NCBI GenBank assembly: GCA_016212095.1
Contig: JACRHH010000020.1
Coordinates: forward strand, 1 to 48,900
Source of the DNA: Nitrospirota bacterium
GTDB lineage: Bacteria > Nitrospirota > Thermodesulfovibrionia > SZUA-242
Direction of reading: 5' to 3'
Length of the DNA stretch: 48,900 nucleotides
Made by a program: the position numbers and the translations under genes. Shown piece by piece: positions 1-48,900 of the stretch. Every line of letters begins with the position of its first letter. The stretch's first letter is position 1. A model generated the notes under the pieces. It was not told the origin of the DNA. It saw nothing but the letters and a program-made list of their open reading frames with translations, and made no database searches.

Positions 1-1694
1 ATCTTCGGTGGCTGATCTGGCGTGCGCCGCTTGCGTTTCTGGCGTTCTGGCTTGGAGCCAGGCGGCGCGGAAACGCTGTTGCGCCGTTTGCGTCCGAAAC
101 CATGATTGCGCGGATTACTCGCGGATTTGACGGCAAGCGGCGGAAACTCTCAGCAGTGCTCGTATGTTTATCGTTGTTGTTTCTGTCGATTGCGCTTTCC
201 GGGCCGCTGTACGGTTTCAAGTGGCGGGAGGTGGAGCGGAAGGGCGTTGATATTATCGTGGCGCTCGACTGCTCGCGAAGCATGTTGGCCGAAGACATCA
301 AGCCGAACCGGCTGGCCCGCGCCAAGCGCAAGGTTATCGATCTGCTGAACAGGCTGGAGGGCGACCGCATCGGGCTTGTGGCGTTTGCCGGAACCGCGTT
401 TCTGCAATGCCCGCTCACGCTCGATTACGCCGGGATGAACGTGTTCCTGCAATCTCTCTCGCCCGACTATCTGCCGGTTGGCGGAACCGCGATTGCCGAG
501 GCTGTCGATGCCGCCATCGACGGATTTGATCCGAAAAGCCCTGCGGAACGCGCCGTGATACTTATTACCGACGGCGAACCGACCGGCGGCGAGTTTGCCG
601 GCGGTGACTTGGTGGAGGCTGCGGAACGCGCGAAAAAGGCGGGCATAAGGCTGTTCATTGTGGGCGTTGGCTCGGCTGAAGGCGCGCCGATACCGCTTCC
701 GGGCGGCGGATTCCGTAAGGATGACTCCGGCAACATCGTGCTTGCAAGGCTGAACGAGGATGCGCTCAAGCAGATGGCGGCGCTCACCGGCGGGGCGTAT
801 GCGCGTTCGGTGTCGGGCGATATGGACTGGGATGTGATATACAATAAGGGAATTCGCGGCGGCATGGAGGCGCGAAAGCTGGAAAGCGGCAAGCTCAGGG
901 TGTGGGAAGACCGGTTTCAGTGGGCGCTGTTTCCGGCAATGCTGGCGTTGCTGATCGAGATGACGATTCCCGTGTTGCGAAGACGCCGATTCCCGTTCAT
1001 TGCGTTGATGGCGTTTATTCCGCTTGCGATTTCTCCGGATGCGGCATTGGCCGGCGCCGGCGGCGACGTGAGAGCCGGAATCGAACGATACAACGCCGGA
1101 GATTACAAACCGGCGCTGGAATCGTTCCTTAAAGCGCAGACCGACGCGCCGGAAACCCCGGAGGCGGCGTTCGACGTGGGCGACGCGCAGTACAAAAACG
1201 GCGATTACGAGGGCGCGATGAAAAGCTGGTCTGCGGCGGCTCGCGGCGCGAAGGACGATCTGAAGGCCCGCGCCGTCTACAACATGGGCAACGCGGCGTA
1301 CCGGCTAGACAAGCTGGAAAACGCTGTAAAACATTACGAGGAAGCTTTAAAAATCAAAAAGGACGACGAAGACGCAAGGCGTAATCTTGAGTTTGTGAAG
1401 CGGAAAATAGAGCAGAAGAAAGAGGAACAAAAACAACACGACCGGCAGGATAAACAGGATGGACAGGATAAGAAACAGGATGAGCAGAAGCAGGACAAGA
1501 ATGAAGGCAAAAAAGATGAGAAACAGCAAACTGCCGGGAAAAAGGGAGAGAAACAGCAAACTGGTCAACAGGCCGGACAAAAAAACGATGCCGGACGCAA
1601 GGCGGCTGAAAACATGCTGAACAGGCTGCACGACAAGCCCGGAACCGCGATGGTTCCGGCGTATCGCAAGCGTAGCGTGGAGAAGGATTGGTAG
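1..1694 (+). CDS. batB: BatB-BatC fusion (VWA + TPR), 5' partial
   Basis: The frame is already open at nucleotide 3, and the translated start (LRWLIWRAPLAF...) looks like the N-terminal membrane segment of BatB, so the gene begins upstream of the window. A von Willebrand A domain follows, with a MIDAS-type DCSRS, GGTA and ITDGE. Two membrane segments come near nt 925-1050, then TPR-like repeats (about 1075-1370), then a Lys/Gln/Asp-rich linker. The tail (LNRLHDKPGTAMVPAYRKRSVEKDW) is typical of Bat proteins. BatB and BatC are often separate; here they form one chain. Bat proteins (Bacteroides aerotolerance) are inner-membrane/periplasmic proteins of uncertain biochemistry linked to stress tolerance. 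MoxR, DUF58 and BatA genes would be expected upstream, but this is not visible. Confidence 0.9.
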   Translation, partial: LRWLIWRAPLAFLAFWLGARRRGNAVAPFASETMIARITRGFDGKRRKLSAVLVCLSLLFLSIALSGPLYGFKWREVERKGVDIIVALDCSRSMLAEDIKPNRLARAKRKVIDLLNRLEGDRIGLVAFAGTAFLQCPLTLDYAGMNVFLQSLSPDYLPVGGTAIAEAVDAAIDGFDPKSPAERAVILITDGEPTGGEFAGGDLVEAAERAKKAGIRLFIVGVGSAEGAPIPLPGGGFRKDDSGNIVLARLNEDALKQMAALTGGAYARSVSGDMDWDVIYNKGIRGGMEARKLESGKLRVWEDRFQWALFPAMLALLIEMTIPVLRRRRFPFIALMAFIPLAISPDAALAGAGGDVRAGIERYNAGDYKPALESFLKAQTDAPETPEAAFDVGDAQYKNGDYEGAMKSWSAAARGAKDDLKARAVYNMGNAAYRLDKLENAVKHYEEALKIKKDDEDARRNLEFVKRKIEQKKEEQKQHDRQDKQDGQDKKQDEQKQDKNEGKKDEKQQTAGKKGEKQQTGQQAGQKNDAGRKAAENMLNRLHDKPGTAMVPAYRKRSVEKDW

Positions 1695-1742
1695 CATACG
1701 GTATATGTTTCAACGTTTGCGTCTTCATGAATGGAGGTTGCC

Positions 1743-1931
1743 ATGACCATAGCCAGACAGCAGGTGCTTGATATGATTAACGATCTGCCGGAAGAGGTGG
1801 ATATAGATGAACTCATATATCGCCTTTATCTCAGGCAGAAACTGGAAGCCGCCGAACAGGATGTTCGCGATGGAAGGCTTGTTTCGCACGAAGATGTTGT
1901 GAGGGAGACTTCCGCGTGGTTCGAAAAGTAA
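1743..1931 (+). CDS. Antitoxin of a RelE/ParE-type TA pair
   Basis: A 62-residue acidic protein. The start at 1743 is chosen because GGAGG at 1733-1737 lies 5 nt upstream; an in-frame ATG at 1731 lies before that site. The C-terminal part (DGRLVSHEDVVRETSAWFEK) resembles small antitoxins encoded directly before RelE/ParE toxins. The stop overlaps the GTG start of the toxin gene by 16 nt, which suggests translational coupling. By family analogy it would bind and neutralise the toxin and autoregulate the pair. No DNA-binding fold is obvious by eye. Confidence 0.75.
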   Translation: MTIARQQVLDMINDLPEEVDIDELIYRLYLRQKLEAAEQDVRDGRLVSHEDVVRETSAWFEK

Positions 1932-2221
1932 AATGGACGACACGGGCGCTCCAAGATTTGCGCAATATTCATGATTACATCGCAAGGGATTCCAGGAGAT
2001 ATGCGCGTTTGCAGGTTGAGCGTATCAGGGATGCCGCAGCCAATCTGGCGTTTTTTCCTCTTATGGGACGTAATGTGCCTGAATTGCCTGATTCGGGTTT
2101 CAAAGAAGTGATCTCCGGAAACTTCAGGGTTATTTACCGATTTGATGAGTCCGACAACCGGATATTGGTAATGTCGGTCATGCATGGGCGGCGGATGTTA
2201 GAGAATTGCGATGTTATCTAA
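1916..2221 (+). CDS. RelE/ParE superfamily toxin
   Basis: A 101-residue basic protein with the pattern of the ParE/RelE plasmid-stabilisation family: N-terminal VKWTTRALQDLRNIHDYIARDS, central FPLMGRNVPEL, and C-terminal GNFRVIYRFDES...ILVMSVMHGRR. RelE members cleave mRNA on the ribosome and ParE members poison gyrase; the sequence does not let me choose. The start is GTG inside the antitoxin gene; the nearby ATG at 1933 is out of frame. Its 3' end overlaps the start of batD by 11 nt, so the TA pair sits seamlessly inside the bat operon. Confidence 0.85.
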   Translation: MVRKVKWTTRALQDLRNIHDYIARDSRRYARLQVERIRDAAANLAFFPLMGRNVPELPDSGFKEVISGNFRVIYRFDESDNRILVMSVMHGRRMLENCDVI

Positions 2222-4031
2222 TGCTTGCCGCATGAAATCGTTCTTCATTCTGCTGGCAATCGCGGTTTTCCTGACATTTCCTGTTGTCGGAGAATCTCTG
2301 ACCGCCTCGGCCTCGCTCGACCGCCACGAGGCCGACGTCGGCGAGAGCCTCCAGCTCACAATCGAGATGGACGGCGGGGGCGGCGATGCCGATCTGTCCG
2401 GAATAACCGGCTTCGATATTCAATCGGCAGGTAAATCGTCAGCGCTTTCAATCGTAAACGGCGATGTTACCCGCAGAACTTCGTTGGTTTACATCCTGTT
2501 TCCGCGAGCCGCCGGAACGTTCACCATCCCGCCGATCACAGTCCGCGACGGACGCGATACCGCGCAGACAGAGGCGATCGCTGTGCGCGTGACGGACGGA
2601 AGGTCGGGATCGGGCGTTTCCGGGCAGCACGGAAGATGGCCGGATGCTGCTACAGGCGGCAGCGACGGCGATATAATGATGAACGCGTCGGTTTCATCGC
2701 CGTCGGCATACGCCGGGCAGGAGATTGTCTACACGCTTCGGTTCATGGCGGCGGTGAAGGTATATAACGCGAAGCTTCAGCGCCCGTCGTTCGATGGGTT
2801 CAGCGTTCGAGAAATCGGCGACCAGAAGAATTTCACCGAGGTGAAAAACGGCCGCCAGTACGCCGTGACCGAGATTTCATTCCTGCTTACCCCACGCAAG
2901 GAGGGAAGCTATACCATCGATTCGGCAGCTATTGCCTGCGAGGTTGCCGGGCGGCGCGGCGGGCGGCGTTCTCCGATGGATTCGATGTTCGATGATCCGT
3001 TCTTCGGCGGCGTTCGCACCGAGTCGAGGCGCGTGGCTTCCGGCCCGGTTACGGTTCGTGTCCTGCCGCTTCCGGCGCATGCTGGTGGTTTTTCCGGTTT
3101 GATCGGCGATTTCGACATCTCGCTCGACGTTCAGCCGAAATCGCTCAAGGTTGGCGATTCCGCAACCGTGACGGTTACGGTGACGGGCAAAGGAAACATA
3201 AAGGATGCGCCAGCTCCGGCGTTCAACGCGCCGGACGACACTTTCAAGGTTTACCCCGACAATCCGGTGGAGTCGGTTGAGTCTGGCCGCGCCGGAACCG
3301 ACCGTGTCGGAACCAGCGGGAAAAAGGTGTTCAAATACGCGTTCGTACCGGTGCGCGACGGATCGTTCGACATCGGCCCGTTTTCGCTCACGGTGTTCGA
3401 TCCGGCGCGAAAACAGTATGCGCCGCTTGTTGCCGGGCCGGTGCGCGTCACGGTGAGTCCGTCCAAGGGCGAGAAGATGGAGGCGCAGGTGCCGGGGCCG
3501 GACGGCAACGGTTCGTCGGTGTTTGTTCCGAAGAAAGATGTCCGGCTTACCGGACACGATATTCTGTGGCTTAAAACCGGCGAGGACGTGACCAAATCAA
3601 CGCCGCGAATGCCGTTATGGATTTTTTTACTCTTGATGGCTGCCCCGGCGGTCATTTTTGCTTCTGCCATGACAGCGCTCCACAAGCGCGGCGAACGCGC
3701 CGGGCCGGGCCAAGCCATGAAGCGTCACGCGGAATCGCTGTTGAAAGACGCGGAGAAGGCGTCGGGGGCGGAAATGCTGTCGCTGCTGAACAAGGCTCTG
3801 GTCGCCGCCATATTCGCGGCGTCGGGCAAGACCGGCGAATCGATAACATACGATGAGGCGCGTGAAATGATGCTTTCGGCATCTGTTGACAAGGAACTCG
3901 TTGAGCGTGCCATTGCAACGCTGGAAGGCATCGATTCCGCGCGTTACGGCGGCGCATCGGCGGCGGGCGGAGAGGCCGGTCTGAAGGCCGATGTTTCAGG
4001 TGTGGTGAGGGCGTTATGCGCAAAAACGTGA
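2211..4031 (+). CDS. batD: BatD family protein
   Basis: About 600 residues. A signal peptide begins at the second Met (codon 2232, MKSFFILLAIAVFLTFP), followed by repeated beta-rich Ig-like modules (EADVGESLQLTIEMDG; SAYAGQEIVYTLRFMA; SLKVGDSATVTVTVTG) and a single membrane helix near nt 3610-3680 (MPLWIFLLLMAAPAVIFAS). A cytoplasmic helical tail ends the protein. This layout is that of BatD. The 2211 ATG overlaps the toxin gene; 2232 gives a cleaner signal peptide but neither start has a strong ribosome binding site. It overlaps batE by 16 nt. The likely role is as a large periplasmic component of the Bat membrane complex. Confidence 0.87.
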   Translation: MLSNACRMKSFFILLAIAVFLTFPVVGESLTASASLDRHEADVGESLQLTIEMDGGGGDADLSGITGFDIQSAGKSSALSIVNGDVTRRTSLVYILFPRAAGTFTIPPITVRDGRDTAQTEAIAVRVTDGRSGSGVSGQHGRWPDAATGGSDGDIMMNASVSSPSAYAGQEIVYTLRFMAAVKVYNAKLQRPSFDGFSVREIGDQKNFTEVKNGRQYAVTEISFLLTPRKEGSYTIDSAAIACEVAGRRGGRRSPMDSMFDDPFFGGVRTESRRVASGPVTVRVLPLPAHAGGFSGLIGDFDISLDVQPKSLKVGDSATVTVTVTGKGNIKDAPAPAFNAPDDTFKVYPDNPVESVESGRAGTDRVGTSGKKVFKYAFVPVRDGSFDIGPFSLTVFDPARKQYAPLVAGPVRVTVSPSKGEKMEAQVPGPDGNGSSVFVPKKDVRLTGHDILWLKTGEDVTKSTPRMPLWIFLLLMAAPAVIFASAMTALHKRGERAGPGQAMKRHAESLLKDAEKASGAEMLSLLNKALVAAIFAASGKTGESITYDEAREMMLSASVDKELVERAIATLEGIDSARYGGASAAGGEAGLKADVSGVVRALCAKT

Positions 4032-4801
4032 CGATGCGTATGCTTTTATGTCTTTTGGCCGCGCTGTTTATGCCGCTCGCGCCGAATGCCGCCTTCGCCG
4101 CTGGCGATGGCGCATTGCTCCGCGATGGAATTGCTGCGTATGAAAAAGGCGATTACCGGCAGGCGGCAAAACAGTTTGAGTCTATCGCCGGATCGGGAGT
4201 GACAAGCGGCGGACTGTTTTACAACCTTGGCAGCGCTCATCTGAAAAACGGCGACCTTGGCCGCGCCATTCTCTGGTATGAACGCGCGTCGCGGCTCATG
4301 CCGGGCGATGCCGATCTTGAATTCAACCTTAAACATGCGCGCGGCATGGCAAAAGATCAGGCCGAGGGCAGGCAGAACATGGTTGCGCGAATAATCTTTT
4401 TCTGGCGGTATGCTTTGAGCTCGCGGGCAGTGAGGCTATGCGCGATTCTGTTTGGCGCGGCCTTCTGGATTGCGCTTGCCGCATGGCGCATGACTTCACG
4501 GCGCGAATTGCGGGCGGCGGCAATTGCGTCCGGAGCTGCCGGTTTACTTTTCGCGCTGACCGCCTTGTATAATTATTACGATTCAGCTTCTTGGGGGAGC
4601 GCGGTGATTCTGCCTGACGAGGTGGTGGTTCGCTCCGGAGTGTCGGACGATTCCACAGAGATGTTCCGGCTCCACGCGGGCGCTAAAGTGCGTGTTGTTG
4701 ACCGGCAGGCGGGACATGCAAAGATAATTTTCAGCAGCGACAGAATTGGCTGGATGCGTTCGGCTGACGTTGAAGAAATACGCATGGAAGGCATGGATTG
4801 A
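4016..4801 (+). CDS. batE: BatE family protein (TPR + SH3-like)
   Basis: A 261-residue protein. It has an N-terminal signal sequence (LLCLLAALFMPLAPNAAFA), TPR-like repeats (GIAAYEKGDYRQAAKQFESIA; FYNLGSAHLKNGDLGRAILW), two membrane helices around residues 135-185 and a C-terminal SH3-like domain (VVRSGVSDDSTEMFRLHAGAKVRVVDRQ...GWMRSADVEEI). This order is typical of BatE. It overlaps the end of batD and lies 3 nt before the next gene, so it is part of the same transcription unit. Function beyond a supporting role in the Bat complex is not established. Confidence 0.85.
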   Translation: MRKNVTMRMLLCLLAALFMPLAPNAAFAAGDGALLRDGIAAYEKGDYRQAAKQFESIAGSGVTSGGLFYNLGSAHLKNGDLGRAILWYERASRLMPGDADLEFNLKHARGMAKDQAEGRQNMVARIIFFWRYALSSRAVRLCAILFGAAFWIALAAWRMTSRRELRAAAIASGAAGLLFALTALYNYYDSASWGSAVILPDEVVVRSGVSDDSTEMFRLHAGAKVRVVDRQAGHAKIIFSSDRIGWMRSADVEEIRMEGMD

Positions 4802-4804
4802 TTA

Positions 4805-5404
4805 ATGAAAACAGCGATAATAACGGCCCTGTTTATTGCCCTTGTTGCTCCGACAAGCCTGTTCGCGGCTGATTCTTCGCCTATAAGCGACTTTCCGGCA
4901 ATCCCCAACCCGCAGGGATTTCTCGACAAGGAACCTGCGTCCGATATCGCAACGCTTCGCGCCCAGGCGGAGCAGGGCAACGCGGTGGCTCAATATCATC
5001 TGGGCATCATGTATGCCAACGGACAGGAAGTTGAAAAAAACGTGATGGAGGCTATCCGTTATCTGAAGCTTGCCGCCGATCAGGGACATCTCGACGCGCA
5101 GTTCAACCTTGGCCGCACCTACATGAGCGGCAACTTCATCGAGGAAGCCCTTAACTGGTATTCAAAAGCCGCGGAGTCGGGCCATCGGGCGGCTCAGAAC
5201 AATATAGGCAGGCTTTATGCCCTTGGCAAGGGAGTTCCAAAAGACTATGTGCAGGCATACAAATGGTGGCTGCTCTCGGCTCGGCAGGGGGATCAGATTG
5301 CCGAAAAGAATCTGATAAGGCTGAAGGCCAAGATGAACGCAACGCAGATTGCGGAGGCTGAGCGGCTTGTCGAGGAATGGCTGGAATCGGCGAGACAGAA
5401 GTAG
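4805..5404 (+). CDS. Secreted Sel1-like repeat protein
   Basis: A 199-residue protein with a signal peptide (MKTAIITALFIALVAPTSLFAA) followed by about four Sel1-type repeats, each with the A..G...AQ..LG..Y..G pattern (AQYHLGIMYANGQEVEKNVM; AQFNLGRTYMSGNFIEEALN; AQNNIGRLYALGKGVPKDYV; KWWLLSARQGDQIAEKNL). Sel1 solenoids usually mediate protein-protein contacts in the periplasm or envelope. It starts 3 nt after batE and is probably co-transcribed with the bat genes, although it is not a standard member of that operon. No partner can be named from the sequence. Confidence 0.82.
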   Translation: MKTAIITALFIALVAPTSLFAADSSPISDFPAIPNPQGFLDKEPASDIATLRAQAEQGNAVAQYHLGIMYANGQEVEKNVMEAIRYLKLAADQGHLDAQFNLGRTYMSGNFIEEALNWYSKAAESGHRAAQNNIGRLYALGKGVPKDYVQAYKWWLLSARQGDQIAEKNLIRLKAKMNATQIAEAERLVEEWLESARQK

Positions 5405-5433
5405 GAATGGCTCTTGGAGGGCAATGAATCCGG

Positions 5434-5685
5434 ATGGCTGTTGTTTTTCATCATCACGCATTGGAAAGGATGAAGGAACGCGGTGTCACTGCGGACGAGG
5501 TTACTGCTGCGATTGCCGGCGGAGAGGAATTCCCCGCCAAATTCCAGCGCGCCGGGTTCAGACGAAATTTCGCGTATAATGAGATGTGGCGCAATAAATT
5601 TTACGGGATCAAGCAGGTTGAGGTGTACGCCGTTCCGGATGGCGATGACTGGATTGTCATTACGGTTATCGCGCGGTATTTTTAG
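5434..5685 (+). CDS. DUF4258 domain protein (toxin-like)
   Basis: An 83-residue basic protein with the DUF4258 signature FHHHALERMKERGVTADEVTAAIAGG and a C-terminal DDWIVITVIARYF strand. DUF4258 proteins resemble the BrnT/RelE fold and are often encoded beside small antitoxin-like genes. The next gene, 20 nt downstream, encodes a DUF2283 protein, a recurrent pairing. Toxin activity is inferred from that context only. An earlier ATG at 5424 is in another frame. It follows the Sel1 gene by 29 nt and could be co-transcribed with it. Confidence 0.75.
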   Translation: MAVVFHHHALERMKERGVTADEVTAAIAGGEEFPAKFQRAGFRRNFAYNEMWRNKFYGIKQVEVYAVPDGDDWIVITVIARYF

Positions 5686-5705
5686 ATGGCAAGGGAGTTT
5701 GAATC

Positions 5706-5948
5706 ATGAGATTGACATACGACCCACGTTATAACATTGCATATATAAGATTTCATGAGAAAAACTCCGATGTGGAAACTTTAAAAATCAGCGATGACGT
5801 ATTTGTGGACATCTTGCCTGACGGAACGATCCATGGCATAGAGTTTTTGAATGCAAACGAGCAATTGCAACGCGAGGACATGGGGAAGTTGCTTGTGATA
5901 AACGAAGCCACCGGAGAGCGGAGCGAAGTCGCCTTATCCGCGGGCTGA
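5706..5948 (+). CDS. DUF2283 domain protein
   Basis: An 80-residue acidic protein with the DUF2283 pattern: MRLTYDPRYNIAYIRF..., SDDVFVDILPDGTIHGIEFLNA. An AGGGAG-like ribosome binding site lies about 8 nt before the start. DUF2283 proteins are small beta-rich proteins often found next to DUF4258 or other small toxin-like genes and may act as antitoxins, though no activity can be read from the sequence. The gene converges on the minus-strand two-component cluster with only 3 nt between the stop codons and no recognisable terminator there. Confidence 0.78.
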   Translation: MRLTYDPRYNIAYIRFHEKNSDVETLKISDDVFVDILPDGTIHGIEFLNANEQLQREDMGKLLVINEATGERSEVALSAG

Positions 5949-5951
5949 AAT

Positions 5952-7505
5952 TCAGTCGTCCAGCACGGCGCGCACTTTCTTTAGGAGCGTATGCAGCGAT
6001 ACAGGCTTCGATAAAAGCTCCATGCCATCTTCCAACGCGCCTCGCTTCTGTATGATGTCGGTTGCATAGCCGCTCATGAACACGGCTTTCACGTCATGCC
6101 TCATCGCCTTGATCTCCTCGTATGCCTCCCTGCCGTCCTTGTTCGGCATTATCATGTCGAAGAGAAGAAGCTTGATCTCGCCGCTGTGCTCCAGAAATTT
6201 CCGCACTGCCTCATTTCCGTCAACCGCCTCGACAACCTTGTATCCGTATCTGCTCAGGGTTTCGCTTGCCAGTTGCCTCACGCCCGGATCGTCCTCGGCC
6301 AGCAGGATGGTCTCGGTTCCACCAACCGGAGCGGTTTGAATCGCACTGTCGCCGGATTTGGCTTTCGAAATCGCAAGCGGCAGGAAGACACTGAAAGTCG
6401 TGCCCTTGCCGGCCTCGCTGGAGCAATAAATGTAGCCGTTATGCTGTGAAACGATTCCGTACACGATTGAAAGCCCCAGCCCTGTTCCCCGTCCCATCTC
6501 TTTAGTGGTGAAGTACGGCTCGAAAATCCTTGCAAGCGTGATTTGATCCATGCCGACGCCGGTGTCGGAAATGGTTACAAGCGCGTATCTGCCGGGCTTG
6601 CCGTAGCCGTGCGCATGAACGAATGCCCTGTCGATGAACGCCGTTTCCGTCTTGATTGTCAGCGCGCCGCCGTGCGGCATCGCATCCCTTGCGTTTGCCG
6701 CAAGATTCATCAAAACCTGTTCTATCTGGCTGCTGTCGGCCATTACCGTGGTGTCATCATCCGACAATGAAATCCGTAGATTTATATCCTCTCCGATAAT
6801 CCTGGAAAGCATTTTCCTGAAGCCTTCAATAATGGCGTTGACGTTCTCCGGCCTCATCGAAAGCACCTGTTTCCTGCTGAAGGCCAGAAGTCCCCTTGTC
6901 AACTGTGCCGCGCGTTCGCCCGCCTTCAGTATTTCCTGCAGATATGAATGGCCGGGGTCATCCTCCTTCAGCCTCATGCGCATTAGCTCTCCATAACCCA
7001 TGATCACGTTAAGCATGTTGTTGAAATCATGGGCTATTCCACCGGCCAGGGTTCCAACCGCCTCCATCTTCTGCGAATGGCGGAGCTGATCTTCGAGCGC
7101 CTCCTTCTCCGTATCGGCGCGTTTTCGTTCCATTGAATATCGTATGGAGCGCATGAGCTGCCTTGTGTCCACATCGGCCTTTATCAGATAATCCTGCGCG
7201 CCGCGATGCACCGCTTCGAATCCTGTCTCCTCGTCCGCAAGTCCGGTAAATACGATGATCGGGATGTGCGGAAATCTGGAAAACGCGCAGTCCAGCGTTT
7301 CAAGCCCCACGCTGTCGGGCAGACCAAGATCGAGCAGAAGCAGATCGAACGCGGCTTTGCCAAGAAGATCCAGACCGTCGGCAAGCGTCTCCGCATTGAC
7401 AAAATCGAACTCATCCCGCGCTGTTGACAACATTTTGCTTATCAGAAGCGCGTCACCGGGATTATCCTCGATGAGAAGGATCTTCAGCCTGCGCCCGTGA
7501 TTCAT
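5952..7505 (-). CDS. REC-HisKA-HATPase-REC hybrid histidine kinase
   Basis: A soluble 517-residue protein with no membrane segment. Receiver 1 covers about residues 8-125 ([18 protein letters not shown]), the dimerisation/phosphoacceptor domain 135-215 (H in [20 protein letters not shown]), the ATPase domain 250-375 (N-box [11 protein letters not shown]1 DTGVGM, G2 GRGTGLGLS), and receiver 2 398-515 ([28 protein letters not shown]). It probably takes phosphate from an upstream kinase on receiver 1 and continues a relay. Its start overlaps the stop of the preceding receiver gene (ATGA), so the two are translationally coupled. No DNA-binding output domain is present. Confidence 0.88.
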
Positions 7506-7948
7506 TTCGCAGTCTCGTTCGAAGGCAGCTTCACAATCGTGAGCCAGAAGTCTTCGATCGATCGGATAACTTCGAAAAACTGCGTGATGTCTAGCGGTTT
7601 GGTGACGTAGCAGTTTGCGTAATCGCTGTAGGTTCGTATGATGTCTTCCTCGGCTCTTGAGGTTGTGAGAATGATTACCGGAATTCTCTTGAGGCGCTCG
7701 TCAGACTTGATCTCCCGTAACACCTCCCTGCCGTCCATTCCGGGCAGGTTCAGGTCAAGAAGCACAAGATCGGGTCTGACAGCTCCGGCATGTCTGCCCT
7801 CCATCCGCAGGAACTCCATCGCCTCCTCGCCGTCCTCCGCAACATGGAGAGTGTTATGTATCTTGCTCTCCGCCAGCGCCTTCTGCGTGAGCCGCACATC
7901 TCCCGGATTGTCCTCCACCAACAGAATCTCGACAGGCTTGACGTTCAT
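7502..7948 (-). CDS. Single-domain response regulator (Rcp1-like)
   Basis: A 148-residue stand-alone receiver: acidic pair EDNPGD near the N-terminus, phosphoacceptor Asp in [13 protein letters not shown], switch Thr in [12 protein letters not shown] and the conserved Lys in CYVTKPLD. This is the form seen in Rcp1-type regulators that partner phytochrome-like kinases with a SHDLQEPLR phosphoacceptor box; the next upstream gene encodes exactly such a kinase. It overlaps both neighbours by 4 nt (ATGA). It has no output domain, so it probably acts as a phosphate shuttle or by protein contact. Confidence 0.9.
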
Positions 7949-9744
7949 GCCATGGCCTCCTTCATGATTTCAGGCTCCCTTGCATCAGGAATCGTGAAAT
8001 AAAATATGGAACCCTTTCCCGGCTCCGACTCAACCCATATCTCGCCGCCATGCCGCACAACCACGCGCTTGCAGATCGAAAGCCCTATGCCTGTGCCGGG
8101 ATACTTTCTTCGTGTGTGAAGGCGCTGAAATACAAGAAAAATCCGCTCCCTGAATCGCGAATCTATCCCTATGCCGTTGTCGCTTACCGAAAACAGCCAG
8201 TCGCCGTCCCTTCTGACAGCCGCAAGATGAATGCGGGGCGGCTCGTTACCCCTGAACTTGATGGAATTGCCCACAAGGTTCTGTAAAAGCTGGACAAGCT
8301 GCGAGCCGTCGGCCTTAATGGTGGGCAGCGGGTCGTGGCTGACCAACGCGCCGCTTTCCTCGATTGCCACCTTCAGATTGGCAATCGCAGTGCGTAGAAC
8401 CTCTTCGCAATCGGTGGGCTCGAACGGTCTGCCGCGCGTTTCGATGCGCGAGTATGCGAGCAGATCGTTGATCATCTTCTGCATCCTGGTTGCGCCTTCA
8501 ACAGCGAACCCGATATATTCGTCGGCCTCGCCGCCAAGCTTGCCGCCGTATTCCCTCTCGATAAGCTGCACGTAGCTCGACACCATGCGAAGCGGCTCCT
8601 GAAGGTCGTGCGATGCGATGTAGGCGAACTGCTCAAGCTCGCTGTTTGAGCGCTCAAGCTCGGTTAACGTCTTTCTAAGCGCGGTTTCCGACTGTCTCAG
8701 TTCTTCAATGGATTGTTTCTCGGTTTCGTACAGCCGGCGGTAATAGATAATCCGCTGCTGCCGCCACCATAGGACAACACTCAAACCTGCGGCAATAATC
8801 GAGGTGAGAACAACAGCCGAAACATACCATGATCGTTTTCGGATTGGCGCGTATAGCTCCTCCTTGTCAATTTTCGCAACAAGAAACCACGGCGAATTTG
8901 GCACAGGCCTGGTGGCCGCGATAACAGGGATTCCACGATAATCGATCCCCTCAACTATTCCAACTCTTCCGAGAACGGCCATCGCGGCGGGCACTGCTTC
9001 CCGTGCAACAGGAATGCGAAATATAAGAGCGGTATTTTTCTTGTGCCGAAGCTCGTTCAGATATACAACTTCACCGCCTTCGCGCCTCACCAATAGCGTC
9101 TCGGCTGACGGGCTCGGCGTGGGCCAGGACTGTATGAACGGGAAAATAAACTGATTGGGGTCAATCTCCAACAGGATAACGCCGACAGTGTCAGTGCCGC
9201 TCTCCGATGCCGTCAAGACCGGACTGATGACGCTGAGATGAATATGTCCGGTATCCCCTTCCCTGTGAAAGTCGGAAACGATTACTTTCCGTGACCGGAT
9301 TGCTTCTTCAATCATCGGGCGAACGTGTGACTCGACCACATGGAGGTCATTCGGGATTGCCCGCCGCAAATCCCCCTTTGCATCGAACAGCAAGACAGGT
9401 TTGTATCTATAGTGTTCACGCAGGGAATTCAGCCATGCGACTACATCATTTCCGACACTCAGGTCATGAGGCTTCTCGAAAGACTGCCGGATTGATTGCG
9501 AAATCAGGCGGTTATCGTATATCGCGTTTCCATCGGCAATTCTCGCCTCGCGCCACTCACTGATCTGCGCGACTTTAAGGTCGGCAATCGCGGATAATTC
9601 GTTCCGTTTTTCCTCGATGACATGCTCCTTCTGATTGTTGTAGTAAGCATATCCGGCAAGCCCGATGCAGGCGGCCAGCAACGAGAAGACCAGAATCAGG
9701 CGGTAGGGGATGTTGGGATTATCGGATTTGAATGCCATTGGCAA
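7945..9744 (-). CDS. Membrane sensor histidine kinase, Cache-type periplasmic domain
   Basis: A 599-residue kinase. A first membrane helix (about residues 15-35) and a second (about 310-330, [20 protein letters not shown]) bracket a periplasmic sensor of about 270 residues; its [25 protein letters not shown] region is Cache-like. A short coiled coil leads to the phosphoacceptor box [13 protein letters not shown] and an ATPase domain (N-box [32 protein letters not shown]). There is no receiver. Overlap with the downstream receiver gene suggests they form a kinase/regulator pair. The ligand cannot be read from the sequence. Confidence 0.87.
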
Positions 9745-9765
9745 TCTCCATGCATTGTTTTGCCC

Positions 9766-12573
9766 TCACCCGGCCTTTTCCTGTAAGCCCTTGACGGCAT
9801 TCATCAATATTGTCGGCGTAAGCGGCTTTCGGATGTAATTCCCGTCCGGCTTCAGCGCTTCGTAGCCGGATATGGTTTCATCCGCGTATCCGGACATGTA
9901 TATCACCCTTGCATCCGGGAGCTTTTCCCTTACTGCCCGCGCAAGCTCGAAGCCGTTCATGTCCGGCATGACCATGTCGGTCAGAAGCAAGTCGATGGCG
10001 GGCCTGGAGGTTGAGGCTATTCGCAACGCCGCGGCTGCGCATGATGCCTGAAGCACTTGATAACCGAGCGAAGCCATGGTGTCATGCACCAGTCTTCTTA
10101 TGACAGGATCGTCGTCCACAACCAGAATGGTTCCGTTTGACGATGAAGATGCAACCGTATCCGGCCCGACCGACTTCACGGCTTCCCCGCTGACAGCGGG
10201 CAGGTAAATGCGGAAAGCCGCACCCTTGCCCAATTCGCTGATCACCTCAATATGGCCGTTGTGCTGTCTGACGATGCCGTAAACAGTGGACAGACCCAGC
10301 CCGGTTCCCTTTCCGGCCTCCTTTGTGGTGAAAAACGGCTCGAATATTCTCTCCCGCACCTCCTGCGACATGCCAGCGCCGGTATCGCTTACGGACAGCA
10401 TCACATGGCTTCCGGGCCTCATGCCCTCCTGCCAATGAGGGCTTGCGGCGTCGATCATTACATCGGCGGTCTCCACTAAAATGCGCCCGCCGCCCGGCAT
10501 GGCGTCGCGCGCGTTCAACGCCAGATTCATGATCACCTGCTCGATTCGCCCCTGATCGGCAAGGATGACTCCGGATGAGTTCAACTTCGTTTCGATCGCC
10601 ACGTTCTCGCCGATTATCGGCCAAAGCAGTTTGAGCATGTTGTCGATGACGGGTGAAACAACGACGAACTTGAGTTCAAGCGGCTGCTTGCGGCTGAAGG
10701 CCAGAAGCTGACGGGTAAGATCGGCCGCCTTTCTTCCTGCCTCCCTGATTATCAGCAGCTTTTCCCGCAGCGGGTTGTTTTCGGTAATCTGCATCAGCGC
10801 AAGCTCGCTGTAGCCCAAAATTGCCGACAGCATGTTGTTGAAATCGTGCGCCACGCCTCCGGCCAGCCTGCCGACCGACTCCAGTTTCTGCGCCTGAAAA
10901 AGCTGGGTTTGAAGGCTCTGCCGCTCAACCTCTGCCTGCTTGCTCTCTGTAATGTCACGAACAATCCCGATGAAAGCGATAACGCGGTTGTTCTCGTATC
11001 TGACGAGCGATGTTGAGAGCATGACAGGGTATTCCAGTCCGTTCCGCTTGATGTTGATAACCTCTCCCCGCCAGCCGCCGTTATTGATTGTCCGGTTGAA
11101 TATCTCGCTCCAGAGGCCATCCGGATTATTGGGCGAGTGCATGAGCGATATATGCTTCCCCCTGATTTCATCCCGCTCGTAGCCGAGATATTCGACGGCG
11201 CGGGCGTTGACATGCATTATCCTGCCGTTGGTGTCTGTAATTACAATGAGATCCGTGTTGCTCTCGATGGACTGGGCAAGCATCGCAACCTGCTTGTGAC
11301 TGATCGCGTTCTGCACCGCAACCGAGATGATGTCGGCTATAGATTTGTACAGACCGATCTTTCTTTCCGGGAGAATCGTGCCGGACGGAAGGTACAGACA
11401 GAGCGCCCCAAGCCTTCTGCCGCGCGAGCGTATCGGAAGAATTATATGGCCGTGCGGAACCGCGTCGGCGTATGTCTTTGTATGACGCGCGTCTTCACCG
11501 CTGTGTTGGGAGATTATCACATCATCTTCCTGAACACATGCGCCGCAGAGGCATTCACCGTATGAAATGGCGGAGCAGACCGCTTGCTGATCCTCGCTGA
11601 ATCCGCGGGATGCAACGATCCTGAGCACGCTGTTTTCCTCATCGCAAAGGAAAACCGCCCCTTTCCTCACAATGGTCAGATGCTCAAGGCCCAGCATCGC
11701 GCCCATCACCTTGTCGAGCATCGGTTCCATTTCGAGCGATCTGCTTGCGGCCATGGCTATTTCGTTCAATACGTTCAATTCATTCAGGTGCTCGTCCTTT
11801 TCGTTGAACAATGTTTTCAGGTTTCGGGCCATTCCGTTGAATGTGGTTCCGAGCGTGCCTATTTCGTCATCGGTTCTCACCTCCACGCTGACGTCGAAAT
11901 TGCACTTTTCGATCTCGGATACCGCCAGCATAAGCTTTTTTACCGGAAGTATAATGCCCCTGCGCGTGAAAACGAACACACAGCTGATAATGGCCGCCAG
12001 TATTCCGAGCGAGCAGAACCTGAACATGTTGAAAGAGCTCAACTCCCTGTCATGGTGCTGCTCGACAGCCTTGACAAGTGATTCAATCTTCGGGATATTG
12101 TCGCGAACAGCGGCATGGCAGGCGCTGCACACTTCACTGCCGCCTGCCGCGTGGCTTCTGAGGATGTTGCGCAGAAGCGGCCTTTGGGTGCTCAGCCAGA
12201 GATCGATCAGTTCGTTCAGTTGTGCGCGTGACGGCCCGTCATGGTCGTGCAGCGGTTCAAGGCCGAGCTTGGGGCTTCCGATCTTCAGGCCGTACAGCAC
12301 TTCCTCGTATTCGTCTATCGCCTTTTCAGCGCCTTTGGCATGGAGACCGCTTTCCACCGAACGCGGATTGTTTGTGATGAAATGCATGTGGGACGCGATC
12401 TTGTATGTCAGCATCCGCTCCCTTCCGGCAATGTTAATCTTCCTTGCGTCACCCTCCATGAAGTGTGTGAAAATGAATCCGGCAAGAGCGTACCCCGCAA
12501 AGAATAAAATGATGACGGAACTGAGGAATATATACTTGGATGTCAGGGAACGAAATGCAGCCAATGCCGTCAT
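9766..12573 (-). CDS. Haem-c-type hybrid histidine kinase (PilJ/NarX-like N-term, HAMP, GAF, PAS, HisKA, HATPase, REC)
   Basis: A 935-residue hybrid kinase. TM1 is at about 14-36. The periplasmic domain contains NIAGRERMLTYKIA (about 47-60), like the P-box of NarX/PilJ-type nitrate sensors, and a CSACH haem-attachment motif at 149-153. TM2 (about 183-203) is followed by HAMP, a GAF domain (about 285-415), PAS (about 425-540), the phosphoacceptor domain ([20 protein letters not shown]), the ATPase (NLALNARDAM, DTGAGM, GKGTGLGLS) and a receiver (LLLTDMVMPDMNG, RKPLTP). The GAF also carries a CLCGAC cluster. A GGAGG-like site precedes the ATG. It heads a four-gene minus-strand unit and is divergent from a cytochrome c gene. 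Haem-based redox or gas sensing is inferred from CxxCH. Confidence 0.88.
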   Translation of the reverse strand: MTALAAFRSLTSKYIFLSSVIILFFAGYALAGFIFTHFMEGDARKINIAGRERMLTYKIASHMHFITNNPRSVESGLHAKGAEKAIDEYEEVLYGLKIGSPKLGLEPLHDHDGPSRAQLNELIDLWLSTQRPLLRNILRSHAAGGSEVCSACHAAVRDNIPKIESLVKAVEQHHDRELSSFNMFRFCSLGILAAIISCVFVFTRRGIILPVKKLMLAVSEIEKCNFDVSVEVRTDDEIGTLGTTFNGMARNLKTLFNEKDEHLNELNVLNEIAMAASRSLEMEPMLDKVMGAMLGLEHLTIVRKGAVFLCDEENSVLRIVASRGFSEDQQAVCSAISYGECLCGACVQEDDVIISQHSGEDARHTKTYADAVPHGHIILPIRSRGRRLGALCLYLPSGTILPERKIGLYKSIADIISVAVQNAISHKQVAMLAQSIESNTDLIVITDTNGRIMHVNARAVEYLGYERDEIRGKHISLMHSPNNPDGLWSEIFNRTINNGGWRGEVINIKRNGLEYPVMLSTSLVRYENNRVIAFIGIVRDITESKQAEVERQSLQTQLFQAQKLESVGRLAGGVAHDFNNMLSAILGYSELALMQITENNPLREKLLIIREAGRKAADLTRQLLAFSRKQPLELKFVVVSPVIDNMLKLLWPIIGENVAIETKLNSSGVILADQGRIEQVIMNLALNARDAMPGGGRILVETADVMIDAASPHWQEGMRPGSHVMLSVSDTGAGMSQEVRERIFEPFFTTKEAGKGTGLGLSTVYGIVRQHNGHIEVISELGKGAAFRIYLPAVSGEAVKSVGPDTVASSSSNGTILVVDDDPVIRRLVHDTMASLGYQVLQASCAAAALRIASTSRPAIDLLLTDMVMPDMNGFELARAVREKLPDARVIYMSGYADETISGYEALKPDGNYIRKPLTPTILMNAVKGLQEKAG

Positions 12574-12591
12574 GCCTCCGCAAACCTGTAG

Positions 12592-12629
12592 TATGATTAG
12601 ATCATATCATCAGGCCAGTGATATGACGA
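12592..12629. promoter_or_regulatory. Divergent control region with two inverted repeats
   Basis: This is the 114-nt gap between the haem kinase (minus) and the cytochrome gene (plus). TATGAT-TAG-ATCATA (12592-12606) is a 6-bp inverted repeat with a 3-nt spacer. TCATATCA-N9-TGATATGA (12602-12626) is an 8-bp inverted repeat. Reading the minus strand, TCGTCA (12629-12624) and TATGAT (12606-12601) are spaced 17 nt as a sigma-70-like promoter, so the larger repeat would cover -35 to -10 like an operator. The repeats are seen directly; promoter and operator roles are inferred. Confidence 0.45.
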
Positions 12630-12687
12630 TAGAGAGGAAACCGCCCCGGCCTTCTGCTTCTTAAGGCTGAAAATTGAGGAGGATCAT

Positions 12688-13134
12688 ATGAGCAATACAA
12701 GGATTTTCAGTTTCATGCTTATTGCCGGCGCAGCCTTGATGATGTTTCCCGTGTGCGCTTTCGCGGCTGACGATGCGCACAAGTCCGGTCATCCCGGCGT
12801 CAATCCGCTTATTGAGGAAATGGTCATTCTGGACGGCGTGTTCCGCGACGTGGTTTCCGGCGTGGCCCTGGCCGACGGCGAAAAGGTGCATAACGCGCTT
12901 AAATCGATGCACGGAACAATGGAGAAAACCCACGAGGGGGTTCACGAGGGCAAGGTGACGATTCCCAAAAACGCGGACAGGGTGCGTGAGTTCGTGAAGA
13001 TGGACAAGCGGTTCCACCGCGATCTGGAAGCGCTTGCACATGCGGCCCACGGGAATGACATCAAGGCTATGGAAAAGCTGACAGGAAAACTGCTTCACGG
13101 CTGTATCGCATGCCACGAGACATTCAGGAAATGA
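12688..13134 (+). CDS. Periplasmic c-type cytochrome, cytochrome c'-like
   Basis: A 148-residue protein with a signal peptide ending AFAA (about residue 28), a helical, His/Lys-rich body and a single haem-attachment motif CIACH close to the C-terminus. That is the position found in class II cytochromes (cytochrome c' and cytochrome b562-like helical bundles). GAGGAGG precedes the ATG. Possible axial ligands are numerous (HGTMEKTHEGVHEG). It is divergently transcribed from a sensor kinase with its own CxxCH, so it may deliver electrons or ligand to that sensor or be its regulated target. The electron partner is unknown. Confidence 0.82.
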   Translation: MSNTRIFSFMLIAGAALMMFPVCAFAADDAHKSGHPGVNPLIEEMVILDGVFRDVVSGVALADGEKVHNALKSMHGTMEKTHEGVHEGKVTIPKNADRVREFVKMDKRFHRDLEALAHAAHGNDIKAMEKLTGKLLHGCIACHETFRK

Positions 13135-13171
13135 TGACAGGAAATGACGACAGTAAACATTCCATACGCCA

Positions 13172-14380
13172 TTGTTGAGTAACCGCAAGCCAGTCTTGGG
13201 CTGGTGCCTGTTCGATTTCGCCAATTCCAGTTATTCGGCGGTAATCGCCGCCGTGGTCTTTCCTGTCTATTACGCCAAGGTTATTGTAGGCAACGAGGCC
13301 GGACAGGGCGATTTGTGGTGGGGCAGGGCGATTTCGCTCAGCATGGCGCTTGTGGCCCTGAGTTCGCCGTTTCTTGGCGGCATCGCCGATTCTTCCGGCG
13401 CGCGGAAGCGTTTTCTTATCGTCTATACTCTTGTCTGTGCCGTTTCCGTGGCATCGTTTTCCATTCTGCAACCCGGAATGATAATGGCCGGATTTGCCCT
13501 CATTGTTCTGGCCAATATCGGCATGGAGGGCGGACTTGTCTTCTACAACGCATATCTGCCGGACATATCGCCGCCGGAATACGTTGGCAGGGTGTCGGCA
13601 TGGGGTTTCGGTCTTGGCTACGCCGGCTCTGTCACGTCGCTTTTGATCGCGCTTCCGCTCGTGAAGTCCGGCATGTTTCAGGCCGTATGGATTATGGTTG
13701 GCGTGTTTTTCATGATTTTCGCCATGCCGCTTTTCCTGTGGGTGAACGGCGGCGGCAAGGGCAAAGAGGGAGTGTTGTCGGCGGCGGCGCACGGATTGCG
13801 GTCGCTTGCCGCGAATCTGCGCGAGATATGGGCCGACAGCCGCGCCCGGCGTTTTCTTTCAGCGTATTTCATTTACGAAGACGGCGTGAACACCGTTATC
13901 GTGTTTTCGAGCATATTCGCGGCCACCACGCTCGGCTTCAAGGCGGAAGAGCTGATACTCCTGTATCTGGTGGTTCAGGTAACAGCGCTTGCCGGATCGT
14001 TCGGCATGGCCGCGCCAATCGACCGATGGGGGGCGAAACCGGTAATCATGCTTTCTCTGGCGCTCTGGGTGTCGGTCAGCGTGATCGCATGTGCAACCTA
14101 CACGAAGCAGGGTTTCTGGATGGTGGCAACCATTGCCGGGCTTGGGCTTGGAACCGTTCAGGCCGCAAGCCGCGCCCTGTTTGCCGGTTTCATCCCGAAG
14201 GGGCGCGAGGGCGCGTATTTCGGCGTTTATTCGCTCGTGGGAAAAACCTCTGCCGTGCTTGGGCCGCTGGTATTTGGCTATGTTTCCACAACTGCCGGAA
14301 GCCAGCGTCCGGCAATTCTGTCGGTTGCCTTGTTTTTCCTCATCGGCGGAGCGCTGCTTTCAAGGGTTAGAACGTCGTAG
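13172..14380 (+). CDS. MFS transporter, UMF1 family
   Basis: A 402-residue polytopic membrane protein with about 12 hydrophobic segments. Its N-terminus (LGWCLFDFANSSYSAVIAAVVFPVYY) and YLPDISPPEYVGRVSAWGFGLGYAGS are hallmarks of the UMF1/Atg22-like branch of the major facilitator superfamily. In bacteria these are putative effluxers of unknown substrate. The start is TTG (13172), the first usable start after an in-frame stop at 13154, with no convincing ribosome binding site. It lies 37 nt after the cytochrome gene on the same strand and could be transcribed with it. Confidence 0.83.
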   Translation: MLSNRKPVLGWCLFDFANSSYSAVIAAVVFPVYYAKVIVGNEAGQGDLWWGRAISLSMALVALSSPFLGGIADSSGARKRFLIVYTLVCAVSVASFSILQPGMIMAGFALIVLANIGMEGGLVFYNAYLPDISPPEYVGRVSAWGFGLGYAGSVTSLLIALPLVKSGMFQAVWIMVGVFFMIFAMPLFLWVNGGGKGKEGVLSAAAHGLRSLAANLREIWADSRARRFLSAYFIYEDGVNTVIVFSSIFAATTLGFKAEELILLYLVVQVTALAGSFGMAAPIDRWGAKPVIMLSLALWVSVSVIACATYTKQGFWMVATIAGLGLGTVQAASRALFAGFIPKGREGAYFGVYSLVGKTSAVLGPLVFGYVSTTAGSQRPAILSVALFFLIGGALLSRVRTS

Positions 14381-14455
14381 GGGCATTCGGGCAAGCCCTC
14401 CTCCTCCGGCCTTTGTCGGCCACATCCCCTTGCACATTTAACCCGCCACATTGTT

Positions 14456-14461
14456 TATAAT
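14456..14461 (+). promoter_or_regulatory. Candidate -10 element (TATAAT) for lnt
   Basis: A perfect TATAAT sits 9 nt before the lnt start codon. TTGCAC at 14430-14435 is 20 nt upstream, too far for a standard -35. If used, the transcript would be nearly leaderless. Seen directly; promoter function is an inference. Confidence 0.25.
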
Positions 14462-14470
14462 CAACGTTTA

Positions 14471-16081
14471 ATGAAAAAACAGAGACATGAATCAATTATG
14501 CGCTTCGCCATGCTTGCGGCTTCCGGCATCGCGCTTGGACTGAGCTTCCCCCAGGCCGGTCTGCATCTGTTGGCCTGGGTCGCTGTGGTTCCGCTTCTGT
14601 TTGCCGTATGGAATGCAAGCGGGAAGGATGCATTCCGATCCGGAATGGTTTACGGTTTCGCGTATTTTGCTGCGTCGCTTTACTGGATCGAGCATTCCGT
14701 GCGTGTTTACGGAATGCTTCCGCTGTTCATCAGCGTGGGGGCCGTGGCCCTTCTGTGCCTGATACTTTCACTGTACACCGGACTCTTTGCCTATTTCTTC
14801 ATGCGGGCATACCGCACAACGCAGCTTCCCGCCGTTTTGATAGCTCCGGTGTTCTGGGTGACTCTCGACATAGCCCGAACATATTTTCTAAGCGGATTTC
14901 CGTGGGCATCAATCGGCTATTCGCAGTACAAGTGCCTGGCGATTATCCAGATAGCCGACATTACCGGGGTTTACGGCGTCACATTCCTGCTGCTTGCTGT
15001 TAACGGAATCATCTTCGACACGCTCATCTACAAGCGCAGGAAGCAGGAAGCGCCTCTGTTTCCTTCAATTACCACGATAGCCGGCGGCATTACGCTTGGC
15101 GTTGTCCTGATGTTTACGCTTGTTTACGGTTTCATCAAGCTTCGGCAGCAGACATGGGGCGACAGGCTTGTGATATCGGTGGCGCAGGGCAATATCGACC
15201 AGTCCGACAAATGGGATCCTGACCGCGGAAATATGATCGTTAACACCTACTACGATCTTACCCGCACGCTTGCGGCGCGAAAACCGGCGCTCATAGTCTG
15301 GCCGGAGGCTTCGATTCCGTTCATATTCAATTATCACAAGGCATTGACAAACGAGCTGAAAGAATTCGTGGCATCGGTGAAAACGCCCGTGCTGCTCGGA
15401 GCGGTTGAGTCCTCTGTTTCGGCTACTCCATCCGCCCTCACATCCGGCAACACATCCGGCAACATGGCCAACACCAAGGCCGACGAAGAGCGACAGCTTG
15501 CTAATTCGGCGGTGCTGATAGGCGCGGACGGCAAGGTTTCGGCGTCGTACCGCAAGATTCACATGGTTCCGTTTGGGGAATACATTCCGTGGGGGCTTCC
15601 TGTAAGAAAACTTGTGCCGCTGGTCGGGGATTTTCTTCCGGGCGATGAATACCGGATAATGCAGGTCGGCGATGTTCCGTTCGGCGTGGTCATATGCTAT
15701 GAGATCATATTCCCGGAACTTGTTCGCGAATTCGCGGCGCGCGGCGCGCAGTTTCTGACGACTGTCACCAACGACGCATGGTTCGGGCGCACCTCCGCGC
15801 CGTATCAGCATTTTTCGATGGCTGTGTTCCGGGCGGTAGAAAACCGGCTGCCTGTTGTGCGCGCTGCAAACACCGGAATATCCGGTTTCATCGATGACAA
15901 GGGGCGCATAATAAGGGCAAGCGGCATTTACAGCAAGGAGGCGCTCACCGAAACCATAACCACGCGAAAGGGCGGTGTGAGTTTCTACACGAAGTTCGGC
16001 AACGTCTTCGGATATTTCTGCATGGTGGGCGCGATAATGTTGACGGTTTTGAAGGGAGATGGACGAAGATGGCGGAAATAA
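14471..16081 (+). CDS. lnt: Apolipoprotein N-acyltransferase Lnt
   Basis: A 536-residue inner-membrane enzyme that adds the third acyl chain to the N-terminal Cys of lipoproteins. The N-terminal half has several membrane helices; the C-terminal half is a nitrilase-fold domain. All three catalytic positions are visible: Glu in VWPEASIPF, Lys in YRKIHMVPFGEYIP and Cys in GVVICYEIIFPE. One oddity is a Ser/Thr/Asn-rich insertion (nt about 15415-15490) between the Glu and Lys motifs, longer than I would expect for the family. A last membrane helix ends the protein. The gene overlaps prfB by 13 nt. Retention of Lnt implies triacylated lipoproteins and a two-membrane envelope, consistent with the lipoprotein at 19.1 kb. 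Confidence 0.95.
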   Translation: MKKQRHESIMRFAMLAASGIALGLSFPQAGLHLLAWVAVVPLLFAVWNASGKDAFRSGMVYGFAYFAASLYWIEHSVRVYGMLPLFISVGAVALLCLILSLYTGLFAYFFMRAYRTTQLPAVLIAPVFWVTLDIARTYFLSGFPWASIGYSQYKCLAIIQIADITGVYGVTFLLLAVNGIIFDTLIYKRRKQEAPLFPSITTIAGGITLGVVLMFTLVYGFIKLRQQTWGDRLVISVAQGNIDQSDKWDPDRGNMIVNTYYDLTRTLAARKPALIVWPEASIPFIFNYHKALTNELKEFVASVKTPVLLGAVESSVSATPSALTSGNTSGNMANTKADEERQLANSAVLIGADGKVSASYRKIHMVPFGEYIPWGLPVRKLVPLVGDFLPGDEYRIMQVGDVPFGVVICYEIIFPELVREFAARGAQFLTTVTNDAWFGRTSAPYQHFSMAVFRAVENRLPVVRAANTGISGFIDDKGRIIRASGIYSKEALTETITTRKGGVSFYTKFGNVFGYFCMVGAIMLTVLKGDGRRWRK

Positions 16082-17173
16082 AGGAATTACGCGAGAAGCA
16101 CGAAAATATCCGGAGGTATCTTTGAGGCGGACAGGCTGTCGGGCAGGCACGCCGAAATAGAGCATGAGCTTGCAGGCAAGGGCGCGTGGGATCAGCCCGC
16201 GAGAATGCAGACGCTTCTCAAGGAAAAATCACGGATAGAAAACACGCTTCTGCCGCTGCGCGAAATCGATGCCAAGCTTTCGGATATAGATGTTCTTGAG
16301 GAGCTTTCGCGCGAGGAAGACGGCTCGGAGTTCAAGGTGGAACTTGAACAGAAGCTGTCGGAAATAGCGCTGGCTCTGGACGATCTGGAGTTTCAAAGCA
16401 TACTTTCCGGCGAGCGCGACAGCGGAAACGCAATTTTAACCATAAATTCCGGCGCTGGCGGAACCGAAAGCCAGGACTGGGCGCAGATGCTCATGCGAAT
16501 GTACCTGCGCTGGGCCGAGCGCAAGGGTTTTAATCTCACCATTACTGAAACGCTTCCGGGAGAGGAGGCGGGAATAAAGAGCGCGACGATCGAGGTTGAG
16601 GGGCCATACGCCTACGGCTACCTCAAGGCCGAGGCCGGAGTTCACCGGCTTGTGCGGATTTCGCCGTTCGACGCGAACAAGCGCCGCCACACATCGTTCT
16701 GCGCCGTGCTCGTGTATCCGGTGATCGAGGACGACATCGACATCGACATTCGCGACGACGACCTGAAGATAGACACATACCGGGCTTCCGGAGCCGGAGG
16801 CCAGCACGTGAACAAAACGTCGTCAGCCGTCCGCATCACGCACATTCCAAGCGGCATTATTGTTGCCTGCCAGTCGGAGCGCTCGCAGATCAGCAACCGA
16901 AATCACGCGATGAAAGTCCTCCGCGCCCGTCTTTTCGACATGCAGGCCAGGGCGAAGGAGGAGGAGATGACGGCCATAGTCGGCGAAAAGAAAGACATCG
17001 CGTGGGGCAGCCAGATACGTTCATACGTCTTCCAGCCGTACCGGATGGTAAAAGACCACCGCACAAACACAGAGGTGGGGAATACCGATCCCGTCATGGA
17101 CGGGGACATAGACCTCTTTATACGCAACTATCTGCTGATGCGGGCCGGACGGCGCTCGGCGGCGGCGGAGTAG
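16069..17173 (+). CDS. prfB: Peptide chain release factor 2, programmed +1 frameshift
   Basis: RF2 terminates translation at UGA and UAA. It is read in two frames: ATG at 16069 gives 18 codons ending ...ENIRRYL, then an in-frame TGA (16123-16125). A +1 shift continues as EADRLSGRHAEIEHE to the stop at 17173, giving about 367 residues, the normal RF2 length. The SPF anticodon-like tripeptide (RISPFDANKRR) and the catalytic GGQ (SGAGGQHVNKTSSAVR) are both intact. The start lies inside the end of lnt, so the two are probably coupled. A caller that ignores the frameshift would report only the part from an internal ATG at 16205. Confidence 0.95.
16111..16126 (+). promoter_or_regulatory. prfB programmed +1 frameshift site
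   Basis: The sequence reads CGG AGG TAT CTT TGA G, matching the classical RF2 autoregulatory site: an internal Shine-Dalgarno-like CGGAGG just upstream, slippery CUU and UGA stop. Low RF2 lets the ribosome pause at UGA and slip to UUU, restoring RF2 synthesis. The downstream reading resumes at 16124 (GAG). Sequence features are seen directly; the mechanism is established for prfB. Confidence 0.93.
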
Positions 17174-17215
17174 GACGGGGATGATGCCAAGGCTGAATTA
17201 GTGTTACTATCTGGC

Positions 17216-17458
17216 ATGAAATGCACCCAATACTTTCTTTTCATGAAAAAGCGTCCTGATCGAGAAGGGATTTTGGATGAATGGATACTGGAGACCATCG
17301 GCAATCCTTTGAGGACTGAAATTCAGTTGGATGGAAGAATCAGAAAATGGAGATATATAGAGGAGACAGGGAAATATCTGAGGGTTGTTTTGCTTGAGGA
17401 TGGAGAGACTGTTCATAATGCGTTTTTCGACAGGCGTTTCAAGGAGGAAAATACATGA
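17216..17458 (+). CDS. Small conserved protein paired with DUF2283
   Basis: An 80-residue basic protein (MKCTQYFLFMKKRPDREG...) ending LRVVLLEDGETVHNAFFDRRFKEE. I recognise the general form as a small family regularly encoded before DUF2283 genes, possibly related to DUF4258. A GTG at 17201 would add five residues; the ATG at 17216 gives the N-terminus I would expect. The stop overlaps the next start (ATGA). A toxin-like role is inferred only from the pairing, which echoes that at 5.4-5.9 kb. Confidence 0.7.
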   Translation: MKCTQYFLFMKKRPDREGILDEWILETIGNPLRTEIQLDGRIRKWRYIEETGKYLRVVLLEDGETVHNAFFDRRFKEENT

Positions 17459-17661
17459 AAATACGATACTTTGCCGATACTGACACAGCTCTCATCGACT
17501 TTTCGGGCGAACCTTCCGTGGAGACAAGGGAGATTTCTGAAAATTTATATATTGATCTGGATGGCAACGGCAATCTTGTCAGCATGACCATAGAACATGC
17601 GAAGGCGAATGCCGGCATTTCGGAAGTATCTTATCTGCAGATCGATAAAGTGGCTGCCTGA
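17455..17661 (+). CDS. DUF2283 domain protein
   Basis: A 68-residue acidic protein with the DUF2283 pattern: MKIRYFADTDTALIDFSG, SENLYIDLDGNGNLVSMTIEHA. It is translationally coupled to the preceding small gene by a 4-nt overlap, with AAGGAGG shortly before its start. It is the second DUF2283 protein in the window; the 5706 copy is only distantly similar (shared ISDDVFVDILPDG versus ISENLYIDLDGNG), so this is not a recent duplication. Antitoxin function is a guess from context. Confidence 0.78.
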   Translation: MKIRYFADTDTALIDFSGEPSVETREISENLYIDLDGNGNLVSMTIEHAKANAGISEVSYLQIDKVAA

Positions 17662-17693
17662 CGATAAGGATGTGTTCTCCACAATTCAGAACC

Positions 17694-17714
17694 GGGCGGC
17701 TGCGAGAGCCGCCC
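17694..17714. terminator. GC-rich hairpin between convergent genes
   Basis: GGGCGGCT (17694-17701) pairs with AGCCGCCC (17707-17714) around a 5-nt loop. It sits 33 nt after the DUF2283 stop and 18 nt before the stop of the convergent outer-membrane protein gene. No strong T-tract follows on either strand, so a bidirectional terminator or mRNA 3'-end stabiliser is likely but unproven. Confidence 0.45.
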
Positions 17715-17731
17715 CTCAATCAAATCAATTC

Positions 17732-18670
17732 CTAAAACAGTCCGGCGAGGCTGAACACAAACGCGGTGTTGCGCGACGGATCGGAGCCTGATGCGCCGAA
17801 ATGATCCCAGACCGGGAACCGGATGCCCGCCTGAACGCCCAGCTTTTCCGTATGCATGTATTTGCCGCCGATTGTCATGTCGAGCGTTTTAAAATCGTCG
17901 CCCGCGCCGTTGCCGGAATACTCGCTTTCCCAAGCCACAAGACCGGAGGCGTGTACGTATCCGGCAAGTTTGCCCGCCATGTAGCTGTGCTCAACGCCTG
18001 CAAGCCAGGTAAAGACATCGCCCGCGCGGTAGTCAACGCCGTTTTGCCTGCCCTCGGTGTTGTAGCGGTAGCTGACGTTTCCAAGCAGGCGGAAGCGGTC
18101 GATGGTCTTTGCCGCAGCCTGATTTATCACGAAATCGTAGCTGCCGGAGCCAAGAGGCATCGAAACGCCGTTGTCGGTCTTGTCCTTGTCGCCGGTCGGC
18201 AGCTTGACTGTCAGGCCGCTCAGGAACAACATCTCCTTCCGTCCGTAAATGTACTGGCCTGTAACCGATACGTCTCCGAGGCCGGATGCGCTGTATTTGG
18301 TTCCGAAGATCTCCAGGGAACGGTTTATGTACGGAACGTTCAGCTTGAGCTTGATGTCGTCGGTTACGGCATAGCTTAGCGGAATGTCTATCTGTGTGTA
18401 GTTCTTTGAAAAAACACCGCTCATCCCGACGCCGGACGCGCCTGCCGCCGTGTCCGGCACAACTGGCGCAATGTCGGCTGTCGATGTCTGGCTCTGCGTG
18501 ATCGAATCGTTAGCGTAAGTTTTGTTCTCTACCGAGCCGCTTCCGCTCGTTTGTTCGGAATACGGCAGATCGTAATACGGCATGGTTGACGCCGCATCAG
18601 AGGGCTGAACCGATGCTCCGGTCATGGACAACAGCGTCGCTATTGCGATAATCGCAAGTTTTCGCACCAT
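17732..18670 (-). CDS. Outer-membrane beta-barrel protein (phenol-degradation MetA/transporter-like)
   Basis: A 312-residue protein with a signal peptide (KLAIIAIATLLSMTGASVQPSDA) and alternating polar/hydrophobic strands through to a C-terminal Phe (FVFSLAGLF), as expected for an outer-membrane barrel. Segments such as IPLSYAVTDDIKLKLNVPYI, GLGDVSVTGQYIYG and LSGLTVKLPTGDKDK resemble the MetA-pathway/putative-outer-membrane-transporter barrels. The ATG at 18670 is preferred over TTG at 18673 because a GGAG site lies 9 nt before it. It follows the Cys-rich lipoprotein gene by 24 nt and is likely co-expressed with it. Substrate unknown. Confidence 0.75.
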   Translation of the reverse strand: MVRKLAIIAIATLLSMTGASVQPSDAASTMPYYDLPYSEQTSGSGSVENKTYANDSITQSQTSTADIAPVVPDTAAGASGVGMSGVFSKNYTQIDIPLSYAVTDDIKLKLNVPYINRSLEIFGTKYSASGLGDVSVTGQYIYGRKEMLFLSGLTVKLPTGDKDKTDNGVSMPLGSGSYDFVINQAAAKTIDRFRLLGNVSYRYNTEGRQNGVDYRAGDVFTWLAGVEHSYMAGKLAGYVHASGLVAWESEYSGNGAGDDFKTLDMTIGGKYMHTEKLGVQAGIRFPVWDHFGASGSDPSRNTAFVFSLAGLF

Positions 18671-18694
18671 CAAAATGACTCCTGCTTGTAAATT

Positions 18695-19135
18695 TTACTT
18701 CGCCTGATGCAGCGGCATGCCGCATTTGCACGTACCGGGCTTGTCAGACACCGTGTTGCACAGGCACGATCCGCCACAGTTGCAGAAATAAAGCCCTGAT
18801 CCCTTCAGATTGATGCGCTTGACCGGCTTGCCGCAGCCGCATTTCGTGGGATCGTTCGGATCGAGCGCGCATGTGCAGTCAGGGCCGCATACGCAAACCA
18901 GAGCTTCGTCGCCTTCAACCTTCACAACATGGCCGCCGGCCATATCCTTGCCGCAGGCGCATTTGCCGGGTTCCTTGCTCACCTTGTCGCACTTGCAGTC
19001 CGGGCCGCAGGCGCAAAAGTAGATGGCGTCGCGCTTTTCGGCAGGATGTTGGCAAGTGTGCATGCTGGCGCAGGAAGAAAGGAAAGAGAGGGATACGACA
19101 ATAAGTACGGAGAGAGCCAGATTCAATCGATTCAT
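18695..19135 (-). CDS. Cysteine-rich triple-repeat lipoprotein, metallothionein-like
   Basis: A 146-residue protein with a lipoprotein signal peptide (lipobox LSSC, about residues 19-22), so it should be lipid-anchored in the envelope. The mature part contains three tandem cysteine modules, each CxCGxxxCxC followed about 10 residues later by CxCG: FCACGPDCKC...KCACGK, VCVCGPDCTC...KCGCGK and FCNCGGSCLC...TCKCGM. That is 18 cysteines in repeats plus the lipobox Cys and one in HTCQHP. Such clustered CxC motifs suggest binding of soft metals (Cu, Zn, Cd) or clusters. GGAGG precedes the ATG, and the start overlaps the stop of the small upstream gene. I do not recognise a named family. Confidence 0.8.
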   Translation of the reverse strand: MNRLNLALSVLIVVSLSFLSSCASMHTCQHPAEKRDAIYFCACGPDCKCDKVSKEPGKCACGKDMAGGHVVKVEGDEALVCVCGPDCTCALDPNDPTKCGCGKPVKRINLKGSGLYFCNCGGSCLCNTVSDKPGTCKCGMPLHQAK

Positions 19136-19320
19136 GTTGATAGCCTCCTGTAATGAAATAGTTCGCTGGAATACCGGTTAAACGTAATAAAGTCGGGAAA
19201 TGAAATGTGTTCGACAGTTGTTGAAGGCACGATTCCGTGATCAAGCTTATCGGCCTCAACGAGAAGATCGGCGAAAAAATCCTCTTCGGTTTCGATTCTG
19301 ACGTTGACATTTACTTGCAT
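19132..19320 (-). pseudogene. Truncated small regulator/antitoxin-like remnant
   Basis: A 62-codon reading frame beginning MQVNVNVRIETEEDFFADLLVEADKLDHG...EHISFPDFITF. The N-terminal half resembles the start of small archaeal/bacterial antitoxin-type regulators (I..etEe.ff.....a..ldrG.....lsF....), which normally continue into a winged-helix domain. Here the protein stops at ...FHYRRLST, inside the ribosome binding site of the next gene. It is either a shortened remnant or a very small partner of the upstream gene. The evidence is weak. Confidence 0.35.
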
Positions 19321-19352
19321 TATACACCTTTAAATGTTGCCGCTCTCAGGCA

Positions 19353-19607
19353 TCACTGTTCCCAATCGCGTGTCCACTCATCGCGCAACGAGCGTTGCCA
19401 AGCCACCGGATCGGCTACTGTTTTGAATGCGTCTATCTTCCCCGCAAGACTCATAAGCATGTTGGCCTGGTTTGCGGACGTCGCGTCTTCCATTAGCTCC
19501 GGCAGTAACACGATCACCCGTGCCCTGCGTCCAAACGCCTCCCGAAATGCCTCCGGGAGTTTACCGTCTGATGATATTACAGCGTCCTCTTCAATGGCAT
19601 GAAGCAT
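19353..19607 (-). CDS. Antitoxin-like small protein
   Basis: An 84-residue protein (MLHAIEEDAVISSDGKLPEAFREAFGRRARVIVLLPE...) ending in an acidic Trp-rich tail (WQRSLRDEWTRDWEQ). The first 40 residues have the beta-hairpin pattern of AbrB/SpoVT-like antitoxins (DG.LPEAFREAFGR.ARVIVLLPE). GGAGG precedes the ATG. A cognate toxin would be expected just downstream, but only the truncated 62-codon frame is there, followed by the Cys-rich lipoprotein. It may be an orphan antitoxin. Function is inferred. Confidence 0.55.
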   Translation of the reverse strand: MLHAIEEDAVISSDGKLPEAFREAFGRRARVIVLLPELMEDATSANQANMLMSLAGKIDAFKTVADPVAWQRSLRDEWTRDWEQ

Positions 19608-19730
19608 ATCGTCCTCCGCATAATAAGCATGCCTTGCACAGCCACCCCTTGATTGGCATTGGCGTGGCCATTGGGATTATATCGTTTGGCCATCCCCCGT
19701 TGCAATTTAATTAACCCGTTGGATTGCCCG

Positions 19731-21083
19731 CTAATTCTCCACCCCCAGCTTCTTCATCTTGCGGTACAGCGTCGCCAGATCGACGCCGAGTTCCGATGCC
19801 GTCTTGTCCTTGTTCCAGCCGTTCGAGTTGAGAGTGTCGAGGATGATCTTCTTCTCGTAATAGTTGATCATGTCCCTTAGTCCGCGCGCTGTTCGAATTT
19901 CGTGCGAACGCACTTTTTCGGGCAGGTCGGACGGCTGGATCATCGCGCCGGAACAGAGTATGACGGCGCGTTCCAGCACGTTTCGAAGCTCCCGCACGTT
20001 GCCGGGCCAGTTGTATGACATGAGCGCTTCTATGGCCTCGTTCGAAAAACCTTTTATTTCCTTCCTGTTGTCGCGGGCGAAACGCTCAAGGAAATGGTGC
20101 GACAGTATCCGTATGTCCTCCGGACGCTCGCGCAGTGAGGGAAGCACGATTTCGAAAACGCTCAGTCTGTAATAGAGATCCTCACGGAACAGGCCGTCGC
20201 GGATTCGCTCCTCAAGCTTCCTGTGGGTTGCCGCGATTATGCGAATGTCAACGGTCTTCGATTTGGTGTCGCCAACCGGCATGAACTCGCCGTTTTCGAG
20301 CACCTTCAGAATCTTGGCCTGAAGCGATGCGGGCATGTCTCCGATTTCGTCGAGGAAAAGCGTGCCGCCGTCGGCCATCTTGATCAGTCCGGACTTGTCG
20401 GCGTTGGCGCCGGTGAACGCGCCCTTCTTGTAGCCAAAAAGCTCGCTTTCAAGCAGCGATTCCGGAATGGCCGAGCAGTTTATCGACATGAACGGCATGT
20501 CGCGGCGCGGGCTGTTGCAGTGGACAATCTCGGCGATCATGCCCTTGCCCGTGCCGGATTCGCCCAGAATCAGCAGGTTGCTCTTTGTCGGAATAACTTT
20601 TTCGAGCAGTTCGAATATCGCCTGAAGTGATGGCGAGTCGCCTATGAACTCCTTGCATCCGATATGCTGGCTCAATTGCCGCTTGAGCGTCTGATTCTCT
20701 GCCAGCACGCGCTTGTGATCCAGCAATCGCTGAATTGTCATAAGCACGTCCTCGTTCACGAACGGTTTCACGATGTAGTCGGCTGCGCCCAGCCGCATCG
20801 CCTCAACCGCCGATTCAACGGAGGCATACGCGGTCATCATCACGGTTATCAACCCCGACTGAATGGCGACGGCCCGCTTTATCAGTTCCATGCCATCCAT
20901 GCCCTCCATGCGTAGATCGGTGAGCATCAGATCGTAATCCGACTTGCCAAGCTTTTCGAGCGCCGTATCCGCATCGTAGGCGGTTTCGACCTTGTAACCG
21001 CGCCTTGAAAGCAGGAATTCCAGAGCGCCGCATATGTCCCGCTCGTCGTCAACCACAAGTATTCTGGTTTTCTCATCCTTCAT
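19731..21083 (-). CDS. NtrC-family sigma-54-dependent response regulator
   Basis: A 450-residue activator. The receiver is at 8-120 (VVDDERD, LMLTDLRMEGMDG, VKPF). The AAA+ domain (about 143-370) has Walker A GESGTGKG, the sigma-54 contact loop ELFGYKKGAFTGA, Walker [13 protein letters not shown] and the arginine-finger region [10 protein letters not shown] Fis-type helix-turn-helix ends the protein (ASELGVDLATLYRKMKKLG). The start overlaps the end of the preceding kinase gene by 11 nt, so the kinase is almost certainly its partner. Target promoters are not apparent in the window. Confidence 0.93.
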   Translation of the reverse strand: MKDEKTRILVVDDERDICGALEFLLSRRGYKVETAYDADTALEKLGKSDYDLMLTDLRMEGMDGMELIKRAVAIQSGLITVMMTAYASVESAVEAMRLGAADYIVKPFVNEDVLMTIQRLLDHKRVLAENQTLKRQLSQHIGCKEFIGDSPSLQAIFELLEKVIPTKSNLLILGESGTGKGMIAEIVHCNSPRRDMPFMSINCSAIPESLLESELFGYKKGAFTGANADKSGLIKMADGGTLFLDEIGDMPASLQAKILKVLENGEFMPVGDTKSKTVDIRIIAATHRKLEERIRDGLFREDLYYRLSVFEIVLPSLRERPEDIRILSHHFLERFARDNRKEIKGFSNEAIEALMSYNWPGNVRELRNVLERAVILCSGAMIQPSDLPEKVRSHEIRTARGLRDMINYYEKKIILDTLNSNGWNKDKTASELGVDLATLYRKMKKLGVEN

Positions 21084-23592
21084 ATATGGGCAACCTCACT
21101 GTGAACGTCGTTCCCTCTCCCGGAACGCTCGAAACCTGAATCGTGCCGCCAAGGCTGCGAACGATGGTATAGCTGACCGCCAGGCCAAGGCCGGTTCCGG
21201 TCTCCTTGGTCGTGAAAAACGGATCAAAAATGCGCTCGATATGCTCCTGCCGGATTCCAAGTCCGGTATCACGGAACGAAATATCGACGAAGCCATTATT
21301 TCTGGAAGCTGAAACATTAAGCGCCCCTCCGCTCTGCATGGCGTCGGCGGCGTTCAAAACGATATTGATGAAAACCTGCTCAAGCTGATCGCCGTTAACC
21401 TTCACCGATCCGGCGTCATCAGGCACGTCCTCGCTGATCTCCACCTTTTTCATGCGGCGGTCGTATCTGACCAGTTGAAGCGTGGAATCGACGATTTCGC
21501 GCACCGACTGCCCGGTCATGCCGGGCTTGGCCTTGGTGAAGCTCGACATCTGCCGCACGATCATGGCAATCCGGTTGATCTGGCGAGAGATGGTGTTCAG
21601 CGCCTCCTTGGTGAAATCGTCAAAATCCATCTCTTTTAAAATCTGCACGTATGATGAGATGGAAGTGAGCGGGTTGCCTATTTCGTGCGCCACGCCGGCG
21701 GAAAGACGCGCCAGCGCAGACAGCTTCTCGGACTGCATCATCTGCTCCTCGGCCTTGCGAACCTCCGTGACATCCTGGATAAGAAGCAGTATCTGTTTTC
21801 TGTCCTCCGTGCTCATAAGCGGAGTGGAGGTCGTCTGGAAGTAGCCTGACTTCCGCCCGAAGTCGCGATAAACAACCTCCTGAAAGATCTTTTTGCTTGT
21901 AATCTCGTTCTTAAGCTCTTCGAATGTGTGCTTGCCGGCGAAAATGTCGTCCATGCGGATACTGCTTACGCCGCCTTCGGGCAGCCAGTCGCCGAATACG
22001 CGGTTGGCCCAGACCAGGCTTCCGTCATCCTCGAATATGCAGATTCCGGCCTCGATCGAATTCACGAGCGCATTCAGCTTCTCCTTCTCGCTCCGGAGCT
22101 CCTTGGTGCGCTCCTTGACGATAACCTCAAGCTCGTGGGCATACTGGTGAATCTGCTCCTTCAATGTGACGGCCTCCGACACATCGCTTGCCGACAGGAT
22201 CACGCCGGTGATAACGCCGTCTATCCGGAGCGGGCTCAACACGACATTCATGCTTCTGGCTTGCCCGGCGATATTGATGTGATATTCCGGAACACTGCGC
22301 ACCTTGCCTTCGAGACATCGGTTAATGATGCGGATAAATCGCTCCCTGTCGTCGTGGGAAGTGAATGGAAACGCATCCAGAAAGCTTGTCCCAATGATTC
22401 CATCCTTCGACAGCCCGAAAATTGATTCGAATGCCGAGTTTACCGTTCTGATAATAAAATCGTCGCCGATGACCATGATGATGGTCTGCGTGCTTTCGAG
22501 AATGTTTTCGAGATAGTTTTTTGCGTGAACGATCTCCTGCTCCAGCGCCTGATGTCTTTCGAGATGCAGCGCCTTTTCCTCCGCCTTGATCCTGCCACGG
22601 TTTGTTATCACGACTATGAAGGAACCCACCACGGTCATGGCGAATATGAACAGAACGAGCGTTGAATGCAGGCGCATGCTCTTCTGAATGCTTGAGGTTA
22701 CCTCCGAATACGGAACCGAGACGCATACGATCCATGACAGTGTTGAAATTGAGACGCGGGAATAGGCCAGAAGCTTGTCTTCGCCGTGCGGCGAGACGTA
22801 TGAGCTGAAGCCTATGTCGGGCGTGGACAGGATCATCTCTTCCGTCTTGAACGATGAGTGGCAGTTGAAGCAGGAATCCACTGCGTTATAGATGTTTTTG
22901 CCGACCATGTCGCTTTTGGACGGATGGAATATGAGGGTTCCGGATGCGTCCATCATCCATGCGTAACCGCGTTCGCCGGACTGGATCGGTTCGAGGTATT
23001 TCCTGCTGACCGAATCGATGTCGATCGACACAATGATCACTCCGGCGTTTTCCCTGTCGCCAACCGGAAGCGGCGCTGCTATCTCAACCATGCCGTGGGC
23101 CTGAATATGATCGAAAAAATGCACAGCTCCGGCTGGAATGCTCCTGGAGAGCTCGAACATTTTTTTATTCTCGTTCGTGGCAACGGCGCCGACAGGATAG
23201 ACAAGCTTGCCGTTCCAGTCGAAAATATGCAGTGTGACGCCTTTTTCCTTGCCTTCCTCCGCGAATACATCTTCCACGAAACTTTTGAAATCGCCATCCT
23301 TCATGCCCCTGCGGTAAATAAGGCGCGAGAATGCGTGCAGTTCCTCCTCGATGTGCTCGAAATGGCTCTTGATGTTCGACGAGATGGCCCTGGCGATGAG
23401 AAGCTGCTGGCGGTTAAGCTGAGCGGCCATCTCCTGCTGGTAATTCTGCTGGAAAAATATGTTTAGCGTGATTACTATTGAGATAACAACAAGTATCAGT
23501 CCAAAGAGTATGAACCTTCTTAACGTTTCAATGATGCCGCCCACTTGTGAAGTTAAACCGTCCTTGAAGCTGCCAGGCCAGACACGGCGCAT
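21073..23592 (-). CDS. NtrB-like sensor kinase with CxxCH in its periplasmic Cache domain
   Basis: An 839-residue kinase. TM1 (about 26-47) and TM2 (about 309-329) flank a dCache-like periplasmic domain (LHIFDWNGKLVYP, GERGYAWMMDASGTLIFHPS) containing CFNCH at 241-245, a canonical covalent haem-attachment motif. Two PAS domains follow (about 360-480 and 510-630), then the phosphoacceptor domain (LSAGVAHEIGNPLTSISSYV) and ATPase (IVLNAADAM, DTGLGI, GTGLGL). It starts 7 nt after the GAF kinase gene and overlaps the NtrC-type regulator gene. No good ribosome binding site is seen at the ATG at 23592. Geobacter chemoreceptors with haem-c periplasmic PAS domains are a known precedent. Confidence 0.88.
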   Translation of the reverse strand: MRRVWPGSFKDGLTSQVGGIIETLRRFILFGLILVVISIVITLNIFFQQNYQQEMAAQLNRQQLLIARAISSNIKSHFEHIEEELHAFSRLIYRRGMKDGDFKSFVEDVFAEEGKEKGVTLHIFDWNGKLVYPVGAVATNENKKMFELSRSIPAGAVHFFDHIQAHGMVEIAAPLPVGDRENAGVIIVSIDIDSVSRKYLEPIQSGERGYAWMMDASGTLIFHPSKSDMVGKNIYNAVDSCFNCHSSFKTEEMILSTPDIGFSSYVSPHGEDKLLAYSRVSISTLSWIVCVSVPYSEVTSSIQKSMRLHSTLVLFIFAMTVVGSFIVVITNRGRIKAEEKALHLERHQALEQEIVHAKNYLENILESTQTIIMVIGDDFIIRTVNSAFESIFGLSKDGIIGTSFLDAFPFTSHDDRERFIRIINRCLEGKVRSVPEYHINIAGQARSMNVVLSPLRIDGVITGVILSASDVSEAVTLKEQIHQYAHELEVIVKERTKELRSEKEKLNALVNSIEAGICIFEDDGSLVWANRVFGDWLPEGGVSSIRMDDIFAGKHTFEELKNEITSKKIFQEVVYRDFGRKSGYFQTTSTPLMSTEDRKQILLLIQDVTEVRKAEEQMMQSEKLSALARLSAGVAHEIGNPLTSISSYVQILKEMDFDDFTKEALNTISRQINRIAMIVRQMSSFTKAKPGMTGQSVREIVDSTLQLVRYDRRMKKVEISEDVPDDAGSVKVNGDQLEQVFINIVLNAADAMQSGGALNVSASRNNGFVDISFRDTGLGIRQEHIERIFDPFFTTKETGTGLGLAVSYTIVRSLGGTIQVSSVPGEGTTFTVRLPIYEG

Positions 23593-23599
23593 GAATTAA

Positions 23600-25408
23600 T
23601 CACGGCGAATAAACAGGAAACGTCATGGTCATGACGGTAGTGCCGCCATCCCGGCGCACATCAAGGCTGCCGCCGACCGAGCGCGCAAAACGAAGAACAA
23701 TATTCAGCCCACGGCCTGTCACCTCGCCGGACATTATGGCCGCTATCCGTTCATCATCTATATGGCCCGTGTTCCGGACTTCGAGCACGGCATTGCTATC
23801 GGCGCGGCGGCAGCTTGCACTGACCACGCCGCCGTCTCCGGGAACCGCGTCCGTTGCGTTTGCAAGAAGGTTGTCTATCGAACGTTCAAGGTCGAAGGGA
23901 ACGCAGTGGACATGAATTCCGTCCTCGATTTCGCCGGCTTCGAGAATAATGTCCCGTCTTCCGCGCCTGCGCACGGCTTCGATGTTGATACTGAAACGTT
24001 TCCGGAGTGTTTCCCCCACGTTCACGGAACGTTCGCGCCCCTCGATGGCCGAACTGGTGGCAAGGCTCTGGATGCGGTCTGTCTCCTCGATTATGATTTC
24101 TATTGCCTGGGCGATTTTGGCTATGTTTGCTTCCGGATTGTCGCCTGTCAGCAGACGCATTGCCCTGCGCGCGAAGCCGCCCATAGCTATTGCCGGGTTT
24201 TTCAGGTCGTGCAGGATGTCGTCCAGACGTTCCATGCGCAGGGCCTTCATTATTTCCTTGCCGAAGAAAGTAAGAAGTTCGATTTCCCGCGCTGTGAATG
24301 CCTGACGCATTTCGGCGGTATAGAACGTCATGAAGTACCTTAGCATTCCTCCAGCCTGCAACGGTATTACAATGGCCGAGTTCAGCCTGTTTTCGCTCAT
24401 GTAGGCGGCAAGCTCCTCGTTCGAAAGGCAACTTTCCTTCGGGTTCTTGATGAGCACGTATAAAGGATCTATGCGCTCGTTCTCGGTATCGACCATCTTC
24501 CAGTCGCCCTTCACCAGCGCTTCCATGTATGGGTGATCATGAATGCCGAATGAATGCCCCGATTCGCCCTTGCCGCCGTTCTCCGGATAGCTTGTTTCAA
24601 GCCAGGCGGTAGCTCCGTCCTTCGACACCGAAAACAGGGCGCAACTGTGGATGGGAAGTATCCCGACGAGTTCCGGAACCATATGCCGGAAAAGCTCCTT
24701 CATCTTTATCCCCTCGCGATTGCTGAGCTTCAGGAATATCTTCTCGACGAGCTTCTCCTTGTAAAGGTTCATCTGGTAAAGGTCTATTATCCGCTTGCGC
24801 GCTACAACATAGCTTATCCGCCGAGCCAGCACCTCGGCGTAAGTCACTTCAAGAGGGTCGAATACGCGGTCGTTGGTCTTGTAATAAATCTGAAGCGTTC
24901 CGAGGATTTCAGTCTCGGTATCGAAGAATTTTGGTATGCGAAGCGGTACTGCAATCAGGGAATTCAGCCCAAGGCGAAGCGAAATATCCTTGTTGTGGTA
25001 TCTGGGCTCCATCGATATGTTCGGAACCAGATAGCTCTTGCCCGTGCGCACAACAATTCCTGCCACCGAATCATCCATGGGAATGGTTTTCATGCGGATA
25101 TCTTCGGGAATTTCGTACGCTCCGAACGACACCATGTCGCCGGTGTCAGGATCGTACAGGCGAATTGATGCGGAATCGGCATTGAGGGCGCGGACAATTA
25201 TCTCGGCTCCGGACGCAAGGATGTCGCGCCATTCGAGAGCCGGACTGATGCCCATGACCTCCTCGATGTCGCCTACCAGTCCGCTAAGATACTCGTTAAG
25301 GAACACCTTCTCAACCTGGTAAGCAAGGCGGTTGACATCGAATTCGCCAAGCCCGCAGCCGGCCAGAATTTCCGACTCTTTCAGATAGTTTGCAAGGTCT
25401 TTACGCAT
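23600..25408 (-). CDS. Soluble GAF-GAF histidine kinase with degenerate ATP lid
   Basis: A 602-residue protein without membrane helices. GAF 1 covers about residues 60-205 (ALNADSASIRLYDPDTGDMVSFGAYE), GAF 2 about 245-395. The phosphoacceptor box is LDDILHDLKNPAIAMGGFA, His present. The ATPase domain has an N-box (DNLLANATDAVPGDG), but the usual DxGxG becomes VRNTGHIDDERI and the F-box/G2 region is contracted to SGEVTGRGLNIV. It may therefore bind ATP weakly or act as a partner of the adjacent kinase. It is the first gene of a three-gene unit with a sigma-70-like promoter 50-80 nt upstream. Confidence 0.82.
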   Translation of the reverse strand: MRKDLANYLKESEILAGCGLGEFDVNRLAYQVEKVFLNEYLSGLVGDIEEVMGISPALEWRDILASGAEIIVRALNADSASIRLYDPDTGDMVSFGAYEIPEDIRMKTIPMDDSVAGIVVRTGKSYLVPNISMEPRYHNKDISLRLGLNSLIAVPLRIPKFFDTETEILGTLQIYYKTNDRVFDPLEVTYAEVLARRISYVVARKRIIDLYQMNLYKEKLVEKIFLKLSNREGIKMKELFRHMVPELVGILPIHSCALFSVSKDGATAWLETSYPENGGKGESGHSFGIHDHPYMEALVKGDWKMVDTENERIDPLYVLIKNPKESCLSNEELAAYMSENRLNSAIVIPLQAGGMLRYFMTFYTAEMRQAFTAREIELLTFFGKEIMKALRMERLDDILHDLKNPAIAMGGFARRAMRLLTGDNPEANIAKIAQAIEIIIEETDRIQSLATSSAIEGRERSVNVGETLRKRFSINIEAVRRRGRRDIILEAGEIEDGIHVHCVPFDLERSIDNLLANATDAVPGDGGVVSASCRRADSNAVLEVRNTGHIDDERIAAIMSGEVTGRGLNIVLRFARSVGGSLDVRRDGGTTVMTMTFPVYSP

Positions 25409-25456
25409 TATTTATTCCGCGACAAAGGAGATGTCGCCCAAACGTCGGACAGCTTC

Positions 25457-25485
25457 ATTTTACAGCAGAAGAGCGGCGAAGCCAA
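25457..25485 (-). promoter_or_regulatory. Candidate sigma-70-type promoter of the GAF kinase operon
   Basis: On the minus strand, TTGGCT (25485-25480) and TAAAAT (25462-25457) are separated by 17 nt, and the kinase ATG lies about 49 nt downstream. The match is 4/6 at -35 and 5/6 at -10. It is seen in sequence; activity is inferred. Confidence 0.45.
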
Positions 25486-25535
25486 TAGCCGGCGGGAAAA
25501 GCCCGTGGGGATCACATTCAGGCGAGCCGCATCAT

Positions 25536-25600
25536 TCCCCTCATCAGGCAATGAGGGGATTGGCAAACAACTCCCCTCATCAGGCAATGAGGGGATTGGC
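25536..25600. repeat. Tandem palindromic repeat, two 29-nt copies
   Basis: Two identical 29-nt units (25536-25564 and 25572-25600) repeat with a 36-nt period. Each contains an inverted repeat, CCCCTCAT-N5-ATGAGGGG, that can form an 8-bp stem with loop CAGGC, followed by ATTGGC. They lie in the 205-nt gap between the end of the ThiC-family gene and the start of the GAF kinase gene, both minus strand. They could be REP/BIME-like elements or transcript-end hairpins. A short frame crossing them is not considered a gene. Confidence 0.8.
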
Positions 25601-25613
25601 GAATCCCCCTCCC

Positions 25614-26914
25614 TTACGCCTTGCATCCCCCCGCCAGTTCCGCGTTGAACATGCCTTTAAGAACCTTCGACGCGCAGAACTCGCCGCACATGCTGCAATG
25701 CTCCTCGTCCTCGCCGCCGCGCGCTTTTTTTATCTCTCGCGCCCGATCCGGCGCAAGCGCCAGCTCGAACTGCCGCTTCCAGTCGAGATCGCGCCGGGCC
25801 TTGCTCATCTCAAGGTCGCGCCGTCTGTCCTTGAACTTCACCATGTCGCCGATATGAGCGGCGATGCGGGCCGTGGTCACGCCCTCGCGCACGTCTTCCG
25901 GATACGGCAGGCCGACATGTTCGGCAGGCGTGACATAGCAGAGGAAGTCCGCGCCGAACGAGCTTGAGATTGCCTGGCCGATTGCGGCTGTAACATGATC
26001 GTAGCCGGGCGCGATGTCGGTTGTGATAGGGCCAAGCATGTAAAACGGAGCCTCGTTCGACATGCGTTTCTGCAGGATGATATTGGCCTCTATCTCGTCA
26101 ATCGGAATGTGGCCCGGCCCTTCAACCATCATCTGGCAGCCCTGCTTCCTGCCGATGTCGGCAAGCTCGCAGTTGATTACAAGCTCCTGAATCTGCACGC
26201 GGTCTGTTGAATCGCCTATCGCCCCGGCGCGGAATCCGTTGCCCAGAGAGAGCACCACGTCGTATTTTTTCAGTATCGCCGCCACGCGGTCGAAATGCTC
26301 GTAGAGCGGATTTTCCTTGTTATTGTGAAGCATCCAGGCCGTCAGATACGAGCCGCCCTTGGACACAAGTCCGCCGAACCGGTAGTTCTGCTTGCGGAGG
26401 CGCTCGATTGTCATGCGGTTTATTCCGCAGTGAATCGCCATGAACGACACGCCTTCTTCGCACTGCCGCTCGATGATCTCAAACAGAAGTTCTTCCGGCA
26501 TGTTCACAGCCGCGCCATATTTTTCTATCGAGATGGCGAACGCTTCGTAAAGCGGAACCGTGCCAACGGGAAGCGAAATTTCGCGCATGACCGCCTGCCG
26601 GACGCCCTTGATGTCGCCGCCGACCGACAGATCCATCAGCGTGTCGGCCCCGGCTTCCTGCGCGATTCTAGCCTTTTCAACTTCCATCGCCGCGTCGGCT
26701 ATGGCGGTGGATGTGCCGATTGACGCGTTGATCTTGGTTCGCAGCCCCTTGCCGATGCCGACCGTGCGGCAGTTGTGCCTTTTGTTTGCCGGGACAACGA
26801 TCCGGCCTTCCGCCACCCGTCGCCGCACTGTTTCCGCCGGCAGCCCTTCGCCATCCGCAACTGCCTGAATTTCCGCTGTAATCTCGTTTTCTGCAGCTCT
26901 TTCTACTAGACTCA
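25614..26914 (-). CDS. bzaF: ThiC-family radical SAM enzyme, probable 5-hydroxybenzimidazole synthase
   Basis: A 433-residue ThiC-family protein (INASIGTS, MDLSVGGDI, VEGPGHIPIDEIEANI, GPITTDIAPGYDHVTAAIG) with a C-terminal iron-sulfur motif, here CSMCGEFC (C-x2-C-x3-C), that would bind the 4Fe-4S cluster for radical chemistry. The ATG at 26914 follows a GGAGG site. ThiC converts aminoimidazole ribotide to the thiamin pyrimidine; its paralogue BzaF converts the same substrate to 5-hydroxybenzimidazole, a B12 lower ligand. The leader carries a cobalamin riboswitch, not a TPP one, and no thi genes are adjacent, which favours BzaF. Sequence alone cannot exclude ThiC. Confidence 0.75.
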
Positions 26915-26931
26915 TCTGAAAATACCTCCAC

Positions 26932-26969
26932 GAAAAAATAAACCCGGCATCCGAATAACGGAAGCCGGG
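26932..26969 (-). terminator. Intrinsic terminator in the riboswitch leader
   Basis: On the minus strand, CCCGGC-T-TCCG / loop TTATT / CGGA-T-GCCGGG (26969-26943) forms a strong hairpin followed by TTTATTTTTTC. It sits between the cobalamin aptamer and the ribosome binding site of the ThiC-family gene, so it is the probable expression platform: cobalamin-bound aptamer, termination, gene off. Hairpin and T-tract are seen; the switching is inferred. Confidence 0.8.
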
Positions 26970-27038
26970 CGTACGATCTCGTGAATAAACAGGCGATTTC
27001 GCACCCAAGCCTCTGTCCTCGAAGGCGTTGCGGGTTTA

Positions 27039-27182
27039 GTCAGGCCGGTCTTCTGGCTCTCGGCGTCCTACTTTTCATGCCTTCCCATCCCAAATTGAGT
27101 CCGGACAGTGGTTACCATGAATTTCGTTCCGATTACAGCGGCGGGTCCGCTCCCGGATTTAACGGGATTCTCGACACCTGAC
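27039..27182 (-). promoter_or_regulatory. Cobalamin (AdoCbl-type) riboswitch aptamer
   Basis: Read on the minus strand, the closing stem is GTCAGG (27182-27177) with CCTGAC (27044-27039). The conserved core CCCGCCGCTGTAATCGG lies at 27145-27129, and the B12 box AGCCAGAAGACCGGCCT at 27058-27042. Order and spacing match the cobalamin riboswitch family. The regulated gene is the ThiC-family enzyme 125 nt downstream, with an intrinsic terminator in between. No other gene lies on that strand between them. Confidence 0.92.
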
Positions 27183-27275
27183 TGCGCGTACATTAGCATG
27201 AGCCGCCAGAGCGGCGCAATGTGCGTGGCGCAATGCGGGGCGCAAATCGTCTGCAAACAACCACCTGACAAAGCA

Positions 27276-27304
27276 TTGACACTGCGTTGGCGGTATGTCA
27301 TACT
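27276..27304 (+). promoter_or_regulatory. Candidate sigma-70-type promoter of the NtrC-type regulator
   Basis: TTGACA (27276-27281), a 17-nt spacer and CATACT (27299-27304). The -35 is perfect and the -10 matches at 4/6. The downstream start codon is 40-50 nt away. Seen in sequence; function is inferred. Confidence 0.5.
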
Positions 27305-27354
27305 TTTGCAGTTTTTTATCGGACTAAATAAGGAACAGGAGGTTCTTGAGGAGA

Positions 27355-28743
27355 ATGTTGATTCGGGTTCTTGTAATAGATGACGATGAGGCGGTCAGGG
27401 GGGTTCTCGAAAGTTTTCTGATCGACGAGGGTTACGAGGTTGAGGCGCAGCCGGATGGCGTTGCCGGACTTGAAGCCTACATGTCCGGCGCGTTCGATAT
27501 TGTGCTGCTCGATCTTGCAATGCCACGGATGGGCGGCATCGAGGTTCTCGAAAAAATCAAGTCGCACGACCCCGGAGCTTGCGTGATTATCGTCACGGCA
27601 CACGGAACGATCCGGAGCGCCGTGGAGGCGATGCGGCTTGGAGCATATGACTACATAACCAAGCCGTTCCGCATTGAAGATGTAGCGGTTACCCTTAAGC
27701 GCGCTTCCGAGTTCAAGAGCCTCAGCCGCGAGAACATCGAGCTCAAGCGCCAGCTTCGCAAGCGGTTCAGCTTCAAGATGCTTATCGGCGATTCGCCGGC
27801 CATGTACAACGTCTTTGAACTGATCGAAAAAGTTTCACAATCCGATACGACAGTGCTCATCACCGGCGAGTCAGGAACCGGCAAGGAAGTGGTCGCAAAG
27901 ACGATTCACTTTAATAGCCATCGTTCACAAAAGCCTTTTATTCCGGTGAATTGCGGTGCAATACCTCATGAACTGCTTGAATCGGAACTCTTTGGCCACG
28001 AGAAGGGCGCGTTCACAGGAGCGGTGAGCACGCGCATCGGCAGGTTCGAGCTTGCATCCGGCGGAACCCTGTTTCTGGACGAGATCGCCGAGATGAGCCC
28101 ACAGCTTCAGGTCAAGATATTGCGCGTCTTGCAGGAGCGCGAATTCGAGCGCGTTGGCGGCGTGAAGACTATAAAGGCTGACGTCCGGGTCATCGCGGCC
28201 ACGAACAAGGCGCTTGAGGCCGCAATCGAGGATCGAAGCTTCCGCGAGGATCTCTATTACCGCCTGAACGTCATCAATATCCGCATTCCGCCGTTAAGGG
28301 AACGGGCCGACGATATTCCGCTTCTGATGAACCACTTCAATCCGATCATGTGCGCCAAGAAGAAGCGCGGAAACCTGATCTTCAGCAAGGAAGCGATGAA
28401 CGTGCTCATGGCATACAACTGGCCTGGCAATGTCCGCGAACTCGAAAATCTTGTCGAACGCCTGTCGGTTCTCAAGGAAGATGATCTTGTGACGCCGGAA
28501 GATCTGCCGCAGCGTTTCTTCTCCGGCGAGCCGCCTGTAACGCCGCCGGTTGTCGAGACCGAGCGCGGCATATTTCTTAATGAATTACTTGAAGATTTCG
28601 AGCGTAACCTCATACTGAAAGCGCTAAGAAAGACAAACGGCATCAAATCCAAGGCTTCAGCGTATCTGAACATCAACAGGACAACATTGATCGAAAAACT
28701 CAAGCGGCTCAAGCTGGACGATCACCTGATGTCAAAATACTAA
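27355..28743 (+). CDS. NtrC-family sigma-54-dependent response regulator
   Basis: About 462 residues: receiver ([27 protein letters not shown]), AAA+ domain with Walker [15 protein letters not shown] loop, Walker [13 protein letters not shown] and [11 protein letters not shown], and a C-terminal Fis-like helix-turn-helix ([21 protein letters not shown]). No kinase gene is adjacent, so its partner is unknown. Start choice is uncertain: TTG at 27346 is 3 nt after AGGAGG, ATG at 27355 is 12 nt after it, and TTG at 27358 follows a second GAGGAG. Upstream of the flagellar regulators, it could participate in that hierarchy, but this is only positional evidence. Confidence 0.9.
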
Positions 28744-28759
28744 CCCTTCCAACTCAACA

Positions 28760-28799
28760 GCCCCGGCAATCGTCAATATATTGTCTGACATGCCGGGGC
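28760..28799. terminator. Hairpin after the NtrC-type regulator gene
   Basis: GCCCCGGCA (28760-28768) pairs with TGCCGGGGC (28791-28799), a 9-bp GC-rich stem with a 22-nt loop, 16 nt after the stop codon. It is followed by ATTGTTGTCTAATTCC, only moderately T-rich. A transcription terminator is likely. Confidence 0.6.
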
Positions 28800-28883
28800 A
28801 TTGTTGTCTAATTCCTTCATAAAACGTAATAATTTCGCGTTCAGGCGGTATATGTTCGCCTGTGCATCAAGGTGGCACGAAAG

Positions 28884-30728
28884 ATGCTCAACAAGACGTT
28901 CATGAGCATTGCCTTACAACGTAAGTGTCTCGTGTTTCTTGTCTGGACATTCCTGTTTCCACTCCTGTCCATGTATGTTGCCTCGACTGCAAGCGCCGAC
29001 CCTGAGGGCGACAAGCACTACATCGCGCTCAAGCGTCTCCATACAGCCAAGAAATACGACGCCGCGCTTGAATTCTGCCGCAAGTATCTGGAAATACACG
29101 GAAATGCCATTCCTGAAGGCAAGCTTGCCATTCTGTTTGGAACCGTGCTGCTCAAGTCCGACAAGCCGGAGGAGCTTATTCTTGCCCGTAATGCTTTCCG
29201 GTGGGGATACCTGACCGATCCTGAGTTTGAGGAAGAGGGGCTGTTTCATGTGGCCGAGGCGTTTCGACGCCTTGAGATGTGGGACGAAAGCATATTGACA
29301 TACAGACGCTTTCTTGAGCAGTTTCCACGTTCCGTTTATGCTGACGAAGGAAAGCTCAGGATGGGGGATTCAATGGTTCGTGCCGGGTATTCGGGCAAGG
29401 CGGTAAGCCTGTTTGAAGAAATAAAGACAAATCCAGCGCTTGCCGTAAAGGCAAAACTCGGTCTGCTCAAGGCGTATGCCTTAAGCGGCGAACCGGCAAA
29501 GGCCGCGATTTACCTGGATGAATTCACTGGAACCGATGCCATGATCATTCAGGGTGAAGACGGTTCGGTATTGGCTGCCGCCATAGCCGAGGCTGCGCGA
29601 GACAGGGTGGAACAGGCAAGGTACTACATTGGCGTGATGGAGGAGAAATATGCCGCTTCTCCCCTGATTTACCGGATGTATCTTGTGAAGGGAGATGTTC
29701 TGCTTAAAGAGAAGCTGAAACAGGACAGGAAGGGGGAGGCAATCGCGGCATACGAACACGCATCAATAAGCAATGAGATAGCGCCCATATCCAGATTCAG
29801 GCTGATGGAAATATATATGGGAGACGGCGATTACCGTAAGGCCGAATCCTTGGGGCGGGAGCTTCTGATCGATTATCCATATCTTGCAAACCGCAGGAAG
29901 ATAGCCGCCATGACAGCTCATGCCATCGAGGCGCAAGGCGACCTGAAGGGTTCTCTCTTGTTCTACAAGGAGGCTGAATCGGCAACTGATGTGCAACGGG
30001 TGCTCACATCGCTTCACGGCAGTAATCCGGCTGCCTTCAACGAGGTCTATCCCCAGTATCTTTCCATGGTTACCGGGTCGATGGCGTTCGGCGAAATGCT
30101 GTTGGCTGACGGCAGGCTGGAGGACGCCGGAACCGTGTTCAAGAAGCATGTGCTTGGGCCGGAGCAGAACGAGGCCGTGCTCAATCTGGCCAAGGTGTAC
30201 GCAAGCATGGGATACGAGAGCCTTGCGCTCGATTTTCTGGACGACATGATCGCGCGGCATTCGAAGGACAGCGATGTTTTCCGCCTTTACGCGGAACTGT
30301 CGCACAGGCTCGGACGCATGGAAAAGGCGATGACGATGTATGAAAAAATTTCGGACAAGACCGGAGAGGAATGGATAACGCTCGGCTCGATGTACGAAAA
30401 GATGGAGAAAAACGAGAAGGCGATAGCCTGTTACACGAAGGCGATAGCGGAGGGAAATTCCGAAGGCCACATGCGCCGCGCCGATCTCCGCATGAGGATG
30501 GGGGCGGGCAAAAAGGCGCTGCCCGATTACGCCGAGGCGATGAGCGCATCCGAAAGCGATTCCGACAAGGCATGGGCCGCGTGGCAGGCCGGGCGCATAA
30601 CCGGCAAGGTGGAATATTACAAGAGCGCGGCGGAAGCAAATGCCGGAGTCATCTCGAAGGCGGCAAAAATAGCGTTATACGACAAGGAGTTCAAGGAGAA
30701 GCATGGGGGAGATAGATCTCTTAAATAA
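28884..30728 (+). CDS. TPR-repeat envelope protein preceding flagellar regulators
   Basis: About 614 residues. An N-terminal hydrophobic signal/anchor segment (CLVFLVWTFLFPLLSMYVASTASA) is followed almost wholly by TPR-type helical pairs (AKKYDAALEFCRKYLEIHG; FHVAEAFRRLEMWDESILTYRRFLEQFP; WITLGSMYEKMEKNEKAIACYTKAIAEG). The ATG at 28884 is chosen for an AAGGTGG site about 9 nt upstream; GTG at 28872 is possible. The last 26 nt overlap the kinase gene at 30703, implying coupling to the FleS/FleR-like pair. No specific function is known; a scaffold for envelope or flagellar assembly is a guess. Confidence 0.82.
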   Translation: MLNKTFMSIALQRKCLVFLVWTFLFPLLSMYVASTASADPEGDKHYIALKRLHTAKKYDAALEFCRKYLEIHGNAIPEGKLAILFGTVLLKSDKPEELILARNAFRWGYLTDPEFEEEGLFHVAEAFRRLEMWDESILTYRRFLEQFPRSVYADEGKLRMGDSMVRAGYSGKAVSLFEEIKTNPALAVKAKLGLLKAYALSGEPAKAAIYLDEFTGTDAMIIQGEDGSVLAAAIAEAARDRVEQARYYIGVMEEKYAASPLIYRMYLVKGDVLLKEKLKQDRKGEAIAAYEHASISNEIAPISRFRLMEIYMGDGDYRKAESLGRELLIDYPYLANRRKIAAMTAHAIEAQGDLKGSLLFYKEAESATDVQRVLTSLHGSNPAAFNEVYPQYLSMVTGSMAFGEMLLADGRLEDAGTVFKKHVLGPEQNEAVLNLAKVYASMGYESLALDFLDDMIARHSKDSDVFRLYAELSHRLGRMEKAMTMYEKISDKTGEEWITLGSMYEKMEKNEKAIACYTKAIAEGNSEGHMRRADLRMRMGAGKKALPDYAEAMSASESDSDKAWAAWQAGRITGKVEYYKSAAEANAGVISKAAKIALYDKEFKEKHGGDRSLK

Positions 30729-31839
30729 GGCGTTTTCGAGCTTCGCCGAGGCTTCCCGCGCCCTTGAGGAGGGCTACAAGAGCCTTGAGACGCAGGTTCG
30801 CACGCTTCGCCTTGAAGTCGAGGAGAAAAACCGCGCGCTCGGACTCAGCCTTGCCGAAACCGAACATGCGCGCATGTTCCTGAACAATATAATCGAGGGC
30901 GTGCCTTCCGCCATCATCGTATTCAACAGCGAGGGCGACATCCTGCACCACAATTCGGCGTCGCGCCGCCTGCTTGGCGATCCGCTTCCGTTTGAAAACG
31001 TGCTCGATCTGCCGTTCGACATATCCGAGGGCGAAGTGACGATCGGCAGCGGCGCTGGCGCTGTAAGCGCGCTTATCACGCACTCAAATGTCGGCGACAT
31101 CGGCTCGCTGCTTGTAATTCAGGACATAACGCGCCTGAAGGAGCTTGAGCGTCAGGCCGAGATGAACCGCAGGCTTGCGGCGATGGGCGAGCTTGTGGCC
31201 AAAATCGCGCACGAAATACGAAATCCGCTCGGCAGCATAGAGCTTTTTGCCTCGATGCTTTCGAACGATCTGCAAGGCAGCCCGTCGAAGGAACTGGCGG
31301 ACGGCATATCGACAGGCGTTCAGTCTCTCGTCAACACGCTGAACAACATGCTTCTCTACACGCGCACACGGCGCATTCGCCGCGTTCCGCTCGACCTTGC
31401 CGAACTGGTTGCAGAATCGGCTTCGTCAATCCGTCCGCTTGCGGCCAGAAACGGCTCCGAGGTTCTGATGGACGGCGTTGACGGCCCGCTTGTTATCGAG
31501 GGCGACGGCGAGTTGATCAAGCAGGCGATTTACAACCTGTCGATGAACGCCGTGCAGGCGATGCCGGAAGGCGGAGTTATCAGGTTCGGTTTCGACGATT
31601 CAAGCGACGGATACATAACCCTGCGCGTGAAGGATTCCGGGCCGGGCATTCCGGAGGAAGCTATGGAGAGCATATTCGAGCCGTTCTTTTCGACAAAAGA
31701 TCGCGGAAACGGGCTTGGCCTCTCGATTGTGAAGATGATAATGAAGGAGCATGACGGCCTGATCAAGGTTGCAAGCGTTCGCGGCGAGGGAGCGGAATTC
31801 AGCATGATATTTCCAAGAAGAGAGGTTTACGATGCCTAA
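30703..31839 (+). CDS. FleS/FlrB-like PAS histidine kinase
   Basis: A 378-residue soluble kinase without membrane helices. An N-terminal coiled coil (about 10-50) leads to a PAS domain (about 55-140, IIEGVPSAIIVFNSEGDILHHN), the phosphoacceptor domain (LVAKIAHEIRNPLGSIELFASML) and ATPase (NLSMNAVQAMPEGG, DSGPGI, GNGLGLSIVK). Architecture and position match the FleS/FlrB kinases that sit beside FleR/FlrC and control sigma-54-dependent flagellar genes. Its gene overlaps both the upstream TPR gene and the downstream activator gene (8 nt). Confidence 0.87.
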   Translation: MGEIDLLNKAFSSFAEASRALEEGYKSLETQVRTLRLEVEEKNRALGLSLAETEHARMFLNNIIEGVPSAIIVFNSEGDILHHNSASRRLLGDPLPFENVLDLPFDISEGEVTIGSGAGAVSALITHSNVGDIGSLLVIQDITRLKELERQAEMNRRLAAMGELVAKIAHEIRNPLGSIELFASMLSNDLQGSPSKELADGISTGVQSLVNTLNNMLLYTRTRRIRRVPLDLAELVAESASSIRPLAARNGSEVLMDGVDGPLVIEGDGELIKQAIYNLSMNAVQAMPEGGVIRFGFDDSSDGYITLRVKDSGPGIPEEAMESIFEPFFSTKDRGNGLGLSIVKMIMKEHDGLIKVASVRGEGAEFSMIFPRREVYDA

Positions 31840-33145
31840 GCGTGTTCTTGTGGTTGACGACGAGCCGGAAATGAGGCTTGCGCTCAGGGAGGCGCTGGTT
31901 CGAATGGGCTACGAGTCTGTTTCGGCGTCGAACCCTGAGGAGGCGCTCAACTCCGACGCTCTCAAGGACTGCATGCTTGTGATAACCGACATGGTGATGC
32001 CGCGCATGGATGGCCTTGCGTTCATCAAGCGCATCCGCCAGATTGCCCCCGCGCTTCCCGCGATTGTGATAACCGGGCACGGAACCATAGAAAACGCCGT
32101 GAACGCGATGAAGGAAGGCGCTGTCGATTACCTGATGAAGCCGTTTTCGTTCAGCGCGCTCAAGCGGGTTGTCGAGAAAGCCGCTTCGGCGAAATCCGAG
32201 CCTTCGATGCTCTACAGTTCGCCGGCAATGACAAAGCTGATGGAGCGCGCGGCGCGCGCGGCGGATTCCGACATAACCGTTCTGATTGCGGGCGAGTCGG
32301 GAACCGGAAAGGAACTGCTGGCCCGCTTCATCCATTCGGCCAGCCCGCGTAAAAGCGGCCCGTTTGTTGCCGTGAACTGCGCGGCCATTCCGGACAACCT
32401 GCTGGAATCGGAGCTGTTCGGGCATGAAAAGGGCGCGTTCACCGGAGCGCTCGAAAGACGCACCGGCAAGTTCGAGCTTGCAAGCGGCGGAAGCATATTG
32501 CTGGATGAAATCAGCGAGATGCCGATGATGCTTCAGGCGAAGCTTCTGCGCGTGATTCAGCAACGGGAGGTTGACCGCGTAGGCGGAACAAGCCCTGTTC
32601 CGGTTGATATTCGCGTGCTGGCAACAACGAACCGGGATCTGGAGCGCGAGGTTCGGGAAGGCCGTTTCCGCGAGGATTTATATTACCGCCTGAACGTTTT
32701 CCCGCTTGTCATGCCGCCGCTCCGGCAGAGGGTTGATGAAATCGCGCCGCTTGCCGAACTGTTCATGAACAAGTATTCGGGCGGCAGGGATTTGACACTG
32801 AGCTCCGAGGCATCCAGGGCTCTCAGGGAATATCACTGGAAAGGAAACATAAGGGAACTTGAGAACATTATACAGAGGGCATGTATCCTTTCCGATGGCG
32901 TTATAACTGCCGAAGACCTTGGGATAAGCGCAGAAAGCGTCAGTGATATGACACCGGGCAGCGTCAAGGATGTTGAGAAGCAGCTTATCATGAAGACGCT
33001 GGACGAAACCGGCGGAAACAGGAGCCAGGCGGCGCGGGTGCTTGGAATCAGCGTCAGGACGCTAAGGAACAAGCTGAAACTGTACGGCCAGCCGGAATCC
33101 GACGAGGAAAATTTTTCCCGCCCGGCGGCCGGCAGGATGGCTTAG
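31832..33145 (+). CDS. FleR/FlrC-like sigma-54 flagellar activator
   Basis: A 437-residue NtrC-type regulator: receiver (VVDDEPEMR, LVITDMVMPRMDG, MKPFSF), AAA+ domain (Walker [45 protein letters not shown]), and Fis-like helix-turn-helix (AARVLGISVRTLRNKLKLYG). It lies directly upstream of a consensus sigma-54 promoter and the flgB operon, so activating that promoter after phosphorylation by the adjacent kinase is the simplest reading. The promoter starts just 16 nt after the stop codon, so enhancer sites could lie within the gene or downstream of the promoter. Confidence 0.9.
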   Translation: MPKRVLVVDDEPEMRLALREALVRMGYESVSASNPEEALNSDALKDCMLVITDMVMPRMDGLAFIKRIRQIAPALPAIVITGHGTIENAVNAMKEGAVDYLMKPFSFSALKRVVEKAASAKSEPSMLYSSPAMTKLMERAARAADSDITVLIAGESGTGKELLARFIHSASPRKSGPFVAVNCAAIPDNLLESELFGHEKGAFTGALERRTGKFELASGGSILLDEISEMPMMLQAKLLRVIQQREVDRVGGTSPVPVDIRVLATTNRDLEREVREGRFREDLYYRLNVFPLVMPPLRQRVDEIAPLAELFMNKYSGGRDLTLSSEASRALREYHWKGNIRELENIIQRACILSDGVITAEDLGISAESVSDMTPGSVKDVEKQLIMKTLDETGGNRSQAARVLGISVRTLRNKLKLYGQPESDEENFSRPAAGRMA

Positions 33146-33161
33146 TTGGCGCGGTTGTTCA

Positions 33162-33177
33162 TGGCACGCGGATTGCA
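33162..33177 (+). promoter_or_regulatory. Sigma-54 (RpoN) -24/-12 promoter of the flagellar operon
   Basis: TGGCACG-CGGA-TTGCA is a full match to the sigma-54 consensus TGGCACG-N4-TTGCW. It lies 33 nt before the flgB ATG and just after the FleR-like activator gene. Transcription would begin about 12 nt downstream (near 33188). Confidence 0.92.
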
Positions 33178-33209
33178 ACTAAATGGCGTGTTAACAGGTG
33201 GCAAAAACT

Positions 33210-33572
33210 ATGTTTAATACTGAATTAGGGCCGATGGAGCGTTACCTCGATCTGCTTTCGGCAAGGCAGAAGATCTTGTCATCGAATATCGCCAACGCCG
33301 AAACTCCGGGTTACAGGGCGCAGGATTTCGATTTCCGCGGAGAGTTTAACAGGGTGCTGACCGAAATGGACGAGGGCAGGGCGCTTCCGGAAAGCATGAG
33401 CATCGAACTTTTCGAGACTCAGGCCATCAGCCCGAACCGCGACGGCAACACCGTAAGCATGGAGATCGAGATGGCCAAGATGGCCGAAAACAGCGGGCTT
33501 TACAACACGGCGGCGCAGATTCTGAGCATGAAGATGCGGATGATCCGCGATGCGATAACAAGCGGAAGATAG
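33210..33572 (+). CDS. flgB: Flagellar proximal rod protein FlgB
   Basis: A 120-residue rod protein. The FlgB/C/F/G N-terminal signature SSNIANAETPGYRAQDFDF and the C-terminal heptad region (MEIEMAKMAENSGLYNTAAQILSMKMRMIRDAI) are both present, at normal length. The ATG at 33210 is preferred to GTG at 33198 because AGGTGG lies about 8 nt before it. FlgB forms part of the proximal rod crossing the periplasm and is exported by the flagellar type III system. It is the first gene after the sigma-54 promoter. Confidence 0.94.
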   Translation: MFNTELGPMERYLDLLSARQKILSSNIANAETPGYRAQDFDFRGEFNRVLTEMDEGRALPESMSIELFETQAISPNRDGNTVSMEIEMAKMAENSGLYNTAAQILSMKMRMIRDAITSGR

Positions 33573-33582
33573 GAATAACCAC

Positions 33583-33984
33583 ATGGATGCGTTTTCGTCA
33601 CTGAAAATAAGCGCAACGGCTCTTGAAGCCCAGAAGGTGCGGATGAACGTTTACGCCTCGAACATCGCAAACGCTAACTCCACCCGCACCCCGGACGGAG
33701 CCGGCGCATATCGCAGGAAAGACGTTCTGTTTTCCACCTTCATGGTCGATGGCGGTTACGGAGTGGATGTGAAAGGCATCGTTGACGATCAGCGCCCGAT
33801 GCGTCAGGTTTACGAGCCGGGCCATCCCGATGCCGATTCGCAGGGGTATGTGACATATCCGAACGTGAACGTTATCGAGGAGATGGTGAACATGGTTACC
33901 GCGACAAGGGCCTACGAGGCGAACATCACGGCCATGAACAACACGCGCGCCATGGCGCAAAAGGCGCTGGAGCTTGGGCGATAG
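33583..33984 (+). CDS. flgC: Flagellar proximal rod protein FlgC
   Basis: A 133-residue rod protein with the motif ASNIANANSTRTPDGAGAYRRKDVLF near the N-terminus and the conserved C-terminal helix (VIEEMVNMVTATRAYEANITAMN), both typical of FlgC. Length is normal. It follows flgB by 10 nt with a GGAATAACC site and is part of the same operon. FlgC polymerises with FlgB, FlgF and FlgG to make the rod. Confidence 0.95.
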   Translation: MDAFSSLKISATALEAQKVRMNVYASNIANANSTRTPDGAGAYRRKDVLFSTFMVDGGYGVDVKGIVDDQRPMRQVYEPGHPDADSQGYVTYPNVNVIEEMVNMVTATRAYEANITAMNNTRAMAQKALELGR

Positions 33985-34015
33985 TTGCAATGCCCGACAA
34001 TGATGGGGTGATCGA

Positions 34016-34309
34016 ATGAAGATCGGCGGCATTAACGCACCACAGGAACTTCCGGACGCGGGCGGTCACAAACCCGGCAAAACCGGCGGAACATCCTTCG
34101 GCGACACGCTGAACGAGGCGATACAGCAGGTGTCGAGCGCGCAGCAGGAGGCTGAAACCGCGATACGCGGCATTGCGCTTGGCGATGGAACCGACGTGCA
34201 TACGGCCATGCTTGCGATGCAGAAGGCCGACATGTCGTTCCAGATGATGATGCAGGTGAGGAACAAGCTTATTACGGCCTACGAGGAAATCATGAGGATG
34301 CAGGTCTGA
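34016..34309 (+). CDS. fliE: Flagellar hook-basal body protein FliE
   Basis: A 97-residue protein with a variable N-terminus and a conserved C-terminal helix (AMLAMQKADMSFQMMMQVRNKLITAYEEIMRMQV) diagnostic of FliE, which joins the MS ring to the rod. The order flgB-flgC-fliE-fliF is the common bacterial arrangement. It is separated from fliF by 69 nt containing a weak hairpin. Confidence 0.94.
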   Translation: MKIGGINAPQELPDAGGHKPGKTGGTSFGDTLNEAIQQVSSAQQEAETAIRGIALGDGTDVHTAMLAMQKADMSFQMMMQVRNKLITAYEEIMRMQV

Positions 34310-34317
34310 CCGGGCTG

Positions 34318-34351
34318 CGTTGCGGTACAAAAAACATAGCCGCGCGCAACG
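34318..34351. other. Inverted repeat between fliE and fliF
   Basis: CGTTGCG (34318-34324) can pair with CGCAACG (34345-34351) around a 20-nt, A-rich loop. It lies in the only sizeable gap within the flagellar operon. No T-tract follows, so attenuation or mRNA processing is possible but unproven. Confidence 0.3.
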
Positions 34352-34378
34352 GACGACTAAAGATCGGGGGATATTGGA

Positions 34379-35938
34379 ATGGCTGATGCCGCAGACGTCT
34401 TTGAGGTTATCAAAGAGTGGCCGTTCAACAAGAAGCTTGCTCTTTTTGCCGCGATAGTATTCACGATCGCAGGCATTTCGACGCTTGTCTGGTGGACACA
34501 GACAATAGATTATCAGGTTCTCTTCAGCAACCTTTCGCAGGAAGACGCCGCCTCGGCAACCGCCCGCCTCAAGGAGATGAAGATTCCGTACAAGCTTGAG
34601 GGCAACGGCAATGTGATCATGGTTCCGGCCAAGGACGTTTACGACCTGCGTCTGGAACTGGCCTCGCGCGGCGTTCCGCAGGGCGGCGGCGTTGGCTACG
34701 AGATTTTCGACGAGACAAAGTTCGGCATGACCGAATTTCTTCAGAAGGTCAATTACAGGCGCGCCCTTCAGGGCGAGCTTTCGCGCACCATCAAGCAGCT
34801 TTCAGAGGTTTCATCCGCCCGCGTTCATATAACAATCCCCGAAAAAACGATATTTACCGAGCGCCAAGAGCCTGCCAAGGCGTCGGTGGTTGTCACGCTT
34901 AAAAGCGGGCAGAGCCTCGCCAGGCGGCAGGTTCAGGGAATAGTGCGCCTTGTTGCAAGCAGCGTGGAGGGGCTAAGCCCCGACCAGGTGACTGTGCTGA
35001 ACGCCGCCGGAGAGCTTCTTTCAATTCCGCGCGACGAAGGCCCGGACGGCTCGATGCTCACGTCGTCTCAGGCGGAATACGCCAGGAACATCGCAAGGGA
35101 GTATGAAGGCCGCGTCCAGTCGATGCTCGACGGAATGCTCGGCTCCGGGGTGTCCATCGTGCGGGCCGATGTCGATATCGATTTCAGGCGCATCGAGCGA
35201 ACCGAGGAGAAGGTCGATCCGGACACGGTTGCGGTCGTGAGCGAGCAGCGTTCCAGCGAAAACAGCTCCGGCTCGACAGCGGGCGGAGGCATACCCGGAG
35301 TTCTTTCGAACACACCCGGTTCCGCGCCCGGAGGTGGCGGCGGCGGTTCTTCTTCAGGGCAGAAACAGAACGAGTCGATCAGCTACGAGGTGAGCAAGAC
35401 AACCAGCCGCATCATCGAGCCAAGCGGAGTTATCAAAAGACTGTCGATAGCCGTTACCGTAAACGGAATCAACAAGGCCGGGGCCGACGGCAAGGCAACC
35501 TACACGCCCCGCACCGACGACGACATGAAGCGTTACGAAGAGTTGGTGAAGGCGGCTGTCGGCTTCAATGCCGAACGCGGCGACAGGGTGTCTGTCAGCA
35601 ATGTCGCATTCACAAAGGAAGTGCCGGAAGAGGTTCCGGAGACGACGGATTACATGAAATACGCGGGAACCGCGATGAAATACCTGTTGCCCATGATCGC
35701 GATGATAATGGCGTTTCTACTCATTTTCAGGCCGATTGTCCAGAGCATAAAGGCTTCGGCGGCGCAGGTAGCGCGATTGCCGCGTTCAATCGGCGAGATT
35801 GAAGCGGAAATGGCAGGCCGCGCATTGCCGCCTGCAGAGCTGCAGAAGTCCGCCCGTGAGGAAATTACAGAGATAGTGAAGCAGAATCCGGATCAGGCGG
35901 CGGCGATATTGAAGGACTGGATGACCGAGGAAACATGA
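34379..35938 (+). CDS. fliF: Flagellar MS-ring protein FliF
   Basis: A 519-residue protein. TM1 is about 20-40 and TM2 about 430-450 (YLLPMIAMIMAFLLIFRPIV), enclosing the ring-building modules (YQVLFSNLSQEDAASATARLKEM; VHITIPEKTIFTERQEPAKASVVV) and a Gly/Ser-rich loop (about 300-325). The C-terminal tail (EITEIVKQNPDQAAAILKDWMTEE) is the FliG-binding segment. A GGGGGA site precedes the ATG. Length and order are standard. The stop overlaps the fliG start (ATGA). It forms the inner-membrane base of the motor. Confidence 0.96.
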   Translation: MADAADVFEVIKEWPFNKKLALFAAIVFTIAGISTLVWWTQTIDYQVLFSNLSQEDAASATARLKEMKIPYKLEGNGNVIMVPAKDVYDLRLELASRGVPQGGGVGYEIFDETKFGMTEFLQKVNYRRALQGELSRTIKQLSEVSSARVHITIPEKTIFTERQEPAKASVVVTLKSGQSLARRQVQGIVRLVASSVEGLSPDQVTVLNAAGELLSIPRDEGPDGSMLTSSQAEYARNIAREYEGRVQSMLDGMLGSGVSIVRADVDIDFRRIERTEEKVDPDTVAVVSEQRSSENSSGSTAGGGIPGVLSNTPGSAPGGGGGGSSSGQKQNESISYEVSKTTSRIIEPSGVIKRLSIAVTVNGINKAGADGKATYTPRTDDDMKRYEELVKAAVGFNAERGDRVSVSNVAFTKEVPEEVPETTDYMKYAGTAMKYLLPMIAMIMAFLLIFRPIVQSIKASAAQVARLPRSIGEIEAEMAGRALPPAELQKSAREEITEIVKQNPDQAAAILKDWMTEET

Positions 35939-36930
35939 CGCAGATGAAGCAGATGACCGGAATGGAAAAGGCGGCGGCGTTTCTGCTGACGCTTGGAGAG
36001 GATGCCGCTTCCGAAATAATGAAGAAGCTCGACATCAACCAGATAAGCCAGCTTACCAATATCATGTCGCGCATGAAGCAGCTTCCGAAGGATGTGGTCG
36101 ATGGCATTCATACCGAATTCCGCGCCAAGACAACGGAGGAGGACGTGAAGGGCGGAGCTGAGTATGCCAGGAAGGTTCTTTCGAGGGCGTTGGGCGAGGA
36201 GCAGGCCGGGCAGATCCTCGACGCGGCGCTTGAGGAAAATCCGCTGGAGTCGCTCAAGTGGATGGATTCCAAAAGCATCGTGAACTTCGTGAAGGGCGAG
36301 CATCCGCAGACGATTTCCCTGATCATGGCCCACCTCGATCACGACAAGGCGGCGGAAGTGCTCACCGCGCTGCCGGACAGCCTGCGGGTTGACGTCGCTT
36401 TTCGCATGGCCGATCTCGAAGGTATCCCCAAGGATGTTCTGCGCGACCTTGAGGAGGCGCTCAGGGTGCAGATGCGCGGAGCCACCAATCTGTCTGAAAA
36501 ACGCGTGGGCGGCGTAAAGTCTGTTGCCGAGATCCTGAACAGGCTGGACAGAAGCACCGAGGAATTCATCATGGAGAGACTGGAGGAGGAGAACCCCGAA
36601 CTGGCCGACAGCATCAGGAAACTGATGTTCGTCTTCGACGACCTGACCGGCGTTGACGACAAGGGAATACAGGCTATCCTGAAGGAGGTCAGCTCCGAGG
36701 AGCTGGCGCTCAGCCTGAAGACGGCCAAGGAAGAACTGAAGGACAAGGTATTCCGGAACATGTCGAAGCGCGCCGCCCAGCTTTTGAAGGAAGACATGGA
36801 GAGCAGGGGGCCGACGAAGCTCAGCGACATAGAGAAGGCTCAGCAGGCTGTGGTGAATATCGCTCGCAGGCTGGAGAAGGAAGGAAAGATCATCATGGGC
36901 GGAAAGGGAGGCGAGGAGCTTGTCGTTTAG
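35935..36930 (+). CDS. fliG: Flagellar motor switch protein FliG
   Basis: A 331-residue switch protein. The N-terminal FliF-binding domain (GMEKAAAFLLTLGEDAASEIMKKLD), the middle domain with the EHPQ-type motif (GEHPQTISLIMAHLDHDKAAEVLTALP) and the C-terminal torque domain (FVFDDLTGVDDKGIQAILKEVSSEELALSLKTA) are all present. FliG transmits stator force and sets rotation direction together with FliM/FliN, which are not in the window. It overlaps fliF by 4 nt and fliH by 11 nt. Confidence 0.96.
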   Translation: MTQMKQMTGMEKAAAFLLTLGEDAASEIMKKLDINQISQLTNIMSRMKQLPKDVVDGIHTEFRAKTTEEDVKGGAEYARKVLSRALGEEQAGQILDAALEENPLESLKWMDSKSIVNFVKGEHPQTISLIMAHLDHDKAAEVLTALPDSLRVDVAFRMADLEGIPKDVLRDLEEALRVQMRGATNLSEKRVGGVKSVAEILNRLDRSTEEFIMERLEEENPELADSIRKLMFVFDDLTGVDDKGIQAILKEVSSEELALSLKTAKEELKDKVFRNMSKRAAQLLKEDMESRGPTKLSDIEKAQQAVVNIARRLEKEGKIIMGGKGGEELVV

Positions 36931-37531
36931 CAGCATCATCAAGCAGCCGGTAAACGTTGAGGTTTATGGCCTCAGCGAGCTGGTTTCCGCGCGTTCCGCT
37001 CCCGCAACCAAAAAGGACAGGGGCGTCGAACTGAAAAACGCGGCAGACATGCAGCGCGAGGCGTATGAAAAGGGGTTCAAGGCCGGTGAGGATGCCGGAT
37101 ATGCCTTCGGCGAGAAGAAGGCCCGGTTGATCGTGGACAGGCTGAACTCCGTCATAAACGAGCTTTCAGGGCTCAGGGAACGGATAGTCGCCGATATAGA
37201 GCCGGAGGTTGTGGCGCTGTCGGTTGAAATAGCACGGAGGGTTGTTCATGCCGAGATTGAAACAAACCCCGATGTTGTTCTGAACATCGTGCGCGAGGCG
37301 CTTCGACGTGTCACGCACTGGCGCAAGATCGTTATTCATGTGAATCCGGCGGATTACGAATATATCGTGAGCAGGCGCGGCGAGCTGGCGGAGCGCAACA
37401 AGAGCATTGCAATCGAGAAGGACGACGCGATTATTCACGGCGGATGCTTCATTCAGGAGGAAATCGGCGAGATTGACGGCAGGATAGACGAGCAGTTGCA
37501 GGAGATAGCTCAGGAGCTTGCGGTTGAATAG
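36920..37531 (+). CDS. fliH: Flagellar assembly protein FliH
   Basis: A 203-residue protein starting with TTG at 36920 behind a GAGGAG site inside the end of fliG. The pattern AYEKGFKAGEDAGYAFGEKKA and the C-terminal V-ATPase-E-like half (VVALSVEIARRVVHAEIETNPDVVLNIVREALRRV; VNPADYEYIV; GGCFIQEEIGEIDGRIDEQLQEI) identify FliH, the stator-like regulator of the FliI export ATPase. The GxxxG-type spacing in the coiled region is visible (GFKAGEDAGYAFG). It lies 19 nt before fliI. Confidence 0.92.
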   Translation: MSFSSIIKQPVNVEVYGLSELVSARSAPATKKDRGVELKNAADMQREAYEKGFKAGEDAGYAFGEKKARLIVDRLNSVINELSGLRERIVADIEPEVVALSVEIARRVVHAEIETNPDVVLNIVREALRRVTHWRKIVIHVNPADYEYIVSRRGELAERNKSIAIEKDDAIIHGGCFIQEEIGEIDGRIDEQLQEIAQELAVE

Positions 37532-37550
37532 GCCGGATGGAGAACTCTAA

Positions 37551-38882
37551 ATGGGCGCGATGATAAGCCTCGAACGATACCGGCGCGTTGTAGAGAACGC
37601 CAATCCGCTGAAAACCTACGGCAAGGTGTCGCAGGTTGTCGGGCTCATCATCGAGGGCATGGGCATTGGCGCGTCCATTGGCGAGATTTGCGATATTTTC
37701 ACGAAGGACGGGCCGATCGAGGTTGAGGTCGTTGGTTTTAAAAGCGACAGGCTGTTGATGATGCCGCTTGGCGAGATGCGCGGAATTCAGCCCGGAAGCC
37801 GGATTGTCTCGAAGGGACGCAAAACCTGTGTTACGGCAGGCCCGGCCCTGCTGGGGCGGATTCTTGACGGAATGGGCAATCCGATAGACGGCAAGGGCCG
37901 CATCGACGGCGTTCAATACCCGATCTACTCGCTGCCGATGAATCCTCTGGAGCGCGGGCGCATAAAAGCCCCGATAGACATCGGCATCCGCGCCATCAAC
38001 GGCCTGCTCACCATAGGGCGCGGCCAGCGCATGGGAATAATGGCAGGCGCCGGAGTGGGCAAAAGCGTGCTCATGGGCATGATTGCCCGCAACACCGAGG
38101 CGAACATGAACGTGATCGCGCTCATCGGCGAGCGCGGGCGCGAGGTGCGCGAGTTCATCGAGAAAGATTTGGGCGAGGAGGGGTTGCGCCGCTCCGTGGT
38201 GGTTATAGCAACGTCCGATCAGCCGCCGCTTGTGCGTATGCGCGGGGCTTTCATCGCTACGGCAATTGCAGAGCATTTCCGCGACACCGGCATGGATGTG
38301 CTGCTCATGATGGATTCGCTCACGCGTTTTGCCATGGCCCAGCGCGAGGTTGGGCTTGCAATCGGCGAGCCGCCGACCACAAAGGGCTACACGCCGTCTG
38401 TCTTCGCGCTGCTTCCGCGCCTGCTGGAGCGGGCGGGGCCGGTTGAGCGCGGCGGAAGCATCACCGGTCTCTACACGGTTTTGGCTGAGGGCGATGACAT
38501 GACCGACCCGGTTACCGACGCGGTGAAGGCGATTGTCGATGGCCACATCGTGCTGTCGCGCGAACTGGCGAGCCAGAACCACTATCCGGCAATCGACATT
38601 CTTCAGAGCATAAGCAGGGTGATGCCCGACATCGTCGATCCGCGCCACCTTGAACTGCGCGGCAGGCTTGTGGAGGTGCTTGCCACCTTCAAGCGATACG
38701 AGGATATTGTGACAATCGGCGCGTATCAGGCCGGAAGCAACGCAAAACTGGATCACGCCCTCTCGATGCTCGACAGGGTGAGAAGCTATCTGAGGCAGAA
38801 AATAGGCGAGAAACTTGACTTTGGCGATAGCCTTCAGGGGCTGTATAATCTTTTTGAGAGCAACGGGACGGTATCCGTATGA
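37551..38882 (+). CDS. fliI: Flagellar export ATPase FliI
   Basis: A 443-residue ATPase of the F1-beta type. Walker A is GIMAGAGVGKSVLMGM, the catalytic Glu region is ALIGERGREVREFIE, and Walker B is DVLLMMDSLTRFAMAQREVGLAIGEPP. The family signature PSVFALLPRLLERAG and the ending typical of flagellar/type III ATPases are present. It energises unfolding and export of flagellar substrates with FliH and FliJ. Its stop overlaps the fliJ start by 4 nt. The length is normal. Confidence 0.96.
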   Translation: MGAMISLERYRRVVENANPLKTYGKVSQVVGLIIEGMGIGASIGEICDIFTKDGPIEVEVVGFKSDRLLMMPLGEMRGIQPGSRIVSKGRKTCVTAGPALLGRILDGMGNPIDGKGRIDGVQYPIYSLPMNPLERGRIKAPIDIGIRAINGLLTIGRGQRMGIMAGAGVGKSVLMGMIARNTEANMNVIALIGERGREVREFIEKDLGEEGLRRSVVVIATSDQPPLVRMRGAFIATAIAEHFRDTGMDVLLMMDSLTRFAMAQREVGLAIGEPPTTKGYTPSVFALLPRLLERAGPVERGGSITGLYTVLAEGDDMTDPVTDAVKAIVDGHIVLSRELASQNHYPAIDILQSISRVMPDIVDPRHLELRGRLVEVLATFKRYEDIVTIGAYQAGSNAKLDHALSMLDRVRSYLRQKIGEKLDFGDSLQGLYNLFESNGTVSV

Positions 38883-39319
38883 CGCAGAAATATTCAGGAA
38901 TCCTGACGATCAGGAAGTGGAAGGAGGAGGGTATCCAGAACGAGATGGCCCGCCTCAGAAATGTGTTGAGCCACGACGAAAAAAGGCTGTCGGATTTGCA
39001 GGGAAATGTTGCCTGCCACGAAAATCATGTGGATGAGATCATGCGTGAAGGCGAATGCACCAGCGCCTATGAGCTTGCCATATATTCCTCATACGTCAGC
39101 CATCTGTCGGGCGAGGTGAGAAGGCAGGAGACCGTGGTAAAGCGCAGAAGCAATGAGGTTGACAGGAAAAGGGATGAGCTTGGCGAGGCGGCCAAGGACA
39201 GAAAAATTGTGGAAACCCTGCGCGACAAGGCGACAGCCGAGCATCTGCGCGAGGTCGGCAGAAAGGAACAGCGCGAGATAGATGACGCGGTTTCGGTTCG
39301 TTGCGCAAAGCGCTCTTAG
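38879..39319 (+). CDS. fliJ: Flagellar export protein FliJ
   Basis: A 146-residue, highly charged, almost wholly helical protein (antiparallel coiled coil) with central AYELAIYSSYVSHLSGEVRRQETVVKRRSNEVDRKRDEL, typical of FliJ. It sits immediately after fliI. FliJ sits in the centre of the FliI ring and helps couple export to the proton motive force. FliJ sequences vary widely, so position in the operon carries much of the assignment. The 3' end overlaps motE by 38 nt. Confidence 0.88.
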   Translation: MTQKYSGILTIRKWKEEGIQNEMARLRNVLSHDEKRLSDLQGNVACHENHVDEIMREGECTSAYELAIYSSYVSHLSGEVRRQETVVKRRSNEVDRKRDELGEAAKDRKIVETLRDKATAEHLREVGRKEQREIDDAVSVRCAKRS

Positions 39320-39830
39320 TCTTGCGCTTCTGATTCTGGTCGCCGTTCCTGCCTCCCTGACCGGATCCACCGAGACCGGCGAAAAGGGCGGAAAGGCCGA
39401 AAAGACGGAGCATGTCGCGGCCACATCGGCCATGTCGCCGGCGGGGAATCCGGCGGAAGATTCAACCATGCTTATCCGGAAGAAGGCCGAGCTTGAACGC
39501 AGGGAGGCCGAGCTTAAGATCAAGGAAGAGCGACTGGCCGCGGTCGAGCGTTCAATAGACGAAAAGATCCGCGAGTATGAAGCCATCAGGGACAAGATCG
39601 AGGCTTATCTTAAAGATGTCAATGTGTTGCAGGATCAGGACATGGCGCAGTTGGTGAAGCTGTATGAATCTATGCCGCCGGAGGCTGCGGCAGGGCGAAT
39701 TTCGATGCTCGAAAACCAGCTTGCGGTCAAGGTGCTAAAGGGAATGAAATCCCGGCCGTTAAGCAAGGTGATGGCGAAGATGGAGCCTGCCAGGGCGGCG
39801 GCCCTGTCGAAGCTTATGGTTTCGCGTTAA
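39282..39830 (+). CDS. motE: MotE-like flagellar protein (MgtE-N-like domain)
   Basis: A 182-residue protein with an N-terminal signal/anchor helix (FVAQSALSLALLILVAVPASL), a disordered linker, a long charged coiled coil (about 65-120) and a C-terminal MgtE-N/FliG-like helical domain (MAQLVKLYESMPPEAAAGRISMLENQLAVKVLKGMKSRPLSKVMAKMEPARAAALSKLM). This is the MotE architecture; in other bacteria MotE chaperones the stator protein MotB in the periplasm. It overlaps fliJ by 38 nt. No motA/motB lies in the window. Confidence 0.85.
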   Translation: MTRFRFVAQSALSLALLILVAVPASLTGSTETGEKGGKAEKTEHVAATSAMSPAGNPAEDSTMLIRKKAELERREAELKIKEERLAAVERSIDEKIREYEAIRDKIEAYLKDVNVLQDQDMAQLVKLYESMPPEAAAGRISMLENQLAVKVLKGMKSRPLSKVMAKMEPARAAALSKLMVSR

Positions 39831-39868
39831 TTCCACGATTATTTCACGGGGTTGGAAACTGGAGGAGC

Positions 39869-40885
39869 GTGAGGAAGAGACGGAGCATACTGTACATAGA
39901 GGACAATCTGGAGAGCCGGATTCTTGTGAGGCGCGTTCTGGAGAATCACGGCTATGCAATATTCGAGGCAGTCGATGCGGGTGAAGGCCTTGCTTGTGCC
40001 GGGAGAATCTCTCCCGACATGATCCTGCTCGACATTAATCTGCCGGGCCTGAGCGGATTCGAGGCAGCCACCAAACTGCGCGACATAGAGGTCATTCGAA
40101 ACATCCCTATTGTTGCGCTCACCGCGAAGGCGCTTCCAGGAGACCGGGAGCGGTCATTCATCTCCGGCTGTACCGGATATATCCAGAAACCGATAGACAT
40201 CGACACCTTTCCCGGCGTTGTTGCGCGCTATATGAATGGCGAACGCGACAGCCTTAGCGCCGAGGATGAGCTTTTGTATCTGCGTCAGTACACCAGTCAT
40301 CTGATTGCCAGAATAAGCGAGGCGGTTGACCTGTCGCTTATCGACGAACTTACCGGCGTCGGCAACCGGAGGTTCGGGCTTATCAGGCTGAGCGAAGAGA
40401 TGGCTCGATGCAGGCGTTACGGCATAGGCGCAACCATGATGGTCTGCGACATCGATTCGCTTAAAACAATCAACGCGAAATACGGCTATGACGCCGGAAA
40501 CCATGTGCTTAAGGTCTCCGCAGGCCTGCTTGCCGAAAACCGCAGGAATTTCGATGTGCTTGTCCGTCTGGCAAAGGATCAGTTCATGTTCTTCATGTAC
40601 AACGTTGACGAGCCGGCGGCCATAAGGGCGGCGGAACGCATAGCGGTCAGCGTGAAGGAAACCAGATATGCGCATAATGGAGTACGCATTCCGGTTGCGA
40701 TGTCCTTTGGGATAAAGACGTTCGATCTTGTTCCCGAAGAACTGACGCCGTCGAGGTTCATGGAGCTTGCCGATGAGGAAGTTGCAAGGCTTGGCGCGCG
40801 CGGCAGCCGCCATGCCGCGGGCAGGGTATCCCATCTGACAGGAAGGATCGAAATCTCCGGTGAAAAAGCAGCCCCGACGGCCTGA
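39869..40885 (+). CDS. Receiver with degenerate GGDEF domain
   Basis: A 338-residue protein beginning with GTG behind GGAGGA. The receiver (6-120) has IEDN, Asp55 in MILLDINLPG and KPID. The GGDEF-like domain (about 155-310) keeps DELTGVGNRRF and CDIDSLKTINAKYGYDAGNHVL, but the active-site GG[DE]EF is AKDQF (235-239). Loss of both glycines and the Glu should abolish diguanylate cyclase activity. It may bind nucleotide or act as a phosphorylation-dependent adaptor. It follows motE by 38 nt and overlaps the next gene, a second protein of the same architecture. A link to flagellar function is positional. Confidence 0.85.
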   Translation: MRKRRSILYIEDNLESRILVRRVLENHGYAIFEAVDAGEGLACAGRISPDMILLDINLPGLSGFEAATKLRDIEVIRNIPIVALTAKALPGDRERSFISGCTGYIQKPIDIDTFPGVVARYMNGERDSLSAEDELLYLRQYTSHLIARISEAVDLSLIDELTGVGNRRFGLIRLSEEMARCRRYGIGATMMVCDIDSLKTINAKYGYDAGNHVLKVSAGLLAENRRNFDVLVRLAKDQFMFFMYNVDEPAAIRAAERIAVSVKETRYAHNGVRIPVAMSFGIKTFDLVPEELTPSRFMELADEEVARLGARGSRHAAGRVSHLTGRIEISGEKAAPTA

Positions 40886-41801
40886 AAAGATTCTATATAT
40901 TGAGGATCACAACGAGAGCAAGCTGCTTGTAACGCGCATGTTGGAGGCCGAGGGCTGCGAGGTTGTGTCGTGCAGCGACGGCGTGCATGGAATGGAGCTT
41001 GCCGCATCTGAAAGGCCCGACCTGATACTGGTTGACATGAACCTGCCGTTCATGGACGGCTACGAAACCGCAAGCCGCCTTAAGGCGCTGTTCCCCAAAA
41101 ACATGAAGCAATTGCCGGTTATCGCCACATCCGTGTACTCGTCGTATGACGAGAAGGACATGGCCATCGCCGCCGGATGCGACGGTTTCATACCCAAACC
41201 GATAGATGTCGAATCCTTCATACCCACGCTATACGACTATTACAACGGCAGACGCGATACGATTCTGCCGGAACGCGAAAGGGACGCGCTTGTAAAGTAT
41301 CACCGCAAGCTGGTGAAAAAGTTGGAGGCGAAGGCCGCCGCAATTATGCTCGACGATGAAACCGGACTATACAACGCGAAGTATCTTTACAAGCGGATCG
41401 AGGAGGAGATGTCCAGATCGGTCAGGCTTGACGAGCCGTTCTCCCTAGCCGTTATCACAACCGACATCACCGGCCCGCCGGAACGGCTCACGCTGGACGA
41501 AGAGAGACGCATCGCGCTGAACGTCATATCCGATGTACTGAGAAACGCAAAACGTCTTTTCGACGTTGCGGCAAAACTCGACTCCGGCTCATTCTGCGTG
41601 ATAGTCGGCGGCTGCGCCAGGGAAAACGCGCCGAAAGTGGCCGAGCGCCTGTGCGCCAAACTGCATGAACGCACAATCAACCTTCTCGATCCGAAGGTGT
41701 CCATCAGATACCGCTATGGAGCCAAGAGTTACGACGGCGGGCATCTCGATCCGGTTACGCTGGTGGAATCCGCAAGGCAGGGCGCCGTTCCGTTTCACTG
41801 A
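40860..41801 (+). CDS. Receiver with strongly degenerate GGDEF-like domain
   Basis: A 313-residue protein starting with GTG inside the previous gene. The receiver covers 10-125 (YIEDHNES, Asp59 in LILVDMNLPFMDG, FIPKPIDVESF). The second domain keeps the outline of GGDEF (LDDETGLYNAKYLYKRI; LFDVAAKL), but the signature is DSGSF (241-245), and the substrate-binding DxxxFKxxND region is replaced by TTDITGPPERLT. It should be catalytically inactive. Related to, but clearly diverged from, the preceding protein. It is the last gene of the flagellar unit before a transposase remnant. Confidence 0.8.
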   Translation: MKKQPRRPEKILYIEDHNESKLLVTRMLEAEGCEVVSCSDGVHGMELAASERPDLILVDMNLPFMDGYETASRLKALFPKNMKQLPVIATSVYSSYDEKDMAIAAGCDGFIPKPIDVESFIPTLYDYYNGRRDTILPERERDALVKYHRKLVKKLEAKAAAIMLDDETGLYNAKYLYKRIEEEMSRSVRLDEPFSLAVITTDITGPPERLTLDEERRIALNVISDVLRNAKRLFDVAAKLDSGSFCVIVGGCARENAPKVAERLCAKLHERTINLLDPKVSIRYRYGAKSYDGGHLDPVTLVESARQGAVPFH

Positions 41802-41803
41802 AC

Positions 41804-42043
41804 TTGCACAACCTGGAATGGATCACTGAAACTCATCGAACCGACCGCAAGAACGTTTACGTGACGGAACGCGAGCTTACGCTGAAGGAGGAGATTGCCG
41901 GAGAGGAGCCTTTGACGGCGTTCGGGAATGCCTGCCGCAGGCTTGGAATACGGATAATCACGGCCCGTTCTCCGCAGGCCAAGGGGCGCGTGGAGCGCAA
42001 TCACGGCGTGTCACGGATAACGCAGGCGTGGAAATATGGATAA
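41804..42043 (+). pseudogene. Transposase remnant (integrase-core, ISNCY-like)
   Basis: A 79-codon frame. Its core (DRKNVYVTERELTLKEEIAGEEPLTAFGNACRRLGIRIITARSPQAKGRVERNHGV) matches the C-terminal part of an rve-type integrase catalytic domain; SPQAKGRVERNHG carries the final acidic residue of the DDE triad. Homologues continue with QDRLVKELR-type sequence, but here the frame runs into SRITQAWKYG and stops. The N-terminal HTH and the first two acidic residues are absent. The element is therefore an immobile fragment. No terminal inverted repeats are obvious. Confidence 0.7.
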
Positions 42044-42429
42044 CCCTGCCGGGTTACCCACATTCCCACACCACGACGGCGGTTATATTTGATTCTGTAA
42101 AACATAAGAAAGGACAAAAAGAGGACATTTCTAAGGAGTCTTGACAGGGTAGCAATGGGTAGCTTGACAAAATTGTTCGGCATCGTTTAACTTTGTTTCG
42201 TCGCAGGGGGTTCACGTCTTAATCAGCAAAAAACAGAAGTTCCATTATGCACAGGGCATTTTGCGGTGCAGCTTGTAAATAACGGTGGGAACCTCTTTTG
42301 TCTTTTAATTATCAGCACTTTTAGCACCACATAACATCGTTCGAGTTTTGCGTTTTATCGTCTGACTTGCGACGACTATGACATGGATACACGGGACGGC
42401 ACAACAAAAATGCCGGGAGGGGGATTTTC
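42044..42429 (+). other. 386-nt gene-free interval before the giant secreted protein
   Basis: This AT-richer stretch follows the transposase remnant and may include decayed IS sequence. It holds a short inverted repeat (AACCC-TGCC-GGGTT near 42045-42060), two nearby GGGTAG and CTTGACA direct repeats (42140-42170) and a possible promoter (42164-42192). I see no tRNA, no convincing small gene and no strong terminator. A strong GGAGGGGG ribosome binding site closes it at about 42414-42422. Confidence 0.5.
42164..42192 (+). promoter_or_regulatory. Candidate sigma-70-type promoter
   Basis: TTGACA (42164-42169), a 17-nt spacer and TTAACT (42187-42192): perfect -35, weak -10. It would leave a leader of about 230 nt before the giant gene. 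Inference only. Confidence 0.3.
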
Positions 42430-45400
42430 ATGGGGCTATCTGTCCGGATGCACAGGTTTTTGTTTCTGGCCGCCTTGATCTGCGGCTGTCTTAACGCAAT
42501 TCTCGGTTCAACCGTATCCGCAACTGATTCATCGCACGGCATTCCGTCGGAAACGTGGGGTTCGAACTACGGCAATACCGGATACTCATCCGTAACCGGC
42601 ATGGTTACGGACAGCGCGGGCAATACCATTTTTACCGGGCTAATAATGCCTGCCGGTACGTCTCCCGTTGATTATTCGACGGTGAAGTACGGTGAGTCAG
42701 GCGGATTATCGTGGGTTCGCAACTTCAGCGAGCCTATGGATATGGGCAACAATCTCAGATTTGATGCGCCTGAACTGTCGGAGGATATCGCCGCCGACAG
42801 AGCAGGGAATGTAATTGTAACCGGCTACAGATACAAGTTTAGCGACTCGGAATGCGTAACCATCAAATACTCGCCGGAAGGGGCTGTCCGCTGGATTCGA
42901 AAATACGACACCGCAACGTATGATTTCTGCTCCGTGATCGCGTCGGACGATGATGGAAACATTTATGTCGGGGTTGATTCGCCGGGTCTTGCCGACACGG
43001 CGCGCATAATCAAATATGATATAAACGGAAACACTGTTTTCGTTGTTCCAAACGTACCCGGTAATCCTGTCTCGTATATATTCGATTTGGCGGTCGATGC
43101 AGCCGGCAACATTTATGCGCTGGCGCATAAGCAATCCGATACCAAGACATATCTGCTTGTCAAATGGAACGCATCAGGAAGCATTGCCTGGCTGAAACCA
43201 TATTTCACGGGATCCCTCTGCGGCTCTAGTCTTGCCGTCAGTTCGAACGGAATCTTTGTGAGTTCCGGTGTCTGCGGCGCATCAGATAATAAAGCAATTA
43301 AAACGACAAAGTACGATACGCAGGGAAATGAAATCTGGACATATAATTACAGCGGAGATGGTGGCGCCTACTCACTCGCAAATATTTCAGGTATCGCAAC
43401 CGATAGCGGTGGCTCTGTTTACATAAATGGCGGCTTAGTCAACACCGCCGCCAGCCGGTTAATCACACTCAAAATTGATGGCGAAGGCGGATTGGCATGG
43501 GAGAAATGGCACGGGGATGGATTTGCACCCTACAAAATAACTGTTGACGGAACCAATCATCTGTATCTGGGCGGCAGGGTGGTGAACGTATCAACGATCG
43601 GCTTTCAGATCAGGAAGTACGATCAGCAACAGTCATCCACGATCGATTTACAGGCCGGAACAATTACGGCAAGTCTGGCCGGAAGCCAAATCCATATCGC
43701 CGATTCCGTCTCCAACGCGGGCAACACATCCGCCACAGGCGTTACGGTTCACTACTATCTATCAACCGATGCCGGCGATGCCGGCATTACCACCGCCGAC
43801 ATCTTGCTCGGTGTGCGCACAATAGATGCGATCAGCGCCGGAAGTTCGAGTGCCGGAGATGTAACCTTCAGCATTCCAGCCGGGTTGGCCGGTGGCCGTT
43901 ACCACATCGGCATGATAGTCGATCCGTTAAATACCGTAACGGAATCGGACGAGGGTAATAATTCTGCCATCGGCAATGAACTTGTGCTGCCGTTTCCGGC
44001 CCCGATTGCGGTAGTAATTTCATCTCCGGCGCAGGGATCGTGCATGAATTCCCGTGCCGTCACGGTTTCCGGAACGGTTGGAAACGCAATTGCACCGGCT
44101 GTCTCTGCCGCCGGGGTTTCGGCGATGGTGTCCGGCAATGCGTTTTCTGTTGCCGATGTCGCGCTTGTCGAGGGCGCAAACGTGATAACTGTTGCGGCAA
44201 CGGATGCGCCCGGTAATTCCGGTTCGGCGTCCGTGGCGCTGACGGTTGACACCGTTTCCCCGGCGGTCACCGGATTTACCGTCATGGCCGATCCGAAACT
44301 GACGCTGTTGATCCCGCTGAAAATAGGTTTCAGCGAGGCTCCGGATATGGCCACGATTCCGCCGAATATTTTCATAACCGGCAAAAGCGGCGATGTGGCG
44401 GGCGCGTTCAGTCTTTCCGGCAATGATGTTCTGTTTATGCCGTCAGCCGAATTTAGGCCGAACGAAACCTACACTGTTACAGTGAATAACGGTGTCAAGG
44501 ATTTATGCGGCAATAGTCTCGCCACCGTGTTCGCCGGCAGTTTTGAGACGCGGATCGGCCCGGCGTTCGTTCATGGCGAGGTGTATGACGACGCCACCGG
44601 CCTTCCGCTGGCCGGAGCCGTGATACGGATGACCAGTATAGACGGCGATGCGCCTGATCCGGCGATCGAAACGACAACCGACATCATGGGCCGGTACGGC
44701 TTTGAGTACAACGCCGGTTCCGGCGACGCGCATATTGTAATCGGCAGGGATGGCTACACCAGCGCATACAGAAACGCGGCGGTCTGGCCGGGCCGCTCCT
44801 TCGAGGTTTTTGACGCGCGGCTTACTCCCGTTGCTTCGCCTGCCTCAATCACGGTGCTTGGTCAGCAGGGTTTGGCGGGCCGCCTGCCTTCCGGCTGGTC
44901 GCCGGTTTATGCGGTCGATGTCCGGTCAAGCGGTTCGACGCTGGCTTTGCCGGGAACGCTATTAATCAAAAATACATACGGTTTCAGCGGAGCAGGAAGT
45001 GTTGTCGCCGCACGGTTCGACGAAGAAACATCGAAGTGGATTGCGTCCGATATTTCCTTCGAGGGTGAAAATATCGCAATCGGCGTAAACGCAGCCGGCC
45101 AGTACGCGCTTCTTGTTGCCGACACCGCGCCGTCAGTTCCGCCGATGCCCGCCGGTGTTGGTGCGCCGATTCTCCCTGCAGCAACGGCGAACCCGGATAC
45201 CGGCAATGCTGTGGTTGAGGTTACACCTCCAGCAGTGTTTTCGGCTATCGGCGCGCGCGGTCTGACGTCGGTGGTTGTTACCACGCCGACGCCGATTCCG
45301 TCGGGAACAGCGGTTCGCGCGCGGATAACCGAAAAGTACGATCTTTCAAGCGGCGAGACGGTTTCGAAGGAGCCGTTCGATCAGGATATTGTGCTCTACG

Positions 45401-48400
45401 CATGGCCAATTGACGGCAGCGACAACACGCTTTCCGCCGGTTTTCCGGTTACGCCGTCCGAAACATATCCGCTTGGAACGCTTCGCCATGGAAGCGTGGA
45501 GATCGATGTTGCGCTTGCGCCGCAGGACGCGTCCGCCGGAAACGTTATCGGCGTTGCGGGCGGGATTGTCACGGGCGAAACCGGCAACGTCGGCTTGACG
45601 ATTGCGGCATCTGCGCTTTTGGGCGATACGTCATTTACATTGAATGCGCTTGCCGCGCCCGATCTGCCGCCGATTGATTCGAGCGCGCCGGATTTCATCG
45701 GCGGCATCGATCTTCGTATGCGTGGAAACGGTTTCGCGCCCGATGCAGTTCCGGAATTCACACTTCCGGGAGCGCTGCCGGCAGATTCCGATGTGATAAT
45801 GACCCGCGCCGGCATGATCAGCGGCATACCGGCGCAGACAGTAGCGGCTGTGGGGAAAATCTCCGGCGGGCGTGTTGCGATTACCCGCTGCCTTTCATCG
45901 CCATGCATCGCTGACGGACGCTACGGGTTTTATGTTTCGCCCGGCCAGCTTGCTTTCATATCCGGGCAGGTTTTTAAATCAGGCGCGCCAGCATCAGGCG
46001 TCGAACTCCGCTCTCAGAGCCTTCCGTTCCGGTACATTTCCGACATCGGCGGCGGGTTTACGGTTGTCGCGCTTGCCGGATCATACGCCGTGTCTGCAAT
46101 CGAGCGCGGCACGGGTTTGGAGTCAGCCTCAAGCGGAAGCGTATCAGCCGGAGAAACGGCGTTGGCAACGCTGAACCTTGCGGTAAATCCGCCGGTGGTT
46201 GCATCGGTTACTCCGTTTGACAAGGCTACCGGCGTGGATGCGTCTGCGCGGATAGAGATTCTGTTTTCGAAGCCGGTGAATCCGTCAACCGTCACGAACG
46301 CTTCCATAAGCCTGTACCAATCGGTTCCCGGCCTCGCCATTCCGCCTGTTTTGGTTGCCGGGCGGGCGTCGCTGGTATCCGGTACGCGTGCCGTCTTCAC
46401 GCCGGAATCTGCGCTGAGGGCCAATGCCATCTACCGGCTTCGCGTTTCAAGCGCAATTACGGACAGTTACGGCACGCCGCTTTCTCCCGTTGAAACCGTC
46501 TTCACCACCGCCGTGGTGCTGGGCAATGCTGCGCTTGAAGCCGGGCAGCTTCGCGCGGGCCTGCCGGATGAAAGCGGCATGATGGCGATAAGCGGCGGAC
46601 GCGGGCTTGCGGCTCCGGGAAGCCCGGTGGTTCTGTTTAACCGGACGCGGAACATCGTGGTTACGGTGACGACAGACGAGGACGGCAGTTTTACAGGCAC
46701 ACTCGCCGGGGCGATTGGCGATAAGGTGGACGTTTATGTTGAAGACCTTCTTGGCAACGTAACGGTTCTTGATCCGGGCATTTTTCAGAACCCCGACGGC
46801 AGCGCGGCTGTCGGGCCGGAGGGCGGAGTGATGCAGGGGCCGGGCGAGATAGAGACATATGTGCCGGGCGGCGCGTTTGATGAGGCCATGGTGATAAAGG
46901 TATCCGCCGCCGCAGCGGATCTGCTTGAGGAGCTGACGGCTGATCCGGCGGTGCAATCCGTAGGCGCTTTTCAGATAGACACTTCAGGCGTTCGGGCGAA
47001 GGAGGAGCTTAAGATATCGCTTCCCGCGCCCGACTGGGTAACGCCCGACGATCAGATAATCATTACGAAAGTTGTAAACTTCCGTGGCCGCGACGAGCTT
47101 ACGCTTGTCTGCCCGGCGGTTTTGCGCGACGGGCGGATATATTCGACCTCGCCGCCGTTTGACGGCGTGTACGACGGCGGATATTACGGAGTTCAGGTTC
47201 ATCTTGAAGACGGCGTTGGCTATGCGATGGTAGACGCGTGGGTGGTGGACGAGCTACGCACATGGATAGCTGGCAAGGCCGGGCTGACCTTTCCGGTATA
47301 CAAGGAAGTCCGCCGTCGGTTTCCGGTAACGGTTCCTGTGAACAAGCCGTTTAACGTGACGCTTCGCGGCCTCGACGGCACGGAGCTGAGGACGGTGTCG
47401 ATACAGGGGCCGACTGAGCGCGGGCAGATGCTTCCGTTTGTGGTTCATCTGACCAACGACCACACGCCGCCCAAGCCTGTAAAGCGCTCGATTCCGGACG
47501 ATGCTGTCGGCATTCTGCCGTGGGGCGACGAGTATTCGATAACGTTTGACGAGCCGATTGCGCCGGAAAGCGTAAACAGCGAGACGGTTAAGGTGACGGA
47601 CAGCCAGGGCAATGCGGTTGTGGGCGTTGCGCGTCTGTCGGGCGACGGGCGCGAGATTGTGTTTGTGCCCGCATACGGCTACCGGTACGGCGAGACGTAC
47701 ACGATTGCGATAAACGGCGTGAAGGATAATGGCGGCAACGAGCTAACCGGCACAACCGGGCGTTTCACCACGTTCAAGCCTGAGGTTTTATCCTCTGTCG
47801 GCTCGTTTCCTGAGGCAGCGCGTCTTGTGAAGTTTAATGACAGGGTTGCGGTCATGGGCCATACTCGCTACGGCTCATTTGTGCTGACAAACTCTTACCT
47901 GAGTTTGGTAGACGTATCAGACCCGTACAATCCGCGCAATCTGGGCGTGGGGCAGGTGACCGAAACGTCTGACGCGGATGCGCGTGGAAAACTTCTCTTG
48001 CAATATGCAAACGACATCAAGGCGGTGGAGAACCTGCCTCTTACGGGCATAAATAACGCTGATTTATCAGGCGATTACATCGTTACCGCCGGATACACGC
48101 AGTGGAACTACAATGGCCGAACGCATCGCGGGCGGCTGGGCTACATCAAGTCCGGCCAGCTTTCGAATCCGGATTCGCTGGTCAACGACGACCTGTATCT
48201 GTCGTGGAATCCGGGCAACGACGATCCACCTCCTCCGGGCGCGCCATACCACCGTGGCGAGCCGATGGAGATGACGATCTACGGAACCAACGCGTACATC
48301 GCCAACTCCGGTCTTGGCGTGCAGGCGGTCGATCTTACGCAGATGGCCGGAAACAAGGCCGGCGCGATAGGCGGCACGTATAGCGGCAGCGGCACGACGG

Positions 48401-48900
48401 CGGAGAATCTGTACAACTCCATCTCCCGCGCCGGCGATAAAATACTGGCTGTTCGCGGCGACGAGCTTGTGATACTCGGCACGGATCTGCGCCCGCTTGG
48501 CAGCTTTGCCGGGCTGAATCATGCCTACGGCGTAACTGGCGTTGAGAAATATCCGATTGACATCGACGGCGACGGGAACCTGGGCGATTACGAGGATTGG
48601 GACGGCGACGCAACAACCTCGGCTCAGGAGTCGTTCGACCTTGCGCTTGTTTCAACGAGCGACGGCGTGGTGGTGATAGACGTAACCGAGCCGGGAGCGG
48701 CCAACAAACTCGACCTGATAGGCAACGCTCGCGGCAGGGTGAAGGCGGACAGGGAAAAACGCGTTGGCTACGCAAACGGCGGCGCGGTGATCTTCAGCCT
48801 GCGGCACTTGCGCGCGGGGCTGGATGTATCGGCGTTAGACACCGCCGAAGACCGGGTGCTGTACCGCAGTTCCGAGCCGGGCGGCGCGTTCGACATAAGC
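42430..48900 (+). CDS. Giant secreted multidomain protein, 3' partial
   Basis: One frame stays open from ATG 42430 to the window end: at least 2157 residues, no stop. The start has a GGAGGGGG site and a signal peptide (FLFLAALICGCLNAILGSTVSA). Domains: SBBP-like beta-propeller repeats (about 40-395; AGNTIFTG, AGNVIVTG, GNIYVG); a CARDB domain (about 405-517); an Ig-like module (about 530-605); a SbsA-type Big_5 domain (about 610-710); a carboxypeptidase-regulatory-like module (about 715-800); further Big_5 domains at about 1256-1360 and 1685-1782; and LVIVD-type repeats near the end (YLSLVDVSDPYNPRNLG; GVVVIDVTEP), with a calcium-loop-like DIDGDGNLGDYEDWDGD near 2040. It is probably a cell-surface or released adhesin-like protein. 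Function and full length are unknown. Confidence 0.88.
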   Translation, partial: MGLSVRMHRFLFLAALICGCLNAILGSTVSATDSSHGIPSETWGSNYGNTGYSSVTGMVTDSAGNTIFTGLIMPAGTSPVDYSTVKYGESGGLSWVRNFSEPMDMGNNLRFDAPELSEDIAADRAGNVIVTGYRYKFSDSECVTIKYSPEGAVRWIRKYDTATYDFCSVIASDDDGNIYVGVDSPGLADTARIIKYDINGNTVFVVPNVPGNPVSYIFDLAVDAAGNIYALAHKQSDTKTYLLVKWNASGSIAWLKPYFTGSLCGSSLAVSSNGIFVSSGVCGASDNKAIKTTKYDTQGNEIWTYNYSGDGGAYSLANISGIATDSGGSVYINGGLVNTAASRLITLKIDGEGGLAWEKWHGDGFAPYKITVDGTNHLYLGGRVVNVSTIGFQIRKYDQQQSSTIDLQAGTITASLAGSQIHIADSVSNAGNTSATGVTVHYYLSTDAGDAGITTADILLGVRTIDAISAGSSSAGDVTFSIPAGLAGGRYHIGMIVDPLNTVTESDEGNNSAIGNELVLPFPAPIAVVISSPAQGSCMNSRAVTVSGTVGNAIAPAVSAAGVSAMVSGNAFSVADVALVEGANVITVAATDAPGNSGSASVALTVDTVSPAVTGFTVMADPKLTLLIPLKIGFSEAPDMATIPPNIFITGKSGDVAGAFSLSGNDVLFMPSAEFRPNETYTVTVNNGVKDLCGNSLATVFAGSFETRIGPAFVHGEVYDDATGLPLAGAVIRMTSIDGDAPDPAIETTTDIMGRYGFEYNAGSGDAHIVIGRDGYTSAYRNAAVWPGRSFEVFDARLTPVASPASITVLGQQGLAGRLPSGWSPVYAVDVRSSGSTLALPGTLLIKNTYGFSGAGSVVAARFDEETSKWIASDISFEGENIAIGVNAAGQYALLVADTAPSVPPMPAGVGAPILPAATANPDTGNAVVEVTPPAVFSAIGARGLTSVVVTTPTPIPSGTAVRARITEKYDLSSGETVSKEPFDQDIVLYAWPIDGSDNTLSAGFPVTPSETYPLGTLRHGSVEIDVALAPQDASAGNVIGVAGGIVTGETGNVGLTIAASALLGDTSFTLNALAAPDLPPIDSSAPDFIGGIDLRMRGNGFAPDAVPEFTLPGALPADSDVIMTRAGMISGIPAQTVAAVGKISGGRVAITRCLSSPCIADGRYGFYVSPGQLAFISGQVFKSGAPASGVELRSQSLPFRYISDIGGGFTVVALAGSYAVSAIERGTGLESASSGSVSAGETALATLNLAVNPPVVASVTPFDKATGVDASARIEILFSKPVNPSTVTNASISLYQSVPGLAIPPVLVAGRASLVSGTRAVFTPESALRANAIYRLRVSSAITDSYGTPLSPVETVFTTAVVLGNAALEAGQLRAGLPDESGMMAISGGRGLAAPGSPVVLFNRTRNIVVTVTTDEDGSFTGTLAGAIGDKVDVYVEDLLGNVTVLDPGIFQNPDGSAAVGPEGGVMQGPGEIETYVPGGAFDEAMVIKVSAAAADLLEELTADPAVQSVGAFQIDTSGVRAKEELKISLPAPDWVTPDDQIIITKVVNFRGRDELTLVCPAVLRDGRIYSTSPPFDGVYDGGYYGVQVHLEDGVGYAMVDAWVVDELRTWIAGKAGLTFPVYKEVRRRFPVTVPVNKPFNVTLRGLDGTELRTVSIQGPTERGQMLPFVVHLTNDHTPPKPVKRSIPDDAVGILPWGDEYSITFDEPIAPESVNSETVKVTDSQGNAVVGVARLSGDGREIVFVPAYGYRYGETYTIAINGVKDNGGNELTGTTGRFTTFKPEVLSSVGSFPEAARLVKFNDRVAVMGHTRYGSFVLTNSYLSLVDVSDPYNPRNLGVGQVTETSDADARGKLLLQYANDIKAVENLPLTGINNADLSGDYIVTAGYTQWNYNGRTHRGRLGYIKSGQLSNPDSLVNDDLYLSWNPGNDDPPPPGAPYHRGEPMEMTIYGTNAYIANSGLGVQAVDLTQMAGNKAGAIGGTYSGSGTTAENLYNSISRAGDKILAVRGDELVILGTDLRPLGSFAGLNHAYGVTGVEKYPIDIDGDGNLGDYEDWDGDATTSAQESFDLALVSTSDGVVVIDVTEPGAANKLDLIGNARGRVKADREKRVGYANGGAVIFSLRHLRAGLDVSALDTAEDRVLYRSSEPGGAFDIS

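Follow-up and report, generated by a model that had tools for sequence, protein, structure and literature searches.

The cysteine-rich protein encoded on the minus strand at positions 18695-19135 of the analysed window, a stretch of 48,900 nucleotides from a Nitrospirota bacterium, belongs to an unnamed bacterial family of small secreted proteins. There is in our estimate about an even chance that these are extracytoplasmic metal-thiolate proteins whose modules bind a soft metal, most likely Cu(I), and which buffer or store periplasmic copper in exchange with NosL-type carriers. The bacterial metallothioneins described so far are mostly regarded as cytosolic, and to our knowledge exported copper stores are few (Csp1). 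What makes the family, known here from sequence and models, interesting is its conservation, export and modular build together with its linkage to copper genes; as an all-cysteine family with NosL neighbours it is a candidate buffer of periplasmic Cu(I) in the little-cultivated Nitrospirota, which, if true, would assign a role to genes that lack annotation.

The three-module protein, defined by its open reading frame with translation and by its homologues, has 146 amino acids and is preceded by an AGGAGG ribosome site. Residues 1-22 (19070-19135, minus strand) form a lipoprotein signal peptide ending in the lipobox LSSC with Cys22. The protein holds 20 cysteines, of which 18 are in the modules (C41/43/47/49/59/61, C81/83/87/89/99/101 and C118/120/124/126/136/138) and the other two are the lipobox Cys22 and Cys28. 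Module 1, YFCACGPDCKCDKVSKEPGKCACGKDM, spans residues 39-65 (18941-19021), module 2, LVCVCGPDCTCALDPNDPTKCGCGKPV, residues 79-105 (18821-18901) and module 3, YFCNCGGSCLCNTVSDKPGTCKCGMPL, residues 116-142 (18710-18790), all on the minus strand, and the cysteine spacing is identical in all three. The lipobox and the 18 cysteines in three regular repeats were thus as originally predicted, and so was the CxC-type repeat itself, with two residues and not three following CxCG; the exact motif is CxCG-x2-CxC-x9-CxCG, that is CxCx3CxC-x9-CxC in which the first and the last CxC are each followed by G. Shuffling the mature sequence 200,000 times gave a single exact module in 126 cases, as against the three observed, and nine CxC were counted in the lipoprotein versus at most two in any other window frame of at least 100 amino acids, so that the three-module pattern is far beyond chance. 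Conservation across homologues is, as judged from the alignment, a stronger proof of the modules than the shuffles. Across 30 three-module sequences that share 40-55% identity with the window protein, 17 of the 18 module cysteines were invariant, namely C41, C43, C47, C59 and C61 of module 1 and all six of both module 2 and module 3, and C49 was nearly so, in agreement with the expectation that the cysteines would be conserved among homologues.

No sigma-54 site was found in a search upstream of the gene. Directly upstream on the same strand lie two small open reading frames, at 19132-19320 (62 aa) and 19353-19607 (84 aa), both minus and both lacking a Pfam match. The 62-aa frame shares 4 nt with the start of the lipoprotein gene, and the small upstream frames and the lipoprotein may therefore be co-translated; the 84-aa frame looked antitoxin-like by eye. 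At the far end of the window, a very long open reading frame of at least 2157 aa (42430-48900, plus strand), which runs off the window and carries repeated Ig-like or beta-propeller-type segments, probably encodes a large surface protein.

The window genome has one copy of the cysteine-module gene, and a family gene was present in 6 of 61 genomes comprising its own and relatives. By profile search, homologues were found in 36 of 396 Nitrospirota genomes, several members occurring in some of them (four loci in genome G053), and a scan of the collection gave single loci outside Nitrospirota in one Thermoanaerobaculales, one Syntrophobacteraceae and one Verrucomicrobia genome. A search for plasmid homologues found none. 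One two-module member with a NosL neighbour (L020) comes from Nitrospirae bacterium isolate MnB_6 Mn-Nitrospirae-1. The family has two architectures, with three modules (18 module cysteines) or two (12 module cysteines), which form separate branches in the tree; the window sequence sits within the three-module branch, its placement there not being settled. Every aligned member starts with a hydrophobic signal-like stretch. The lipobox pattern was clearly fitted by the window member only, locus L083 being ambiguous and the other aligned members having ordinary signal-like N-termini, and hence export is a trait of the family and lipidation is not.

Two-module proteins read DLKVGDEVYACNCG..CxCG..MVKAKVMKVEGDKAMLKAxxWEKERAFKTTGKYxC.., which has the look of a small SH3-like strand core into which one module has been inserted near the start, with a second one appended. 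In the three-module form the extra module (DPTKCGCGK type), corresponding to module 2 and missing from the two-module branch, follows IEGDEALL. The AlphaFold2 model of the window protein, made with nine relatives, had a mean pLDDT of 77, and the modules were well ordered at mostly 80-91. Strands were predicted at residues 37-40, 66-74, 77-81 and 104-109, that at 66-74 (18914-18940, minus strand) with a pLDDT of about 90 and a putative part of the SH3-like core, and the sole helix was the signal peptide. A fold search with the model gave no significant match, the weak ones including Tudor, KOW and SH3 domains, and sequence searches for relatives of solved structure gave none, only TUM1 at E 0.6-0.95. 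Model and sequences together suggest that an SH3-like strand core, to which the fold matches are weak, carries the modules.

The main rival to the copper-thiolate reading is structural zinc, where each module would fold round one or two Zn(II) in the manner of a zinc knuckle and the protein would serve in the periplasm as a stable scaffold or an interaction protein, with no part in storage or detoxification. We consider this unlikely, for the order of the modelled modules and the resemblance of the module tail to HMBD, a zinc-ribbon-like domain, have to be set against six thiolates per module, more than the four of a classical zinc knuckle, and against the copper genes that recur as neighbours. 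Highly improbable is a structural or redox protein held together by periplasmic disulfides with no metal at all: it would agree with export and with the even number of module cysteines, but the three CxC pairs per module suit thiolate hooks better than local disulfides, and it accounts poorly for the copper chaperone neighbours and the HMBD-like tail. The recurrence of the same module in the separate two-module branch was counted in favour of the metal-thiolate reading.

It is the recurrent neighbours of the relatives that, by gene context, point to copper. The commonest informative neighbour was NosL, at eight loci and in most of them directly upstream on the same strand; it is directly upstream in many two-module loci and flanks the three-module gene of locus L068 on both sides. 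NosL lay within about 1 kb of the family gene in nine of 18 genomes (G053, G057, G238, G277, G294, G297, G332, G354 and G389) with just one to six NosL matches per genome, a count which does not represent independent events since the 18 genomes were chosen and not random and some of the arrangements are syntenic copies. CopC and CopD were found near one locus (L101). Two NosL domains per chain are present in several NosL proteins that adjoin two-module genes (L092, L094, L096, L099, L102 and L103). At the window locus there was no adjacent copper gene, the single NosL of the genome being on another contig, and most three-module members had no copper gene alongside.

All-cysteine chemistry suits Zn, Cd or Hg equally well, and the proteins could be pictured as a general soft-metal sponge (Cd, Hg, Ag, As) at the cell envelope, serving detoxification and not specific for copper. 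The patchy distribution over 36 of the 396 genomes and the presence of several members in some of them would fit such a sponge, as would ligands that are all cysteine; its neighbours, however, are copper chaperones and CopC/CopD, and no mercury or arsenic gene recurred among the neighbour clusters, which makes it quite improbable.

In two loci of different phyla, L068:6149-10819 and L019:4753-8378, the family gene occurs together with a LolCE/MacB-type permease, an ATPase and one more membrane protein, and the former locus also holds two NosL genes. A more far-reaching proposal, which we put forward tentatively and as a minority expectation, is that the family represents an exported poly-copper-thiolate class with a multinuclear Cu(I)-thiolate cluster per module on the SH3-like core, and that together with NosL and the LolCE/MacB-type ABC set it would make up an undescribed route of periplasmic copper storage and delivery in Nitrospirota and a few other phyla.

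The downstream gene encodes a barrel-like protein of 312-313 aa (17732-18670, minus strand; open reading frame 17732-18673). As predicted originally, it lies 24 nt beyond the lipoprotein stop codon on the same strand, with its ATG at 18670, an AGGAG of its own and no terminator-like site between, and it is a probable operon neighbour; that it is a beta-barrel is a likelihood taken from distant homologues. Its single-sequence AlphaFold model had a pLDDT of 33, no Pfam match was obtained, including none to Phenol_MetA_deg (PF13557) at E up to 1, and NCBIfam gave a weak FapF match (E 0.025). Homologues at locus L146 matched Phenol_MetA_deg with E 4.2e-13 and 3.6e-16. Barrel homologues (E up to 1e-8) occurred in nine of the 396 genomes, the window's own among them.

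That lipoprotein and barrel constitute a two-part system for metal export or import, as first proposed from the short gap and the shared strand, is very unlikely. Two distant barrel homologues do adjoin metal-type periplasmic proteins: at L023 (1-2289, minus strand, G053) the homologue precedes a YtkA-like protein and an exported cysteine-rich protein, and at L146 one is beside an HMA protein. But a comparison of about 50 neighbourhoods showed no barrel homologue beside any other cysteine-module gene, an outcome that the original prediction had named as speaking against the pairing, and the most closely related barrels occur with CsgG proteins, the nearest adjoining a CsgG gene, and others with other genes. 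The barrel was therefore rejected as a conserved partner on these neighbourhoods and the contexts of its homologues. In view of the two distant homologues a role of the window barrel in metal handling is possible, but the linkage gives no sign of one. The barrel is probably a local operon neighbour of unproven relevance outside the conserved system, and the tempting pairing is a local one. The L023 cysteine-rich protein itself is of another cysteine-rich architecture, combining repeats of CGCGKDCQCDHC-type motifs with a YtkA-like part at the C-terminus.

In the proposed copper-thiolate function, the Sec-type lipoprotein signal would anchor the window protein to the membrane, probably the outer membrane since the residue after Cys22 is Ala and not Asp. 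The small SH3-like strand core would display the three six-cysteine modules, and each module, made up of a CxCx3CxC hook and a further CxC, would act as a thiolate site for soft metal ions, Cu(I) being the most likely. Periplasmic copper could in this way be buffered or stored and, where carriers such as NosL are present, exchanged with them. The original prediction had allowed for either soft-metal or cluster binding at the envelope; judged from the sequences, a soft-metal thiolate is the most economical reading. Sec-exported chains travel unfolded and are a poor fit for an Fe-S site, and with signal peptides that look Sec-type, and hence a chain presumably exported unfolded, an Fe-S cluster is unlikely.

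The profile libraries name no such family, as searched with Pfam and NCBIfam for the window protein and the two-module set and with Pfam for the three-module set, and in the literature no paper describing the family was found, a search for the CopY-type CxCx4CxC motif also giving nothing. A close likeness was to HMBD (PF19335) of CusB-type efflux proteins and P-type ATPases, which shares the tail [VI]SxxPGxC-xCGxxL and an extracytoplasmic or metal-system setting. By hhalign the module tail, as in module 3, showed a significant similarity to HMBD, with a probability of 86% and a score of 22.9; when the columns were shuffled 200 times with the cysteines fixed, the maximum was 13.4. HMBD was weakly matched by eight of 30 members (best E 4.8e-4); for the window protein no match was listed even at E 10, and the gathering score was not reached. 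HMBD starts with CPMHP and has CPxCG, whereas the family module starts with CxCGxxCxC, has CxCG and holds six cysteines; since the head thus differs, the protein was not filed as HMBD, and membership was rejected with scores below the cut-offs and both CPMHP and CPxCG absent. One true HMBD is found in the window's genome (G000:C5:20868-20948) within an open frame of 450 aa that may encode a CusB-type efflux protein.

ExtJ (NF040942) of the Geobacter selenite/tellurite clusters shares with the family a signal peptide and a strand segment of SH3-like type (E 1.6e-4). The two-module relative L092 scored 21.7 bits against a cut-off of 52.5, the window genome had no ExtJ match at E 0.001, and ExtJ-type homologues are without CxC modules; this membership was also rejected.

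NosL, a lipoprotein that takes part in CuZ assembly and binds a single Cu(I) (PMC7558416), is unrelated in sequence and is a neighbour and not a homologue, the likeness being the periplasmic Cu(I) handling proposed for the cysteine-module protein. Csp1-type copper storage proteins are likewise exported, rich in cysteines and proposed to store copper; Csp1 carries a Tat signal and folds as a four-helix bundle (PMC7558416), whereas the window protein has predicted strands in place of a cysteine-lined four-helix bundle, and a Sec-type signal. With bacterial metallothioneins (SmtA/BmtA family, MymT) the family shares cysteine-rich CxC clusters, but the window protein is exported and anchored, longer and built on an apparently ordered strand core, with two or three regular modules in the family. 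Every curated metallothionein cut-off was missed and membership was rejected: Metallothio_PEC gave 9.1 bits for the window protein against a cut-off of 31.8, and the MymT profile showed weak similarity (best E 0.0053), matches that could reflect cysteine richness. A member of neither known family by the tests made, the cysteine-module protein may still function in the manner of a metallothionein or as a store of copper.
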